A program made the translations under genes and the position numbers. A DNA stretch of 64,000 nt. Source: Bacteroidia bacterium. Lineage in GTDB: Bacteria; Bacteroidota; Bacteroidia; Chitinophagales; UBA2359. The DNA lies in assembly GCA_030427245.1 (NCBI GenBank), contig JAUHXA010000025.1, forward strand, positions 1 through 64,000, in the 5' to 3' direction. Positions 1 through 64,000 of the stretch are shown here, one piece after another. The notes under the pieces are model-generated. The model was not told the DNA's origin. It did not search any database and saw nothing but the letters and a program-made list of their open reading frames with translations. Position 1 is the stretch's first letter, and every line of letters begins with the position of its first letter.

Positions 1-1
1 T

Positions 2-220
2 GAAGCTATTGATACAGATGGCAGTGGCATTATCAGTTTTGACGAATGGCTCAAGCATTTTGAAGCAGAGCAAACTGCGGGCGAGATGACGGAAGACGAG
101 CTTTATTGGATGTTTTATGCCTACGATGTAGGAGGTAAAGAAGGTCTTGATATCAATGAATATGCAGCTTTTATGAGAGATGTTTACGATCCAATGGAAG
201 TGTTGGAAGCAGAAGCTTAA
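2..220 (+). CDS. EF-hand calcium-binding protein (C-terminal part)
   Basis: Only the last 72 codons are in the window; the frame is open at the left edge and stops with TAA at 218-220. The visible part begins with a canonical EF-hand loop, DTDGSGIISFDE, with Asp at loop positions 1 and 3, Ser at 5, Gly at 6 and Glu at 12, so it should bind Ca2+. About 30 residues later a second helix-loop-helix (YDVGGKEGLDINEY) has lost several ligand residues and is probably a degenerate partner hand. The tail is acidic. Paired EF-hands are usual in calmodulin-like proteins; the start, and any fused domain, lie outside the window. A strong hairpin follows 22 bases after the stop. Confidence 0.85.
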   Translation, partial: EAIDTDGSGIISFDEWLKHFEAEQTAGEMTEDELYWMFYAYDVGGKEGLDINEYAAFMRDVYDPMEVLEAEA

Positions 221-241
221 TACATTACAAAATAGAGTGAG

Positions 242-272
242 ATAAAGTTAGAAGAGTGACTTCTAACTTTAT
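242..272 (+). terminator. Hairpin terminator after the EF-hand gene
   Basis: A perfect 13-bp stem (ATAAAGTTAGAAG at 242-254, its complement at 260-272) encloses a 5-base loop. It starts 22 bases after the EF-hand stop codon. The 3' side is only moderately T-rich, so termination strength is uncertain. Confidence 0.6.
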
Positions 273-339
273 TCCTCTAATAGTATGGAAATGCGATATG
301 GATAAGTTTACAACTTGCACCTACACTATTATATAAAAG

Positions 340-369
340 AGGTCAGCGAGCTTTGAAGTTTGCTGACCT
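340..369. terminator. Second hairpin in the EF-hand/LysR gap
   Basis: AGGTCAGC (340-347) and GCTGACCT (362-369) form an 8-bp stem with a 14-base loop. It lies between two convergent genes and could serve the minus-strand LysR gene or back up the hairpin at 242-272. There is no clear T-run on either side. Confidence 0.4.
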
Positions 370-469
370 TTCCATATTATGGGATTTGCTCAACTTAGTT
401 TTGCTGTTAATGGCCGCCTTAGGCATAGTCTATTTATTGCAGCCCATAAGAAAATATTTTGATGCTTAG
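353..469 (+). CDS. Possible small single-pass membrane protein (TTG start)
   Basis: An open frame of 38 codons starts with TTG and ends with TAG at 467-469. It codes a polar start, a hydrophobic stretch (LLNLVLLLMAALGIVYLL) and a basic tail ending in RKYFDA, the layout of a small inner-membrane protein. Against it: no ATG before the hydrophobic segment, overlap with the hairpin at 340-369, and a few bases of overlap with the end of the convergent LysR gene. It may also be the tail of a decayed gene, since the same frame is open back to 284 without a normal start. Confidence 0.2.
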   Translation: MKFADLSILWDLLNLVLLLMAALGIVYLLQPIRKYFDA

Positions 470-1392
470 GTTTGAATTTGCATTTGTTTATTGAAGTTGA
501 GTTTATTAAGAATTTCTTCTTTCAATAAATCAATCAATTTTTGTTTTTCAAAACCTCGCTGAGTTAAGAAGATTACCTGACGAAAAGGAGGATTTTCAAA
601 ATACCGAACAAACTGCCGTTCCCATTCACTCTTGTGTAAAGTCGCCAAATAAGGCAAGATGGTAATGCCGCCGTATGCTTCAATAATCCTGCAAATGCTT
701 TCAATAGAGCCACTTCGATACTTCAAATTGTGGGTCATAGAAATCGTTTTTTCCTTGCTTGTCTCATGTTGCAATTTTTCAATATTTTGGCGCATTGAGT
801 AGGCATCGTCTGTCAGAATACATTCCTCCAAATCTACATCATCAATGACCAATGTATCTTTTGAAGCCAAAGGATGATTTAGAGACAAATAAACAGCAAG
901 CGGTTCTTCAAAAAGTGGAATTTCATAAAAACCCTCTGCTTCAATCGGTGCGACAGTAATCGCTACATCTGCCCTATCTTGTCGCAAGCGACCAAAAATT
1001 TGATAATTGTGAAGCTCGACAATCTCTAGTTGTACCTGTGGATATTTCTCCAAAAAAGTGCCAATAAACAAAGGCAACAAATAAGGGGCAAGTGAAGGTA
1101 AAATAGCAATCCTTAGTTTTCCTTGAAAACCTGCACGAGTGTTGGCAGCAAGATTTTTTAGTTTTTTGGATTCCTCCAACACCGTCTGTGCCTGCGCCAA
1201 CAAGAGTTCTCCTTCCTGTGTAGGGACTACGGGATTTTTGGTACGGTCAAAAATTACTATTCCCAATTCCTTTTCCAGTTTTTGGATTTGGATGCTCAAA
1301 GTTGGTTGGGTCACATTGCAGCGCTCAGCAGCTTTTCCGAAATGTCGGTGCTTGTCTAGCGCAATGATGTAGTGTAGTTGGGAAAGGGTCAT
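466..1392 (-). CDS. LysR-family regulator, OxyR-like but without the peroxidatic Cys
   Basis: The 308-residue protein has the full LysR layout: an N-terminal winged HTH (residues about 1-60) and a periplasmic-binding-type effector domain (about 90-300). The opening MTLSQLHYIIALDKHRHFG and the motif GGITILP are typical of the OxyR subgroup. At the place where OxyR has its H2O2-reactive Cys (HCLRDQ in E. coli, Cys199) this protein reads YSMRQN, so that Cys is Ser. The few other Cys residues do not align with the Cys199/Cys208 pair. A peroxide-sensing role by disulfide is therefore unlikely; it may sense a small molecule. It is divergent from the sigma-factor gene at 1441, only 48 bases away, so the two may share control. 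The family call is firm; the ligand is unknown. Confidence 0.85.
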   Translation of the reverse strand: MTLSQLHYIIALDKHRHFGKAAERCNVTQPTLSIQIQKLEKELGIVIFDRTKNPVVPTQEGELLLAQAQTVLEESKKLKNLAANTRAGFQGKLRIAILPSLAPYLLPLFIGTFLEKYPQVQLEIVELHNYQIFGRLRQDRADVAITVAPIEAEGFYEIPLFEEPLAVYLSLNHPLASKDTLVIDDVDLEECILTDDAYSMRQNIEKLQHETSKEKTISMTHNLKYRSGSIESICRIIEAYGGITILPYLATLHKSEWERQFVRYFENPPFRQVIFLTQRGFEKQKLIDLLKEEILNKLNFNKQMQIQT

Positions 1393-1440
1393 ATTTTTAT
1401 TAATTTTAGGCGTTTACCTTTTCAGAAATTTGGGTACTAA

Positions 1441-2022
1441 ATGAGTGAAGGCAATAAAATAGGACAGGCAAAACTCTTGCAACAGATAAAAATAGGCAAT
1501 CGAAAGGTATTGAACCAACTTTATCAAACCTATCGGGAGGAATTTATCAATTGGACGAGGTGGAAATTCAACTGCACAGCCGAAGATAGCATTGATGTAT
1601 TTCAAGAAACCATGATTGCATTTTACGAAAATGTAGTGAATGATAAAATCACCGAGTTTCAAAGTTCGGTCAAAACCTATTTGTTTGCTATTGGACGCAA
1701 TATTTTGTTGAAGCGATTTCGAAATGAAAAACAAGGGAAAACGGAAGAACTGGAGGTACTGCAAAACGTAGCTGATGAACTTCAGATGGAGGATTCTTTG
1801 AATTTGACTGAACGACAAAAAGCGATTGCTCAACTTTTAGAAAAATTGGGTGAACCCTGCAAAACTTTGCTGCAATTGTTTTACTATCAAAAATATTCGG
1901 TTGAAGCGATTGTGAATACGATGGAATACAAAAACGCTTCGGTGGTCAAAAACCAAAAGGTTCGATGTATCAAAAGACTTCGAACACTGACGAGTCATCT
2001 ATATTCGGCAGATGAACTATAA
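1441..2022 (+). CDS. Sigma-70 family (ECF-type) RNA polymerase sigma factor, module copy 1
   Basis: The 193-residue protein has a sigma region-2 domain (residues about 25-100, with DVFQETMIAFYENV matching the region 2.2 helix that binds the RNA polymerase clamp) and a C-terminal region-4 HTH (about 130-185). It is a clear paralog of the sigma factor at 44670: same length, the shared block KTYLFAIGRN, and matching C-terminal helices (VKNQKVRCIKRLR versus ARMQKMRCLKKMR). It is followed after 107 bases by a partner protein that is also paralogous to the one after 45292, so the pair is a duplicated two-gene module. By position the partner is likely to control this sigma factor; that is inference. 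The ATG lies 48 bases from the divergent LysR start. Confidence 0.85.
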   Translation: MSEGNKIGQAKLLQQIKIGNRKVLNQLYQTYREEFINWTRWKFNCTAEDSIDVFQETMIAFYENVVNDKITEFQSSVKTYLFAIGRNILLKRFRNEKQGKTEELEVLQNVADELQMEDSLNLTERQKAIAQLLEKLGEPCKTLLQLFYYQKYSVEAIVNTMEYKNASVVKNQKVRCIKRLRTLTSHLYSADEL

Positions 2023-2129
2023 TTTTTTATTTGGAAGCAAGAAGTGGGGAGTAAAATCAATCAAAATCTTGCTTTCTACATCTGAATTCTTACTTCCCTA
2101 AAAAAAACTCACTCTTTAATCTATGACAC

Positions 2130-2801
2130 ATGTTTACATTAACCGACAACCAAAAAATAGAATTAATCGAAAAACACCTGTCTAATAAGCTTTCTATCAA
2201 AGAACAAGAACTTTTTCAACAATTATTGGAAAGTGATAAGGATTTTGCAATGGCAGTGCTGTTCCAAAAAGACTTGATACCGAGTATTGCAGTAAATGGA
2301 CGACAATCATTGAAGCTGCAATTTGAAGAATTGGAAAAGGCGATTGCTGCAACGAATACCAAAAGTCAAGAGACCGTTTTTGAGACAATCAAACAAAATA
2401 TTGAAGCAGAAATTCAACAGTTGGGTTATACTATAGACCAAATGATTCAGCTTTTTCGTCCTGTTCCCAACTATACGACTGCCATTGCAGCAACTACTCG
2501 TGGCAGCAGTCTTTCTATCCTCAGTCCAGAAAATGAGGCAGATTTAAGTGAAGGTTTTATTCGGTTTGATTTTGGTCAGGCATTGAAAAAAGACATCGAA
2601 ATATTGATTGAAGACAATCAGTATGATGTTTTGATTGAAGAAGAAATCAGCGCAGGACATTCGGAAGCTACTTTGCCCCTTCCTACTCCCAATTTTAAGG
2701 CAGGCCGTTATTATTGGAAAATCATTGAAGGAGATGAATTGGTGATGATTCGGACGTTTTTTGTACGAAAAGATTTGATGGAAGGATTGAGCAGGTTTTG
2801 A
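2130..2801 (+). CDS. Soluble partner of the sigma factor (putative anti-sigma), module copy 1
   Basis: I do not recognise a named family. The 223-residue protein has no signal peptide or membrane segment. The first 45 residues (IEKHLSNKLSIKEQELFQQLL) resemble the helical N-terminal domain of anti-sigma factors but have no zinc-binding His/Cys set. A helical linker follows and ends in an LFRPVPNY motif near residue 110. The last 100 residues look beta-rich and end with a GRYYWK motif and a final strand. The protein at 45292 shares this plan: PVPHY, TRAG/TRGS, PEN, ENNQCD/EDNQYD, GRYYWK and the FFVGKD/FFVRKD end. Both follow a paralogous sigma gene, so an anti-sigma or sigma-regulating role is the simplest reading. 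The C-terminal domain could sense a ligand or protein. Confidence 0.7.
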   Translation: MFTLTDNQKIELIEKHLSNKLSIKEQELFQQLLESDKDFAMAVLFQKDLIPSIAVNGRQSLKLQFEELEKAIAATNTKSQETVFETIKQNIEAEIQQLGYTIDQMIQLFRPVPNYTTAIAATTRGSSLSILSPENEADLSEGFIRFDFGQALKKDIEILIEDNQYDVLIEEEISAGHSEATLPLPTPNFKAGRYYWKIIEGDELVMIRTFFVRKDLMEGLSRF

Positions 2802-2876
2802 AGTTCTTAGAAACTTCTCTAAACTGATTCCTTTTCGATCTCCACCATTGCTTTGAATAGCGATTTGTTCTTTACT

Positions 2877-3932
2877 CTAAGGGTTCTTCAGGCGTTCTGC
2901 CACTTCATCCCCCAACCACCGCAAAACATTCTCACACCAAATCTCTTGATGTTGCTGCTTGGTAATGATGTTTTCGGTTAAAGCCAAATCCAACAATTTT
3001 CCAGGATAAGAAGACTGTGGCACACTTTCCATTTCTCCCAAAGGGTAGGGGTCATCCAAACCCATAATGATTTGATTTGTACCTTTTTGGCGCTTGACCA
3101 TTAGCTCAAAAGAAAAAGTGTCGTGTACTAAGGTATCGAAGAAGATATTGGGATGTCCGATGGCTTTTCGGGGATGGGTTTTGTCTTTGAACAAATCGGG
3201 TCTGCCATCAAACCCTTGAATTCTTCGCCCCAAATTGATTTGAGCCAATTGACCTCCATGCGCAAAACATACTCGGATATTGGGGTATTTCTCGTGGTAG
3301 CCATTGAGGGTATAAAAATGGTAAGAATCTGCACATTGTGCCAACATCCACACCAAATGAAACCGCCAAGAAACGTTTTCTAACTTGATAAATTTTTCGC
3401 CATCGTAGGGGTGAATCTCAATTGCCAAACCATAGTGATTCGCCAATTCCAAAATGGGTTCTATGTCCACATCAAAAATCGTTCGCCAAGTGCCAATCGA
3501 GTCCATAAAGTGTGTGGGAAGGCACAAAACTCGCAAACCCAATTCTTCCACACAGCGCTCCATCTCCCACAATGCACCTCGAACAAAGCCTGTATGAATG
3601 ACAAAACCACAAGTAAATTTGTCGGGGTGATCCGCTTGGATTTTGCCATTGAAGTCGTTCTGAAATCGCAAGACTTGCTTCATTTCTTCTAGTCGCAAGC
3701 CATTACCATAGAGTTGTGAAAGGTTCAAGACCACGGCATGGTCAATTTTGTTGCGTTCCATCCATTCCAATTTTTCTTTTAAGAAAAAACTAGAATCGGT
3801 AATCGGTCGTTTCCAACCTTTTTGTAGCATGTACTTGCGGTCTTCATCTACCCAAAAAATTTCTTTTTCCTTCATAAAAGCAGGAATGTCTTCGGGGTAG
3901 GGGAGTAAATGGGAGTGTCCGTTGATTCTCAT
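2877..3932 (-). CDS. Amidohydrolase, ACMSD-like (2-amino-3-carboxymuconate-6-semialdehyde decarboxylase)
   Basis: This 351-residue amidohydrolase has the metal-binding features of the ACMSD family: an N-terminal HSH motif (residues 6-8), IEIHPYDG with a metal His, CFAHGG, and the late Asp in MGLDDPYPLGE, which closely matches the family signature. ACMSD removes CO2 from the ring-opened product of 3-hydroxyanthranilate and steers tryptophan breakdown to 2-aminomuconate instead of quinolinate. Its neighbour is tryptophan 2,3-dioxygenase, followed upstream by a 2-oxo-3-hexenedioate decarboxylase-like gene, which supports this assignment over other decarboxylating amidohydrolases. The start ATG lies 13 bases after a perfect hairpin also found before the dioxygenase gene. 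The gap to the dioxygenase is 119 bases, so co-transcription is possible. Confidence 0.85.
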   Translation of the reverse strand: MRINGHSHLLPYPEDIPAFMKEKEIFWVDEDRKYMLQKGWKRPITDSSFFLKEKLEWMERNKIDHAVVLNLSQLYGNGLRLEEMKQVLRFQNDFNGKIQADHPDKFTCGFVIHTGFVRGALWEMERCVEELGLRVLCLPTHFMDSIGTWRTIFDVDIEPILELANHYGLAIEIHPYDGEKFIKLENVSWRFHLVWMLAQCADSYHFYTLNGYHEKYPNIRVCFAHGGQLAQINLGRRIQGFDGRPDLFKDKTHPRKAIGHPNIFFDTLVHDTFSFELMVKRQKGTNQIIMGLDDPYPLGEMESVPQSSYPGKLLDLALTENIITKQQHQEIWCENVLRWLGDEVAERLKNP

Positions 3933-3945
3933 TGTTGTTTGTTTT

Positions 3946-3965
3946 CATAGGACTGTTATCCTATG
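3946..3965 (-). promoter_or_regulatory. Palindromic leader element before the ACMSD-like gene
   Basis: On the minus strand this reads CATAGGA, six bases, TCCTATG: a perfect 7-bp stem ending 13 bases before the ATG. The dioxygenase gene has the same element at 5180-5200. Both are flanked by AA on the 5' side and AAAACAA on the 3' side. One stem pair differs between the copies (A-T here, G-C there) but stays paired, as expected for an RNA hairpin or a two-fold protein site. Confidence 0.7.
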
Positions 3966-4051
3966 TTTAAATATTTTGCCCTGTTGGAGCTATATATATA
4001 TTGAATTTGTGCTTTGCTTCTCAAAGTTTCGGGACAGGTTTTGAAGTTTCC

Positions 4052-5167
4052 TTACCATTTCTCTGGATAAGTAAAACAAAATCCAAGTTCCTTTTGCAGT
4101 TCTGGGGGCAGTTCGGGTAATTCGGAGCGAGGAATGAGTAGAGTCGAAACATTGTGTAGGTCGGTGAAAATATGGTGTTTGACCGCCGTAGCATGGAGGT
4201 ACTCGTGACCAGAAGAACCGCCTGTTCCGACCTTTCTGCCCAACATTCGCATGACCATTTGGGAATGACGATAGCGCCAAGTTGTGAGCAACTCGTCAAT
4301 ATCTATCAAACAAATCAAAAAGCGATAAGGAAATTGGAGCAAAGGTTCTTCATTGTAGAGATTGATCATCAAAGCTGCTAAAGTGGCCTTGTAACTCAAT
4401 CTTTGTTTGCCTTCTTCGACCAATTGTTGATGCACTTTGGGGTTCAAGATAGATTTAAAGTAAGTGTCGGTTGACCCCATCATTCGCAAGCGCATTTTCT
4501 TTTCTTTATCGGTCAAATAGTCGGAAGATTGAATGGCTTTGGCTTCTTTGGCGACCATTCTTTCGACAGCTTCCTTGTAAGCAGCCAAAAAATCGAAGTT
4601 CCCCAACTGCAAAAACGGTGTTCTTTCGAGCCAATCTTGTACGGCGTGAAATAGGTTTCCGTTTTTAGTAATCTTGTCCAATTCTTGCTGCTGTTCTTCT
4701 GTGAAAAAGGCGGCATAATGATGTCCTGCATAGGTCATGCGTTCTTCTTCGGGTAAGCCCAGCAGGTTTTCGATTTTGCGGAATTGGAAACTTTGGAAAC
4801 CCGAAGCGGGGAAGAGGTAAGACCGAAAATCCAAGAAATCCAATGGGGTCATACTCTCCATAATTGGGATGTGCTCTACCAGCAATTTGAAAATTTTGAT
4901 GACCCGATTCAGTCGAGCAATCGAAGTACCAATGTTTTTTTCGTCCACATCTTTGCGGTTGAACATTCCGATAACCGATTCCAGTTCGTGAATAATCTGC
5001 TTGAACCAAATCTCATAACTTTGATGCACAATGATAAAAAGCATTTCTTCGTGAGCAGGATTATCGTCCAGCTCTGCACTTCGCAACTTTTGGGCGTTGA
5101 GAATGTCGTCTAAGCCCAAGTAGTTGTTGTAGTGAATGGTCGTGTATTTTTTTGCAGTCTTGTCCAT
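4052..5167 (-). CDS. kynA: Tryptophan 2,3-dioxygenase
   Basis: This is a heme enzyme that opens the indole ring of L-tryptophan to N-formylkynurenine, the first step of the kynurenine pathway. Family marks are clear: YLGLDDILNAQ near the N-terminus, HEEMLFIIVHQSYEIWFKQ with the substrate-pocket His, WRYRHSQMV with the heme-ligand His, and the GTGGSSG loop followed by EYLHAT. The frame is open to a GTG at 5194, with ATGs at 5182 and 5167. I chose 5167 (MDKTAKKY, 371 residues) because the upstream hairpin then sits 12 bases before the start, almost the same spacing as in the ACMSD-like gene, and because the longer starts would translate through the hairpin. A promoter-like site lies at 5247-5275. 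The length fits bacterial family members. Confidence 0.93.
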   Translation of the reverse strand: MDKTAKKYTTIHYNNYLGLDDILNAQKLRSAELDDNPAHEEMLFIIVHQSYEIWFKQIIHELESVIGMFNRKDVDEKNIGTSIARLNRVIKIFKLLVEHIPIMESMTPLDFLDFRSYLFPASGFQSFQFRKIENLLGLPEEERMTYAGHHYAAFFTEEQQQELDKITKNGNLFHAVQDWLERTPFLQLGNFDFLAAYKEAVERMVAKEAKAIQSSDYLTDKEKKMRLRMMGSTDTYFKSILNPKVHQQLVEEGKQRLSYKATLAALMINLYNEEPLLQFPYRFLICLIDIDELLTTWRYRHSQMVMRMLGRKVGTGGSSGHEYLHATAVKHHIFTDLHNVSTLLIPRSELPELPPELQKELGFCFTYPEKW

Positions 5168-5179
5168 TTTTCTTGTTTT

Positions 5180-5200
5180 CATAGGGCTTTCCACCCTATG
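5180..5200 (-). promoter_or_regulatory. Palindromic leader element before tryptophan dioxygenase
   Basis: On the minus strand this reads CATAGGG, seven bases, CCCTATG, a perfect 7-bp stem 12 bases before the ATG at 5167. It matches the element at 3946-3965 in both arms except for one compensated pair, and in the flanking AA and AAAACAA. It lies downstream of the predicted promoter at 5247-5275, so it should be in the mRNA leader. It could be an RNA hairpin controlling translation or an operator for a dimeric repressor. Confidence 0.7.
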
Positions 5201-5246
5201 TTAGGTTATATCGCTCTAAGTAGTCTGTCCTATTTATCCTAACAGC

Positions 5247-5275
5247 CAAAATTATGTAATCACCTGTTTTTCAAA
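5247..5275 (-). promoter_or_regulatory. Predicted promoter of the tryptophan dioxygenase gene
   Basis: On the minus strand a TTTG (5275-5272) is followed after 17 bases by TAATTTTG (5254-5247), close to the Bacteroidota pattern with TAnnTTTG at -7. Transcription from it would give a leader of about 70-80 bases that includes the hairpin at 5180-5200. The spacer is slightly shorter than the common 19-21 bases. Confidence 0.5.
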
Positions 5276-5355
5276 CAGTATTTTTTATTTCAATTATTAT
5301 TTTAATTCACTACTTATTGGAGCTTAAAGTGTCATGTCTTTTACCATCAGTCGTT

Positions 5356-6120
5356 TTAGCAAACCTTCAACGAAACTTCGCCCAAGCCTTCGGCTACCGC
5401 AACAACTGTTTGCCCTTCCTTCAAATAAACCGCAGGTGTGGCTGCGCCCGCCAAAATAACATCCCCTGCCTTCAAAATCTCCCCATTCTGCAATGCCAAA
5501 CGAGCTGCGTTGACCAAAGATTCAAAGGGATTACCAAGAATAGCATCTGAATTGCCTGCTTGTACGGTTACTCCATCAATAACTAAAGCCATCGCTATTC
5601 CTCGAATGTTTGTATCAATCGGTTGCCATTCTCCAATAGTGAAAGCGGCAGAAGAGCAATTGTCTGCTACAACATCTTCTAAAGAGAATTTGAAATTTTT
5701 GTAGCGAGAGTCAATCACTTCAATGGCAACTGCAATTCCGTCAATGTATTGAAGGACATTGTCTAAGTCAATAGGTTGGGTAATTGTTTGAGATACTCGA
5801 AAGGCAATTTCTGGCTCGGCTCTTGGATGAATAAAGTTTTTGATGGGCAGTTTGCTTTCATTTTCATACTGCATTTGGTCGGTCAGTCGTCCCCAAATCA
5901 TATCGTGAACTCCCATTTGTTCCATTTTTGCCTTACTCGTAAAACCCAGTTTTAAGCCTACTCGCTGTTCTCCACGTATATAACGCCTTGCTATTGAAAT
6001 GCTTTGCACTGCATAGGCTTCTTCAATGTTCAAAGAATGGGAAAGGCTAAGTTGGGGCACAGGAATGGCCTGATGTGCGGCATTGTCTAATGTTTCGGCT
6101 AATCGGCTGTAGTTGGTCAT
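5356..6120 (-). CDS. 2-oxo-3-hexenedioate (4-oxalocrotonate) decarboxylase-like hydratase/decarboxylase
   Basis: The 254-residue protein belongs to the family that includes 2-oxopent-4-enoate hydratase and 4-oxalocrotonate decarboxylase. It shows the metal-binding stretch HPRAEPEIAF (residues about 98-107), EVIDSRY with the second acidic ligand, and SLEDVVADNCSSAAF, the form usual in the decarboxylase branch. In the 2-aminomuconate route of tryptophan breakdown such an enzyme turns 2-oxo-3-hexenedioate into 2-hydroxypenta-2,4-dienoate. Its place directly before the dioxygenase and ACMSD-like genes on the same strand supports this role. It is 161 bases upstream of the dioxygenase GTG, and that gap holds a separate predicted promoter. 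A TATTTTTG -7-like site lies at 6156-6163. Hydratase activity cannot be excluded. Confidence 0.82.
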   Translation of the reverse strand: MTNYSRLAETLDNAAHQAIPVPQLSLSHSLNIEEAYAVQSISIARRYIRGEQRVGLKLGFTSKAKMEQMGVHDMIWGRLTDQMQYENESKLPIKNFIHPRAEPEIAFRVSQTITQPIDLDNVLQYIDGIAVAIEVIDSRYKNFKFSLEDVVADNCSSAAFTIGEWQPIDTNIRGIAMALVIDGVTVQAGNSDAILGNPFESLVNAARLALQNGEILKAGDVILAGAATPAVYLKEGQTVVAVAEGLGEVSLKVC

Positions 6121-6213
6121 TATAGAGTTGAAGTTTTATTATTTTGCTGTATTCACAAAAATACTAAATTCTTCAAGCCTTTTTTACGAAAAGTGGTGAG
6201 TCTATATCTTGTT

Positions 6214-6246
6214 ACCGTTCTGACTTTGTGGGAAAGTCAGAACGGT
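6214..6246. terminator. Strong hairpin between hydrolase and decarboxylase genes
   Basis: A perfect 14-bp stem (ACCGTTCTGACTTT at 6214-6227, complement at 6233-6246) has a 5-base loop. It lies in the 307-base gap between two minus-strand genes, where it would end transcription coming from the serine hydrolase. There is no strong T-run. Confidence 0.5.
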
Positions 6247-6268
6247 GTTGTTCATTGAAACAAAATTG

Positions 6269-6351
6269 AACCACAAAAGTATCAAAAGGGCACAAAAGAG
6301 ATTGGTGAATTTAAGTTCTGTACTTTTGTTTTCTTTGTGCCTTTTGTGGTT
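6269..6351. repeat. Imperfect inverted repeat, MITE-like
   Basis: The outer arms AACCACAAAA (6269-6278) and TTTTGTGGTT (6342-6351) are exact complements. Inside them GGCACAAA and its complement TTTGTGCC pair again, with mismatches between. The 83-bp unit lies in an intergenic gap and looks like a small dispersed palindromic element. No second copy is in this window, so mobility is a guess. Confidence 0.45.
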
Positions 6352-6427
6352 AACTTAGAAATGTACAGTAGCAGGAGGTTTTACTCTGTAAATATACTTT
6401 TATCCTGCACAGCCCTTATCACAAAAT

Positions 6428-7618
6428 CTATATCTTTCCATAAATCCGCTCATATTCCTCATGTTTCTTAAAAAACATAGGTAGAGCTTCATACGAAAAA
6501 CGAGTTGGAGCATTGCTCAAGATGGCTATGCCAATATTTTTTGTGGGATGTAGCGCAATTTCGGTTTTGTAGCCATTGACGTAGCCGCTGTGGTAAATCA
6601 GTTTTTCCTCTTTTGGAAAATCCAATACTCTCCAACCCATTGCGTAGTGGGCTTTCTTCATGTATTTCCAGTAGGCAAACTGATTGTTGCGACGAGGGGT
6701 ACGAATAACAGGCTCAAAAATTTCGGTAAGGGTTGAGTTTTGAATAAAGTTGGCATCGTAGCCCATCATTGCCTGAAGCCATTTGCCCATGTCGGTAATG
6801 CTTGCATTGACACCCGCAGCAGGGACAACAGTATAATAATTTTCGAGGATATCAGTCGGAACACATTTTCGACCATAATTTTTGTGAGGAAAAGCGATGT
6901 TCTCTTCTGCCATAAAATCTTCGCAAGTAGCAGAAGCTTCTGCCATATTTAAAGGCGCAAAAACCCGTTCTTCCAATAACTGTGAATAGGTTTTGCCTGT
7001 CACTTTTTCTACAATATCGCTGATAAGGCTATAGACTACATTTTGATAACTGTAGTGTTTGCCGACTTTCCCGATTACATCTACTGTTTTGAGTTCTTCC
7101 ACCATTTCCTCAAAAGAGTAGCCTTCTTCAATCAAGTTGGTGTAAGCATGTTTGGGTAAACTCGTCGTGTGACTCAACAAATTTCGGATGGTGAGCTCTT
7201 CTGTATTTTTCTCGCTGGCAAGGTAAAAGTTGGGTAAATATTTTGTGACTTTATCATCCCAACTCAATAAACCCTCTTCTACCAACAGGCCCGTCAAAAC
7301 AGGCGCAAATCCTTTGGATACAGAGCCTAAGCGAAAAATGGTGTGTTCGTCAATTGCTTCATTAGAAGTGGCTGCTGTTGTTCCAAAACCCTTTGACATT
7401 ACAACCTGACCGTCCTTCACAATCGCAATCGCAGCCCCAGGTGTATGGGTGCTTTCCATCAACAGGTCAGCAAAATTTTCGTATTCTTCAAGCATCAAGG
7501 GCAGCCATGTAGCTACCAATTCAGGAGGGTATTGAGTTTTTGCAGAGGTTGTGTAGCCTGCATCGGTAAGTGAGTTGGATACGAACAGTAAAAATAGTAG
7601 AAATAAAATTCTGCTCAT
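6428..7618 (-). CDS. Exported serine hydrolase, beta-lactamase/penicillin-binding fold (class C-like)
   Basis: The 396-residue protein starts with a hydrophobic segment (MSRILFLLFLLFVSNSLT), probably a signal peptide. It has the three active-site boxes of class C beta-lactamases and their esterase and peptidase relatives: SVSK in FRLGSVSKGF (SxxK nucleophile), YQN in YSYQNVVYS (YxN), and HSG in IYHSGYVNGYK in place of KTG. IFRLGSVSKGFAPVLTGLLVEEG is the usual start of this family. It probably acts in the periplasm or at the cell surface on peptidoglycan-derived peptides or esters; the substrate cannot be read from sequence. It lies just downstream of the beta-galactosidase on the same strand, but the 163-base gap argues against tight coupling. 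Confidence 0.85.
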   Translation of the reverse strand: MSRILFLLFLLFVSNSLTDAGYTTSAKTQYPPELVATWLPLMLEEYENFADLLMESTHTPGAAIAIVKDGQVVMSKGFGTTAATSNEAIDEHTIFRLGSVSKGFAPVLTGLLVEEGLLSWDDKVTKYLPNFYLASEKNTEELTIRNLLSHTTSLPKHAYTNLIEEGYSFEEMVEELKTVDVIGKVGKHYSYQNVVYSLISDIVEKVTGKTYSQLLEERVFAPLNMAEASATCEDFMAEENIAFPHKNYGRKCVPTDILENYYTVVPAAGVNASITDMGKWLQAMMGYDANFIQNSTLTEIFEPVIRTPRRNNQFAYWKYMKKAHYAMGWRVLDFPKEEKLIYHSGYVNGYKTEIALHPTKNIGIAILSNAPTRFSYEALPMFFKKHEEYERIYGKI

Positions 7619-7781
7619 GTAAGTTTAATGTTGGTGAAACAAAGGTTTGATTTGGGTAAACAAACACTCTAATGACAAAGTTATGCCATTTTTACGAAAA
7701 TCAATGGGTTTTATTGTGTGAAAGGTGGGCAAATGTTCCAAATTTAATAAGAAAAGCAAATCAACTTCCCTTTCTGTCCTG

Positions 7782-11468
<3,687 letters not shown>

Positions 11469-12104
11469 ATGCCAGAAACTCTTCAGAAGATTATTCAAAC
11501 GGCTAACAAGCACTTTACCAAATATGGAATTCGTAGCGTCTCTATGGATGATATTGCTCGTGAGCTGGGAATGTCCAAAAAAACCATCTATGAAAAAGTG
11601 GGTAATAAAGAGGAACTGATAAAGAAAGCAATGGAGTTTCACATTCAGTTGGATTGTGAAATGACCGCAGAACTTCAAAAAAAGAAAGGAAATGCGATTG
11701 ATGAGATGTTGAGCATTGCAGATTTTGTGATTCAAGAATTGAGTGACTTGAATCCAAGTGTGATTTATGACCTCAAAAAATACTACCGGAATATCTGGGA
11801 AATGATGGAAACGCACCGATATACTCACATTCATACGAATATCCTCCGCAATCTTCAAAGTGGAATCGAGCAAGGATTGTACCGTGAAAACATTCGCCCT
11901 GAATTAATTGCTCATTTTTATACAGGCATTGTTAATGTCTTGACAGAAGGTGATTCTTTGGAACAAAAGAAATACACTGTTGCAGAAGCATATATCGAAG
12001 CCTTCAAATATCACATCTATGGAATTGCTTCCGAAAAAGGAATTGACTACCTCAAAACGAATTTACCTAAAATCAAAAACACGAAATATGTTAAACAGTT
12101 ATAG
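11469..12104 (+). CDS. TetR-family transcriptional regulator of the efflux operon
   Basis: The 211-residue protein has a typical TetR N-terminus: a helix-turn-helix within residues 6-52 (FTKYGIRSVSMDDIARELG, then MSKKTIYEKVGNKEELI) and a helical ligand-binding domain after it. Its end overlaps the start of the TolC-like gene by 17 bases, and MFP and RND pump genes follow. In this layout the regulator is the first gene of the operon it most likely represses, so control would be autogenous. The ligand is probably a pump substrate. Recognition of the DNA-binding domain is firm; the target operon is inferred from position. Confidence 0.9.
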   Translation: MPETLQKIIQTANKHFTKYGIRSVSMDDIARELGMSKKTIYEKVGNKEELIKKAMEFHIQLDCEMTAELQKKKGNAIDEMLSIADFVIQELSDLNPSVIYDLKKYYRNIWEMMETHRYTHIHTNILRNLQSGIEQGLYRENIRPELIAHFYTGIVNVLTEGDSLEQKKYTVAEAYIEAFKYHIYGIASEKGIDYLKTNLPKIKNTKYVKQL

Positions 12105-13434
12105 GATGCTGTTTGTCCTTATCTTATCGGTTTTTTTGCTGCAATCAACACAAGCGCAAGACAATCAGACGCTTCAGTTTAATTTGGAAGAAGCTCAAGT
12201 ATATGCAATCAAACACAATTTGAATGTCAAATCTGCAAAATATGAGATTGACAAAAACCATCAGGTAGTCAAAGAGTATTTTGGTACAGGTTTGCCACAA
12301 ATAAATGGTAATGTGAATTATCAACGTGCCCTTAAACTTCCTGCAAGCCTTGTTCCTGCCGAGTTTTTTGGAGGAGCAGAAGGTGAATTTGCCAAACTCG
12401 AATTTGGAACAGACAACAACCTCGCTATAGGATTGACCCTTGATCAACAGCTTTTTAGTGGAACCTACTTCATTGGTTTGCAGGCAGCGAATGCTATTGT
12501 AGAATTGTCGAAACTGGAAGTTGTTCAGTCAGAAGCGGATGTGAAAGACCTTGTGACACAGGCATACATTGGAGCTGCTGCAACGGTGGAAAACATCGCC
12601 ATCTTAAAAAAGAATGTAAGTGTGATTGAGAAGGTTTTGTATGAAACCCAACAACTGTACGAAAACGGCTTTGCAGAAGCGATGGATGTGGACAGGTTGA
12701 AGCTTTCTAAGGCCAATTTGAAGTCACAAATCAGCAATGCCGAACGACAACAAGAATTAACCTATACTTTGTTGAAGTATCAAATGGGAATTCCGTTAGA
12801 CCAAAAAATTGAATTGACCGAAGGATTTTATGATTTGGTAGAAGCAGCAAAAGGTGTAGATGTTTTTTCTGCAAACCCCAATGCACGTATCGAATTAAAG
12901 ATTTTGAATCAGCAAAATGCCCTAAATGAGTTGGATATTCGCAATTACAAATCTCGCTATCTTCCTCGTTTAGATGCGTTTGCAAATTGGAATACATCCT
13001 TTCAGGCGAATGATTTCAAACTAGGTAATGGTGATAGCTGGATTCCTTCTTCTATCATTGGAGTGAAAATGAGTGTACCGATTTTTGATGGATTTACTAA
13101 AAAAGCACAGATTGCACAACGGGTAATAGACCGAGATAAAATCGCAACTGCAGGGAAATTACTGCAAAGTACAATTGAATTAGAGCAAAACCAAGCTAAA
13201 ATCGAATACTTTGATGCTGTTGAACAAGTAGAAAACCAAAAGGAAAACTTGGATTTGGCAGAGCGTATTCACAATACAGCTTTGATTAAATACAAAGAAG
13301 GTTTGGGTTCGAGTCTTGAAGTAACAACAGCAGAAGGCGATTTATATCAAACTCAGGGACTTCACATTCAAGCACTGTTCAACCTCATTAGTGCGAAAGC
13401 GAAGTTGGATAAAGCTTTGGGGAAATATAACTAA
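12088..13434 (+). CDS. TolC-family outer-membrane efflux protein
   Basis: The frame is open back to 11950, but the likely start is the ATG at 12088, which gives 448 residues beginning with a signal peptide (MLFVLILSVFLLQSTQAQ); the ATG at 12106 is an alternative. The upstream part of the frame lies in the TetR gene. The mature protein has the two-fold TolC repeat: long helical stretches with periodic Ala/Gln/Leu, and conserved pieces such as LNVKSAKYEIDKN, GLPQINGNVNYQ and later RIELKILNQQNALNELDIRNYKSRYLP. It should form the trimeric outer-membrane channel of a tripartite pump with the MFP and RND proteins encoded next. The 17-base overlap with the TetR gene indicates translational coupling. 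Confidence 0.92.
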   Translation: MLNSYRMLFVLILSVFLLQSTQAQDNQTLQFNLEEAQVYAIKHNLNVKSAKYEIDKNHQVVKEYFGTGLPQINGNVNYQRALKLPASLVPAEFFGGAEGEFAKLEFGTDNNLAIGLTLDQQLFSGTYFIGLQAANAIVELSKLEVVQSEADVKDLVTQAYIGAAATVENIAILKKNVSVIEKVLYETQQLYENGFAEAMDVDRLKLSKANLKSQISNAERQQELTYTLLKYQMGIPLDQKIELTEGFYDLVEAAKGVDVFSANPNARIELKILNQQNALNELDIRNYKSRYLPRLDAFANWNTSFQANDFKLGNGDSWIPSSIIGVKMSVPIFDGFTKKAQIAQRVIDRDKIATAGKLLQSTIELEQNQAKIEYFDAVEQVENQKENLDLAERIHNTALIKYKEGLGSSLEVTTAEGDLYQTQGLHIQALFNLISAKAKLDKALGKYN

Positions 13435-13574
13435 AGGAATACCCAACTATTGTTGATGCTCTGAATGTTCATTATCGTTGATATTTATGTAGGATTGAAT
13501 ATCCATAGGAACAACCAAAAATCCAAAGCATCCATAGAAACAACTAAGAATAAATGGAAACAAAAAATATAAAA

Positions 13575-14753
13575 ATGAATCAATACCTATTTATCACCCT
13601 ACTTTCTTTCTGCTTGCTTTCTCTCAATTCGTGCGGGAGCGACGATAGCAAAGCAGATACTCCAGAAGCTAAAAAAGCTTTATTAGAACAACAAATCAAA
13701 GAAAAAAAATCGGATTTGGCAAAGCTATCATCTGATTTGCAAAAACTTGAGGGAGAATACCTTACTTATGATCCTGACTATCTGAAAAAACAAGAAGAAA
13801 GTAAAAAACGAATCATTACTACGGATAGCGTGCGAGTGAAAAACTTCGATCAGTTCGTGGAGTTTCAAGGTCAAGTACAAACCAAAGATGATTTTATGAT
13901 CAGCTCTGATATGGGAGGAGTGTTGAAGTCTTTGACTATAAAAGAGGGACAATATGTAAAACGTGGTCAGTTAGTCGGTAGAGTAGATGATGATGTAATG
14001 CAGAAAAATGTAGATGAACTCAACTTAAAATTGAATTTGGCACAGGATATTTTTCAAAGACGTGAAAAGTTGTGGAATCAAAATATTGGTTCTGAAATAG
14101 AATTTATCCAAGCCAAAAACAATGTGGAGTCTCTTCAAAAAAGCATAGCAACACTTCAAGCGCAACGTGGAAAGACCAATATCTATGCGCCTAATAGTGG
14201 CGTAGTAGAAGAAATTTTTACGAATCAAGGAGAGGTCGCTGGTCCAGGTTCTCCAATCGCTAAAATAATTAACACCAGCAATTTACAGGTAGTAGCAGAT
14301 ATTCCCGAAAATTATTTGACTTCTGTAAAGAGAGGTTCGACAGTAAAGGTTGTATTACCTGCATTGGATAATGAGGAGCAGACGGTGAAAGTTTCCAAAA
14401 TCGGTTCGATGATTGATCCCAACAATCGTACTTTTCAGATAGAAGTACCTATCTCGAATAAAGGTGGGAAGGTGAAACCTAACCTGATGGCAATGGTGGA
14501 GTTTAAAGCATCCGGATCAAACAATGCAGTGGTGATTCCTACCAATTTGGTGCAAAATAGTTTAGAAGGTGATTTTGTATTTATTGTAGAAAAATCAGAT
14601 ACCAGTCAAGTCGCTAAAAAAGTACAAATTGAAGTAGGAGACTCGTATGAAGGTGAAACTTTGGTTTTAAGCGGATTAAAAGGTGGCGAAATTTTGGTGG
14701 CTGATGGGTCGAATTTGGTTAGAGATGGAGAACGTGTGAAGATACTTCGTTGA
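13575..14753 (+). CDS. RND efflux pump periplasmic adaptor (membrane fusion protein), lipoprotein
   Basis: I start the gene at 13575, where the product opens with a lipoprotein signal (MNQYLFITLLSFCLLSLNSC; Cys after LNS) and has 392 residues; the frame is also open to an ATG at 13554. After the anchor come a short coiled coil (residues about 30-65), a split lipoyl-type domain (ISSDMGGVLKSLTIKEGQYVKRGQLVGRVDD and later IYAPNSGVVEEIFTNQGEVAGPGSPI) around a helical hairpin, then beta-barrel and membrane-proximal domains. This is the HlyD/AcrA layout. It should bridge the RND pump and the TolC-like channel. The gap from the TolC gene is 140 bases and holds no clear terminator. Confidence 0.92.
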   Translation: MNQYLFITLLSFCLLSLNSCGSDDSKADTPEAKKALLEQQIKEKKSDLAKLSSDLQKLEGEYLTYDPDYLKKQEESKKRIITTDSVRVKNFDQFVEFQGQVQTKDDFMISSDMGGVLKSLTIKEGQYVKRGQLVGRVDDDVMQKNVDELNLKLNLAQDIFQRREKLWNQNIGSEIEFIQAKNNVESLQKSIATLQAQRGKTNIYAPNSGVVEEIFTNQGEVAGPGSPIAKIINTSNLQVVADIPENYLTSVKRGSTVKVVLPALDNEEQTVKVSKIGSMIDPNNRTFQIEVPISNKGGKVKPNLMAMVEFKASGSNNAVVIPTNLVQNSLEGDFVFIVEKSDTSQVAKKVQIEVGDSYEGETLVLSGLKGGEILVADGSNLVRDGERVKILR

Positions 14754-14800
14754 TGCTGTTGTGGTTTACTTGCTTACAAGGGCTAAAACTCAGATTATTA

Positions 14801-14862
14801 ACCAAGAATCCAAAGAAACAATAGCGTCCATCACACTAACCAAGAATCCAAAGAAACAATAG
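14801..14862 (+). repeat. Direct repeat of 24 bases before the RND pump gene
   Basis: ACCAAGAATCCAAAGAAACA plus ATAG occurs at 14801-14824 and again, exactly, at 14839-14862, with 14 bases between. A looser relative (CCAAAAATCCAAAGCATCCA and on) precedes the adaptor gene near 13514. It lies in the 127-base gap before the pump ATG. It may be local duplication or a tandem protein site. Confidence 0.6.
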
Positions 14863-14880
14863 TAACAACAATTCAATAAA

Positions 14881-17800
14881 ATGTCAGATAACAACAACAA
14901 CAATATAAATCCTAATTCTAATCAACCCGAAGAAAAGGAAGTGGTTCGTGAATTTAAGCTGTCGAGTTTGGCGATAGATAGCGCAACGAGCGTTTTCGTG
15001 ATGATTTTTATGTTGATACTTTTGGGTACATCGGCATATACTTCAATGCCAAAAGAAAGTTACCCAGAAATCAAAATTCCGATGGTCTATATCGGAACTC
15101 CCTATCCTGGAAACTCACCTTTGGATATGGAAAACTTGGTGACACGTCCCATTGAGAAAGAACTCAATAACATCACAGGAGTCAATGAAATTACTTCAAC
15201 ATCTATACAGGATTATTCCACGATTGTCGTAGAATTTGGCTTTGATGTTGAAGTCAGAGATGCCTTGCAGGAAGTGAAAGATGCGGTGGACAGAGCCAAG
15301 CCCGAATTGCCAACAGATTTACCCGCAGAACCCAATGTTTTTGAAATGAATTTCAGTGAAATGCCAATTGTAAATATCAACTTGGCGGGTTATGAAGACT
15401 TGGACGAACTCAATAAGTATGCAGAATATCTGCAAGATGAAATTGAGCAGTTTAGCGAAATCAAAGAGGTGAACATCAGAGGTGTCCAAGACAAAGAAGT
15501 AAGTATCAATGTGGATGTATATGAGCTGGAGGCTCGGAGTTTGAGCTTTGGAGATATTGAAGGCGCCGTTGGTGGGGAGAATATCACCCTTTCAGGTGGT
15601 GATATTTTGGCACAGAACCTTCGGAGAAATATTCGCATTGTAGGAGAATTCAAGCACCTTGCCGAAATCGAAAACATTATCATCTCAAATGAAAACGGGG
15701 CGATTGTCTATTTGAAAGATGTAGCAACCGTCAAATTTGGGTATGAAGATATTGAGAGTTATGCGAGAGAGTATGGAGAATCAACTGTGACGTTGGATGT
15801 TATCAAACGAAGTGGTGAAAACCTATTGGATGCGGTGGACAATATCAAGGCATTGGTGGAAAAAGACCAAAAAAGTGGTGTTTTACCGGCAGCCTTGAAA
15901 GTAACCTACTCCAATGATCAATCTAAAATGACCCGAATGATGGTCGAAAACCTCGAAAATAGTATTATTGCAGGGGTGATATTGGTAGTATTGGTTTTGT
16001 TGTTTTTCATGGGTTTTAGAAATGCCCTTTTTGTAGGTGTAGCAATTCCATTATCTATGTTGATTGGTTTTTTGGTACTGCAATTTTCGGGCGCCACTCT
16101 CAACATGATGGTGCTGTTCTCACTGATTCTAGCGTTAGGAATGTTGGTGGATAACGGAATTGTAGTGGTCGAGAATATTTACCGACTGATGAATGAAGGG
16201 TTAGACCCGATTCGAGCCGCAAAAGAAGGAGTAGGAGAGGTTGCCTTACCGATTATCAGTTCGACAGCCACGACTTTGGCCGCTTTTGTACCGTTATTGT
16301 TTTGGGATGATATTATGGGTGAATTTATGGGTTATTTGCCTATGACCCTAATTATTGTACTGACCTCTTCCTTATTTGTAGGTTTGGTCATTAATCCTGT
16401 GTTGACTTCTCGATTTATGAAATTGGAGGACGAAAATGAGAAAGTAAACTACAAAAAGTTGGCAATGTGGACAGTTGGTTTGATGGCAATTTCTTCAATG
16501 TTCTACATGACAGGAGCAACCCTTTGGGGAAGCCTTTCAGCAGTAGCTGCCGCCCTTTTATTACTCAATGTATTTGTTCTGACTCCCCTTTCCAATGGCT
16601 TCCAAAAGTATGTAATGCCTGCAATGGAAAGTATGTATCAAAAATTTGTAGGTTTTGCGCTTCGTGGTTGGAAACCAATTTTCTTCTTTTTAGGCACTTT
16701 TGCTTTGCTTATATTTTCGGTGATACTGATGGGAAGTGCAGGGTTGAAGGTTTTGTTGTTTCCCGAAGGAGAACCAAATTACATCAATATATTTATTGAA
16801 CACCCGATAGGGACGGATATTACCAAGGCGAATAGTTTTTCGAAAGAGATAGAGGCGCAGACGATTGAGATGATGAAACCCTACGATTATATGGTCGAGT
16901 CTATTCTCACCAAAGTAGGAGCAGGTACGAGTGACCCGAATACGGGAATGCCTGATATGGGAAATACGCCCAACAAAAGCCGTATTACAGTTTCTTTTAT
17001 CGAAAGCCAATACCGCAAAGGAGTGAATACCTTAGAGTTAATGGAAGATTTGCGGCAAATGACTCGACATTTTGCAGGAGTAAGCATTACCTTAGGTAAA
17101 GATGCAAATGGACCTCCACCTCAGCCACCTATCAATCTCGAAATCAAGGGTGAAGATATCAGTCGTTTGATTGAGATTGCAGTGGATGTGAAGCAGTTTA
17201 TGGAAGATAAAAACGTAGCAGGGGTTGAAGGGTTGAAAATGGATTTGGAGACAGGTAAGCCCGAATTATTGGTGACTGTGGACAGAGACAAAGCCCGTAG
17301 ATTTGGTTTATCGACTGCTCAAGTTGCGACTACCATACGTACAGCTATTTTTGGAAAAGAAATATCGAAGTTCAAAGAAGGGGAAGATGATTATCCTATT
17401 CAACTGCGCTTTGGTGAAAATTACCGCTATGATTTGGGCGCAATTCTCAACCAAAAAATTACTTTCCGCAACAATCAAGGCAAACTCCTCAAAGTGCCCA
17501 TCAAGGCAGTTGCCAATATAGAATATTCTTCCACTTTTGGTTCGGTCAATCGAAAGGATTTGGATAGGGTTATCACTGTTTTCTCTAATGTAAATGAAGG
17601 CTACAATGGTACTGAAATTGTTGGGCAATATCGTAATTTGCTCTCTACCTACGAATTGCCTACTGGATATACGTTTGAGTTTACAGGTGAACAAGAGGAG
17701 ATGGAGAAAACATCTGCATTTTTGGAAAAAGCATTGATGATAGCCATTTTGAGTATTTTCTTGATTTTGGTGATGCAGTTCAACTCTGTTGCGCTTCCGT

Positions 17801-18405
17801 TTGTAGTGATTTTATCGGTCTTGTTTAGTACGATGGGTGTATTCATGGGCTATGCTTTTTACAAAATGGACTTCATCATCATTATGACGGGGATTGGTAT
17901 TATTTCACTTGCAGGAATTGTAGTAAACAATGCCATTGTATTGATTGACTACATCAATTTGGTGCGAGAACGCCGCCGTAGAGAATTGGGAATTCCCAAA
18001 AACAAATCCATGAACAAGGAAGAAATCACGGAAGCGATTATTGAAGCAGGTACAAAACGTTTGCGACCGGTATTGCTGACTGCCATTACTACCGTACTGG
18101 GATTGATGCCTTTGGCAACAGGAACAAACATCAACTTCTACACTTTATTGACCGAATTGGATCCACAGTTTTATACAGGTGGCGACAATGCTGTGTTCTG
18201 GGGTGCGATGGCTTGGTCGGTGATTTTCGGTTTGGTGTTTGCGACTTTCTTAACCCTGATTGTTGTGCCGATTATGTATTTGGGGGTCGAACGTTTGAGT
18301 GCTTGGGTTTTGGATGATGGAGTCTATTCGGAAGATACAGAATCGCCTTCTGAACCTGAAGAACCAAATCCACATGCAGGAATTCCTGAGTTGGCGATTG
18401 AATAA
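14881..18405 (+). CDS. RND-family efflux pump, inner-membrane transporter
   Basis: The 1,174-residue protein has the AcrB/HAE-type plan: a short Asn-rich cytoplasmic start, one transmembrane helix (residues about 40-60), a large periplasmic porter domain with GTPYPGNSPLDMENLVTRPIEKELN, a block of membrane helices (about 360-600), a second porter domain and a last helix bundle (about 950-1150). The motif GMLVDNGIVVVENIYR in the fourth helix carries the Asp residue used for proton relay. It should drive efflux with proton-motive force through the adaptor and TolC-like proteins encoded before it. It is longer than AcrB (about 1,050) because of an extra helical segment near residue 520-580 and a Glu/Pro-rich tail. 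The substrate is unknown. A hairpin terminator follows. Confidence 0.95.
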   Translation: MSDNNNNNINPNSNQPEEKEVVREFKLSSLAIDSATSVFVMIFMLILLGTSAYTSMPKESYPEIKIPMVYIGTPYPGNSPLDMENLVTRPIEKELNNITGVNEITSTSIQDYSTIVVEFGFDVEVRDALQEVKDAVDRAKPELPTDLPAEPNVFEMNFSEMPIVNINLAGYEDLDELNKYAEYLQDEIEQFSEIKEVNIRGVQDKEVSINVDVYELEARSLSFGDIEGAVGGENITLSGGDILAQNLRRNIRIVGEFKHLAEIENIIISNENGAIVYLKDVATVKFGYEDIESYAREYGESTVTLDVIKRSGENLLDAVDNIKALVEKDQKSGVLPAALKVTYSNDQSKMTRMMVENLENSIIAGVILVVLVLLFFMGFRNALFVGVAIPLSMLIGFLVLQFSGATLNMMVLFSLILALGMLVDNGIVVVENIYRLMNEGLDPIRAAKEGVGEVALPIISSTATTLAAFVPLLFWDDIMGEFMGYLPMTLIIVLTSSLFVGLVINPVLTSRFMKLEDENEKVNYKKLAMWTVGLMAISSMFYMTGATLWGSLSAVAAALLLLNVFVLTPLSNGFQKYVMPAMESMYQKFVGFALRGWKPIFFFLGTFALLIFSVILMGSAGLKVLLFPEGEPNYINIFIEHPIGTDITKANSFSKEIEAQTIEMMKPYDYMVESILTKVGAGTSDPNTGMPDMGNTPNKSRITVSFIESQYRKGVNTLELMEDLRQMTRHFAGVSITLGKDANGPPPQPPINLEIKGEDISRLIEIAVDVKQFMEDKNVAGVEGLKMDLETGKPELLVTVDRDKARRFGLSTAQVATTIRTAIFGKEISKFKEGEDDYPIQLRFGENYRYDLGAILNQKITFRNNQGKLLKVPIKAVANIEYSSTFGSVNRKDLDRVITVFSNVNEGYNGTEIVGQYRNLLSTYELPTGYTFEFTGEQEEMEKTSAFLEKALMIAILSIFLILVMQFNSVALPFVVILSVLFSTMGVFMGYAFYKMDFIIIMTGIGIISLAGIVVNNAIVLIDYINLVRERRRRELGIPKNKSMNKEEITEAIIEAGTKRLRPVLLTAITTVLGLMPLATGTNINFYTLLTELDPQFYTGGDNAVFWGAMAWSVIFGLVFATFLTLIVVPIMYLGVERLSAWVLDDGVYSEDTESPSEPEEPNPHAGIPELAIE

Positions 18406-18437
18406 CCTATATATTCAGCTGCAATAAACTATCTTAC

Positions 18438-18472
18438 GCCCTCTTTGCCAAATCAAGGTAGAGAGGGCTTTT
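18438..18472 (+). terminator. Terminator of the efflux operon
   Basis: GCCCTCT (18438-18444) and AGAGGGC (18462-18468) form a stem with a 17-base loop, followed by TTTT. It sits 32 bases after the RND stop codon and closes the TetR-TolC-MFP-RND operon. Confidence 0.65.
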
Positions 18473-18524
18473 GTATAGGCGTTTTTGGAGTAAAAGAATT
18501 GTAGTTATAGAACTTTCTGCTTTT

Positions 18525-18540
18525 TTCGTAAGTTTACGAA
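18525..18540. promoter_or_regulatory. Short palindrome before the AAA-ATPase-like gene
   Basis: TTCGTAA, two bases, TTACGAA is a perfect 16-base palindrome 23 bases before the ATG at 18564. Its position fits an operator overlapping the promoter or leader. No other copy with both arms is seen in the window. Confidence 0.35.
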
Positions 18541-18563
18541 GTATAAAAAACTTGTCTTACAGC

Positions 18564-20222
18564 ATGAGTAAATTCCAAAAATTACCAACTACTGAATACG
18601 GCTTTCAAGCCATTCGAGAGGATGGATTGCTGTATGTCGATAAGACCAAACAATTGCTAAGGTTATTGGATGAAGGTAAATACTTGTTTCTTTCCCGTCC
18701 TCGCCGTTTTGGTAAGTCTATGTTGGTGACTACTTTGAAAGCTTTGTTTGAAGGAAAAAAAACTTTATTTGAAGGCTTGTACCTGTATGACAAATGGAAG
18801 TGGCAAGAACATCCTGTGATTCGGTTGGATTTTTCGGTGATGGTGTATAGTAGTTCTAAAGAAGAGTTTGAAGAAGATATTTTGTCTTTGTTGAAATCTA
18901 TTGCACTTCAATATAAAGTAAAAGTAATTGGTAATCATTACAAAAACTATCTTCGGAATTTGATGATTGCCTTACACCAAAAAATAGGCCGAAAAGTAGT
19001 GGTGTTGATTGATGAATACGATAAACCGATTACCGATTTTATCAATCGCCCTACCAAAGCCAACAAAAACCGAGATATACTCAAGGAGTTTTATACTACT
19101 CTGAAAGGGGAACATGAAAGTTTGCATAAAGTGTTTGTCACAGGCGTTTCTAAACTGGCGAAAGTTTCCGTTTTTTCGGGAATGAATAATGTTGATGATT
19201 TGAGTTTGATGCCTGAATTGAACGATGTGGTTGGCTTGACACAAGAGGAATTAGAGGGCAACTTTGCAGATTATTTAACTGCATTGGGGCAAAAATTCAA
19301 TTTGCCATACACAGAATTGATAGCCGCTGTCAAGCATTGGTACAATGGCTATTCTTGGGATGGAATCAACAAAATTTACAACCCTTATTCTATTGTGCAT
19401 TTGTGCAATAGACTGGAATTTAATAATTTTTGGTTTCAATCAGGAACACCCACACTCTTGATTGATTTGATTATTCAAAAAGCACATGGTGTTTCAGAAG
19501 ACCTCAAAAAAGAACCCATCGAATATGAAAATATTCAAGTGGGAAAAGATATTTTCGACAGCGCAGAATTACACAATTTAAGCGTAGAAGGATTGTTGTT
19601 TCAGACAGGTTATTTGACGATTACAGAAATCAAGCATGAAAATTTAACTCCTTATTATACATTGAATTATCCCAACCATGAGGTCAAATGGTCTTTTGTA
19701 GCACAAATCATCGAAAAGTACGCCAAAATGCCCAAGTACGAAATCCAAACAGGCGCATTGCGAATGCGTCAGGCATTGCGTTTGTTCAACCCTAAGGAAT
19801 TTTTGAAGTTGTTGCGGGCTTACTTTGCAGTGATTCCCTACCAATTACGTGAAAGCGCAAATGAGGCTTATTACCATTCCCTTTTTCACATGGTGTTCAC
19901 TTTGATAGGTATTGATATGCTTTCTGAGCGGGCTACGATGGACGGTCGAATAGATGGCGTATTGGAATTTGACGACAAGTTGTACATCATTGAATTCAAA
20001 TTTGCTCGAAAGGGAACAATGGAAACTTTGGTCAAACGAGCTTTAAATCAGATTGAGGAGAAAGAATATGCCGCTACTTATGCTTCAAGTTCCAAAAAAA
20101 TCTATCTTTTAGGAGTTGGCTTTTTGGAGAAAACTCAAAAAGGAGTAGAAAAATCCAAACTGCTGATAGACTGCAAATTAGAACAATGGAAGACACCTGA
20201 GTCTTTGTTAGATAATGTATAA
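18564..20222 (+). CDS. AAA-ATPase-like protein with C-terminal PD-(D/E)XK nuclease domain
   Basis: I start at the ATG at 18564 (MSKFQKLPTTEYGFQ), giving 552 residues; the longer frame to 18471 has no family-like sequence. The N-terminal half has a P-loop of the form LSRPRRFGKSML (residues about 45-56) and a Walker B VVVLIDEYDKP (about 138-148). The C-terminal part has RIDGVLEFDDKLYIIEFKFARKG, with the Asp...GluPheLys pattern of a PD-(D/E)XK nuclease. This architecture is abundant and often multi-copy in Bacteroidota. Its role is not established; defence or mobile-element functions have been suggested for such combinations. Codon use is like its neighbours. It is a single gene between terminators at 18438 and 20244. 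Confidence 0.88.
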   Translation: MSKFQKLPTTEYGFQAIREDGLLYVDKTKQLLRLLDEGKYLFLSRPRRFGKSMLVTTLKALFEGKKTLFEGLYLYDKWKWQEHPVIRLDFSVMVYSSSKEEFEEDILSLLKSIALQYKVKVIGNHYKNYLRNLMIALHQKIGRKVVVLIDEYDKPITDFINRPTKANKNRDILKEFYTTLKGEHESLHKVFVTGVSKLAKVSVFSGMNNVDDLSLMPELNDVVGLTQEELEGNFADYLTALGQKFNLPYTELIAAVKHWYNGYSWDGINKIYNPYSIVHLCNRLEFNNFWFQSGTPTLLIDLIIQKAHGVSEDLKKEPIEYENIQVGKDIFDSAELHNLSVEGLLFQTGYLTITEIKHENLTPYYTLNYPNHEVKWSFVAQIIEKYAKMPKYEIQTGALRMRQALRLFNPKEFLKLLRAYFAVIPYQLRESANEAYYHSLFHMVFTLIGIDMLSERATMDGRIDGVLEFDDKLYIIEFKFARKGTMETLVKRALNQIEEKEYAATYASSSKKIYLLGVGFLEKTQKGVEKSKLLIDCKLEQWKTPESLLDNV

Positions 20223-20243
20223 GAACCTATAGCGAAAAAAAAA

Positions 20244-20271
20244 ATGCCCGTTTACAATTGTAAGCGGGCAT
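20244..20271. terminator. Bidirectional terminator between convergent genes
   Basis: ATGCCCGTTTACAA (20244-20257) pairs with TTGTAAGCGGGCAT (20258-20271) through 14 bp with one G-T pair; the centre must open to form a loop. An A-run on the left and a T-run on the right give U-tracts in both directions, serving the AAA-ATPase-like gene and the Hcp-like gene. Confidence 0.8.
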
Positions 20272-20295
20272 TTTTCTTTACTTGAAGCTATAGTA

Positions 20296-20820
20296 TTATT
20301 TAGTGCCTGCTTGTAAATTCCACTCAAATGGAATCTTTCCACCGTCTGAAAGCGTATGTTCAAATTTTATTTTTTCAAATTGAACTGATACACTTTCCTC
20401 TGGGCGTTGGCCTGCACTACTGATACTGTAGTTGGTAAGCGAGGCGTTTTCAAGTGTAATAGTGAGGAAAGGAATCATTCCTTTGCCGCCACTTTTCATC
20501 AAATGTATTTCCACTTTTTTAAAGACTTTTCCAAGGGTTGTAGCCTCCAACAACTTAACAGAAGATTGGTCGAACACTTTAGTTAGGTTCACTTCCGTCA
20601 TCTGAGCAGCAGAACGTTGTCTAGTACTACCTGTATTCATATTTCCTTCTTTTGCAACTCCAAATTGTATACTGCTAAAGTCGGTCCACTTTTCATGTTG
20701 ATGGGCTGTTACTTCTCCATCGATTCCGTCGAATTTTACAAATACCTGTGCAGATAAGTCAGTGGTCAAAAACATAGACATCATGCCTACAGTGACTAAA
20801 AACAAGGTGATTTTTTTCAT
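20296..20820 (-). CDS. Exported Hcp-like protein (type VI secretion tube family)
   Basis: The 174-residue protein opens with a signal peptide (MKKITLFLVTVGMMSMFLTT, cut after LSAQ). It then follows the Hcp pattern: VFVKFDGIDGEVTAHQHEKW matching the start of Hcp tube proteins, then a beta-rich domain with the central helix segment (AAQMTEVNLTKVFDQSS) and late strands SVSVQFEKIKFEH. Classical Hcp is cytoplasmic and is built into the type VI tube; a Sec signal is not expected there. No other type VI genes are in the window. The protein is therefore better read as a periplasmic or secreted member of the Hcp fold family with an unknown role. It is monocistronic and convergent with the gene before it. 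Confidence 0.8.
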   Translation of the reverse strand: MKKITLFLVTVGMMSMFLTTDLSAQVFVKFDGIDGEVTAHQHEKWTDFSSIQFGVAKEGNMNTGSTRQRSAAQMTEVNLTKVFDQSSVKLLEATTLGKVFKKVEIHLMKSGGKGMIPFLTITLENASLTNYSISSAGQRPEESVSVQFEKIKFEHTLSDGGKIPFEWNLQAGTK

Positions 20821-21023
20821 GATATTTAAAGGTTTAAAGTTTGAAAAAATACATAAAAAACTTCAATAGGAAGCTTTTCATGGGAAACTGTAATTTTTAC
20901 TATCCGAAAGATAACACAAAATTTACATTTCGCCTATTAGACGATTAACGGATTGGAATTCCGATATTTTTTTTTTGCATTAGTTGAACGGTAAAACGGG
21001 AATTGTTCTTCTTATTTCAAAAT

Positions 21024-21260
21024 TTAAATGTATTTTTTGAATACCTTGTTGGTATTGGAGCTTTCGAGAATTTGGTCGCTTTTCCAAATGGTGATATAGG
21101 CGTTTTGCTCCATAATACAGATGTTTTTAAGCAGTTTCCATTCCACTTCAAAATCCCTTTCTTCATCGGCTACAATGGTAGCTTATAGCGGTTTTTTGGG
21201 TGGTTGAGGTTCGCCATTTTTGCCGTAGTTTTCTTTGTATAGTTTTTTTAGTTTGATGCG
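21024..21260 (-). pseudogene. Possible gene remnant with in-frame stop
   Basis: On the minus strand one frame reads like protein on both sides of a single TAA (21183-21185). The first piece, 25 residues, includes LKKLYKENYGKNGEPQPPKK; the second, 52 residues, includes DEERDFEVEWKLLKN and a tail VFKKYI before TAA at 21024-21026. Neither has a usable start. The polar, coding-like composition suggests the end of a decayed gene, or two fragments. I do not recognise the family. Confidence 0.3.
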
Positions 21261-21343
21261 TCATCCTGAGATTGTGTAAGAGGATACGGGGTTTGGAGTA
21301 CATTAAGGAGGTTTTTCTTTGTTTAAATCTAAAAAATTGACTT

Positions 21344-21456
21344 TTGAACTTCAATGTGCAATACATTGCCAATCAATCAGTTGAAGAACAAGTAGTCATC
21401 TCTTCTATTGAAGGCTGGTCATCGCTTCAAAAACAATTGGAATTCTTGACTAAGTT
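21344..21456 (+). pseudogene. Possible remnant of an antitoxin-like gene
   Basis: From a TTG at 21344 the frame codes FNVQYIANQSVEEQVVISSI followed by EGWSSLQKQLEFLTK. This resembles the N-terminal half of small antitoxins of the Phd/YefM-like kind in Bacteroidota (MNVQYI..., then ...IPIEEWE.LQ). The frame then runs into DNA that codes the GNAT protein on the other strand, so no true C-terminus or toxin gene follows. I read it as a truncated relic. The resemblance is from memory and the piece is short. Confidence 0.35.
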
Positions 21457-21981
21457 TCATGAAAATTGTTTGAGCCACAACTTCCAATACCCGTCTTCGT
21501 CCTCCTCATTTTCTATCCATTCTTTTCGTTCTACTCCCCACTTTTCCAACAAAGAAAGGGAGTTCTCATTTTTAGGGCTCACCGTAGCAATGATTTGTCG
21601 TTTCCATTCCGTGTGTGTTTCCTTCAAAAAAGCCAAAACTTCGGTCATCAATCCTCGTCTGCGTTCATCGGGGTGCACCATATACACGACTTCCAACTCC
21701 TTTCCTACTTCCGTATGTCCTGTTTCCTTCAATTCGAGGTGAGCGCACAACCTATCGTCCTCATATACGCCCCAAATCCAAAACCACCTTGCCGAATCTT
21801 CTTTTTCATACAGCTTGAAAATGCTCTGAAACAATGCTCGTTCTTCTGCTTCAATACCTTCCGCACCGCCCATAAACTCAACCGAGACCACATCTATCGA
21901 CATTTCTACAAACCGCTCTTCGTCTTTTGTAGTGTAAGGCTGAAGAGTGAATCTTGGGGTTTGATAGATTGGAGGTTTCAT
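21457..21981 (-). CDS. GNAT-family N-acetyltransferase
   Basis: The 174-residue protein has the GNAT fold order: a first strand-helix part (PRFTLQPYTTKDEERFVEMS), a strand with the substrate side (LCAHLELKETG), and the acetyl-CoA site HPDERRRGLMTEVLAFLKE (residues about 111-129), which is the Q/RxxGxG/A motif. It most resembles the RimJ/RimL-type group, which acetylates protein N-termini or small amines, but the substrate is not known. Its start overlaps the end of the small Cys-rich gene by four bases (ATGA), so the two are probably translated together. The C-terminus is Glu- and Trp-rich. Confidence 0.85.
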   Translation of the reverse strand: MKPPIYQTPRFTLQPYTTKDEERFVEMSIDVVSVEFMGGAEGIEAEERALFQSIFKLYEKEDSARWFWIWGVYEDDRLCAHLELKETGHTEVGKELEVVYMVHPDERRRGLMTEVLAFLKETHTEWKRQIIATVSPKNENSLSLLEKWGVERKEWIENEEDEDGYWKLWLKQFS

Positions 21982-22220
21982 ATTGCAGTGTTGATTTGAT
22001 GCTTTACAAACTCCTCGAATTTTTGTTCATGTGTGCTTATTTCTTTCCAATGTTTTCTCGGATTGCCACACATAAAACAAGAACAAGGTTTGGGGGTGTT
22101 GATGACTCTTTTGTGAATCGGTTCTTCTTCCATATTCCACATTCTTCCCCAATAGTTCTTCCTCTTCTTCAAGAGTCTTGTTCGGTGATGTCGCCTGATG
22201 GCTCTTTGGTAGGTTTTCAT
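21978..22220 (-). CDS. Small basic Cys-rich protein (80 residues)
   Basis: The protein begins with a very basic helix-like stretch (YQRAIRRHHRTRLLKKRKNYW) and has a compact PCSCFMCGNPRKHW motif near residue 50. With CxCxxC and nearby His residues it could bind one metal ion. I recall similar small uncharacterised proteins in many Bacteroidota, with the conserved CSCxMCGNPR core, but know no function; nucleic-acid binding is plausible from the charge. It is directly upstream of the GNAT gene with a 4-base overlap, so it is likely expressed and not spurious. Confidence 0.75.
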   Translation of the reverse strand: MKTYQRAIRRHHRTRLLKKRKNYWGRMWNMEEEPIHKRVINTPKPCSCFMCGNPRKHWKEISTHEQKFEEFVKHQINTAI

Positions 22221-22296
22221 TCTATAAACTTGTTATTTCTATTCTAACGCAATCACCGCCAAAATAATTTCCTCCTTTCAAACCAAAACTCAACCT

Positions 22297-22662
22297 CTAC
22301 ACCTTAATCGTCCCATCCCGATAAAAATCCAAAAACCGATTCAGCAAACTTTCAATCACTTCCACCTCCAAATCCTCATTTGGATTCACCCTCAAAATTT
22401 TCATCCTCGACCGATTCCCCTGCTCCAAAAACGGATGCTCAATTCTATTTCCCTCCACAATTCCAATATAAGGCTCCCCCGTTTTCTTGTCTGTCCTCAA
22501 ATAGCAAAACATCTTTCCTTTGTAGCAAAAAACAGGCATTCGCCATTTCCAAGTCTCCTTAACATTGTCATCCAAATCAAGTAGCATGGACTTCAATGCC
22601 AACAAACAACCCTTTGCAGGTTCTTCTTGACAAGCGTAAAATTGGTCGATTGGTGTTAACAT
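22297..22662 (-). CDS. DUF1801-type small protein
   Basis: The 121-residue protein has the pattern of the DUF1801/YdhG-like family: an N-terminal helix that starts with the Asp-Gln-Phe motif (IDQFYACQEEPAKGCLLALKS), the core VKETWKWRMPVFCYKGKMFC and a later IGIVEGNRIEHPFL. Members are small single-domain proteins with no settled biochemical role. It stands on the minus strand with 76 bases to the next gene downstream and 132 bases to the one upstream, and no clear operon link. The start ATG is the only reasonable one. Confidence 0.75.
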   Translation of the reverse strand: MLTPIDQFYACQEEPAKGCLLALKSMLLDLDDNVKETWKWRMPVFCYKGKMFCYLRTDKKTGEPYIGIVEGNRIEHPFLEQGNRSRMKILRVNPNEDLEVEVIESLLNRFLDFYRDGTIKV

Positions 22663-22794
22663 AGAATTATTATAGGTTATAGGTATCGAATATATCGTTA
22701 TAAAGTGCTGAATATAAATAATGAAATTTTGGTATAAACTATCCGATATCTTTCTAATAAACTTAAAAATCCTTATTCCTCACAAATAAAAGAC

Positions 22795-23253
22795 TTAGCT
22801 CAATGCAATAAAAATATCCACTTCCGCATTCGTTGGATTCTGCGCCTTCTTACCAAAAACTTCAAAATCAGCCGTATAAGCCCGCTTCAAATCCATACCC
22901 CATATTTCCGTCCACTTATTATAAATCAATCCTTTGGTCAAATCTCCCTTTGCAGTCATTTTACAGTAATCACCTCCTTCAAAAGAAAAGCCCACCAAAC
23001 CCTCTGGAATATCCTGTAAACTCTCTACTCGACAACCCAATAAAGCAGTGTAAGGTTTTGTGAAATCACTTTCGTACTCTGTATAAATCGAGTAAATCGA
23101 ATCGTCTATTTTGTTTGGAATCTTAGCAAGTATTTCTTCCGACATAAAACGCCCCCACAATGCAGGTATATCCTGACCTGCTTGACCGTTTTCATTTGTC
23201 GTTCTAACCGAAATACCGATGATGTTGAAAGCCTCTAACTGTGCGTTTTCCAT
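22795..23253 (-). CDS. GyrI-like / effector-binding domain protein
   Basis: I start at the internal ATG at 23253 (MENAQLEAF), giving 152 residues; the 22 residues before it in the open frame are Lys/Phe-rich and unlike the family. The protein matches stand-alone effector-binding (GyrI-like, AraC-effector) domains: IIGISVRTTNENGQA, then IPALWGRFMSEEI, the Y-rich strand SIYSIYTEYESDF, and GDYCKMTAKGD. Such domains bind small molecules or proteins. It is 90 bases downstream of a YafY-type regulator on the same strand, a pairing often seen, which suggests that the regulator controls it or that the two work together. Confidence 0.75.
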   Translation of the reverse strand: MENAQLEAFNIIGISVRTTNENGQAGQDIPALWGRFMSEEILAKIPNKIDDSIYSIYTEYESDFTKPYTALLGCRVESLQDIPEGLVGFSFEGGDYCKMTAKGDLTKGLIYNKWTEIWGMDLKRAYTADFEVFGKKAQNPTNAEVDIFIALS

Positions 23254-23343
23254 TGGATTATTTTTTTTGTTTTTGAAAAAAATAGACAATAGAAGTTTTA
23301 AAAACTTCCGTTGTCTCACTTCTGCTGCAAAAATAAGGGTACA

Positions 23344-24072
23344 CTATGACATGGGTATGTCAGGGGTGTTTTGAGATTTTTGGCGGCATTGCTCAAAATA
23401 TTCTTGCAAAGTCATTGGGTGAGGCTCAAAGTGTTGATTTTGAACGGACAATTTATGAATACGGTCAATTCGAAAAGCTCTAAAATCTTTTCTCAAACGA
23501 CAAAAAGCAATCAACAACCAATTGTCTTGTGTACTGTAAAGCGCAAAAGGCTCGATACTGCGTTCGCTGAGTTCGTTTTGAAGGGAATGATAGGTGATTT
23601 TGATGAGATTGAAGTTGGTAATTGCAGATTGAAGTGGCATCAAATAGGTACTCGTTTTTTCATTCTCCAGATTGTTGCGGAATACGATTCTTTGCGAAAG
23701 CAAATGCGCCTTGTCTTTCTGTCCATATTTCAGAACCGATTTTATTTTGGTAATCGCACTTTTGTAGTGTTCGATAAACGATTCGTCTTTGTTTTTGAGA
23801 ATCAACTGTTCGGCAGTAATCAAGGCATTTGCTTCTGATTCCGAAAACATGATGGGCGGCAAATTGAAGCCTTGCATAAGCGTATATCCTCTGCCTTCTT
23901 CGGTCACAATCGGAACGCCCGATTTTTCGAGTGTGCGAATATCTCGGTAGACCGTTCGGATGCTGACACCGTGTTTTTCCGCCATTTCTTTGGCGGTCAA
24001 CAGGCGTTTCGATTGCAGTTGGGTCAATATGGAAGTCAATCTTGATAGCCTTGGTTTTTCTTTGTTGGTCAT
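23344..24072 (-). CDS. YafY-family HTH/WYL-domain transcriptional regulator
   Basis: I start at 24072 (MTNKEKPRLSRL, 242 residues), since the earlier residues of the frame are hydrophobic and untypical. The N-terminus is a winged HTH of the HTH_11 type (LTAKEMAEKHGVSIRTVYRD at residues 25-44), followed by a linker and a WYL domain (residues about 130-225) that includes YSTQDNWLLIAFCRLRKDFR and FRIDRI. WYL domains bind ligands such as nucleic acid or cyclic nucleotides. It is followed by the GyrI-like gene and preceded, 41 bases upstream on the same strand, by the helicase-wHTH-PLD operon. WYL proteins often regulate defence loci, so a link to that operon is possible but unproven. Confidence 0.85.
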   Translation of the reverse strand: MTNKEKPRLSRLTSILTQLQSKRLLTAKEMAEKHGVSIRTVYRDIRTLEKSGVPIVTEEGRGYTLMQGFNLPPIMFSESEANALITAEQLILKNKDESFIEHYKSAITKIKSVLKYGQKDKAHLLSQRIVFRNNLENEKTSTYLMPLQSAITNFNLIKITYHSLQNELSERSIEPFALYSTQDNWLLIAFCRLRKDFRAFRIDRIHKLSVQNQHFEPHPMTLQEYFEQCRQKSQNTPDIPMS

Positions 24073-24113
24073 TTTTAGAACTATTACTACTTTAGCAATC
24101 ACCTCTTATTTAC

Positions 24114-25616
24114 CTATACTTTCAATGCAAAGATTGGTAGTGTCACATAATCTCCCAACTCTAATAAATCATCAAATCGTACTCCTTCCATTAAAAATAT
24201 CCCCTGTTTTTTGATTTTTTGAGAGGCTTTATTTTTTTTGGATGATGCCTCAATTTCATACTCTCCCCAAAATACATTTGTTGCCAATTCTTTTTCGCTC
24301 AATAGAAAATCAATATCCACTTCTTCCAAATCCAATGTCAGCTCAAAGTGATAGTTTTTAATTTTTTCTTTATCAAAAGCATCATTCTTAGACCATTTTT
24401 GTATCACTTCATTAAGATTTTTAGGCTTCAAGGTCAGCCTCTCAACTTTTTTACCTTCAATTGGCTGCATTCTCAATCCTTTATCTGTCATCAAAAACCA
24501 ATTGATAGGCAGATTCATCAAACCAATATTGGCTTGAATGAAATGAGAAAAAGAGTGTTGCCATCTTTCAATGATACTATTCAAACCTTCAATATCCTTT
24601 CCCTCCAATTTCAAACCTACCTCCACACCTTCATCCATTCCTTGTTTTTCAAAATTCGCCGTAAAAATTGCCCCCTCTCTATCATCCACAAGGATGAACT
24701 TAGCGTGCAATAAATCATGGGTGTAGATTTTTGCCCCTGCTTTCACCAATTTTTCCAATTGCCCTATAATAGTTTTTGGGCGATTCGGAGCAAAAACGAT
24801 TACCTTTATTCCCATTTCACACTTCTTCTTCAATACCTGTCCCAGCTCATGGTTTATATCAAAGCCAAAACTTGAAATAACAATCTTCGACTGAGCAGTT
24901 TGAAGTAATTCCAAAATATGTGCTCGAATAGTTCTCTGATTAGCAGCACTTGAGGTTTGTAAAAGATATTCCAAATTGGGTATTTGAAAACGATTGACTG
25001 CTTTCACTTTGGTAAACTGAGTCTTCATAGATTGTTCATCAGTCGTTGCTTCCCAAAAATGCCAAACAAAAACCTTGAATAGCTCCAATATTTCCTTCGG
25101 CTTCAAAACTGCCACTATCTCGGGATTTTTATTCAGTGCATTTTGGGTAAAATTACAAGTCGCTAAAAAGCCTTTTCCATTACTATTTTTAGGGTCTATC
25201 AATAGATATTTAGCATGAATATCATCTGCACAACGCACCAAAGCCTTGTTTCTCATTTTGTTGTTCAGTAAATCTTTGAAGTTTGCAACAGCCTCTTTTT
25301 CATAATCCCTCTCGTAATAATATTCCTGCGAAATTCGAACCGTTGAAGTCAATACAAAAATTTTAACTCCTCGCTCCATTGCACGTTCCAACGCCCTTGT
25401 GACTTTACCCTCTTGAAAAATAAAAGAGGCAAAACAAATAAGTTCTCTTGCTTCATTTATTGCAGTTACCAAGAAATCCACCAAGTGTTTTCCACTTTCG
25501 ATAAACCTACCTTGGGTTTGAGGGTTTGGAAGCCAAGTTTTTCCTGTTGGTAAAAAAGCCAAATCTATTATAGCATCAGACTGCAATAAGATTGAATCAG
25601 TTATCTTTTTCATCAT
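24114..25616 (-). CDS. Phospholipase D-family protein with two HKD motifs (candidate nuclease)
   Basis: The 500-residue protein has two HKD active-site motifs: HAKYLLIDPKNSNGKG followed by TCNFTQNAL (near residue 135) and HAKFILVDDREG followed by FTANFEKQG (near residue 305). Both keep His, Lys and Asp, so one complete PLD active site can form in a single chain. There is no signal peptide or membrane segment, which favours a cytoplasmic nuclease or phosphodiesterase over a lipase. The last 150 residues (SEKELATNVFWGEYEIEAS and on) look like a separate beta-rich domain. It is the third gene of a tight operon, 10 bases after the winged-helix gene. Substrate is not known; the helicase partner suggests DNA or RNA. 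Confidence 0.85.
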   Translation of the reverse strand: MMKKITDSILLQSDAIIDLAFLPTGKTWLPNPQTQGRFIESGKHLVDFLVTAINEARELICFASFIFQEGKVTRALERAMERGVKIFVLTSTVRISQEYYYERDYEKEAVANFKDLLNNKMRNKALVRCADDIHAKYLLIDPKNSNGKGFLATCNFTQNALNKNPEIVAVLKPKEILELFKVFVWHFWEATTDEQSMKTQFTKVKAVNRFQIPNLEYLLQTSSAANQRTIRAHILELLQTAQSKIVISSFGFDINHELGQVLKKKCEMGIKVIVFAPNRPKTIIGQLEKLVKAGAKIYTHDLLHAKFILVDDREGAIFTANFEKQGMDEGVEVGLKLEGKDIEGLNSIIERWQHSFSHFIQANIGLMNLPINWFLMTDKGLRMQPIEGKKVERLTLKPKNLNEVIQKWSKNDAFDKEKIKNYHFELTLDLEEVDIDFLLSEKELATNVFWGEYEIEASSKKNKASQKIKKQGIFLMEGVRFDDLLELGDYVTLPIFALKV

Positions 25617-25626
25617 TTATTCTCAT

Positions 25627-26706
25627 TCAATAAGTCAGTAATTGAGGCGCTTGTAATTTCATCAGGGTATAAAAATAATTATCCCCATTGTTTTCAAGAT
25701 AATGATTCATCTCCAATAGGGGCAAATCATCTAATTCCCAATAAGGTTCAAATTTCGTTCTTATCTTTTCGTCTAAAACCTTGAATTGAGGTTCTTCAAA
25801 AATATATTCACTTAGATTCCTGTGCATCCAAGCCAAACGCCATTTTTCCGCATCTTCCTTAGTACTCGGCTGAAAAACAATATTCTCTAAAGAGATAGAA
25901 TTGAAGGAAACTTCACCGATTTGAGGCTCTTGAAGTTTCACTTTTCGCCGAAACTGCACATTGCCGTCAAAAGAAACAAAAACGACTTTTCCATCCTCAT
26001 CATAATCCTCTTGGTATTCTTGCGTCAAAAACAACTGTTCTAAATCACTTTTTGTTGTGGATTCATTGTTTGTAAGTTTAAGCTCAAACTCCAAATCCTC
26101 TATTGAAACAGAAACATAATTCTGACTAGCCTTCACCTCCAATGTCAAATCTTCTTCTCTCAAAAACATACAAATGCTTTCACATTCATCTATTCGATAA
26201 TCACCATTTTTGAAACTCAAAATTTGCTTTTGGGGAATATCAAAATCTTTTGTTTTCTCATTAGTTGACTTGCTATTCCTTTCTACTCTCTCTTTTATCT
26301 TTACGATAGGATAAGGAAACCAAGTAATCTCATCTTTCAATACCCAAACCTCCAACTCCCCTTTCATGGATTTAAAAAACGTTTTCTGTTTAGCTGTTTC
26401 TTTACCAAAATCCGTTAACCGATATACATACGTTTTTTGGGGCAGTCTTATATATCTCTGTTTTTTAGATATTTGCTCCTCTTTTCTAAAATAACCTTGT
26501 CCAGCTAACCTATCCAAAATATTCGACCACATTCGATGATTCAAAGCTGTTCCAGAAAGACATTCCTGCGCTTCTTCAATCGTTAAACCATCATTGTTTT
26601 CGTGTGCTGATTGGAGAAGAGCCGCAAATATGGGATTGTCTTCTTTCCGCTGATAAGTAGCGATTACACGAATTTTTTGTATGCTTACCTTAGTACTTAG
26701 TTTCAT
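25627..26706 (-). CDS. Winged-helix protein of unknown function in helicase-PLD operon
   Basis: I do not recognise the family. The 359-residue protein starts with a likely winged helix (residues about 10-100: IRVIATYQRKEDNPIFAALLQ, an EEAQECLSG helix, ILDRLAGQGYFRKEE and the wing YVYRLTDFGKE). The middle and C-terminal parts are acidic and beta-rich, with no catalytic motif that I can see, ending in a helical region (WRLAWMHRNLSEYIFEEPQF). Its start overlaps the helicase stop (ATGA, 26703-26706) and its stop is 10 bases before the PLD gene. Such coupling implies a complex or shared pathway. It could bind DNA or sense a foreign feature for the helicase and nuclease. Confidence 0.7.
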   Translation of the reverse strand: MKLSTKVSIQKIRVIATYQRKEDNPIFAALLQSAHENNDGLTIEEAQECLSGTALNHRMWSNILDRLAGQGYFRKEEQISKKQRYIRLPQKTYVYRLTDFGKETAKQKTFFKSMKGELEVWVLKDEITWFPYPIVKIKERVERNSKSTNEKTKDFDIPQKQILSFKNGDYRIDECESICMFLREEDLTLEVKASQNYVSVSIEDLEFELKLTNNESTTKSDLEQLFLTQEYQEDYDEDGKVVFVSFDGNVQFRRKVKLQEPQIGEVSFNSISLENIVFQPSTKEDAEKWRLAWMHRNLSEYIFEEPQFKVLDEKIRTKFEPYWELDDLPLLEMNHYLENNGDNYFYTLMKLQAPQLLTY

Positions 26707-29387
26707 ATTCTTCTATTCTTAGCAATACGTTTTGAGTGAGTTGTACGAGCAGAAGATTTCCGAACATCAAATTGAGCCAAGCCCGTCAAAGCTTTAGAAA
26801 TATTTTTATCTCCAAAAAACTTATGATTTCCAAACAAGACCAACTTGTACTTCGCCCGTGTCAGTGCAACATTCAAACGATTAGGGCTTTTGTAAAAAGC
26901 ATTGTAACTCGCTTTGGTAAAGGACAATAACACCATATCCGCTTCGTCTCCCTGAAATCTATCCACTGTACACAATACGACCTTTACACTTCCAAAATCA
27001 AAATTTTTAATCGGTTTGTACCTATGTATTGTTTCTTGCCGAAACAATCGCTGTAACTCTCTCCGCATCAAGGATTCTTGGTCTCGGTAAAAACACAAAA
27101 CAGCCACTTCAAAGGGTTCATTTTTCTCTTTTGGGGGTGCTCCTTTTGACCACTCTAAAAAATCTTTCAATTCTCCAATCATTTGTTTTGCTTCTTTCAA
27201 ATTGGAGTTCAAACGTCTTTTTTTTAATCTATCATATTTTATCTTCTCAGTATTAGTAACCCAAATAACTGCATCCTCCCCCTGTTTGTAAGTACCTAAA
27301 GGATTTATACGGTCTATTACAGTATTGGCTGTTTCTAAATTTCCTTCATAAAAATGATTCCGTGAAGTTTGAGCAATCAAATCATTCATTCGATGCTGAT
27401 ACGAAAGTGAAGTAAACTTATACTTTTTAGCTTTTGCAGGAAAACCGTCGTATAAAATTCGGTCAAGTTTTCGTCCTTGATGAAGTGTTTCCCCCAAGCC
27501 ATTTTGAAGCAATTCCAAAATAGAAGGCATTGTAATCCGTTTGATGCGCTCTATTTCTTCTTTGAGTGTTCTCTCAAATTTTGCATTGACAACTTTGTTG
27601 TAAGAAGTCAAAAAATCTATGTCTTTTTTCAAATGTTCCCCCAATTCAGGAGAAGCACGAAAAGCATAATGTTGACTCAATCGGTGCGCCAATTCTCTTT
27701 CCCAAGTATCTATGTCTTTTGCAGGGCGATTAAAAGAAGTATTGGAGTAATATGCTTGAACTCGTTGAAATTCACCATGCAAAACCCCATCAAAAACCTC
27801 AGCTTTAACATACACACAACGGTTCAAAATATCTCGATTTTTTTTGTTATTCCTCGCCAAAACAATATCGGCAGCATTCAAAGCCAATATTTCATCTGGC
27901 GTTTCGCTGAAATGCCCATTTAAGCTAAACACTTCCAAATCTTTTCCAAAAACCTCTTTTGCCTTGCTCTCTTCAAAATCATTGGAAAGCAAAATCTTCA
28001 AATAATTTTGAGCTACTCTTTTAGGAGTGTATTGACTCGCTTTCCAAACAGGAAAGACAATCTGCAAATGTTTTTTCTCTTTTTCCTCCAATAATTTACT
28101 CAGTGCCAACTCTACATATTCTCCTTCTACATAAGGTGACAATTGCTGAACATCACCTACCAAAATCCATTTTTTGGCATACAAAGCGGGCACCAAAAAC
28201 TCTTGAAATGTCACCTTCGATGCTTCATCTACAATCATAACATCAAAAGGAGTGTCAATCGTACTCCTCCTAATTTGTGGATGTTGTAAAATCCCAATCA
28301 TCGTACCACACACCAAGTTAGAAGCCTCTAAAATAGAGGTTTCAAAAAACCTTGGATAAGATTCTTTCTTCAATGCCTTCAACAATACTTCTTGGCTTTC
28401 GGTGCGATTCGGGGAATTTTGTAGATGGATTTTCATCTGTTTTGCCTTTGTGACAACCAATTCCTGCAAACGATAAGCTTCCACCTCTTTGTAACGAATT
28501 TGCCCTTTATCATTTGCAATGCGAACGGGGGCAACCACATCCTGACATTTATCCTCGTAAGAAGTCAAAATTCGCTTCAATACATTGTCCACTGCAACGT
28601 GCGTAGAAGAAACCAATAAAATCCGCTTTCCCAGCATACACAATTGAATCACCAGTTCAATAATACTCGTTGTCTTTCCAGAGCCAGGCGGTCCCTCCAA
28701 AAGTGCAAAATCTGCCGTAGTCAATGCTTTTTTGACAAACTCTCTTTGTTCCGTAGTTCCATTGCGAGTTTCATCAGTCAATACGCTCCAGTCACCTTCA
28801 TCACGAAGAATAGACTCATCATAATAATAGCAATCAACATCATCTAATCTTTCATCACGAGGGTCTTTGAATAATTTGAGAAGAGGCAAATGTTCTCGCA
28901 AAGGCTTGTTCTGCAATCGCTCAATTGCCTGTATTTGCTTGCTTATTTGATACTCATCTTGACGTACATAAAGCGTTACCTCCTTCTTCAAATCTTCGTC
29001 AAAATAAAGCTGTCTTTCTTCTCCATTTCTATCTTGAATTACCAAGCGATTGTCACTATGCTTCTCGCCTTTTTGCCGAATACGGGTTATATACAAATGC
29101 TTAACCTCGGTATCAAAAAGCAATTTTTCTATTGCTTCTATTTGTTCATTGTCATCTCTTATTTCATACTTCAAAAACTCATTATCGCTATCTTTTTCCA
29201 TACTTCCCCATTTTCTATTCACACGTTGTAGCTTGACAGGAAGAACAGACAATTCTTTGAGTTTTGCTTCGATATCTTTAAGAAAAGCCCGATAATTCTT
29301 CAAATCATGATTGACATTCTTAAAGACAATATAAGGGCGATTCCCCATACTGTCCTTCAAGTTTTCTTTGTAAATATTATCATTCAT
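26703..29387 (-). CDS. Superfamily 1 helicase (UPF1/DNA2-like, COG1112-type)
   Basis: The 894-residue protein has an N-terminal region of about 225 residues with no clear family, then an SF1 helicase core: Walker A EGPPGSGKTTSIIEL (near residue 237), motif II VDEAS in MIVDEASKVTF (near 385), motif III GDVQQLSPYV, and the C-terminal motifs DRFQGDEADMVLLSFTK and RLNVALTRAKYKLVLFGN (near 820-870). The VDEAS box and the VALTRAK box are typical of UPF1-like, 5'-3' RNA/DNA helicases. It is the first gene of a three-gene operon with a winged-helix protein and a PLD protein. The combination recalls Mokosh defence systems, which join this helicase type with a PLD nuclease, but the middle gene is extra. 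Confidence 0.9.
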   Translation of the reverse strand: MNDNIYKENLKDSMGNRPYIVFKNVNHDLKNYRAFLKDIEAKLKELSVLPVKLQRVNRKWGSMEKDSDNEFLKYEIRDDNEQIEAIEKLLFDTEVKHLYITRIRQKGEKHSDNRLVIQDRNGEERQLYFDEDLKKEVTLYVRQDEYQISKQIQAIERLQNKPLREHLPLLKLFKDPRDERLDDVDCYYYDESILRDEGDWSVLTDETRNGTTEQREFVKKALTTADFALLEGPPGSGKTTSIIELVIQLCMLGKRILLVSSTHVAVDNVLKRILTSYEDKCQDVVAPVRIANDKGQIRYKEVEAYRLQELVVTKAKQMKIHLQNSPNRTESQEVLLKALKKESYPRFFETSILEASNLVCGTMIGILQHPQIRRSTIDTPFDVMIVDEASKVTFQEFLVPALYAKKWILVGDVQQLSPYVEGEYVELALSKLLEEKEKKHLQIVFPVWKASQYTPKRVAQNYLKILLSNDFEESKAKEVFGKDLEVFSLNGHFSETPDEILALNAADIVLARNNKKNRDILNRCVYVKAEVFDGVLHGEFQRVQAYYSNTSFNRPAKDIDTWERELAHRLSQHYAFRASPELGEHLKKDIDFLTSYNKVVNAKFERTLKEEIERIKRITMPSILELLQNGLGETLHQGRKLDRILYDGFPAKAKKYKFTSLSYQHRMNDLIAQTSRNHFYEGNLETANTVIDRINPLGTYKQGEDAVIWVTNTEKIKYDRLKKRRLNSNLKEAKQMIGELKDFLEWSKGAPPKEKNEPFEVAVLCFYRDQESLMRRELQRLFRQETIHRYKPIKNFDFGSVKVVLCTVDRFQGDEADMVLLSFTKASYNAFYKSPNRLNVALTRAKYKLVLFGNHKFFGDKNISKALTGLAQFDVRKSSARTTHSKRIAKNRRI

Positions 29388-29512
29388 AAGGGCATTGAAT
29401 CAGTGTAAATTGAAGCAGCAAAATACAACAAATTATACTAAAACCTACTTCATTATCTATTTTTAGCATTTAAAACAGTTTCTCTACTTCAATTCGAAAA
29501 ATGCACAAACAC

Positions 29513-30640
29513 CTAAACCCACATCAACTCACTAATAATCCCATCTGCCAAAAATTTGCCTTGATTGGTCAAAACCAAAAAATCATCTTTTCGCTGCAAT
29601 AAATCTTGCTTCACAAAAGGTCGAATCCCCTTCAATAAATGCCCTTGCAAATTCACCCCAAACTCCCTTTTGACCTTCTCCAAATCACAGCCCCAAATCG
29701 TCCGCAAAGAAGTCATAATGTACTCATTGAAGCGTTCGGAAGCCGTCAAAACCTCCACCTCTTTTGGGATAGTTCCTTCTACAATCGCCTTGATATATTG
29801 TTGATTGTGTGAGACATTCCATTGACGGGTAAACTGTCCATCAAAGGAATGAGCCGCAGGACCCAAGCCGATATAAGGTTTACCTTTCCAATAGCTACTG
29901 TTGTGTTTAGATTCCCAACCTTCCTTTCCAAAATTGGAGATTTCGTAGTGCGAAAAACCCGCATTGGTGAGCGTCTTCACCAATACTTCGAACTGCTGTG
30001 CCGCCTGTTCTTCATCTACATCCGATGCTTTACCCGATGCCACAAAATGCGCCAAAGCCGTTTTGGGTTCGACCGTCAAGCAATAAGCCGAAATATGCGG
30101 CACGCCATAATCAATCGCTTTTTGGAGGTTTTGCTGCCATTTTTGATGAGAAGTAGTCGGAGCGCCATAAATGAGGTCAATCGTCAAATTGTCAAAACCC
30201 GCATCTTGCGCCAATCGAATGCAGTTCTCTGCCTGTTCTACATTGTGCGCTCGATTCATAAATGCTAAATCTTCTGCATCAAATGACTGAATACCAATGC
30301 TAAAACGGTTCACAGGTGTTTGCTTCAATGCCTGAATTTTGGCAGGCAAAAGGTCGTCGGGATTGGCTTCAAGGGTAATTTCCGCATCGACTTCAATGTC
30401 ATAGAATCGGTTCAATTGCTCAAAAATACGCTGAATTTCGTCTGCCGATAAAAGCGAAGGTGTTCCTCCTCCAAAATATACCGTTTCGATTTTTTGGGTC
30501 GGTAGATAGTCTTTTCGCAGCTCCATTTCTTGCAACAAGGCATTAATCAATTCGTTTTTGTACTTTAGAGAGGTAGAAAAATGAAAATTGCAGTAATGAC
30601 AGGCTTGTTTACAAAACGGGATATGAATATAAATCATCAT
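29513..30640 (-). CDS. hemW: HemW, radical SAM heme chaperone
   Basis: The 375-residue protein has the radical SAM [4Fe-4S] motif with the extra Cys typical of this group: FCKQACHYCNFHF (CxxxCxxC, residues 10-16). YFGGGTPSLL binds SAM, and RFSIGIQSFDAEDLAFMNR matches HemW/HemN. There is a C-terminal HemN-type domain (FNEYIMTSLRTIWGCDL). HemW, once annotated as oxygen-independent coproporphyrinogen oxidase, transfers heme to target proteins; it lacks the N-terminal extension of true HemN. The start is the first of two adjacent ATGs. It is divergent from the outer-membrane protein gene at 30821. Confidence 0.93.
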   Translation of the reverse strand: MMIYIHIPFCKQACHYCNFHFSTSLKYKNELINALLQEMELRKDYLPTQKIETVYFGGGTPSLLSADEIQRIFEQLNRFYDIEVDAEITLEANPDDLLPAKIQALKQTPVNRFSIGIQSFDAEDLAFMNRAHNVEQAENCIRLAQDAGFDNLTIDLIYGAPTTSHQKWQQNLQKAIDYGVPHISAYCLTVEPKTALAHFVASGKASDVDEEQAAQQFEVLVKTLTNAGFSHYEISNFGKEGWESKHNSSYWKGKPYIGLGPAAHSFDGQFTRQWNVSHNQQYIKAIVEGTIPKEVEVLTASERFNEYIMTSLRTIWGCDLEKVKREFGVNLQGHLLKGIRPFVKQDLLQRKDDFLVLTNQGKFLADGIISELMWV

Positions 30641-30654
30641 GGTTATTTTTTGGG

Positions 30655-30706
30655 AAGATATGAGAAACTACCTTTTCAATTCTTCAAAGGTAGTTTCTCA
30701 TATCTT
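30655..30706. repeat. Perfect 21-bp inverted repeat in a divergent gap
   Basis: AAGATATGAGAAACTACCTT plus T (30655-30675) is repeated as its exact complement at 30686-30706 with a 10-base loop. The transcript would fold as a long stem on either strand. It starts 15 bases upstream of the hemW ATG, a position where a terminator is unexpected because both genes point away from it. There is no long T-run. Confidence 0.75.
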
Positions 30707-30777
30707 AATAAAATTAACAATTTGTGGGTTTTCTGTGTTGTTGTGCTTTTTCCAATGGTGAAAATTCTCTCTTTATT

Positions 30778-30820
30778 CCCCCTTTGGAGGGGGCAAGGGG
30801 GAGGTTCGAGGGCAAGGGGG
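30778..30820 (+). repeat. G-rich repeat directly against the start codon
   Basis: The 43 bases hold CCCCCTTTGGAGGGGG (a small hairpin) and two copies of GGGCAAGGGGG at 30791-30801 and 30810-30820, ending at the base before the ATG at 30821. I recall similar CCCCTTTGGAGGGGGCAAGG units as dispersed elements in Bacteroidota genomes. It has many G-tracts and could form a quadruplex in DNA or mRNA. Confidence 0.6.
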
Positions 30821-32590
30821 ATGTTGCATTTTTCCCTACTTCTATTCACCACTTCCCTAACCGCCCAAACCCACACCCTCCAAATCCTCCCAACAGACAC
30901 CGACACCACAAAACTAAACCAAATTCTCACCGATTACGATTACCCCAAACAATTCACCAACACCCTTGATGCCCAAAAAATCTTACCTTCAATCCTCTCC
31001 CAACTTCAAAACCGCAGCTACATCGCAGCCTCATTCGACAGCCTTCAAACCGACTCCTTAAAAACCACTGCTTTTCTACATCTCGGCAAACCTTACCATT
31101 GGCTACAATTGAAAAATGGAAATGTGGAATCAAAAGCATTGGCACAAATTGGTTTTCGAGAACGATTGTTTAGCAATAGTCAAACCGTTCAAATTGAGAG
31201 GATTAAAACATTGAAGGAAAAGCTGCTACAATATGCCGAAAACAATGGTTATCCTTTTGCAGCCGTACAATTGCAGAATGTGAGTATTGGAGAAAATGGA
31301 GGCATCAGTGCTGAATTGTGGATAGAAAAGAATGATTTTGTGGTAATTGACAGTATTTTGACTACTTCAAATGTCAGCATCAGCGAGCGTTATCTGCAAA
31401 ACTATTTGGGCATCAAATCAGGGCAACCCTACGATGAATCTGCCCTCCAAAAAACAAGTATCCGCATCAACGAACTCCCGTTTTTGGAAGAAGTGTATGC
31501 ACCGAGAGTGACTTTTGTGCGGGACAAAGCGAAGGTGAGGTTGTTTTTGAAGAACAAAAAAGCGAGCCAGTTGAATTTGTTATTGGGGGTGATTCCGAGA
31601 TCTGCACCTCAAACGGGTTTTGAAGTGACGGGAGAAGGTAAAATCAATTTGCAGAATACGCTGGGGCAGGGCGAAGTGATTGAAGCCGATTTTAGGAGTT
31701 ATCCGAATAGTGCTACTGAATTGAAGTTACACGCTTTGTACCCTTATCTTCCTCTATTGCCACTGGGCATTGACGGACGTTTTGAGTTGTTCCGCAAAGA
31801 CACGATTTTTCAGGATGTTAAGAGTTTTTTGGCAGTGCAGTATTTGTTTGAAGGCAACAATTATTTGAAGGCATTTTTGGAGAATACTGCTTCCAATTTA
31901 TTGTCGGTCAATGAATCGCAAATCATCAGCAGCCAAAAACTACCCAACACCTTGGATGTACGCCGCAATCTCTACGGCTTAGAGTACAATTGGGAACGGC
32001 TCGACTATCGCCTCAATCCTCGAAAAGGCATTTTCTTGAATCTTAAAGGAGCAATTGGCAACAAACGAGTGAAGGAAAACAATGCTATTCTTGAAATTGC
32101 TGATGAAAACTCCACCCTCGACTTCAAAGCCCAATACGATGCCTTGAATGAAAATCCGCTTCGCTACCAACTGCAATACGAAATTGGAAAATATTGGAAA
32201 TTAGGGCAACGATTGACCTTCAAAAATAGCTTGACAGGCGGTATTCAGTCCAAACGTGATACCCTTCAAAACGAGCTATTTAGAATTGGCGGCAACAAAC
32301 TTTTGAGGGGTTTTGATGAGCAATCCATTTTGTCGGTTGCCTACCATGTGTTGAGTTTGGAGTTGCGATTATTGACCTCTCAAAACGCCTACTTATTCAC
32401 CTTTTGGGATGGAGCTTTGACTCAGAATGAAACGGCTGCTATGGATATTCCTTTTGGTTTTGGGGCAGGAGTAACTTTCCAAACAGGTGCGGGAGTCTTT
32501 GGACTGACCTATGCTTTGGGGCGAGAACAGGATAATCGGGTAAATTTGAGGGCGGGAAAAGTGCATTTTGGGTATGTGAATTATTTTTGA
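30821..32590 (+). CDS. Outer-membrane beta-barrel protein, BamA/TamA-like (surface antigen family)
   Basis: The frame is open back to 30581, but that part overlaps hemW and a repeat. The ATG at 30821 gives a proper signal peptide (MLHFSLLLFTTSLTAQ) and 589 residues. POTRA-like regions follow (residues about 110-250, e.g. YLQNYLGIKSGQPYDESALQ), then a C-terminal beta-barrel of the Bac_surface_Ag type with the late motif LFRIGGNKLLRGFDEQSI, which matches the RGF loop of Omp85 proteins. The chain ends in Phe (GKVHFGYVNYF), the usual end of barrels inserted by BAM. It is shorter than BamA and likely handles translocation or assembly of some other protein. Substrate unknown. Confidence 0.8.
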   Translation: MLHFSLLLFTTSLTAQTHTLQILPTDTDTTKLNQILTDYDYPKQFTNTLDAQKILPSILSQLQNRSYIAASFDSLQTDSLKTTAFLHLGKPYHWLQLKNGNVESKALAQIGFRERLFSNSQTVQIERIKTLKEKLLQYAENNGYPFAAVQLQNVSIGENGGISAELWIEKNDFVVIDSILTTSNVSISERYLQNYLGIKSGQPYDESALQKTSIRINELPFLEEVYAPRVTFVRDKAKVRLFLKNKKASQLNLLLGVIPRSAPQTGFEVTGEGKINLQNTLGQGEVIEADFRSYPNSATELKLHALYPYLPLLPLGIDGRFELFRKDTIFQDVKSFLAVQYLFEGNNYLKAFLENTASNLLSVNESQIISSQKLPNTLDVRRNLYGLEYNWERLDYRLNPRKGIFLNLKGAIGNKRVKENNAILEIADENSTLDFKAQYDALNENPLRYQLQYEIGKYWKLGQRLTFKNSLTGGIQSKRDTLQNELFRIGGNKLLRGFDEQSILSVAYHVLSLELRLLTSQNAYLFTFWDGALTQNETAAMDIPFGFGAGVTFQTGAGVFGLTYALGREQDNRVNLRAGKVHFGYVNYF

Positions 32591-32676
32591 GACAAGAATG
32601 TTTAGAATAGTGTGTTATCCTATAAACATCTTTTGAATTCAATTGACGAATTTTTCCTGATTATCACAGCACCACA

Positions 32677-33654
32677 TTATATATTAGGAAAGCTTGCCGC
32701 AATTCGATTCAGTGTATCCTTCAATGGCCTAAATTGAAAGCCAATCGTTTTTTGAATTTTACTGCTATCGTAAAAATACTGCGACTGCATAAGCTGAGCT
32801 GTTTCCTTTGTAATCAAAGGAGGTTTGCGGCTTATCCACGAAATAGGCTTTGCCAACCGCCAAGAGAGAGAGGCAATGATAGGATTGACTTTGTAGCGAG
32901 GTGGTTTTTTGTGAAAAGTAATGGCTACTTGTGTTAAAAATTCACGGTAAGTAGTATTGATACTATTTAGGATAAAACGCTGATTTTGAATATCACTCTC
33001 CATTAACTTCACCATTGCATCCACCACGTCTTTCACATCTACAAAACCAGTTCCACCAATAGGGTAAAAGGCCAACCCTTTTGCAGCTTTCGAGATCAAT
33101 TGACTACTTCCTTCGTTCCAATACCCTTCGCCAATAATGACTGAAGGGTTAACAATCACTGCGTTCAAGCCCTCTGCAATAGCACGCCAAACCTCCGTCT
33201 CTGCACGATATTTACTGATAGCATACTGGCTATTGTTGGGACTATCTTCCCACTTTGTCGTCTCACTGACTTGATTGTTGCGTTCACTCCGACCAATAGC
33301 TGCAATCGAACTCACATGTATCAATTTTTGCACTCCTTCCTCTAATGCCAAATTCACCACATTTGCCGTTCCTTCTCTATTTACTCGGTGCATCCATTCA
33401 AACTGGGAAGCATCAAAAGCAATAACCGCCGCACAATGATAGATTTTAGAGACTCCAATCATCGCTTCCCGAAGACTTTCGATTTCTAATATATCTGCCT
33501 TCATCCAAGTTATTTGGTCGGCAATATCTTGCACCAAATCCATCCTACTCGTCTTGCGCTTAATCGCCCTAATAGTCTGTTTGGGGTACTGTTTTACTAA
33601 AGTCCTCAATAGGTGAGAGCCAACCAAACCTGTACCGCCTGTAACTAAAATCAT
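32677..33654 (-). CDS. NAD(P)-dependent epimerase/dehydratase (extended SDR)
   Basis: The chosen start is 33654, which places the nucleotide-binding motif MILVTGGTGLVGSHLL (GxxGxxG) at the very N-terminus and gives 325 residues; the longer frame to 33747 lies inside murF. The catalytic YAISK motif (YxxxK) is near residue 155, after the HVSSIAAIG strand with the catalytic Ser. C-terminal residues are typical of the extended SDR group acting on sugar nucleotides, sterol-like or flavonoid-like substrates; the exact reaction cannot be read. Its ATG overlaps the murF stop by four bases, so it is translated with murF. Confidence 0.85.
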   Translation of the reverse strand: MILVTGGTGLVGSHLLRTLVKQYPKQTIRAIKRKTSRMDLVQDIADQITWMKADILEIESLREAMIGVSKIYHCAAVIAFDASQFEWMHRVNREGTANVVNLALEEGVQKLIHVSSIAAIGRSERNNQVSETTKWEDSPNNSQYAISKYRAETEVWRAIAEGLNAVIVNPSVIIGEGYWNEGSSQLISKAAKGLAFYPIGGTGFVDVKDVVDAMVKLMESDIQNQRFILNSINTTYREFLTQVAITFHKKPPRYKVNPIIASLSWRLAKPISWISRKPPLITKETAQLMQSQYFYDSSKIQKTIGFQFRPLKDTLNRIAASFPNI

Positions 33655-34958
33655 ACTAAAGTGTTTTCCAAAATTATTTCCAAAGCAATGCCCCTTGAGC
33701 CCTTCAATAAAATCACCGAATCCTCGAAACCTTGTTCGTTGAACCAAACTTTTGCTTCCTGGACATTTTGAAAATGTAGAAATTGATGGTTTTTATCGGC
33801 TTTTATGAACTCTTTTCCAACCAACGCCACGAAAGATAAATCCATTTCTTTCACCAACTTCAAGAGTGCACTGTGTTCTTTTTGGCTGTCTTTTCCCATT
33901 TCCAACATATCTCCAAGTATCGCTACTTTAGAAGAACCTTTCATTTTATCAAAATTTTGAAGAGCAGCTTCCATACTGGTAGGATTGGCATTGTAGGCAT
34001 CTAATAAGATGGTATTACTACCTTGTTTGATCAGTTGTGAGCGTTTATTGACTGGCTGATAAGCTTCAATAGCATGTTGTATATTTTGAGCCGAAACCCG
34101 AAAGTATGTTCCAATTGCAATAGCAGCAGCAACATTATCCAAATTATATGCTCCAATCAACTGTGTTTGTATGGTAATTGGATTACCCGATTTCGGATGC
34201 CATATAACCTTCAAAAAAGGATTTGCATCTACCAATTGAACATCGGTTTTGTACCATTGACCACTACCATAAGTAGAAGCATTTTGGATAAAATAGCCGA
34301 TTTTGGCTACTCTGAAATCGTTCATATTCAGGAACGAATGACCACCAGAAGCATCCAAAAAATCAAATAATTCTCCTTTGGTCTTCACTATTTCTTTAAT
34401 ACTTCCAAACCCTTCTAAATGTGCTTTTCCGATATTGGTAATCAATCCGAAATGAGGTAGGGCAATACCACATAAGAAGTTAATTTCATTAACATGATTC
34501 GCTCCCATTTCGACGACAGCCATCTCTGTATCTTTCTTCAACTTCAATAAAGTGGTAGGAACTCCAATGTGGTTATTCAAATTGCCGACCGTTGCTTGAG
34601 TCTTATAGGTCATTGAAAGAACCGCTTTGATCAATTCTTTGGTCGTTGTTTTTCCATTAGTACCAGTAATAGCAATGCAAGTGGGTTTAACTTGCTTGAG
34701 GTGATAAGTTGCCAATTCTTGAAGAGCTTTCAGCGTATCTTCTACCAATAAGTAGCGATTGTCTTTCACAAAATCGGGATTGTCAATCACAGCATAAGAA
34801 GCTCCTTTCTTCAATGCCTCATTTGCATATACATTTCCGTCAAAATTAGGACCTTTCAAAGCAAAAAATAAATCACCAGATTTTACTTTACGACTGTCTA
34901 TACTTACGGAACTACTATTCTCAAAATAATGGTAAAGTTGTTTAATTGTTAAGGGCAT
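33651..34958 (-). CDS. murF: MurF, UDP-MurNAc-tripeptide:D-Ala-D-Ala ligase
   Basis: The 435-residue cytoplasmic ligase adds D-Ala-D-Ala to UDP-MurNAc-tripeptide, the last soluble step in making the peptidoglycan precursor. It has the Mur ligase layout: the N-terminal substrate domain with SIDSRKVKSGDLFFALKG, the ATP P-loop AITGTNGKTTTKELI (residues about 103-117), the central VVEMGANHVNEI, and the C-terminal LLDAYNANPTSMEAAL, a MurF signature. Length fits the family. The gene stands outside the mur cluster usual in many bacteria; the only partner here is the overlapping epimerase. Confidence 0.94.
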   Translation of the reverse strand: MPLTIKQLYHYFENSSSVSIDSRKVKSGDLFFALKGPNFDGNVYANEALKKGASYAVIDNPDFVKDNRYLLVEDTLKALQELATYHLKQVKPTCIAITGTNGKTTTKELIKAVLSMTYKTQATVGNLNNHIGVPTTLLKLKKDTEMAVVEMGANHVNEINFLCGIALPHFGLITNIGKAHLEGFGSIKEIVKTKGELFDFLDASGGHSFLNMNDFRVAKIGYFIQNASTYGSGQWYKTDVQLVDANPFLKVIWHPKSGNPITIQTQLIGAYNLDNVAAAIAIGTYFRVSAQNIQHAIEAYQPVNKRSQLIKQGSNTILLDAYNANPTSMEAALQNFDKMKGSSKVAILGDMLEMGKDSQKEHSALLKLVKEMDLSFVALVGKEFIKADKNHQFLHFQNVQEAKVWFNEQGFEDSVILLKGSRGIALEIILENTLV

Positions 34959-35073
34959 GTTGTATCAAATTAGGGGTAAAATATAAAATAAATAAAATTT
35001 GATTTTAAGGTTTTAGTTTAACTATAAAAGAAACTATTTTTTTGTAGAAATAGTTGAGTATTAATAAAAAAAA

Positions 35074-35105
35074 GGCTGTAAAGTTGTTTAGTACACTTTA
35101 CAGCC
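35074..35105 (-). terminator. Terminator after the sigma/partner genes
   Basis: GGCTGTAAAG (35074-35083) and CTTTACAGCC (35096-35105) form a perfect 10-bp stem with a 12-base loop. On the minus strand it is followed by a long U-run (the A-run at 35066-35073), a good intrinsic terminator for the small gene at 35150-35392. Confidence 0.85.
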
Positions 35106-35149
35106 CAATAATGATTGTATATGAGTTCAGATTAAATCAAGAACGTTCG

Positions 35150-35392
35150 TCAACAGGGAGTTTCCATCGTATGGGTTTTTTGACTATAATCCATGATAAT
35201 CTTAATAGAAGATGAATTGGGAGAGCGCAAGACAACCTTATCTAATACATCAAAGGTAGCTTGTATATCTTCGTATTGCTCTTTCAATTCCCAATTATCT
35301 TCAAGTGCTTGTTCTATGGCTTTACTTTCGGTAAGGCTGGTTTCGTTATAACTATAACGAATAAGATCTTCTTGTGTAAACTGTTTGTACAT
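35150..35392 (-). CDS. Small protein downstream of ECF sigma factor (putative sigma regulator)
   Basis: The 80-residue acidic protein (MYKQFTQEDLIRYSYNETSL and on) has a helical N-terminal part, SYNETSLTESKAIEQALEDNWEL, of the same general kind as the first domain of anti-sigma factors (a short motif, then SxxExxxIExxL). No zinc-binding Cys/His cluster and no membrane segment are present. It follows the sigma gene after 114 bases and ends at a strong terminator, so the two form one unit. A soluble anti-sigma or docking protein is plausible. I know similar small ORFs next to sigma genes in Bacteroidota but no function. Confidence 0.7.
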   Translation of the reverse strand: MYKQFTQEDLIRYSYNETSLTESKAIEQALEDNWELKEQYEDIQATFDVLDKVVLRSPNSSSIKIIMDYSQKTHTMETPC

Positions 35393-35506
35393 AGGCGTTA
35401 CTATTTTTAAAGAGAATTACTCCGATTTAATGGATTGCGTTTTGCATAATCGCCTATAAAACGCAAGTAAAACTCTCTTTATTGTTAGTAAGCCTAAGAA
35501 TTTATT

Positions 35507-36085
35507 CTAAAGAAGAATTTGCTTTTCTGTAATCATTTTACGCATATTAATAAGCGCATAACGCATCCGTCCCAAAGCAGTATTGATGCTAACGTTCGTA
35601 ATCTTTGCAATCTCCTTGAAACTTAAATCCGCATAGTGTCGAAGGATAACGACTTCTTTTTGTTCATCAGGAAGTTGTTCTACCAACTTGCGAACTTTTT
35701 TGTGAGTTTCATTTTTAATCATCACCTTCTCAGGCGAATCCTCTTCAAATTTTAAGAATTTGAAAATGTCGTAACCATCACTGTTTGTAATAGTTGGAGT
35801 ACGTTTTACCTTTCGGTAATGGTCAATACAAAGGTTGTAAGAAATTCGCAATACCCAAGGCAAAAACTTGCCATCTTCATAATATTTGCCTCTGCGAAGC
35901 GTTTCAATTACCTTAATAAAGGTATCCTGAAAGATGTCTTCAGCTAAGACTTCATCTTTGACAAACATAAAAATAGAAGTATAGACTTTCTCTTGATGCC
36001 GACGAATTAATTCGGCGAGAGAATGCTCATTACCGGTCATATACATTTTGACCAATGCTCTATCACTAATTGTGTGCAAATCCAT
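35507..36085 (-). CDS. ECF RNA polymerase sigma factor
   Basis: The 192-residue protein is a standard ECF sigma factor: region 2 with LIRRHQEKVYTSIFMFVKDE, AEDIFQDTFIKVIETL and the DNA-melting part FLPWVLRISYNLCIDHYRK, and region 4 with LPDEQKEVVILRHYADLSFK and EIAKITNVSINTALGRMRYAL. I take the ATG at 36085 (MDLHTISDRALV), a common start in this group, over the one three codons upstream. It is much closer to typical ECF factors than the paralogous pair at 1441 and 44670. A promoter-like site lies at 36241-36270. The downstream 80-residue protein probably modulates it. Confidence 0.9.
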   Translation of the reverse strand: MDLHTISDRALVKMYMTGNEHSLAELIRRHQEKVYTSIFMFVKDEVLAEDIFQDTFIKVIETLRRGKYYEDGKFLPWVLRISYNLCIDHYRKVKRTPTITNSDGYDIFKFLKFEEDSPEKVMIKNETHKKVRKLVEQLPDEQKEVVILRHYADLSFKEIAKITNVSINTALGRMRYALINMRKMITEKQILL

Positions 36086-36240
36086 AGTAAGCAATTATTT
36101 AGGGGTGAAGGCAGAAAGCCAACCGATGGCTTTTCACCAACAGTTTACACAAAAAAAAACTAAATATTAGTGTAGAGTTTTTAAACCTATAAGCATTCAT
36201 TGTTTTGTGAAGAAATGTATTTTTAGATGTAAATACCAAA

Positions 36241-36270
36241 CAAAAGTAAAAATATTTCATTGGAATCAAA
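36241..36270 (-). promoter_or_regulatory. Predicted promoter of the ECF sigma gene
   Basis: On the minus strand TTTG (36270-36267) is followed after 18 bases by TACTTTTG (36248-36241), matching the Bacteroidota pattern. The rest of the 470-base gap between the sigma and uvrA genes (36086-36555) is AT-rich, has no open frame worth calling, and holds the uvrA promoter near its other end. Confidence 0.55.
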
Positions 36271-36500
36271 AACAGTTGCCTATTCTTTTTATAAAAAATG
36301 AATAATTTGAGACCTTTTGTTTTTTAATACCCTTCAAAATAGAATCTACCCTCCATAGACTGAAATCAGAATCAAAAGGCTGCATAAGTACCTTAAAAAA
36401 AATAAAAGTTTTTGATTATGACTACTTAAAATAAGCATTTTTACATCAAGATTCGGATACTTTCATTGCAGGGTTTTAAAGACAACATTTAATTTTATAG

Positions 36501-36530
36501 TTGAATTTCAGCCATATTAAGGTAACTTTG
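36501..36530 (+). promoter_or_regulatory. Predicted promoter of uvrA
   Basis: TTG at 36501-36503, 19 bases, then TAACTTTG at 36523-36530 fits the Bacteroidota -33/-7 pattern with ideal spacing. The start site would be about 20 bases before the uvrA ATG, so the leader is very short. Confidence 0.6.
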
Positions 36531-36555
36531 CCCCTCCAATTTTTTAAAAAAGTAT

Positions 36556-39339
36556 ATGAAGAAAGACATTGAAAATGCCGACCCCAAAAAATACATTATC
36601 ATAAAGGGGGCAAGAGTACATAACCTGAAAAACGTAAACGTAACCATTCCTCGCAATAAATTAGTGGTAGTGACAGGTGTAAGCGGTTCAGGCAAATCTT
36701 CTTTGACCATTGACACTCTTTATGCCGAAGGACAAAGACGATACGTAGAAAGCCTGTCTTCTTATGCCCGTCAGTTTTTGATGCGGATGGACAAACCTGA
36801 TGTTGATTACATCAAAGGCATCAGTCCCGCTATTGCCATCGAACAAAAAGTCATTACCCGTACCTCTCGCTCTACCGTTGGAACGCTCACAGAGATATAC
36901 GATTATCTTAGACTCATGTTTGCACGAATTGGTAAAACCTATTCGCCTATTTCAGGAAATATTGTCAAAAAGCATACCGTTTCGGACGTGGTTGATTTTA
37001 TTACTTCCTTAGAAGAAGGTACTAAGGTGCAAGTTTTTATTCCTTTTGAAGTCAAAGACGGACGAACGCCCCAAGAGCAATTGACTGTTTTACTGCAAAA
37101 AGGCTTCACCCGAATCGATATAGATGGAACATTGACACGAATTGAAGAAGTCAAGCTCCGAAAAAATGCCTTGGTTACTAATATCAAAGTCTTAATAGAC
37201 CGTTTGGTGATTCGTGACGACGAAGATACCCGCACCCGAGCCGCCGATTCTGCCCAAACATCTTTTTCTGAAAGCATGGGCGATTGTATTGTTGAAGTCA
37301 TTGATGGGGAAACTCGAAGTTTCAACAGCCGCTTTGAGTTGGATGGAGTCACTTTTGAAGAACCCAATGCTCATTTCTTCAATTTCAACAATCCTTATGG
37401 TGCCTGCAAACGCTGTGAAGGCTTTGGTAGAGTTATAGACATTGACGAACATTTGGTGATTCCTAACCGCAATCTATCTGTCTATGAAGGAGCAATAGTG
37501 GCATGGCGCGGCGAAAAAATGAAATTGTATCAAGAAGAACTGGTCAAACATAGCCACAAGTTTGACTTCCCAATTCACCGAGCGATTAAAGACCTCTCTC
37601 CAGAAGAGTATAATTTGTTGTGGAAAGGCAATAAATATTTTCAAGGTTTGGACGACTTTTTTGTCATGTTGGAACAATCCAGTCACAAAATCCAATACAG
37701 GGTGATGCTTTCTCGATATAGAGGACGAACAACCTGTAAGGACTGCAAAGGAACTCGTCTGCGAAAAGATGCTCAGTATGTGAAAATTGTCGGCAAATCT
37801 ATTGCAGACTTGGTTTTGCTACCCATCAAACAGCTATATTTCTTTTTTGAGCAAATCCAACTGAATGATTATGAAATAGAGGTTGCTAAACGCATATTGT
37901 TGGAGGTGCAGAATCGCCTCAAAATCATGAAAGATATTGGATTGGGCTACTTGACTCTCAACCGATTGTCCAGCACACTTTCGGGAGGGGAGACCCAACG
38001 CATCAATCTTACTCGAAGCTTGGGTAGCAATTTGACCAACTCGATGTATATTTTGGATGAACCTAGTATTGGTTTACATCCGAGAGATACACAGCGTTTG
38101 ATTCGAGTATTGAAAGAATTGAGAAATTTGGGAAATACGGTGGTCATTGTGGAACACGAAGAAGAAATCATTCGCAATGCGGATTATATCATAGATATGG
38201 GACCGATGGCAGGACATTTGGGTGGTGAAGTAGTTTTTGAAGGGGAACCTTCCGAATTATTAGACAGCCAATACAGCCTGACCGCTGATTATCTATTGGG
38301 CCGAAAAGAAGTGGCCGTTCCCGAACACCGCCGAAAAGTTGTCAATTCCATCACCATACATCACGCAAGCCATCACAACCTCAAGGACATTTCCGCTACT
38401 TTCCCTTTGAATGCCATCACAGTCGTATCAGGTGTGAGTGGTTCGGGCAAAACTTCGCTGGTCAAAGATATTTTATACCCTTCACTCAAACGCCATTTTG
38501 AAGGTGCGGGAAATGCGCCGGGAACGCACAAAGAAATTACGGGAGATTTGAACAGCCTTTCCAAAATAGATTTGATTAGTCAAAATCCTTTAGGGCGTTC
38601 TTCTCGCTCCAATCCAGTGACCTATATCAAGGCTTATGATGCCATTAGAGAATTGTTTTCCAAAATGCACTTATCAAAAGTGAATGGTTTCAAACCCAAG
38701 CATTTTTCCTTTAATGTGGAAGGCGGTCGCTGTGAATCCTGCAAAGGAGAAGGGTATGTGACCATCGAAATGCAATTTTTGGCAGATGTGCGACTAAAGT
38801 GTGAAGAATGTGAAGGCAAGCGTTTCAAGCCAGAGGTCATTGAAGTACAGTATAAAAACAAGAGCATACACGATGTTTTGGAAATGAGTGTGGACGAAGC
38901 AATTGACTTTTTTGTTGACCGTCCAGAGGTCGTTGGTAAAATACAGCCGCTTCAAGATGTAGGCTTGGGCTATGTCAAATTGGGACAGTCATCAAGTACT
39001 TTGAGTGGAGGAGAAGCACAGCGAGTAAAATTGGCTTCTTACCTCGGCAAAGGTCGCTCCAACAATCCGATTCTATTCATTTTTGACGAACCTTCTACGG
39101 GGCTTCACTTCAACGATATAAAAAAACTCTTGGCTGCCTTCAATGCTTTGGTTGAAAGTGGTCATACGATTGTGATTGTCGAACACAATATGGACATCAT
39201 CAAATGTGCGGATTGGTTGATTGACTTGGGACCTGATGGTGGCGATGAGGGCGGATATTTGTTGTATCAAGGTGTGCCAGAAGGATTACCAGAAGTGGAA
39301 AACTCTTATACTGGGGAGTATTTGAAAGAGAAATTATGA
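36556..39339 (+). CDS. uvrA: UvrA, excinuclease ABC subunit A
   Basis: The 927-residue protein is the damage-recognition ATPase of nucleotide excision repair; as a dimer it loads UvrB at lesions. It has two ABC ATPase modules, with Walker A motifs VVTGVSGSGKSSL (near residue 40) and VVSGVSGSGKTSL (near 630), two ABC signatures (LSGGETQRINL near 475 and LSGGEAQRVKL near 820), and Walker B segments with ILDEPSIGLHPRD and IFDEPSTGLHFND. Zinc-binding CxxC pairs are visible, including CESCKGEG with CEECEGKRF. Length and order match UvrA closely. It is monocistronic, with its own promoter and a following terminator hairpin. Confidence 0.97.
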   Translation: MKKDIENADPKKYIIIKGARVHNLKNVNVTIPRNKLVVVTGVSGSGKSSLTIDTLYAEGQRRYVESLSSYARQFLMRMDKPDVDYIKGISPAIAIEQKVITRTSRSTVGTLTEIYDYLRLMFARIGKTYSPISGNIVKKHTVSDVVDFITSLEEGTKVQVFIPFEVKDGRTPQEQLTVLLQKGFTRIDIDGTLTRIEEVKLRKNALVTNIKVLIDRLVIRDDEDTRTRAADSAQTSFSESMGDCIVEVIDGETRSFNSRFELDGVTFEEPNAHFFNFNNPYGACKRCEGFGRVIDIDEHLVIPNRNLSVYEGAIVAWRGEKMKLYQEELVKHSHKFDFPIHRAIKDLSPEEYNLLWKGNKYFQGLDDFFVMLEQSSHKIQYRVMLSRYRGRTTCKDCKGTRLRKDAQYVKIVGKSIADLVLLPIKQLYFFFEQIQLNDYEIEVAKRILLEVQNRLKIMKDIGLGYLTLNRLSSTLSGGETQRINLTRSLGSNLTNSMYILDEPSIGLHPRDTQRLIRVLKELRNLGNTVVIVEHEEEIIRNADYIIDMGPMAGHLGGEVVFEGEPSELLDSQYSLTADYLLGRKEVAVPEHRRKVVNSITIHHASHHNLKDISATFPLNAITVVSGVSGSGKTSLVKDILYPSLKRHFEGAGNAPGTHKEITGDLNSLSKIDLISQNPLGRSSRSNPVTYIKAYDAIRELFSKMHLSKVNGFKPKHFSFNVEGGRCESCKGEGYVTIEMQFLADVRLKCEECEGKRFKPEVIEVQYKNKSIHDVLEMSVDEAIDFFVDRPEVVGKIQPLQDVGLGYVKLGQSSSTLSGGEAQRVKLASYLGKGRSNNPILFIFDEPSTGLHFNDIKKLLAAFNALVESGHTIVIVEHNMDIIKCADWLIDLGPDGGDEGGYLLYQGVPEGLPEVENSYTGEYLKEKL

Positions 39340-39406
39340 ATTGAAACTAAAACTTCACCTTTTTCTCAGCTTATTTGTTTCATTTTAGTATAGGATAAAT
39401 AAAAGA

Positions 39407-39438
39407 GCCTCCTTTCTTCAATATAGAAAAAAGGAGGC
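39407..39438. terminator. Terminator between uvrA and the M43 protease gene
   Basis: GCCTCCTTT (39407-39415) pairs with AAAGGAGGC (39430-39438) through 9 bp with a 14-base loop. It lies between two convergent genes. The A-rich left side gives a U-run on the minus strand, so it fits the protease gene best, while also blocking uvrA read-through. Confidence 0.7.
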
Positions 39439-39475
39439 ATAAATCACTAATTGTTAATTCACTAAATTACTTACT

Positions 39476-42445
39476 TTAGTACACAAAAAACTTTTGAATC
39501 GCACTTTGCTGTCCATTGTTTACCTGCAATAGGTAAGCTCCTTCCTGCAATGTACTAACATCCAATTGTACTTTTCCATCTTTAGAAGTGGTATTCACTG
39601 CTTTCTGCATCAATATGCGTCCTGTCATATCATAAACCGTAATGCTCGTTGCTTCTTGAGAAACATTGTCGTAAGCTACGTTCAAGATATCTTTGGCAGG
39701 ATTCGGGAACAAACGTAGAGCCAAATCAGCAGCCGTTCCAAGTGTTTCTACTTCTTCGGTCAATTCAGGTGTATTCGTTATAGAACCATCATTTCTTGTA
39801 TTTCCAGTAGAGCAGCCTTCAATGGTAACATCGTCAATGTACACGTAATCACTATTTCCAGAAGCATCACAACGGAAACGCACTCTTGTATTGGAACTAA
39901 AAGGCCCTGAAATAGTTACGTCATCGGTATAGTAAGTGTTGTTTACAAATGTACTACCTTGAGCATAAGCTGCAACAGTGGTATAAGTTGAACCTCCATT
40001 GGTGGAAATTTGCAACCAGAAATCTTCATTGTTTTCCATACTTCTTGCATAGAAATTGAAGGAAACGGTTACTTCATCATAAGAAGATAGATTTAAGTTG
40101 TCGGTTGTCATTACTGAGGTAGAAGTATTGTCTCTCAACTGAATACTATAGCTCCCTGTGCTGGCATAAGTGCTATTAGATATTCTGGCGCAATCAGAAC
40201 CACCATCATTCCAGATTCCCCATCCAGCTTCAAATCCGTCGCTATCAACAGTATCACAGCCGCCAGTACTACAAGGCGCACAAGAACCACCACAATCAAC
40301 ACCTGTTTCGCTGCCATTTTGAATACCGTCTGTACACGTTGGAGCAGGAGTAGAACCCAAGCAGAAGTTAGTGGTTTCGGAAGCTCCAAACGAACCACCA
40401 GAAGCCAAAGTACTACTTGAGGAAGTTACACTGTAAGAGCCATTGCCATAAGAGCAGCAGATTCCATCACCATACGCATCGTTGATAATGAAGTCATAAC
40501 AACCATCTGCTAAACATAAAGTTTCGGTAAAAGTCGAACCATCAGGAGAACTTCCATAAGTACCGCCAGAAGCTACAGTTCCTCCACTTGAATTGGTAAT
40601 AGACCAGCTTGTTTCTTCAGGGTAGTTGTCAAATGTAATCGAAACGGTCACTTCTGTGCCACTGCAACCACCGCCACAAGGCGCACAAGAACCACCGCAG
40701 TCAACACCTGTTTCATCTCCATTTTGAACACCGTCTGTACAAGTTGGACAAGCTGCACAAGAGCCACCACAGTCAACACCTGTTTCATTTCCATTTTGAA
40801 CACCGTCTGTACAAGTTGGACAAGCTGCGCAGTCAGGACCACCGCAATCAACACCTGTTTCACTTCCATTTTGAACACCGTCTGTACAAGTTGGACAAGC
40901 CGCACAGTCAGGGCCACCGCAATCAACACCCGTTTCGTTGCCATTTTGAACACCGTCGCTACAAGTAGGACAAGCTGCACAGTCAGGACCACCACAATCA
41001 ACACCTGTTTCATTTCCGTTTTGAACGCCATCTGTACAAGTTGGTGCAGTGCCGCCTAAGCAGAAGTTGGTAGTTTCAGAAGAACTGAATGAACCACCAG
41101 AAGCCAATGTACCACTTGCATCCGTCACACTATACGATCCATTGCCATAAGAGCAGCAGATTCCGTCACCATAAGCATCGTTGATGGTGAAGTCATAACA
41201 ACCATTTGGTAAACAGACAGCTTCAGTGAAAGTCGAACCGTCAGGAGAACTTCCATAAGTACCACCAGAAGCAACAGTTGAGCCACTTGAATTGGTCAAT
41301 GACCAGCTTGTTTCTTCTGGATAGTTGTCAAATGTAATCGAAACGGTCACTTCTGTATCACCACCACAGCCACTTACACAAGGCGTACAGTTAGAACCAC
41401 CACAGTCAACACCTTCTTCATCGCCATTTTGAATACCATCCGTACAAGTTGGAGGGGCAGGTGCGCCACAGCCACCAGAAGTAAGCAAACTTGCTCTGAA
41501 TCCACCAGAATCAAACAAAGCACGCATACGATTTTTTTGACCGGTGGTGTACATATTCATACAACCGTCATCAGAATAATCCATGTAGTTTTGGAACATA
41601 TCATTCGTTCCACAGCTTACTGGGCCAGGATAAGTACAAGGTGAACCTGTATAGTTAGGCCCATCGGAAGCTGGAGTATCCGATACAAAATCATCTACAC
41701 CACAACCACCATCACCCCAAATGTGGCGAAGGTTCAACCAGTGACCTACTTCGTGAGTCGTAGTTCTACCTAAGTTAAAAGGAGCATTTACATTGCCTGT
41801 TGTTCCGAAAGCAGTTGTCAAACATACAACGCCATCTGTTGCAGCAGGACCGCCAGGAAATTGGGCATAACCCAAAATACCTCCACTTAGGTTACACACC
41901 CAAATATTGAGGTATTTGCCAGTGTCCCAAGCATCTGTGCCTCCTGAACTACTGGACTTCATCTGATCGTTGGTGCCCCAAGAAGAATTGCTTGTTGATT
42001 TACGGGTGATCCCATTGGTCGAATTGCCATTGGGATCAACAGTAGCCATACAAAATTCAATTTCGGAGTCCGCTGCAACACCTAAAAAGTCGCCAGGTGT
42101 GTTGGAGGCATCGGAATTGTTACGGCGAAAGTCTTCATTCAATACATCAATTTGAGATTGAATTTGAGCATTGCTGATGTTTTGTGCTGAAGTATTGTAC
42201 AAAACGTGAACGACAACGGGTATGGTAATTACACCGTTCACTTTTTGGTTACTACTAGTACTTTGCAGCACTCTATTTGTGTGTTTTTCAATTTGTTCCA
42301 TGTTTTTGACAACTTCAGGATGCTTTTGTTGAAGCATTTCAAGATGTCCCATGGTACCACAGTTACGGGTTGTTTGGGAAAGTAAGTCAGCACTGCTGCA
42401 TACGATGCAGCATAAAAGAATTAAAAGGGCAGAAAATTTCTTCAT
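39476..42445 (-). CDS. Secreted M43-family metalloprotease with Cys-rich repeats and T9SS sorting domain
   Basis: I start at 42445, where a signal peptide begins (MKKFSALLILLCCIVCSSAD), giving 989 residues; the frame extends upstream without family sequence. The catalytic domain (residues about 80-360) has the zinc motif HEVGHWLNLRH (HExxHxxxxxH) and the Met-turn NYMDYSDDGCMNMYT, as in pappalysin-like M43 enzymes. Then come repeats of TCTDGVQNGNETGVDCGG type: one, then five in tandem, then one, separated by two copies of a beta-rich domain of about 105 residues (EVTVSITFDNYPEETSW). A carbohydrate- or protein-binding beta domain and a C-terminal T9SS type A sorting domain (LRLFPNPAKDILNVAY and following) end the protein. 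It is likely exported and held at the cell surface. Confidence 0.92.
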   Translation of the reverse strand: MKKFSALLILLCCIVCSSADLLSQTTRNCGTMGHLEMLQQKHPEVVKNMEQIEKHTNRVLQSTSSNQKVNGVITIPVVVHVLYNTSAQNISNAQIQSQIDVLNEDFRRNNSDASNTPGDFLGVAADSEIEFCMATVDPNGNSTNGITRKSTSNSSWGTNDQMKSSSSGGTDAWDTGKYLNIWVCNLSGGILGYAQFPGGPAATDGVVCLTTAFGTTGNVNAPFNLGRTTTHEVGHWLNLRHIWGDGGCGVDDFVSDTPASDGPNYTGSPCTYPGPVSCGTNDMFQNYMDYSDDGCMNMYTTGQKNRMRALFDSGGFRASLLTSGGCGAPAPPTCTDGIQNGDEEGVDCGGSNCTPCVSGCGGDTEVTVSITFDNYPEETSWSLTNSSGSTVASGGTYGSSPDGSTFTEAVCLPNGCYDFTINDAYGDGICCSYGNGSYSVTDASGTLASGGSFSSSETTNFCLGGTAPTCTDGVQNGNETGVDCGGPDCAACPTCSDGVQNGNETGVDCGGPDCAACPTCTDGVQNGSETGVDCGGPDCAACPTCTDGVQNGNETGVDCGGSCAACPTCTDGVQNGDETGVDCGGSCAPCGGGCSGTEVTVSITFDNYPEETSWSITNSSGGTVASGGTYGSSPDGSTFTETLCLADGCYDFIINDAYGDGICCSYGNGSYSVTSSSSTLASGGSFGASETTNFCLGSTPAPTCTDGIQNGSETGVDCGGSCAPCSTGGCDTVDSDGFEAGWGIWNDGGSDCARISNSTYASTGSYSIQLRDNTSTSVMTTDNLNLSSYDEVTVSFNFYARSMENNEDFWLQISTNGGSTYTTVAAYAQGSTFVNNTYYTDDVTISGPFSSNTRVRFRCDASGNSDYVYIDDVTIEGCSTGNTRNDGSITNTPELTEEVETLGTAADLALRLFPNPAKDILNVAYDNVSQEATSITVYDMTGRILMQKAVNTTSKDGKVQLDVSTLQEGAYLLQVNNGQQSAIQKFFVY
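40680..41045 (-). repeat. Five tandem 75-nt coding repeats
   Basis: Each unit codes about 25 residues of the form TCTDGVQNGNETGVDCGG plus a PDCAACP linker; two of the five units are two residues shorter. Units are very similar at DNA level, which points to recent expansion. Single diverged units occur at about 40310 and 41430. Copy number may vary between strains. Confidence 0.85.
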
Positions 42446-42506
42446 GTAATTACAAGGTTTTGTTAATAGGAAATTATTCACTAAATGCTTTGTCAAGCGA
42501 TTGCTA

Positions 42507-42514
42507 CAAATGTA
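42507..42514 (-). promoter_or_regulatory. -7-like element of the M43 protease gene
   Basis: On the minus strand this reads TACATTTG, matching TAnnTTTG, 62 bases before the chosen ATG at 42445. No well-spaced TTTG is seen upstream. The rest of the 399-base gap to the tRNA gene holds a terminator at 42802-42828 and otherwise AT-rich DNA with nothing I can name. Confidence 0.4.
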
Positions 42515-42801
42515 ACCTAATGTTAAAAAGGGGTTCGAGCAGTTTTTTAACAAAAATTAAGCTTTAAGGAGTTGATATGAGCCACGATTTATAAAAATAT
42601 CTATATGAATACTTGTGGCTGTTGTGATGTTGGAACATATATACGAACCAAAACGCTTTTAGGTTTTATGAGGACTTTTTTTTGTTAAATAATTGTTAAT
42701 TTTTTTGAAGTGAAAGGGTGTATACAATGAGCTCTATCTCGGAATAGAACTTTTAGCAAGAACCTAATGGCAATTATCAGATGAATAGTAAAAATAAAAA
42801 G

Positions 42802-42828
42802 GCCTTGCAGATTTTTGATTTGCAAGGC
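42802..42828 (-). terminator. Terminator after tRNA-Arg
   Basis: GCCTTGCA (42802-42809) and TGCAAGGC (42821-42828) form an 8-bp stem with an 11-base loop. On the minus strand a run of U with one A follows (42801 to 42789). It sits 16 bases after the tRNA 3' end and closes the asnS-tRNA unit. Confidence 0.85.
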
Positions 42829-42844
42829 ATTATGTTAAAGGGAG

Positions 42845-42916
42845 TGGTCCCACCAGGACTCGAACCTGGATCTAAAGTTTAGGAAACTTCTATTCTATCC
42901 CTTGAACTATGGGACC
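42845..42916 (-). tRNA. tRNA-Arg (anticodon CCU)
   Basis: The minus strand folds as a normal cloverleaf of 72 bases: acceptor GGTCCCA/TGGGACC, a D arm GTTC/GAAT, anticodon stem GAAGT/ACTTT with loop TTCCTAA, a 4-base variable loop, T arm CCAGG-TTCGAGT-CCTGG and discriminator A. The anticodon at positions 34-36 is CCT, reading the AGG codon, so it carries arginine. CCA is not encoded. It lies 69 bases downstream of asnS on the same strand, and may be cut from a joint transcript, with its own terminator after it. Confidence 0.95.
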
Positions 42917-42985
42917 AATGGAAAATTCAAATTCAAGCAACAAACTCAAAAACCAACGTATGTTGCTTGAATTTTGTTTTTTGAG

Positions 42986-44506
42986 TTATGGAAACAAACG
43001 TCCGTAATACCTCGGGAAAGGAATCGTTTGGCGAATGTGTTTCGCACCCGTAATCCACATCACCGTCCGCTCAAAACCCAATCCAAAGCCAGAATGAGGG
43101 ACAGAACCATAACGACGCAAATCGGTGTACCACTGAAATACTTCCTCAGGTAGGTTGTGTGCTCGAATAGAAGCCAATAAGACTTCTAAATCATCTTCTC
43201 GTTCCGAACCTCCCACAACTTCGCCAAAACCTTCTGGTGCGAGTACATCCACACCTTTGATGTATTCTGGATCGTCTGGGTAGCGTTTCATATAGAATGC
43301 CTTGATAGCACGAGGCCATTTATAGACCATCACAGGCGTATCAAATAGTCGAGTCAAAACACGTTCGTTCGGTGCGCCAAAATCTTCGCCGCGAGGAAAG
43401 TTCTTAGACGATTCGATCCAAAGTGGAATGTTTCGAGCGTCTTCCTCCAATTGCTTCAATTCTTTTTTGAGTTTGTCGACTTTACTTTGAAGGTAATTGC
43501 GTTTGCCCTTTTTCATATTACCTTTCAGAAGCACTTCTGTTTCCTCAATTTCTGCTTTTGTTACCGTCAACTTTGCTTCAACAGCCGCCAAATCTTCTTC
43601 TTGAACCGTAATGGCATTTTTACCATTTACCTCTCTTTCTCCCCGAATAATGTCGACGGCTTCTTCGTAAGTGATGCGAGGAAAAGGCTTGTGAATGTGT
43701 TCAAAAAGGAAAGTGTCTCTATCCAAAGCCTTCAATTCTGTTTGGCATTTTTCAAAGACATCGGTGATGATGAAACGAATAAAATCTTCAATCAAATCCA
43801 TGTCCATGTCCAAATCGTAGAACGCCATTTCGGGTTCTATCATCCAAAACTCCGACAAGTGACGAGGAGTAACCGATTTTTCAGCCCTAAAACAAGGCCC
43901 AAAAGTATAAACCTTACCCATTGCCATAGCAGTAGCTTCTGCATACAATTGACCTGATTGGGAAAGGTAGGCTTCGACTCCTTCTTTGTAAAATTCTGTG
44001 CCAAAAAGGTCAGAAGTGCCTTCCGCAGCATTTCCTGTCAAAATAGGCGAATCGGTTTGTATAAAACCCCTATCTTGAAAGAAATGGTGAATCGACATTT
44101 TCAGTTGGTTGCGAATTCTGAGAATTGCCCATTGTTTTTTGGAACGTAACCACAAATGACGGTGATTCAATAAAAAATCAGGACCATGTTCTTTTTTGCC
44201 CAGTGGAAATTCTTCGGCAATGTGAACTACTTCTATTTTCTTGACCTGCAATTCATAACCGCCTGATTGCCGTTCATTCTTAATGACCATACCCGTCAGA
44301 ATAATAGAACTTTCTTGAGTGATTCTTTTTGCAGCTTCAAATTCTTCTTCCGAAACATTCTGCAAATCAATCACACATTCTACATATCCTGAGCCATCAC
44401 GTAGAGTAATAAAGGCTATTTTTCCGCCTGTTCTTCGAGTCGCTACCCAACCTTTTAGGGTAACTTGTTGTTCTTCATATTGAGATAAGTCGCTGATTTG
44501 TACCAT
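42986..44506 (-). CDS. asnS: Asparaginyl-tRNA synthetase
   Basis: The 506-residue class IIb synthetase charges tRNA-Asn with asparagine. It has an N-terminal OB-fold anticodon-binding domain (VTLKGWVATRRTGGKIAFI, residues 13-31, and LRDGSGYVECV) and the class II core: motif 2 CFRAEKSVTPRHLSEFWMIE and motif 3 GFGLGFERTVMWITG. Near residues 270-350 it carries a charged coiled-coil insertion (KLTVTKAEIEETEVLLKG and LQSKVDKLKKELKQLEED) known from Bacteroidota AsnRS. AsnRS and AspRS are close, but PFPRYYGRLFP at the end is the AsnRS form. A -7-like site is at 44544-44551 and tRNA-Arg follows. Confidence 0.95.
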   Translation of the reverse strand: MVQISDLSQYEEQQVTLKGWVATRRTGGKIAFITLRDGSGYVECVIDLQNVSEEEFEAAKRITQESSIILTGMVIKNERQSGGYELQVKKIEVVHIAEEFPLGKKEHGPDFLLNHRHLWLRSKKQWAILRIRNQLKMSIHHFFQDRGFIQTDSPILTGNAAEGTSDLFGTEFYKEGVEAYLSQSGQLYAEATAMAMGKVYTFGPCFRAEKSVTPRHLSEFWMIEPEMAFYDLDMDMDLIEDFIRFIITDVFEKCQTELKALDRDTFLFEHIHKPFPRITYEEAVDIIRGEREVNGKNAITVQEEDLAAVEAKLTVTKAEIEETEVLLKGNMKKGKRNYLQSKVDKLKKELKQLEEDARNIPLWIESSKNFPRGEDFGAPNERVLTRLFDTPVMVYKWPRAIKAFYMKRYPDDPEYIKGVDVLAPEGFGEVVGGSEREDDLEVLLASIRAHNLPEEVFQWYTDLRRYGSVPHSGFGLGFERTVMWITGAKHIRQTIPFPRYYGRLFP

Positions 44507-44543
44507 AACAGTTCTGTGTTTTCAGCCAAATTAAATAAAGTCA

Positions 44544-44551
44544 CAAATATA
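44544..44551 (-). promoter_or_regulatory. -7-like element of asnS
   Basis: On the minus strand this reads TATATTTG (TAnnTTTG), 38 bases before the asnS ATG. A properly spaced TTTG is not clear, so confidence is moderate. Confidence 0.4.
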
Positions 44552-44669
44552 CAATTGTTTTGTAAAGTTGTGGAACTGCTACAAAATTATCGCCAAACTA
44601 GTTCCTATATCAACAAAAAATAAATGTTTTTTGTATGTTTACAATATCCATCTTAATGCAATTAATACT

Positions 44670-45251
44670 ATGAGAGGTAAAAAATACACATTAGAAGAAT
44701 GGCTTGAATTGATAAAGTCTGGAAATGAACAGGCCATTACTCAGCTTTATGAGAAGTACCGAAAAGAGTTTTTCTTATGGATAAAAAATAAATATCAATG
44801 TACAGATGAAGAGGCTCTGGATGCTTATCAAGAAAGTGTATTGGTGATGTACAACAACATTAAAAAAGGAAAACTCCAAAAATTTACGAGCAGTATTAAA
44901 ACGTATTTGTTTGCGATTGGTAGAAATGTGGTTCTCTACAATCGCCGAAAATTTCAACGAGAACGAAACAGTATAACAGATAGAGAAAACGATATTGTGG
45001 ATCAGGAATCGGTACAGGTGAATTTGCAGGTTTCGGAGCGCCAAAAAATATTGATAGAGGTGATAGACGATATGGGGAATCCTTGCAAATCTTTGATTAT
45101 GTTTTATTATACCGAAAATTTGCAATTCAAAGAAATTGCCAAACGACTGAATTATAAAAGTGAAACCGTAGCAAGGATGCAAAAAATGCGTTGCTTGAAA
45201 AAAATGCGAAAAATTATGAAAGAAGCATACAGTAAAGAAGACTTGTACTAA
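44670..45251 (+). CDS. Sigma-70 family (ECF-type) sigma factor, module copy 2
   Basis: The frame is open to 44568, but the ATG at 44670 gives 193 residues (MRGKKYTLEEWLELIKSGN), exactly the length of the paralog at 1441. Region 2 is seen in ITQLYEKYRKEFFLWIKNKY and the ALDAYQESVLVMYNNI helix; region 4 in CKSLIMFYYTENLQFKEIAK and RMQKMRCLKKMRKIM. The block KTYLFAIGRNVVL is shared with the paralog. Both differ from the classical ECF factor at 35507 by a longer spacer and by a Cys before region 4. The partner gene follows after 40 bases. No membrane anti-sigma is nearby. Confidence 0.85.
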   Translation: MRGKKYTLEEWLELIKSGNEQAITQLYEKYRKEFFLWIKNKYQCTDEEALDAYQESVLVMYNNIKKGKLQKFTSSIKTYLFAIGRNVVLYNRRKFQRERNSITDRENDIVDQESVQVNLQVSERQKILIEVIDDMGNPCKSLIMFYYTENLQFKEIAKRLNYKSETVARMQKMRCLKKMRKIMKEAYSKEDLY

Positions 45252-45291
45252 GAAATTTCTAATTGATGGCATGAAATAATAACTACTTATC

Positions 45292-45918
45292 ATGGAACAA
45301 ACGATAAAAATTGCTGATTTTCTGACAAATAGGCTTTCTCCCCAAGAAGCGGAAGCAGTACGACTGCAGATAGCTAACAATCCCGAATGGGCCGAAGAAG
45401 CTGCTTTTTTGCAAGAAGTTTTATTCTCTGCTATTGAGGTGAAGAAAAAACAATTGAGAGAACATTTTGCTGTTGTTGAAGCGAAACTCAAAAAGCAACA
45501 GGCCAAGAGCCTTTCTGCTTCAATAGATAAAATGAAAACCTCGGTTCAAAAACAGTTGGACTATTCTATCGAACAATTGAAGGAATTGTTCGCCCCTGTC
45601 CCTCATTACCAACCTCTTTTGGCCATGCCTACCAGGGCAGGCGGAATTGAAGTTTTGGTGCCCGAAAATGGAGTGGATTGTACGGATGAAGGACTGTATT
45701 TTGAGCTTTCCGAAACAAGCAAGGAATTGTTGGAGTTGAGTATCGAAAACAATCAATGTGATGAGGTTTACACCTTAGAAATCGAACCCAATACCTTTCA
45801 GTTCACTGTTCCTTTTGTTGCAAAGGAGCATCCTCCAGGACGTTATTATTGGAAATTGATGGTAGAAGACGAGATGGTGATATCGGAGTTTTTTGTTGGG
45901 AAAGATATGAAACCATAG
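45292..45918 (+). CDS. Soluble partner of the sigma factor (putative anti-sigma), module copy 2
   Basis: The 208-residue protein is the counterpart of the one at 2130. Its N-terminus (IADFLTNRLSPQEAEAVRLQ) has the L-S-x-x-E pattern of anti-sigma helical domains but no zinc ligands. Then comes a Lys-rich helical linker, LFAPVPHYQPLL near residue 100, and a beta-rich C-terminal domain with GGIEVLVPEN, SIENNQCDEVYTLEIEPNT, GRYYWKLMVEDEMV and the end FFVGKDMKP. There is no signal or membrane segment. The ATG is 40 bases after the sigma stop, closer than in copy 1. The conserved C-terminal domain, kept in both copies while linkers diverge, suggests a specific binding role. Function is inferred from position only. 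Confidence 0.72.
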   Translation: MEQTIKIADFLTNRLSPQEAEAVRLQIANNPEWAEEAAFLQEVLFSAIEVKKKQLREHFAVVEAKLKKQQAKSLSASIDKMKTSVQKQLDYSIEQLKELFAPVPHYQPLLAMPTRAGGIEVLVPENGVDCTDEGLYFELSETSKELLELSIENNQCDEVYTLEIEPNTFQFTVPFVAKEHPPGRYYWKLMVEDEMVISEFFVGKDMKP

Positions 45919-45930
45919 AAAACAATTCTC

Positions 45931-46587
45931 TTATTTAAGAACTTTCACAGTCATTTTCACATCCTCCATAGGTCTATCACCACGTTGAGTAGCAACGGCT
46001 GCGATTTTGTCAATCACCTCCAATCCTTCAATAACTTCTCCAAAAACAGTGTAATTGTTGTCGAGAAATGGTGTGCCACCTATTTCAGAATACACCTCTT
46101 TCTGTTCGTCCGTAAAAGTAACTTTGAGTTTGTTCTCCACTTGTTTTAGTTGACTTTCCGAGATAGGTTTCCCTTGTACTATATAGAACTGTGAACCAGA
46201 AGAAGCCTTTTCTGGATTCATTTGATCGCCTTGACGAGCAGCAGACAAAGCTCCTTTTTTGTGATAGTATTGAGGAAAAACAAACTCGGCCTCTACTGTA
46301 TAGCCAGGTCCACCATTCCCCAGTTGTTGCCCAGGTTTTGCATCCTTAGAATTGGGGTCGCCTCCTTGAATCATAAAGTCTTTAATGACTCGATGAAACA
46401 GCGTACCGTCGTAAAATCCTTCTTTGGCGAGCTTGATAAAATTGTCACGGTGTTGAGGCGTTTCATTGTAGAGTTTCACCTTCATATCGCCATAATCGGT
46501 GCTGATAAGTACCATTCGTTCTTTATTACCACAAGAACTCAACATCAACAAACACAAAAAACTTACAATAAAAATCAGTTGTTTCAT
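45931..46587 (-). CDS. Cyclophilin-type peptidyl-prolyl isomerase, lipoprotein
   Basis: The 218-residue protein begins with a lipoprotein signal (MKQLIFIVSFLCLLMLSSC; lipobox LSSC). The cyclophilin domain follows: MVLISTDYGDMKVKLYNE, the catalytic Arg in FHRVIKDFMIQGGDP, then GSQFYIVQGKP in place of the usual GSQFFI, and VFGEVIEGLEVIDKIA. The insertion between GSQ and the C-terminal part (about 35 residues, Lys/Glu-rich) is seen in Bacteroidota family members. It should help folding of exported proteins in the periplasm, anchored to a membrane by its lipid. It is convergent with the sigma/partner pair, with only 12 bases between stops, and 4 bases after the macro-domain gene. Confidence 0.93.
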   Translation of the reverse strand: MKQLIFIVSFLCLLMLSSCGNKERMVLISTDYGDMKVKLYNETPQHRDNFIKLAKEGFYDGTLFHRVIKDFMIQGGDPNSKDAKPGQQLGNGGPGYTVEAEFVFPQYYHKKGALSAARQGDQMNPEKASSGSQFYIVQGKPISESQLKQVENKLKVTFTDEQKEVYSEIGGTPFLDNNYTVFGEVIEGLEVIDKIAAVATQRGDRPMEDVKMTVKVLK

Positions 46588-46591
46588 AAAA

Positions 46592-47104
46592 TTATATCTT
46601 TAAAATTCGGCTGTAAAGTTGCCAATTTTCTTCGTCAAAACAAACAAAAATAACTTCCTTCAATGTATCTGCTTCCTCCTCTAAGAATTGCCGAACTGTT
46701 TCGACTGCAATAGTCGCTGCGTCCTCTTTAGGATACCCATAAACCCCCGTGCTGATATTCGGAAAAGCAATACTTTCAAGCCGATGCTCTTCTGCAAGCA
46801 TTAAACTGGTCCAATAACAACTCTTTAGCAAATTTGCCTCTCCTCGATGTCCGCCTCTCCATATCGGGCCAACAGTGTGAATAACGTGTTTGGCCGCCAT
46901 TCGTCCTGCTGTAGTAATCACCGACTCACCTGTATTGCAGCCACCGATAACTTTACATTCCGCCAATATTTCAGCTCCACCTGCTCGGTGAATCGCACCG
47001 TCTACTCCGCCGCCTCCCAACAAAGAACGATTTGCAGCATTCACAATAGCATCTACTTCGAGTTGGGTAATGTCTCCTCTTTGTAGTTTGATTTTATCCA
47101 CCAT
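46592..47104 (-). CDS. Macro-domain protein, O-acetyl-ADP-ribose deacetylase type (YmdB-like)
   Basis: The 170-residue single-domain protein has the macro-domain marks: [39 protein letters not shown] with the phosphate loop, [21 protein letters not shown] and [17 protein letters not shown]. These are the residues used to bind ADP-ribose and hydrolyse O-acetyl-ADP-ribose or mono-ADP-ribose on proteins. It is cytoplasmic. It lies four bases upstream of the cyclophilin gene on the same strand, which suggests one transcript, although the cyclophilin acts outside the cytoplasm. The substrate in vivo is unknown. Confidence 0.93.
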
Positions 47105-47122
47105 TTAAAAAGACTATCTTTG
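47087..47122 (+). promoter_or_regulatory. Predicted promoter of the Roco gene
   Basis: TTTG at 47087-47090 and TATCTTTG at 47115-47122 resemble the Bacteroidota pattern, although the 24-base spacer is long. It lies 112 bases before the Roco ATG, overlapping the start of the divergent macro-domain gene. Confidence 0.45.
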
Positions 47123-47233
47123 TTAAAAAAAACGGTTCAATAATTGCGTTATGCAATGAATAAAAATCAAAATTAAGATAAAAGCCCAAAACTTACTAAC
47201 CAAATCAGAAACAGCGGATAAAACAACATACGA

Positions 47234-50035
47234 ATGGATTTGCAAGAGCTGGCGATACAACGCATTGAAGAAGCACGAAGTCAACAACTTCGCACTTTAG
47301 ACCTAACCAACCTTGGATTGACTCGAATACCTGACAAAGTATTTGAATTGAGCCATTTAACAGAACTAAAACTGGGACATTGGTCGGCATATACCAAGAA
47401 AGACAGAAATCAAATCACTCACATTCCGAACGAAATTGGACTGCTTCAAAATTTACAATTATTGGATTTAAGCAGCAATGCTTTGGAAACATTGCCCTCT
47501 GCGATTGGGCTTATGAAGCGTTTGGAACTCTTAGATGCTAGCAAAAATGAATTGACGCATCTCCCCAATGAAATAGGAAACTTACAGCGATTGCAGCGGT
47601 TGGATTTGAGCAATAATATGCTGAATGAATTGCCAGAAAGTTTTTGTAATCTGTCAAACCTTCAAAGGTTGGGGCTTAGCAACAATCACCTAACCAAATT
47701 ACCTCAAGAATTTTTCAAACTGAAAAACCTGCAAAGACTGGATTTGAAAGGAAATCGCTTGTCGAAAATTGGAGACGAGTTGTGTACTTTGCCATCCTTG
47801 CAGCGATTGGGCTTGGGCGATAATTTACTCAAAGAACTTCCCGAATCTTTTTCGGAATTGACCTCCCTGCAACGCCTCTATTTAGGTGGAAATCAGTTGA
47901 GTGAACTACCCGATTCCTTTGCCGAATTGAAGGAATTGCAGCGCTTGTATCTTAGCAACAATCAATTGACAACTTTACCCGAAACTTTTTCTCAGTTAGA
48001 ACAACTCCAATTATTGGATTTACGCAGCAATCAAATGGTGGGGCTGCCAAATGGAATTGGGTGTTTAACAGAATTGGAGTATTTAGATTTGGGCAAAAAC
48101 GAAATGCGAGTCTTGTTGCCAGAAGTAGCCAATCTTCACAAACTGGAACTCTTGGATTTAAGCGGCAATAGACTTCGAGACATTGCTCCTGAAATAGCTC
48201 AGATTCAGAGCCTTCAATACCTATATCTCAAAGACAATCCCATTGACAGTCCTCCTTTAGAAATTGCCAATAGAGGCATCATTTCTATCCGAAACTACTT
48301 CAAAGCCTTAGCCAAAGCGGAGGAAAAAGATTTTCTGTATGAAATGAAACTTTTGTTGGTCGGAGAAGGGCGAGTCGGTAAAACATCTTTGTCCAAATCA
48401 CTGACTTTAAGTGATTACGAATTGGAGGATGAACAAAGTACCGAAGGGATAGATGTAAAACCTTGGATAATTCCTAAAGAACAACTGGGTTTACAAAAGG
48501 ATTTTCGGTTGAATATATGGGATTTTGGCGGACAAGAAATTTATCACGCCACGCATCAATTTTTCCTTACCAAACGTGCTATCTATCTATTAGTAACCGA
48601 ACCACGAAAAGAGGACAAACACGAAGATTTTTACTATTGGCTAAACATTATCAGTCTTTTGGGAGGAGACAGCCCTATTTTGATGGTTTTGAACAAATGC
48701 GATCAACCGACAAAGGATTTACCAATAAAAGAATACCGCAAACACTTCCAAAACATTCTGAGTTTGGAGCGAATCAGCTGCAAACCAGAATTCAGAGATA
48801 CGATTGAAGCCCTAAAAGACAAGATAAAAGATTTGCTCAAAAACCGCCAATTGTTGCCGCATATTGGTACACCGTTGCCGAAAGTGTGGGTCGACATTCG
48901 CAAGAAGTTAGAGGAATTGAAGGAAGAGGGCAAAAACTACATCGAATACGGAGAGTATTTAGATTTGTGCAAAAAGCATCACTTAAACGAAATCAGTGCT
49001 TTGTTCATCAGCGAGTTTTTTCACGATTTAGGGGTGATACTTCACTTCAAGGACGATGAAGAACTGAAAAACCGCATTTTTTTAAATCACGATTGGGTCA
49101 CAAAAGGCGTTTACAATGTGCTGGACAATCAGCGTATTAAAGACAATCATGGACATTTTACCGACAATGATTTGAGTCATATTTGGCGAGACGAAGAATA
49201 CAGCGAAAATAAGCAAGAACTCTTGTCTTTGATGAAAAACCACAAGTTTGAATTGTGTTTTGAACTACGCCCTGGTCATTACCTCGCTCCACAGCTTTTG
49301 AAGGTGGACGAAATCCCCTATGAATGGCGCACACAGCTCAATAATTTTCACTTTGAATATCGCTATCCCTTTATGCCCAAGGGAATGTTGACGAGATTGA
49401 TTGTGAAGTTGCACCCGTTTATTCACGAAGCTACAAACTGGAGGTACGGAGTGTTATTGGAGTACAAAGACACTCGGGCGTTGGTGCGAGAACGCTATTT
49501 TGATCGCAAAATTCACATTACGCTTGAAGGGAGTTTTAAGAAGGAAATGCTGCGGATGATTCGCCAAACGATTGAAGAAATTCACGCAGATGTGAATAAT
49601 TTGAGTGTCAGTGAGTGGATTTCCTGCAATTGTCCCGAATGTGCCGACGATAAAGAACCCCATTTTTTCCAATTCACTGAGCTTCAAATGTATCACGAGC
49701 AGCGAGAACGCTACATCAAATGCTCGAACAATTATATCAAAAATGTAGATGTTGAAGCCTTGATTCATCAAGTGGTCAAAACCGAACGCAAAAATAAATT
49801 GAGCAAATATATTGAAGGACAGATAGTAGATTTGTACAGCGAAATTGAACCTACTTCAATAGAGGAGCTGGACAACAATGACTTGGTTTCAAATGAAGCC
49901 GACAATCAGCCAAATGATGACAATATAATAGATGCCAAAAAAGCGATAGATTGGCAAATGGTTTTGTTTATTGTAGTCATAGGCGTTTTGTTGGGAATGT
50001 TGGTATGGCAGATATACTCAATATTGGGTTATTGA
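47234..50035 (+). CDS. Roco protein: LRR, Roc GTPase, COR, C-terminal membrane anchor
   Basis: The 933-residue protein starts with about 13-14 leucine-rich repeats (residues about 15-345; units such as LQRLDLSNNMLNELPESF). A Roc GTPase domain follows with P-loop LVGEGRVGKTSLSK (near 374), switch DFGGQEIYHATHQ (near 429) and the G4 motif NKCD (near 486). The COR dimerisation domain is at about 560-800. Near 795 a CNCPEC motif may bind metal. The C-terminus ends in a single hydrophobic helix (VLFIVVIGVLLGMLVWQIYS), so the protein is likely tail-anchored with the GTPase in the cytoplasm. This is the bacterial relative of the LRRK2 class; it lacks kinase, protease or TIR output domains. Partners are unknown. 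Confidence 0.93.
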   Translation: MDLQELAIQRIEEARSQQLRTLDLTNLGLTRIPDKVFELSHLTELKLGHWSAYTKKDRNQITHIPNEIGLLQNLQLLDLSSNALETLPSAIGLMKRLELLDASKNELTHLPNEIGNLQRLQRLDLSNNMLNELPESFCNLSNLQRLGLSNNHLTKLPQEFFKLKNLQRLDLKGNRLSKIGDELCTLPSLQRLGLGDNLLKELPESFSELTSLQRLYLGGNQLSELPDSFAELKELQRLYLSNNQLTTLPETFSQLEQLQLLDLRSNQMVGLPNGIGCLTELEYLDLGKNEMRVLLPEVANLHKLELLDLSGNRLRDIAPEIAQIQSLQYLYLKDNPIDSPPLEIANRGIISIRNYFKALAKAEEKDFLYEMKLLLVGEGRVGKTSLSKSLTLSDYELEDEQSTEGIDVKPWIIPKEQLGLQKDFRLNIWDFGGQEIYHATHQFFLTKRAIYLLVTEPRKEDKHEDFYYWLNIISLLGGDSPILMVLNKCDQPTKDLPIKEYRKHFQNILSLERISCKPEFRDTIEALKDKIKDLLKNRQLLPHIGTPLPKVWVDIRKKLEELKEEGKNYIEYGEYLDLCKKHHLNEISALFISEFFHDLGVILHFKDDEELKNRIFLNHDWVTKGVYNVLDNQRIKDNHGHFTDNDLSHIWRDEEYSENKQELLSLMKNHKFELCFELRPGHYLAPQLLKVDEIPYEWRTQLNNFHFEYRYPFMPKGMLTRLIVKLHPFIHEATNWRYGVLLEYKDTRALVRERYFDRKIHITLEGSFKKEMLRMIRQTIEEIHADVNNLSVSEWISCNCPECADDKEPHFFQFTELQMYHEQRERYIKCSNNYIKNVDVEALIHQVVKTERKNKLSKYIEGQIVDLYSEIEPTSIEELDNNDLVSNEADNQPNDDNIIDAKKAIDWQMVLFIVVIGVLLGMLVWQIYSILGY

Positions 50036-50043
50036 TGAAGGTT

Positions 50044-50715
50044 TTACTCAGGAAAATAAAAGAACATCTCTGATACGACGACTTGCATCTCCTTCAATAC
50101 AGGTTCGCTACTCGACACTTCCTGATCGCCAATGACTGCTTTAAGGGCTTTGGAATCCAAATCTTCAATATCCGCTTCATAATTGAAGCGTACTCCCAAG
50201 CCTTTGCCATCAAAATTACCGCCCTCCCACGAAGACACACTGCCTGCATAGTCCCAGTCGAAGCCCCAAAAATTGAAGTGAGTGTCATTGAGATCAATCA
50301 CTTTTTGAAGTGGAGTGCCGATCATTAGACCCTCAGGCGTATGCCATTGCGCCTTATTCTGTCTGACAATAATTCGAGCTATTTTTTCAAAGGTTTTACC
50401 TTCTTCCCATGCGATTCGCAGTTCGTTGGGGGTATCGGGAAATACAACCGTTGACTGAATGTAAAAACCTTCTCCTATAGATAAACTGTCTCGTTTTACT
50501 TGATTTTTTCCGTAAACTTCAATGATATCCGCCTCAGACATATCAACTGTGATTTTTCCAACACTTTTGTTGGGAATTGCGAGCCATTCGTTATTTGGTT
50601 CATGAGTTTTAGTTGAATCAGCAGAAATATCTAGAGGCGTATCTTGCTTTTTAGCGGGATTTTGGCAAGCGAGTAACAGGAAGCAAACCATAAAAGTGGA
50701 TAACAGGTATTTCAT
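50044..50715 (-). CDS. Lipoprotein of unknown function
   Basis: The 223-residue protein has a lipoprotein signal (MKYLLSTFMVCFLLLAC) with the Cys at residue 17, followed by a short polar linker. The rest is a mixed alpha/beta domain (WLAIPNKSVGKITVDMSEAD, then IEVYGKNQVKRD, and GLMIGTPLQKVIDLND). The GTPLQKV and VYGKNQV pieces resemble domains in other Bacteroidota exported proteins, but I cannot name the family. It is convergent with the Roco gene with 8 bases between stops, and 48 bases downstream of another lipoprotein gene on the same strand. Confidence 0.75.
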   Translation of the reverse strand: MKYLLSTFMVCFLLLACQNPAKKQDTPLDISADSTKTHEPNNEWLAIPNKSVGKITVDMSEADIIEVYGKNQVKRDSLSIGEGFYIQSTVVFPDTPNELRIAWEEGKTFEKIARIIVRQNKAQWHTPEGLMIGTPLQKVIDLNDTHFNFWGFDWDYAGSVSSWEGGNFDGKGLGVRFNYEADIEDLDSKALKAVIGDQEVSSSEPVLKEMQVVVSEMFFYFPE

Positions 50716-50763
50716 AGCACAGCAAAATTTCTAAGAATAAAGGAGTTATTTTTTTACCGTTAC

Positions 50764-51243
50764 TTATTGTCTTTTGTAAGTAAACGTTTGTAAATCATCA
50801 ATTTGTTTGTCTCTATCAAAGTCGCCAACCTTGGATAGCTTCAATTCAGAAGTAGCTTCATCTAAACCGATGAGGTGAGTCTGTTTGAAAGATTGGGGTT
50901 TTTCGACAGAGAAAATGATAGAATCTCCTACCGTTTCCCAAGTACCTTCATAAGTGATGGTAATCTCACCATTTATATTGAAGAAGTCTTCTTTGTAGGA
51001 GCCATCATTGTTGAAATACAATTTTGAAGGGGAGGCCTTCATAACCTCTGCCCAATTTGATTCATTGGCACTAATAGTAGAAGTCGAGTCGCTGTTTTTG
51101 TGAGTAGGCATGACAACAGAAAAGTGAGAAGTGGTCCAATCTGTACCATTCAACTGTTTTTGAAAGTCTTTCTCCGATTGACAAGCAGAAAATAGGACAA
51201 TGATTAATAGTATCAGAGGAAAAATATAGACTGTTTTATTCAT
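50764..51243 (-). CDS. Lipoprotein, lipocalin-like
   Basis: The 159-residue protein has a lipoprotein signal (MNKTVYIFPLILLIIVLFSA, then Cys). The mature part looks like a small beta-barrel of the lipocalin-like kind found in Bacteroidota: GTDWTTSHFSVVMP, then LYFNNDGSYKEDF, a TYEGTWETVGDSIIFSV strand pair and a final strand LQTFTYKRQ. The GTWE..GDSI.F pattern is typical of such domains. No ligand can be named. It precedes the other lipoprotein gene by 48 bases, so they may be co-transcribed from the -7-like site at 51265-51272. Confidence 0.72.
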   Translation of the reverse strand: MNKTVYIFPLILLIIVLFSACQSEKDFQKQLNGTDWTTSHFSVVMPTHKNSDSTSTISANESNWAEVMKASPSKLYFNNDGSYKEDFFNINGEITITYEGTWETVGDSIIFSVEKPQSFKQTHLIGLDEATSELKLSKVGDFDRDKQIDDLQTFTYKRQ

Positions 51244-51264
51244 GAGGATTTATTTTTTGAACTA

Positions 51265-51272
51265 CAAATTTA
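51265..51272 (-). promoter_or_regulatory. -7-like element for the lipoprotein pair
   Basis: On the minus strand this reads TAAATTTG (TAnnTTTG), 22 bases before the ATG of the lipocalin-like gene. A spaced TTTG is not clear. It lies beside the plus-strand promoter at 51282-51314, so the region is a divergent promoter. Confidence 0.4.
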
Positions 51273-51281
51273 ATACAAATC

Positions 51282-51314
51282 TTTGTGGTAATATGAAGAA
51301 CGGTTGTATCTTTG
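51282..51314 (+). promoter_or_regulatory. Predicted promoter of the small Cys-containing lipoprotein gene
   Basis: TTTG at 51282-51285 and TATCTTTG at 51307-51314, 21 bases apart, fit the Bacteroidota -33/-7 pattern. The start site would be about 60-65 bases before the ATG at 51385. Confidence 0.6.
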
Positions 51315-51384
51315 TATGTAATTAGTTAGAATCATTCTTCAAAGAAATGTTCTTGTTTTTTCAAAACATTTCAAAATCAGCACT

Positions 51385-51771
51385 ATGAAAAATTATTTTG
51401 TTTTGATTTTTTCTGTTTTATTGATTTTTTCTGTTGGAATCAGCTGCAAAAGCTCAAGCTCAACAGATGGAAATTCTCCTGCAAAGACGACGACTTCTAC
51501 AGGTGAGAATGCAAATTCAGTTGCTCCTGAAGTAAAAAAACGAATTGATGCCAACACTGCAAAAAAAGAAGACGAACGTGTGACGACTGCTATGATGAAA
51601 CGAGCAGAGGTATTGGCCAAGAGCCACTGCAACTGTGTAAATAATGTGAACAAAGAACGATGTGAAGAGCGGATTCAGAAAAGTTATGATGCTACCTTAA
51701 GTAGATTGGCAGAAGACAAACATTCAGACTTTAAAGCCACTTATGACGCTGCGGTTGCTGCTTGCAAATAA
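51385..51771 (+). CDS. Small lipoprotein of unknown function
   Basis: The 128-residue protein has a clear lipoprotein signal (MKNYFVLIFSVLLIFSVGIS followed by Cys and KSSSS). A Ser/Thr-rich linker of about 30 residues follows, then a helical domain rich in Lys, Glu and Ala with three Cys residues (CNCVNNVNKERCEERIQKSY) and a last Cys near the C-terminus. The CxC and single-Cys pattern suggests disulfides or metal binding. I do not recognise the family. It has its own promoter and stands alone before the giant gene. Confidence 0.8.
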   Translation: MKNYFVLIFSVLLIFSVGISCKSSSSTDGNSPAKTTTSTGENANSVAPEVKKRIDANTAKKEDERVTTAMMKRAEVLAKSHCNCVNNVNKERCEERIQKSYDATLSRLAEDKHSDFKATYDAAVAACK

Positions 51772-51804
51772 GCTGGGGTCTTAAAATATTTTTTTTAAAA
51801 GACC

Positions 51805-51834
51805 TTGTATGTTTCGATAAAACGCTTATCTTTG
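51805..51834 (+). promoter_or_regulatory. Predicted promoter of the giant T9SS gene
   Basis: TTG at 51805-51807, 19 bases, then TATCTTTG at 51827-51834 fits the Bacteroidota pattern well. GCACC follows, a common start-site context. No gene on the plus strand starts before 52276, so this promoter implies a leader of about 435 bases. Confidence 0.6.
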
Positions 51835-51840
51835 CACCAC

Positions 51841-52275
51841 TACAATTATTTTTTACGACTCCACATTTATTACATTCCAATAGATTAAATTGGGTGAATG
51901 CCCTTCTTATATGATCCTATTGTTTCAGTTTTCCCTTGAAAAACGTTTAATTACACATCTGTTATTTTTTGTAAAATTATTGTCATTTTTTTCAAAGAAG
52001 CCTTGATAAAGGTAGATATAGCACGATTTTTCGTAAGAAAAGCATGAATAATCGTCTGTTTTGAAGAAAACAATACATATTATATGAGTAATTTTAGTTT
52101 TTTCAGAAATATGCTTCAAAAATTGGTATTTATTAGCTTATTTTGCAACTCTTGTAAACGAAATAGTTTGCAGGGGTTTTGGCGTTTTTCTAAATTAAAA
52201 TTATAAAGCGACAAAACGATTTTTTATTTTTTAATAATTATTTAATTTTTTCTTTATTCACTTTCCAAAACCAAG
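51841..52275 (+). other. Long untranslated leader of the giant gene
   Basis: About 435 very AT-rich bases without a credible gene. A possible weak stem is TGCAACT with AGTTTGCA (about 52144-52173). I recognise no known riboswitch. The length suggests an mRNA leader with a stability or translation role, or a second promoter nearer the gene that I cannot identify. Confidence 0.4.
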
Positions 52276-55200
52276 ATGTACATGATGAAAAATTTATTCA
52301 GAGTGGGGATGGGGCAAATGGCAGCGTTGCTTGCCATTGTTTGTTGCCTCACGCTCACTACCAATCAAGCTTTTGCTCAGTGTGATGCTGGGACAATAGC
52401 AACTGACGCTGCTGTGGTTTGTACTGGGGGGGCAGCTCCCGCAGCTGCAACTGCAAACATCACCACAACTGTGGGGGCGATACCTTTCGGAGGTGGAGCT
52501 TCTGGGTTAAATGGTGCGTATGTTGTTACCTTTTATGATGGTGCAACACCTGTCGCAACAGTTCTTTTTGAAGGAACAAGTGTGGCTACTCCATTAACTC
52601 CTGCTGATGTAGATGCAGCTGTAATTACTGTAGATGCTGCAGGTAATATTACTGTTCCTTTACAGCCTGCTCCTGGTTCTCCAGGTGTAAACTCTTTTGA
52701 TGCTGTAATTACTGGTTCGCCTTTAGCTGCTGGTGTTACTTATGATGTTGAAGGAGATGTTTACTTAGGTACAATCCCTTCTCCAGGTGGTACACCTGAA
52801 CCTCAAGGTGCTTGTGCTAACCAAACAAGTAACACTATTCAAGTAGCTGTAGTGGGAGAATTTTTGGATCCTGACGGAATCAACCCTTATGACAACTACG
52901 ATTGTCTTTCTCCTGATGTAGCAGAAATTATTGCATTGGATGTTACTGCAGGTACTGCTCCTTACACAGTTAATGCTGCTACGGAAGTATATACAGATGC
53001 GGGTTTGACTACTCCTTATGTAAATGGTGATCCGATTGCATTCCCTGCTGGACAAGGAACTGCTAATCCTTTGTTTATTCCTGCCAATACACTTTGGAGC
53101 TTGACGGTTCAAGATGCAAATGGCTGTGAATCTACTATTGGTGGAGAATTCGAAACACCACAAGCAGATATCTTAGGATTGTCTGCAGATTACTGTGATA
53201 CAGATGCGGCTCACCTTATCTATGGTGACCCTAATGGAGCTATCTTTGTGCCAGGTTCTGACCTTCCAATAGGTGTATTCTCGTCTCCTACTCCTGCAAT
53301 TGTCACGGATAATGCTGACAACTCGGCTTTGTTTGATCCTGCAGCAGTTGGTTATGGTCAACACCGAGTTAGATATCAAGTTGGTACAGATGATGATTGT
53401 TTGGCTATTGACGAACAAATAGTAAACGTTTATCCTACTTTCATTGCTTCTTTCGATGGCGGAAATGCTGCGAATGCAAATGCATTCCCAACAGTTATCT
53501 GTCAAGGAGCTAATGGTGGTTCTATTACAATTGAGCCTGATGAGTTGGATGATTACATTATCCCTACTCTAACAGCAGTAGAAGGATTTTTCTCTGTTGG
53601 TGCAAGTAATGGTAGTATTGACGAAGAATTGTCAGCTGCAGTTCTTTTTGATGGAACAGGTGTTAGTACTCCAAATCCTGAAACAGGTACAGCTCAATTT
53701 AATACAAATTTAGCTCCTGGTACTTATACTGTTACTTTGTTTGTAGGTTTTCAGCAGTGTGTTTCTTCTCAATCGCATAGTATTACGATTGTAGATGAAG
53801 TAGATGCTACCCTTCAAAACTATGCTATTTGTGCACAAGAAAATGGTGGACAAGTTGATTTGACAGCTTTGTTTGTTCCTGGAACAACTACCCCTGGTGG
53901 TACTTTCTCTGTTGATGGTGTTTCTTTGGGTGCTGGTGTAGATGTATTCACTTACCCTGCTGGTACTACTACTACAGACTTTGCTGTTACTTATACAGTA
54001 GGTGATGCTGGTATTGGTGCTCCTTGTTTCGATGATACAGGTGCAGCTACTTTGACTATCAGTGATGAAAACCCTGCTGTATTCTTTGATCTTCCTGATT
54101 TCTTCTGTGGAGCTGGTCCATTTGACTTGACTTCTTATGTAATTGGTGGAGATGTAAACTTGGCTAACGGTACTTTCTTTGAAGATGGTGTTGAGATTCT
54201 TGTTCCAACTGCATGGGCTCCAATTGCTGGAAACTTCACTACTTTCTACAATATTCGATACGAACAAACGAATGCTGGTGGTTGCAACAACTTGTTGATG
54301 GAAACTACTGATGTTTTCTTTAGCGTAGATCCTTTTGAGATTGCTGATGTTGCTGTTTGTGAAACTTCAAATATTCAGTTTTTAGAAGAATTGGCTCCTG
54401 ATTTCGATCCAGGTTTTGGAACAAACGGTTCTTTCACTGGTCCTGGCGTTACAGGTGGTGGTGGATTATTCGAATTTAATCCAAGTGGATTGAGTGGATT
54501 GATTCCTATTCAATACTGTATTGGAGACTCTTTTTGTGAGCAATGTGAAACATTCTTCATCAATGTATTCCCAGAATACGAAGATGCTACTTTGACTGCT
54601 CCTGCTGCTGTATGTTCTGACGAAGGTCCTTTCAACTTGAGTGCTTATTTGAACGCTGGCGCTGCTCCTGGTACTTTTACTGCAAGTGCAGGTACTGTAA
54701 CAGCGACTGCTGCTGGTGCGATGTTGGACGTGACAGGTGTTGCGGACGGTACGGTTATTACAATTGATTATACTGTAGTAGATTCTCAAGGAGTTACTTT
54801 CCAAGACGGAGAGGGTGGTTTAGATGACCTTGATTTGGATGGCGCTGCGGATTTAGTTAGTTGTTATACAAGTGCAACTACTGACATCACTTTGAATGAA
54901 GCTGTAGAAGCAGACTTCACAACAAATGCAGAACCTTTCGTATGTGCGGGTACAGATATTACTGTAACTCCTTCTGCAAATCCTGCTGCTGCAGTTTCTG
55001 CTGTTAGCTTCAATGGAAATGCAGATGCTGGTACAACTCTTTCTACAACAGGTTTAGACGGTTTGTATGAAATCGTTCATACTGTTACAAACGGTGTTTG
55101 TTCTGATGTAGCAAGCAGATATGTTTACATTATTGGAACAGCTGTTGCTGATTCTAATCCTGGAACAGTTTGTGCAGATGCTGGTGATTTGATTAACTTG

Positions 55201-58200
55201 ACTCAGTTCTTGACTGCTGATACGACTCCTGGTGGTGTATTCACAGGTACTGGCGTTGCTGGTCCTGGTAATATTTTGATTGTAGGTGCTGATGCTAGCT
55301 ATGACATCACTTACACAGTGGGTATCGAAGGTCAGTGTGATGCAACAACTACTTTCACAGTAACTGTTGTTCCTACTCCTGATGCTACTTTGGCTGCTTC
55401 TGGTCCTGTAACTCCTGCTCCAGATCCATTTTTATTGGCTGATGGAATTCCTGTAGATAATAATTTGGTTTCTGCAACAAATATCAACTTCTGTATCAAT
55501 GAAGCATTGCGTATATTGCCTAACCAAATTGATCCTACCTTCACTTATACAGTAAACCTAAACGGTGTAGATGTTGTAGTGGATAATGGTACTTTCTTCC
55601 AACAAACTATTACACAGTTAGAGGCTAGAACTTTCACCTTGAATGGTGGCAATGCTTTCACATTGCAGCCTGGTGAGTCTATTTCTTTAACAAGTGGTAA
55701 TATCTTTACTTTGCCTGACGGTTCAACAATTGAAATCGTTGGTGTTGTAACATTGGAAGACAATGGTGTGGTTATTCATACTTTCCCAGATAATGGAAAT
55801 ACTTTCACTTGGGATGGTAACCCAACACCTGTTACTATTGCACGTCCTTACACACTTGTAGATCCTCAAGTAGGAATCAATACAATTACATTGACCGTAA
55901 CAACTCCTGAAGGTTGTACTGAAACGTATGAATTAGATATTCACGTATTTGACAATCCTGTTGCTTCTTTCAACCCTGCTTCTGCAACTGTATGTACAGG
56001 TGCTGGCGATGTTGATTTGACTCAATACTTGAGCGTTGAATCTACTTCTGGTGGTTCTTTCTCTACTGCTTCTGCTGGTTTGACTGGTAACACTTTCAAT
56101 CCTACAACTGCAGGTGTTGGTGTTCACACAATTACTTACAGCGTAGGAACAGATCCTAATGATGCTGCTAATGATGAGTGTAATGCTTCTGCTGACTTGA
56201 CAATTACTGTTGTTGAGTCTGTAACAGCTACATTTGATTTGCCAAGTTCTTTGTGTGCTGGTGAGTCTCTCAACTTGTTGGATTTTGTAGTTGGTGACCA
56301 AACAGGTACATTCACTGCTGATGGTGGTGTAATTGTAGGTGGAGTTTTCACTGCTGGTAATGCTTCTGGTCTTGTGACTATTACTTATACTTATCCTACT
56401 CCTGATAATGGTTGTGGCGGTTCTGCTGTTCAAGTTATTACAATTACAGCTCCTCTTACTCCAACATTGGAAGACAATATCGTATGTCAATCACAAGATG
56501 ATTGGACAATTGATTTGACTCAATACTTACAAGCTGGTCCTACTGTAAACGGTGGTACTTTCCAATTTGCTGGAATCGGTGCACAAGCTGGAAACGGTGG
56601 TGCTTTCATCAACGAGATTGAGTACTCTGAATTGGCTACTGATGTTACTAGTACTGGTGACTTTATTGAGGTTGCAGGTGCAGAAGGTACGGACTTGAGA
56701 GATTACTTAATCGTATTGTACGAGCCTAACCAATTTGTTGTAAACAATGATCCTCAATTTGGTGAAACTAATGGTCGTGTTTACGCTGTTATTTCTCCTG
56801 AATTGGGATATGGTTGGAAAGTAAACTATACTGATCCTGCTACACCAACTAATAACAAATGGTGTACTTCTCCTGACATTCTTACTTCTCCTGGTTGTCC
56901 TCAAATAGGCGGTGACCCTGATGTATTTGTGGTAAGATCTGTTGAAGAAGGTCTTGCGGGTGACTGGATTATCAATGGTACGTATGGTGCTGCTAATGGT
57001 ATCAACTATGGTGCATTGGCTATTGATATTGGAGACGATATTCCTTGTAGCGGTCCTGAGTGGGAAGGTTTGAAAGACGGTCCTGCTGGTATCTCCCTTG
57101 TTTACAAAGGTGACTTTGACAACGGTGCTGGTGTATATAATACAGTTAGTGGATACTGTAACGCAAGTATGACTACAACACAGTTCCTTGGTTATGGTGG
57201 AGACCCTGCAAAAGCTCACTTGACAGGTAGTAACTTCGGTATCTTTACAGCTACTGACGGTCCTTCTGCTGGTCTATCTACTACTGATATCAATGTTGTA
57301 GATGCTGGTGACGGAATCTACACAGGTAAATCTGTTCAGTTTACAAACAATGGTTGGGTTGCTCCTAACTTGACTGCATTTGACAACGAATTGAACTATA
57401 AAGTTCCTAATACGACTTGTGTTCTTGCTGCTGCAGATGCTGCAACTGCTGAAGACCAATCTCGTGGTTTCTTGAACTGGGGTCAGTTGGCTCCTGGTGA
57501 TGCAAGTTACAGTAACTTTGCTTTTGGTTGTCCAAACAACTCTTCTGCTGAAGAAAACTACTTCGATTACATTTCTCCAAATGGTGACATTTTGGATCTT
57601 TCTCACTTCCATTCTACTTTATTTGTAGGTGGCTTGGTAGCTAATGAAAGCAATGTTTACACAGGTGGTACTGATGGTGACAGTGATTCAGGTGTATTGT
57701 TTGATTTTACTAAAAATCAAGTATTGCCTATTTGCTTCACTTACCAAGTTCCAAGTGGTACTCCAGAAGATTTGTGTGCTGATTCAGATGTATGTTTGTA
57801 TGTAATGATGGACTACGAAGAAATGTGGACTGCTCCTTCCTTTATTTGTGAAGGTGATGGTGTACAAAACATGAACAACTGGATTACACAAGATGTATCT
57901 TTTGTTCCTTTCACAGTTCAAGCTACAGGTTCTCATACTTTCAGTGCAAACATTGAATGTGACGAAAACATTCCTTCTTTGTTTATCTCTGAGATAAACT
58001 ACTTCGGTAAAGACGTAACAAGTACGGATGAGCACTGTGTTACTTATAACTATATTGATGGTGCATTTGGTGGTGGATTCTTGAATTCTTACAACCCTGC
58101 AGAAGATAACCAAACAGTTAAATTCTGTGATGGTGTGGAAATTTCAGGTTTGACTGGTACAGACTTGAGCTGTTACCAATTGATTTTCTACCGTCCTGAG

Positions 58201-61200
58201 CCTACTTTGGTTGCAACAGGTGTACAATCTACTGCATTGTCTTATGATGTTGTTTATATTGACTCTAGAGGATTCCCTGTTACTACGGATGTTGAAAACT
58301 TGGTTTACATGAACCTTTATGGTACAATTGACGATGATTTCACACCAAATGGTAACAGCGACGATCTTTACTATGGTTTCAACGGTACAACAGTATTCCG
58401 TTTAGACGGTAGTGCTCAAAGTAATGTTCCTGGTTTTGGTGCGTTGGATTTACGTAATCCTGCAACAAGAGCTAAAATCGAGTTCATCTCTGCTCCAACT
58501 GAATTCTATACATTGCCTAATCCATCGGATAACGCATTGAATAACACTATTCCTAACTATAATGGTCCATGTGGTACTCCATTCTCTCCAATTGATGTGA
58601 ATGCAGATTGTGCTCCTGGTTTCATTGACCCAGATGGTACTCCTGTAAGCTCATTAGCTGGTGGTATCTACTTGGATATCAACGGAGATGGTTTGGTTAC
58701 TGTTGGAACAGACTTATTGTTGTTCAAAGACAGAGATGGTGGTTTTGACTACGATCCAGGTGAACAAACTACAGGTACTGACGGATGTGTTACTACTGAT
58801 GACGTATTCCCATGGGAGCGTGATACAGAGTGTGCAAATGACGGAACAGGTCGCTTGACTTCTGGTGATGCATTTACTAACAGAGGACGTTCTAACGTTG
58901 GTTCTCGTTGGTTCCCAATATTGGATATTGATGAAAACGTTTCTGGTGTTGGTCTTTACAACAAATGTAATGACGTTGGTCCTATCACTGACGACCTACC
59001 AGGTGAAACTCTTGAGTTCTTGAGTTGGGGTGAGCAATTGTGTGTTCAAAACCAAGCTGACTTTACAGAAGCTGGTCCATTCGAGCAACAATTCTCTGAA
59101 ATCATTGACAGTTTGGATAATTCATTCGGTGACTTGCGTTCATTGCAGTTAATGAGCTGTGATCAACTTCCTGCAAGTTTGACTTCTGGTTGTTCTAGTT
59201 GTGATGATCCAGGTTCTACTGTATGGGTAACTGTATTCAACGGTGGTGCTATCAAGATTCCTGTATGTCCTGCTGAGACTGCTGTTGGTGCTAATCAATT
59301 CTCTAACTCTTTCGGTTACTACAACTGTCAGTTAGACGAAGATGTATCTGAAGCTGCACCTTGTACTGTTGAGGTGACTATTAGCGATGAAGATTTACCT
59401 GATAACTATATCATTACTGACTTCTTGGTACAAGCTTATGCAGGTCCTGCTGAAGATTCTAATGGGAACGCAACTCAAGGATTCGTATTCCAATATGAAT
59501 TGGGTGATAGAACTGGTTGTTTCTACGATGAAGGTGACAGAGGCTGTCAGTCAAGCGGTTGTGGTATTAGCCCAGGTCGTGTAAACTGTATTCCTGGTCA
59601 ATCTGCTTTGGGTAACACTATTGATCTTGCTACTGGTGCAAGTGTGAATGGTTTCACATTGCAAGATGCTGTTGGTAATAGAAATGGTCCATTAGGTTGT
59701 GACTTTGCTTTTGAAACGTATGCTACTAAAGTAGCTGAGAGAACTTACTACTTAGACATTGCAGCTTCGGTTGGTCAAGTATTGAACTTCCCTGTAATTC
59801 CAAGTGGTGCTGATTCTTGTTATTCAATTACGCAAGACGGAAGATTCTCTGCTACTTTGGCTATTGCTATTAACTACGAACAATGCCACTATGTGGGTGA
59901 TTTCAGTAGTTCTGACAATACAGTTAATGGAAACATTGACTTGAATCTTGACAATGTACAAGGTGTTGCTCCTGACGGTGAAGTACCTGTTGATCCTTAC
60001 AATACACTTGACCCAAGTGGCTTGCAAGATTTCTCACCAATTTTGGTGACTTATGACATTCCTAATGCTAATGTTGGCGATGCAGACGAAGGAACAGATG
60101 ATGTTTCTTGTATTGACAACAATACAGATGAAGACCAAAGAGATCAATTAATCAACATTATCTACTCTGATCCTGCTGAGTTAGTTGATGGTGCTTTGAC
60201 TGTATGTTCTACTAGCGGTGCTGTAAACTTAGTGAACTTGTTGGCTCCTGGTACGCCTGCTTCTGGTGCATTTACAACAGATGCTGCTGCTGGTACTTTG
60301 ACAAGTAACTTCTCATTCAATCCTGCTGTTGCTGGTGCTGGTTCTTGGACTGTAACATATACTACTAACTTTAACAGTGCTTGTGAAATCTCTGATCAAG
60401 TTACTATTAACGTTGTAGAAGTAGCTGTTACTGCTCCTGCTACTGTTTGTTCTACAGATGCTCCTGTTGCTTTGAGTGCAAACGTAGATGGTACTTTTGC
60501 TGGTGCTGGTGTAGTTGCTGTGGAAGGCGGTTTCGTCTTTGACCCTGCTGCTGCTGGTGCTGGAACTTCAGTTGTTACTTTCACTACGGCTGATTGCTCT
60601 GGTAGTTCTAATACAAGCATTACAGTACTTGCATCTCCAAGTGCAGGTTTCTTTGTACCAAGTCAAGCTTGTATGGCTGATGGTGATATTGTATTCCAAT
60701 TGAACCCAGGTACTGCAGAAGGTGGTACATTCGCTGTAAACGGAACAGATATTGAAGGTAATGTTTGGACTCCTGCTACTGCTGGTTATGTTTCTGTAAC
60801 ATACACAGTAACTGCTGCTAACGGTTGTACAACTGTTGAAGAGAACTTTACAAATGTATTTGATGTATTCAATCCTACATGGACACATGAAGGTGGATTT
60901 ACAGTATGTGAAAATGACTTGCCATTGACCTTGACTGTTGAACAAACAGGTGGTACATGGACATCTGACATTAACTCAACTGTAACAGTTGAAGAACAAG
61001 AAATTACTGAAGAAGTAGCTGATAGCAACTTTGTATTTACTATTGATGGTGCTACTGGTGATACTTTGAATGTTGATACGATTGTAACTTTTGAAACAGT
61101 AGTAATTGGTACTGTTGAAGTAGTTACTTTCGATGCTGACATCGAAGATACTGATCATGGTTCATTCAGCGTAACTTACGAAGGTGGTGGTGCTAACTGC

Positions 61201-64000
61201 GGTCAAGCACAAACTCACGTAATCAACGTATACAATGTTCCTGAAGCTCCTCAGGTAACTCCAACTGTTGCTTCTATCTGTGACGGTGACGATGCTCCTG
61301 TATTAGAGTTGACTGGTAACCCATCTTACTGTAACTGTCCTGTTACTTTCCATGTATATGATGGAGACGGTAACTTGGTTTATGATGGAGAAACTTTGAA
61401 TGAAGATGTATTTGATACTGGTAGCGTTATTGACGGTCCTGGTGACTATACTTTCTCTGTTGTAACTGTAAACAAAGTATGTGAAAGTGATGCAGTAGAG
61501 GTTAACCTTACTGTAAATGAATCTCCTGAATATGACTTCTTAGTAGGTTGTACAGATCCTGCAACTGGTGAAGCTGGTATTGAAATTACAAATGTAACGA
61601 CCGTAGGTCCTTACAGTGTATCTATCAATGGCAGTGAGTTCTTTGCTTTCGTTCCTGACCAATCATTGAACGTATTATTGGGTGGAGAAATCAACACAGT
61701 TGTTGTTCAAGATGGTAATGGTTGTACATCTGCACCAATGGAAATTTCTGTTGATGAAGCAGTAAGCTTTGATGCTGTATCTGATTGTCCTGATGCTGAT
61801 GGCAACTCAACTGTAACGGTTGTTCCTGCTGGCGGTACTGGTCCTTACCAAGTATCTGTGAATGGTGGTGCTTATGGTGACTTTGACGAATTGACAGTAG
61901 CTGTTGATGGTGATGCTATCATCCGAGTGAAAGATTCTAAAGGTTGTGAGTCTGAAAGTAGATTGGTTTCTACAAGTGCTCCTGTAACATTCACTGCTTC
62001 TGCAAGCTGTCCTGACGAAAATGGTCAATCTACCATTACTATTAGTCCTGTTAATCCAAATGACACTTACGTAGTAACTGTTGGTGACATTGATTTGGAC
62101 GAAGGTGTATTGGAATTCCAAGCTGGTGGAGACGTAACAGTTGTTGTTACTTCTACTACTACAGGTTGTGCTTCTGCTCCATTCGTTGTTGAAGTACCTG
62201 CTGCTGCAACATTGGGTGTGACTGTAGGATGTCCTGCGGTAGATAACATCACTGGTGTATCTTTCACTACTGTTTCTTTTGATGTAGATGGTCTTTCTAC
62301 TGTATTCATTGACGGTACTGCTATCGTTGGTACTTCTGCAAGCTTAACTGCAGGTACTTATGAAGTTGTTGCTGTAAATGCTGACGGTTGTGAGTCTGCT
62401 CCTCAAACAGTTGAGATTGTAGATAATGTTGAAATTTCATTGATTGGTGCTTCTAGCCAAACAATTGTATGTGGTGAAGGTAACATCATCTTAGCTCCAA
62501 CAGGTGCTGGTGACGGTGCTACTTACAACTACTACTTGGATTCTGACGGTACTATTCCTGCTAATCCTGCTTCTGGTGATGTTTACGTAAATGGTGAAGT
62601 TACTGGAGCGAGAATTATTTACATCATCGCTACTACTGCTGATGGTTGTGAGTCTGCTACATTAGCAGCTAGTACTTATCACTACGATGAGTTGGCAGTT
62701 GAAAACCTTGAAACAACTTGTAATGATTCTGATGGATCTTACACTGTAACATTTACCATCACTGGTGGTAACTTTGTTTACACTGTGAATGGTGCTTCTG
62801 CTCCTGAAAGCTTCACAAGTGCTCCAATCGCACAAGGTACTGGATACTCATTTGTAATTGATGACAATCCATTGCTTCCTTCTTGTGAGCCTTTGACTGT
62901 TTCTGGTGATGCTCCTGACTGTACAACTGTTTTGGTTGCTGTTGATGACTTTGGTAACACTTTACCTGGCCAGCCTGTAACGGTTAATATTTTGACCAAT
63001 GACACTGGTTGTGCTCTATCTGTTGGTGGTATCTTAGTATCTCCTTCATGTGGTGACATCGTAGATATTGATCCTGATACAGGTAATGTTGTTTACGTTG
63101 CAGATGCTGACACTCAATGTACAGTTGATACATTCGTTTACGAAGTAATTGACTGTAATGGTAATGTTACTCAAGCAACTGTAACTATCTTTATCGAGCA
63201 AGGTGGAGAACTTATTGTACAGGTAGAAAGAGATTGTACAAATGCTGAGGAAACTGGTGTTTATACATTGAATGTTGCTATCCAAGGTGGTACAGCTCCA
63301 TTTACTATCTCTGGTGCTATCAATGAAACTTTAGATGCTCCTGGTATTACATTTGCTATCATCACTGATGGTAATCCTTACGAAATTAGTGTAGTTGATG
63401 CCAATGGCGAAGATTTCTTCGAAGCTGGTGGTGAAATCGCTTGTACTAAATTGGCTGTTGATTTCATCGAATTCTACGGTGAAGTTCAAACAGAAGGTAA
63501 CTTCCTTACTTGGATTACTGCAACTGAAGAAAACAACGACTTCTTTACAGTAGAACACTCTACTAACGGTCAAGATTTCGTTGCTATCGGTACAGTTGAT
63601 GGTGCTGGTACTACTAATGAAGCTGCTATCTACGACTTCTTACACAGAAATGCTCCAAGTGGAATGAGCTACTACCGAATCAAAGCAGTTGCTTTTGACG
63701 GAGAAGCTACTTACACTAAAGTTATTAGCTTAGTAAGAGGTGAGCGTGTATTTGATATTGTAAGTGTTTACCCAATTCCTGTAAGCAGTGTTGTTAATAT
63801 TAACTTCACTACTAAGGCAGAAGGTAGCTCTACTATCCAAATCCACAACGTAGCTGGTAAATTGATTACTACACAGGATGTAGATACACAAGGTGGTATT
63901 AACAAAGTATCATTGAATGTAGCTTCTTACCCTGTTGGTACATACTTCATCACTATCAAAAATGGTGAAGAAGTAGCTACTACTAAATTTGTTAAGGAGT
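52276..64000 (+). CDS. Giant secreted beta-repeat protein with T9SS sorting domain (3' end just beyond the window)
   Basis: One frame runs from 52276 to the window edge without a stop: at least 3,908 codons, about 400 kDa. It starts with a signal peptide (KNLFRVGMGQMAALLAIVCC and on, cut after QAFAQ); ATGs at 52282 and 52285 are alternatives. Most of the protein is Gly/Thr/Val/Asp-rich beta-domains of HYR/SprB/PKD-like style (TVCSTDAPVALSANVDGTFAG). Lamin-tail-like segments lie near residues 1440-1600 (FINEIEYSELATDVTSTGDF) and 1905 (LFISEINYFGKDVTSTDEH). Later come short repeats with DGNGCTSAP/DSKGCESES (about 3150-3400), a VDDFGNTLPGQPVTVNILTN domain (near 3552) and a final type A sorting domain (VYPIPVSSVVNINF; NVASYPVGTYFITIKNGEEV). 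The protein ends a few residues past the edge. It should be exported by T9SS and anchored or released at the surface. Adhesion or matrix role is inference. Confidence 0.93.
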   Translation, partial: MYMMKNLFRVGMGQMAALLAIVCCLTLTTNQAFAQCDAGTIATDAAVVCTGGAAPAAATANITTTVGAIPFGGGASGLNGAYVVTFYDGATPVATVLFEGTSVATPLTPADVDAAVITVDAAGNITVPLQPAPGSPGVNSFDAVITGSPLAAGVTYDVEGDVYLGTIPSPGGTPEPQGACANQTSNTIQVAVVGEFLDPDGINPYDNYDCLSPDVAEIIALDVTAGTAPYTVNAATEVYTDAGLTTPYVNGDPIAFPAGQGTANPLFIPANTLWSLTVQDANGCESTIGGEFETPQADILGLSADYCDTDAAHLIYGDPNGAIFVPGSDLPIGVFSSPTPAIVTDNADNSALFDPAAVGYGQHRVRYQVGTDDDCLAIDEQIVNVYPTFIASFDGGNAANANAFPTVICQGANGGSITIEPDELDDYIIPTLTAVEGFFSVGASNGSIDEELSAAVLFDGTGVSTPNPETGTAQFNTNLAPGTYTVTLFVGFQQCVSSQSHSITIVDEVDATLQNYAICAQENGGQVDLTALFVPGTTTPGGTFSVDGVSLGAGVDVFTYPAGTTTTDFAVTYTVGDAGIGAPCFDDTGAATLTISDENPAVFFDLPDFFCGAGPFDLTSYVIGGDVNLANGTFFEDGVEILVPTAWAPIAGNFTTFYNIRYEQTNAGGCNNLLMETTDVFFSVDPFEIADVAVCETSNIQFLEELAPDFDPGFGTNGSFTGPGVTGGGGLFEFNPSGLSGLIPIQYCIGDSFCEQCETFFINVFPEYEDATLTAPAAVCSDEGPFNLSAYLNAGAAPGTFTASAGTVTATAAGAMLDVTGVADGTVITIDYTVVDSQGVTFQDGEGGLDDLDLDGAADLVSCYTSATTDITLNEAVEADFTTNAEPFVCAGTDITVTPSANPAAAVSAVSFNGNADAGTTLSTTGLDGLYEIVHTVTNGVCSDVASRYVYIIGTAVADSNPGTVCADAGDLINLTQFLTADTTPGGVFTGTGVAGPGNILIVGADASYDITYTVGIEGQCDATTTFTVTVVPTPDATLAASGPVTPAPDPFLLADGIPVDNNLVSATNINFCINEALRILPNQIDPTFTYTVNLNGVDVVVDNGTFFQQTITQLEARTFTLNGGNAFTLQPGESISLTSGNIFTLPDGSTIEIVGVVTLEDNGVVIHTFPDNGNTFTWDGNPTPVTIARPYTLVDPQVGINTITLTVTTPEGCTETYELDIHVFDNPVASFNPASATVCTGAGDVDLTQYLSVESTSGGSFSTASAGLTGNTFNPTTAGVGVHTITYSVGTDPNDAANDECNASADLTITVVESVTATFDLPSSLCAGESLNLLDFVVGDQTGTFTADGGVIVGGVFTAGNASGLVTITYTYPTPDNGCGGSAVQVITITAPLTPTLEDNIVCQSQDDWTIDLTQYLQAGPTVNGGTFQFAGIGAQAGNGGAFINEIEYSELATDVTSTGDFIEVAGAEGTDLRDYLIVLYEPNQFVVNNDPQFGETNGRVYAVISPELGYGWKVNYTDPATPTNNKWCTSPDILTSPGCPQIGGDPDVFVVRSVEEGLAGDWIINGTYGAANGINYGALAIDIGDDIPCSGPEWEGLKDGPAGISLVYKGDFDNGAGVYNTVSGYCNASMTTTQFLGYGGDPAKAHLTGSNFGIFTATDGPSAGLSTTDINVVDAGDGIYTGKSVQFTNNGWVAPNLTAFDNELNYKVPNTTCVLAAADAATAEDQSRGFLNWGQLAPGDASYSNFAFGCPNNSSAEENYFDYISPNGDILDLSHFHSTLFVGGLVANESNVYTGGTDGDSDSGVLFDFTKNQVLPICFTYQVPSGTPEDLCADSDVCLYVMMDYEEMWTAPSFICEGDGVQNMNNWITQDVSFVPFTVQATGSHTFSANIECDENIPSLFISEINYFGKDVTSTDEHCVTYNYIDGAFGGGFLNSYNPAEDNQTVKFCDGVEISGLTGTDLSCYQLIFYRPEPTLVATGVQSTALSYDVVYIDSRGFPVTTDVENLVYMNLYGTIDDDFTPNGNSDDLYYGFNGTTVFRLDGSAQSNVPGFGALDLRNPATRAKIEFISAPTEFYTLPNPSDNALNNTIPNYNGPCGTPFSPIDVNADCAPGFIDPDGTPVSSLAGGIYLDINGDGLVTVGTDLLLFKDRDGGFDYDPGEQTTGTDGCVTTDDVFPWERDTECANDGTGRLTSGDAFTNRGRSNVGSRWFPILDIDENVSGVGLYNKCNDVGPITDDLPGETLEFLSWGEQLCVQNQADFTEAGPFEQQFSEIIDSLDNSFGDLRSLQLMSCDQLPASLTSGCSSCDDPGSTVWVTVFNGGAIKIPVCPAETAVGANQFSNSFGYYNCQLDEDVSEAAPCTVEVTISDEDLPDNYIITDFLVQAYAGPAEDSNGNATQGFVFQYELGDRTGCFYDEGDRGCQSSGCGISPGRVNCIPGQSALGNTIDLATGASVNGFTLQDAVGNRNGPLGCDFAFETYATKVAERTYYLDIAASVGQVLNFPVIPSGADSCYSITQDGRFSATLAIAINYEQCHYVGDFSSSDNTVNGNIDLNLDNVQGVAPDGEVPVDPYNTLDPSGLQDFSPILVTYDIPNANVGDADEGTDDVSCIDNNTDEDQRDQLINIIYSDPAELVDGALTVCSTSGAVNLVNLLAPGTPASGAFTTDAAAGTLTSNFSFNPAVAGAGSWTVTYTTNFNSACEISDQVTINVVEVAVTAPATVCSTDAPVALSANVDGTFAGAGVVAVEGGFVFDPAAAGAGTSVVTFTTADCSGSSNTSITVLASPSAGFFVPSQACMADGDIVFQLNPGTAEGGTFAVNGTDIEGNVWTPATAGYVSVTYTVTAANGCTTVEENFTNVFDVFNPTWTHEGGFTVCENDLPLTLTVEQTGGTWTSDINSTVTVEEQEITEEVADSNFVFTIDGATGDTLNVDTIVTFETVVIGTVEVVTFDADIEDTDHGSFSVTYEGGGANCGQAQTHVINVYNVPEAPQVTPTVASICDGDDAPVLELTGNPSYCNCPVTFHVYDGDGNLVYDGETLNEDVFDTGSVIDGPGDYTFSVVTVNKVCESDAVEVNLTVNESPEYDFLVGCTDPATGEAGIEITNVTTVGPYSVSINGSEFFAFVPDQSLNVLLGGEINTVVVQDGNGCTSAPMEISVDEAVSFDAVSDCPDADGNSTVTVVPAGGTGPYQVSVNGGAYGDFDELTVAVDGDAIIRVKDSKGCESESRLVSTSAPVTFTASASCPDENGQSTITISPVNPNDTYVVTVGDIDLDEGVLEFQAGGDVTVVVTSTTTGCASAPFVVEVPAAATLGVTVGCPAVDNITGVSFTTVSFDVDGLSTVFIDGTAIVGTSASLTAGTYEVVAVNADGCESAPQTVEIVDNVEISLIGASSQTIVCGEGNIILAPTGAGDGATYNYYLDSDGTIPANPASGDVYVNGEVTGARIIYIIATTADGCESATLAASTYHYDELAVENLETTCNDSDGSYTVTFTITGGNFVYTVNGASAPESFTSAPIAQGTGYSFVIDDNPLLPSCEPLTVSGDAPDCTTVLVAVDDFGNTLPGQPVTVNILTNDTGCALSVGGILVSPSCGDIVDIDPDTGNVVYVADADTQCTVDTFVYEVIDCNGNVTQATVTIFIEQGGELIVQVERDCTNAEETGVYTLNVAIQGGTAPFTISGAINETLDAPGITFAIITDGNPYEISVVDANGEDFFEAGGEIACTKLAVDFIEFYGEVQTEGNFLTWITATEENNDFFTVEHSTNGQDFVAIGTVDGAGTTNEAAIYDFLHRNAPSGMSYYRIKAVAFDGEATYTKVISLVRGERVFDIVSVYPIPVSSVVNINFTTKAEGSSTIQIHNVAGKLITTQDVDTQGGINKVSLNVASYPVGTYFITIKNGEEVATTKFVKE

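Follow-up and report, generated by a model that had tools for sequence, protein, structure and literature searches.

Operons that combine a UPF1-like helicase with a wHTH-nuclease occur in defense, and excerpts of PMC11090510 suggest the wHTH as the link. In the CnuH/CnuE pair of the CoCoNuTs described there (type III-C and relatives), winged-helix and double-PLD parts come after a UPF1-like helicase, and some CoCoNuT types are linked to RtcR. Mokosh type I, as defined in excerpts of PMC11672841, encodes a UPF1-type helicase, which carries a serine/threonine kinase domain, next to a separate PLD gene. In this study, we analyzed a three-gene operon in a 64,000-nucleotide stretch of DNA from a member of the Bacteroidia (hereafter the window), which is probably an uncatalogued relative of the known anti-phage helicase-nuclease systems. 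The closest published idea in the excerpts is the CnuH/CnuE pair, here unfused, a likeness judged by description. A three- or four-gene set of this kind was undescribed among the matches listed, which were excerpts of the Mokosh, RtcR/CARF and UPF1-like plus PLD literature; a survey of CARF proteins (Makarova 2020) and the paper that introduced Mokosh (Millman 2022) may mention it.

The operon and its products

Three tightly packed genes occupy positions 24114-29387 on the minus strand, in the order UPF1-like helicase, winged-helix middle protein and double-HKD PLD protein. Their features, with the gene that follows, are given below.

26703..29387, minus strand: UPF1/SMUBP2-like SF1 helicase, 894 aa (ORF, Pfam, kinship to solved sequences)
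28668..28694, minus strand: Walker A motif GPPGSGKTT, helicase residues 232-240 (invariant in 8 aligned helicases)
25627..26706, minus strand: middle protein of 359 aa with a winged helix and a beta-rich part, proposed adaptor (ORF, AlphaFold2 model)
26380..26643, minus strand: residues 22-109 of the middle protein, its predicted winged helix (AlphaFold2 model, structure matches)
24114..25616, minus strand: PLD-superfamily protein of 500 aa with two HKD half-sites (ORF, Pfam, motifs)
25194..25217, minus strand: first HKD motif HAKYLLID, PLD residues 134-141 (H-x-K-x4-D in 15/15 loci)
24684..24707, minus strand: second HKD motif HAKFILVD, PLD residues 304-311 (H-x-K-x4-D in 15/15 loci)
23344-24102, same strand as the operon: WYL gene, after an 11-base gap (24103-24113) from the PLD gene

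The helicase and middle genes overlap by ATGA (26703-26706), and a 10-base gap separates the middle gene from the PLD gene. Coordinates, Pfam matches and motifs agree with the preliminary description, which had reported a UPF1-like helicase, a 359-residue winged-helix protein and a PLD protein with two intact HKD motifs on one strand, spaced in this way and followed directly by a WYL regulator. It had also placed the locus among accessory genes and relics, which holds in part only, hemW being the direct upstream neighbor. The GC content of the three genes (35-37%, versus 39% for the window) differs too little to carry weight, and the repeats flanking the operon were short or imperfect.

SMUBP-2 and UPF1 were the nearest to the helicase among solved-structure sequences. 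The Pfam families AAA_11/AAA_12 start only at residue ~213, leaving ~210 N-terminal residues without a family match, as had been stated earlier for an N-terminus of 225 residues. The AlphaFold2 model of the helicase was poor (pLDDT 44), and structure matches to residues 460-548, the best stretch, stayed below Z 6; therefore, no fold is claimed for it or for the N-terminus.

For the middle protein, the AlphaFold2 model supports a winged helix: residues 22-109 resemble MarR/PadR-type domains (Z ~9-10, rmsd mostly 2-3 A), within a whole model that is weak (mean pLDDT 67, pTM 0.40). No Pfam or NCBIfam family scored above cut-off and no PADLOC model matched at E<=0.01, in keeping with the earlier view of a winged-helix protein of no recognized family; consequently, defense finders may miss it or call the operon an incomplete Mokosh. 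A profile of the middle protein gave nothing significant against solved-structure sequences, and one weak PHROG match (E 0.0013) covered its winged helix. The PLD protein was matched by PLDc_2 (Pfam) in two stretches, its PLD part starting at residue ~49, and showed no export signal as judged by eye. Its profile found one weak phospholipase among solved-structure sequences, and its one PHROG match (E 6.8e-11) was to a PHROG of unknown function.

Distribution and neighbors of the homologous loci

The analysis located 15 loci of the three-gene set; plasmids of Proteobacteria carry 4 of them, and the remaining 11 come from Bacteroidota. Eleven were readable in full, three were cut by contig ends, and one, in Klebsiella, was broken by insertion sequences and retained the middle, PLD and RtcR-like regulator genes with the helicase absent. 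The helicase-middle-PLD order was identical in all 14 loci with a helicase, so the grouping is more than chance; helicase, middle and PLD genes make up a single conserved unit, in which the ATPase and PLD motifs are intact and the modeled winged helix is present. Searches led by the helicase gave seven near-complete or contig-cut relatives (the window, G290, G312, the G306 long form, Vibrio aerogenes, V. rumoiensis and Pontibrevibacter), and in all seven the middle and PLD-like genes followed; this count leaves out nine partial plasmid matches. Eight of the 12 plasmid helicase matches were examined, three from Acinetobacter and one from Streptococcus being left out. A Rhodobacter helicase match was rejected as a fragment beside IS26, and for the distant helicases of Aliarcobacter (two) and Deinococcus, the genes that come next bore no relation to the middle protein by hhalign (<1%).

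The set is rare, patchy and without a fixed genomic place. The helicase was matched at E<=1e-20 in 3 of 60 relatives, including the genome of the window itself and one longer form, and was found in 2 of 395 genomes of the phylum, with two candidates scored per genome. The middle-protein profile matched 4 of 395 genomes of the class; a fifth match (G631) was rejected, its frame being an efflux transporter. Two of the four plasmid copies are on plasmids typed conjugative, and the PLD proteins of V. aerogenes and Klebsiella are 97% identical. The plasmid copies first surfaced through the helicase and then with the Vibrio middle protein as query. The middle-gene sequence of the window had no match in viral contigs, plasmids or phages, nor had the middle-protein profile in viral contigs, the Vibrio middle protein in phages or the Vibrio DNA in E. 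coli genomes. On the co-occurrence raised in the preliminary description, the unit recurs in distant bacteria and on plasmids, and its neighbors vary rather than marking a housekeeping position fixed in all relatives.

Several copies lie beside defense genes. AbiP2 is 59 bp upstream of the operon in G290 (E 1.3e-209), a complete Wadjet (JetABCD) is 82 bp downstream in L027, type II RM genes and a type II methyltransferase are near L031 and L026, respectively, and the V. aerogenes plasmid has cas1/cas2 by annotation; neighbors beyond the first were picked for a defense-like look. Among first neighbors, with Klebsiella and the 111-aa frame that follows the G290 operon set aside, PADLOC matches at E<=1e-10 came from one of the seven upstream neighbors and from seven of the 11 downstream ones (four RtcR, WYL, an HTH protein and JetA). 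As controls, nine proteins were picked among 22 frames in three ordinary stretches, and two of their PADLOC matches, both generic, reached the list. Most first neighbors are not defense effectors; the window copy adjoins hemW and a host cassette, and the genes after L032 are not defense-like by eye. The plain neighbor count does not prove defense-island membership. The earlier proposal of a candidate defense system gains from the conservation, patchiness, plasmid carriage and defense genes beside several copies, but loses from first neighbors that are mostly non-effectors.

Comparison with Mokosh, DISARM, PLuB and CoCoNuT

The preliminary description had left a choice between a Mokosh variant and a new type. 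The pairing of helicase and PLD protein is shared with Mokosh type I, and the best PADLOC match of the helicase was MkoA (E 8.7e-82). The operon could be a Mokosh type I system that lacks the kinase and has MkoB split into winged-helix and PLD parts. MkoB profile positions 308-591 align with the PLD protein, including both its HKD halves (E 2.7e-10), which leaves room for two halves in some members of the family. In MkoB-type proteins, the match starts at residue ~20-30 and the PLD part comes after ~280; the ~280-300 residues ahead of it come close to the middle protein in length, and the N-termini of these proteins align with the winged helix of the middle protein at the right place. However, this colinear alignment was not significant (hhalign probability 4-8%), the middle protein drew no PADLOC match at E<=0.01, and DrmC (E 1.3e-23) ranked ahead of MkoB for the PLD protein, which is without the long region preceding PLD in MkoB. 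Both H-x-K-x4-D motifs were present in the PLD proteins of 15/15 homologous loci, whereas 14 MkoB-type proteins had one motif in 11 cases, none in 3 and two in 0; that one HKD defines MkoB is our own reading. Nine of 12 MkoB-like matches were inspected, as were 4 of the 40 listed out of 116 records. No kinase was found on the window helicase (Pfam at E<=0.1), whose best alignment to MkoA runs from profile position 496 (protein residue 71); for the MkoA of G001, the best stretch begins at 16. In a quick tree, 12 helicases of the operon kind grouped together with the long form (99*), separate from MkoA and MkoC-family helicases.

We regard a split, kinase-less Mokosh as rather improbable. The missing kinase, the differing build of the PLD protein and MkoB, and the separate grouping of the helicases speak against plain Mokosh, and the separate middle gene pointed out in the preliminary description is a further difference from Mokosh type I; in Mokosh type II, moreover, helicase and PLD are fused, whereas here they are separate genes.

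The best PADLOC match of the PLD protein was the DISARM protein DrmC, but DrmA/DrmB are absent among the three genes and first neighbors. The NCBIfam PLuB system helicase NF040671 matched the window helicase (E 2.6e-39), but the best stretch covers the first ATPase region only; no paper on PLuB was among the matches listed. In CoCoNuT type III-C, compared by description, the wHTH is fused to PLD domains rather than encoded separately as here, and no McrB/McrC-type gene adjoins the window operon, between hemW and WYL.

Regulators and proposed mode of action

RtcR, where studied, drives RNA repair. An RtcR-like CARF/sigma-54 gene (CARF-AAA-HTH) directly follows the PLD gene in 5 of the 15 loci; it is absent from this place in the other 10 (the contig of L025 ends 259 bp on), including the window copy, where WYL follows. 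An RNA repair or surveillance operon induced by RNA damage, and not serving defense, would fit these five loci, the UPF1-like helicase and the response of RtcR to tRNA fragments in Salmonella (excerpts of PMC7790460). We consider this unlikely: in most loci the regulator was not seen directly after PLD, RtcA/RtcB are not annotated near the four plasmid copies, and the set is rare, is carried by plasmids and in several cases adjoins AbiP2, Wadjet or RM genes. Furthermore, RtcR-like proteins without an Rtc link are often tied to RM systems, according to excerpts of PMC4012209.

Both Vibrio operons have a candidate sigma-54 site resembling TGGCAC-N5-TTG at 54 bp upstream of the helicase gene, with 2 and 1 mismatches, and G290 and L027 have 2-mismatch sites too. 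Both Vibrio sites carry A for C in the -12 GC and were equaled in 14 and 2 of 200 shuffles, and nothing of note was seen upstream in Pontibrevibacter and the window; these sites carry no weight in the conclusions.

The MarR/PadR-like winged helix might also mark the middle protein as a plain transcriptional autoregulator outside the machine. This is distinctly unlikely, because that domain covers only ~90 of 359 residues, a distant copy of the protein (hhalign 96.6%) belongs to a longer operon that has a helicase gene and PLD-like genes of its own, and in CnuE, per the PMC11090510 excerpts, a wHTH is fused to nucleases. Least likely of all is WYL as a fourth component controlling the operon, for which its strand, its 11-bp gap and a CRISPR system regulated by a WYL protein (excerpts of PMC4012209) speak, but the window is the only locus with WYL directly after PLD, and WYL homologues of relatives adjoin Cass2 in 4 of 9 loci and have the helicase, middle or PLD gene in 0 of 9 (within 2.7-3.7 kb). 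One of the four WYL-Cass2 loci is a single 409-aa WYL-Cass2 frame followed by DUF1801. Since WYL-Cass2 occurs without the operon in relatives, membership was rejected as unlikely; the regulator announced in the preliminary description is in place but is probably a bystander that looks like part of a host cassette.

We favor, with fair confidence, a mobile three-gene system acting against foreign nucleic acid; its defense role is what we infer from the comparisons above. In such a system, the UPF1-like helicase would move along invader RNA or single-stranded DNA, and the winged-helix middle protein would couple this motor to the nuclease. The two HKD motifs may form one active site in the single PLD chain, which would cut the nucleic acid engaged by the helicase. 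In some lineages, the RtcR-like CARF sigma-54 activator, as a fourth gene, may switch the unit on as broken RNA ends accumulate. More tentatively, and with rather low confidence, the operon could represent a separate unnamed defense type, consisting of helicase, free adaptor, double-HKD nuclease and an exchangeable regulator slot, where the CARF activator of the RtcR-bearing form senses infection-made broken tRNA/RNA ends and switches on an RNA-directed helicase-nuclease.

If this is true, RNA damage itself would be the alarm in the RtcR-bearing form. The operon would add an uncatalogued build to the theme of UPF1-helicase plus PLD/wHTH common to Mokosh and CoCoNuTs, and its free-standing adaptor would make motor-nuclease coupling testable with separate proteins. 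Its recurring association with an RNA-damage sensor hints at the way in which systems of this kind could be activated.

The operon and its recurrence

Gene calls and domain searches bore out the three genes of the preliminary description, with their overlap, spacing and motifs and the WYL regulator gene downstream; the ATPase and PLD motifs are intact.

Genes of the operon (window positions)
26703-29387, minus strand: helicase gene, AAA_11/AAA_12 from residue ~213 on
25627-26706, minus strand: middle gene, 4-bp ATGA overlap with the helicase gene
24114-25616, minus strand: PLD gene, 10-base gap after the middle gene, two complete HKD motifs

By sequence, the solved structures nearest to the helicase are SMUBP-2, UPF1, and DNA2. 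The most confident part of its model is an alpha/beta segment lying between the halves of the helicase (residues ~460-548), which, by eye, seems missing from the helicase of genome G554 (stretch L019). No Pfam or NCBIfam family matched the middle protein above the cut-off, and no PADLOC model matched it at E ≤ 0.01. Its predicted model is modest (pLDDT 67, pTM 0.40), and a structure match of this model identified residues 22-109 as a MarR/PadR-like winged helix (Z about 9-10).

The preliminary description had left co-occurrence of the three genes elsewhere to be checked, and the unit occurs at 15 loci, 11 of them readable in full, three cut by contig ends, and one broken. Eleven are assigned to Bacteroidota (record labels read Bacteroidetes or a lower group, except for G290 and L032, both labelled just "bacterium"; G290 was placed in the window's phylum by genome search, L032 is unplaced, and the window itself was placed through G312, a genome of its family labelled Chitinophagales), and four lie on proteobacterial plasmids. 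Helicase-led searches gave seven genomes or records including the window, leaving out nine partial plasmid matches, and middle and PLD-like genes lay downstream in all seven. When 296 phylum genomes were searched with a single middle sequence, two had the gene: that of the window and one other, in which it sits, in the same order, between genes for a helicase (40% identical) and a double-HKD PLD protein (34%); a profile from three middle proteins found it in 4 of 395 class genomes, own included. A GTDB contig scan yielded 10 loci, five being the same DNA as loci already found. Plasmids of Vibrio aerogenes, V. rumoiensis, and Pontibrevibacter gave the three matches to the helicase query with >80% coverage; downstream of each come a "hypothetical protein" of 365-369 aa, then a PLD protein and a sigma-54-interacting regulator. 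The Vibrio middle protein retrieved a Klebsiella plasmid copy in which IS21-type genes split the middle gene and IS26 lies directly upstream; the 16.6 kb read contained no helicase match. The PLD protein of this copy shares 97% identity with the V. aerogenes one, suggesting a recent transfer.

One of the seven helicase-led finds, genome G306, carries a longer operon.

Long operon of G306
L009 (G306:C166) 5324-15456: AAA ATPase, 1090-aa UPF1-like helicase, 530-aa middle relative, 747-aa PLD-like coiled-coil protein, 179-aa protein, radical-SAM (Fer4_12) gene

The 530-aa protein is a distant relative of the middle protein (hhalign 92.2% in a comparison with 5 sequences and 96.6% in one with 13), and the operon appears to be an elaborated version of this system.

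Comparison with Mokosh and CoCoNuTs

PMC11672841 outlines Mokosh type I as a helicase and a PLD protein encoded separately, plus a kinase, and type II as a fusion. The preliminary description had proposed a Mokosh variant or a new type; the operon may work like a Mokosh pair, but it lacks some of the features that define Mokosh. No kinase was detected in the window helicase, whose best MkoA stretch begins at profile position 496 (protein residue 71); for comparison, MkoA from genome G001 covers 16-1096 of 1112. In a quick tree of 27 sequences, several with long end branches, 12 operon helicases and the long form fell into a single starred set (99), with the 7 MkoA and 3 MkoC-family sequences outside it. 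A set of 14 MkoB-type proteins was assembled, 13 of them plasmid-encoded and the other from G001, and in every case a kinase or AAA-helicase gene lies immediately upstream; the 10 scanned all matched MkoB models (E 1.3e-24 to 1.7e-122). The H-x-K-x4-D motif occurs once in 11 of these 14, is absent from three and is doubled in none, whereas all 15 operon PLD proteins have two, a contrast to be read with caution as the PADLOC MkoB model aligns to both HKD halves of the window PLD protein (profile positions 308-591). The middle and PLD proteins may instead represent a split MkoB: the middle protein aligns colinearly with MkoB N-termini, although without significance.

Separately, an Agrobacterium Mokosh-type locus (L085 2650-8346) encodes a kinase-helicase and an MkoB-type protein without an HKD motif, followed and overlapped by a protein phosphatase 2C gene.

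In the CoCoNuT account of PMC11090510, what usually comes after a helicase of the UPF1-like family is an elongated wHTH joined to a nuclease, in type III-C to two PLD domains; RtcR homologues are described as frequent beside type II. The operon has the same three parts but unfused, and no McrB-type gene adjoins it. Compared by description, possible kinship with CnuH/CnuE is a strong lead.

At three loci, a gene for a DUF2779 protein lies near one for a UPF1-like helicase, on its upstream side in two cases and downstream in the third.

Loci with DUF2779 and helicase genes
L022 5031-7156
L049 3378-7662
L050 4006-10127

Regulators, neighbors, and mobility

An RtcR-like CARF-AAA-HTH gene directly follows the PLD gene in 5 of the 15 loci, the two genes being 1-2 bp apart or overlapping by 4 bp.

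Loci with an RtcR-like gene
G312, V. aerogenes, V. rumoiensis, Pontibrevibacter: best PADLOC model RtcR_PspF1
Klebsiella: by annotation

These five loci (L045, L046, L047, L011, and L048) span two phyla.

In the window, the operon is instead followed by a cassette that recurs in relatives without the operon.

Downstream cassette
22297-24102: WYL, Cass2/GyrI-like, and DUF1801 genes

Nine WYL homologue loci in eight relatives were read (38-67% identical, six at 57-67%), four with a Cass2 gene alongside; in one of these, in G314, WYL and Cass2 share a 409-aa frame, with DUF1801 after it. The operon was absent from all nine (2.7-3.7 kb read each). It seems that the operon entered between hemW and a WYL-Cass2-DUF1801 cassette already in place; no scar of such an insertion was seen around it.

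The unit is rare, and its neighbors vary from locus to locus. The helicase matched in 3 of 60 near relatives, counting the own genome and the long form, and in 2 of 395 phylum genomes, with only two candidates scored per genome. Several copies, at which genes were picked for scanning because they looked promising, have defense neighbors: AbiP2 59 bp upstream (G290), a complete JetABCD 82 bp downstream (L027), a type II methyltransferase (G554), NERD-UvrD and HEC-05 genes (G466), candidate family PDC-M41A and a methyltransferase (G503), and a type II methyltransferase with a restriction enzyme (L031). Annotation also places cas1/cas2 at a distance of 3.5 kb from the copy in V. aerogenes, and dndB 8.6 kb away from the one in Pontibrevibacter. 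Among the window neighbors scanned with PADLOC (hemW and the two genes that follow the PLD gene), WYL was the sole match, and the L025 and L028 contigs are too short to judge. At E ≤ 1e-10, PADLOC matched 1 of 7 upstream and 7 of 11 downstream first neighbors, and most of those matched are regulators; of 9 control proteins, 2 had generic matches. Membership in defense islands is thus supported by striking individual cases rather than by a statistic.

Proposed function

The operon is real, conserved, and mobile. As the preliminary description had proposed, it is a candidate defense system, and it is probably one. The helicase would act as a motor on RNA or single-stranded DNA, coupled by the middle protein to the PLD protein as a putative nuclease, with defense as the likely purpose. 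RNA is favored as the target because of the UPF1-like kinship and the RtcR tie, though the target may be DNA. According to PMC7790460, the RtcR CARF domain binds tRNA fragments; PMC9650030 reports that these bound the E. coli RtcR CARF domain, not full-length RtcR, and were insufficient to activate RtcR. The RtcR-like gene is a possible RNA-damage switch. These results place the operon, as a variant not yet catalogued, between Mokosh and the theme of CnuH/CnuE.
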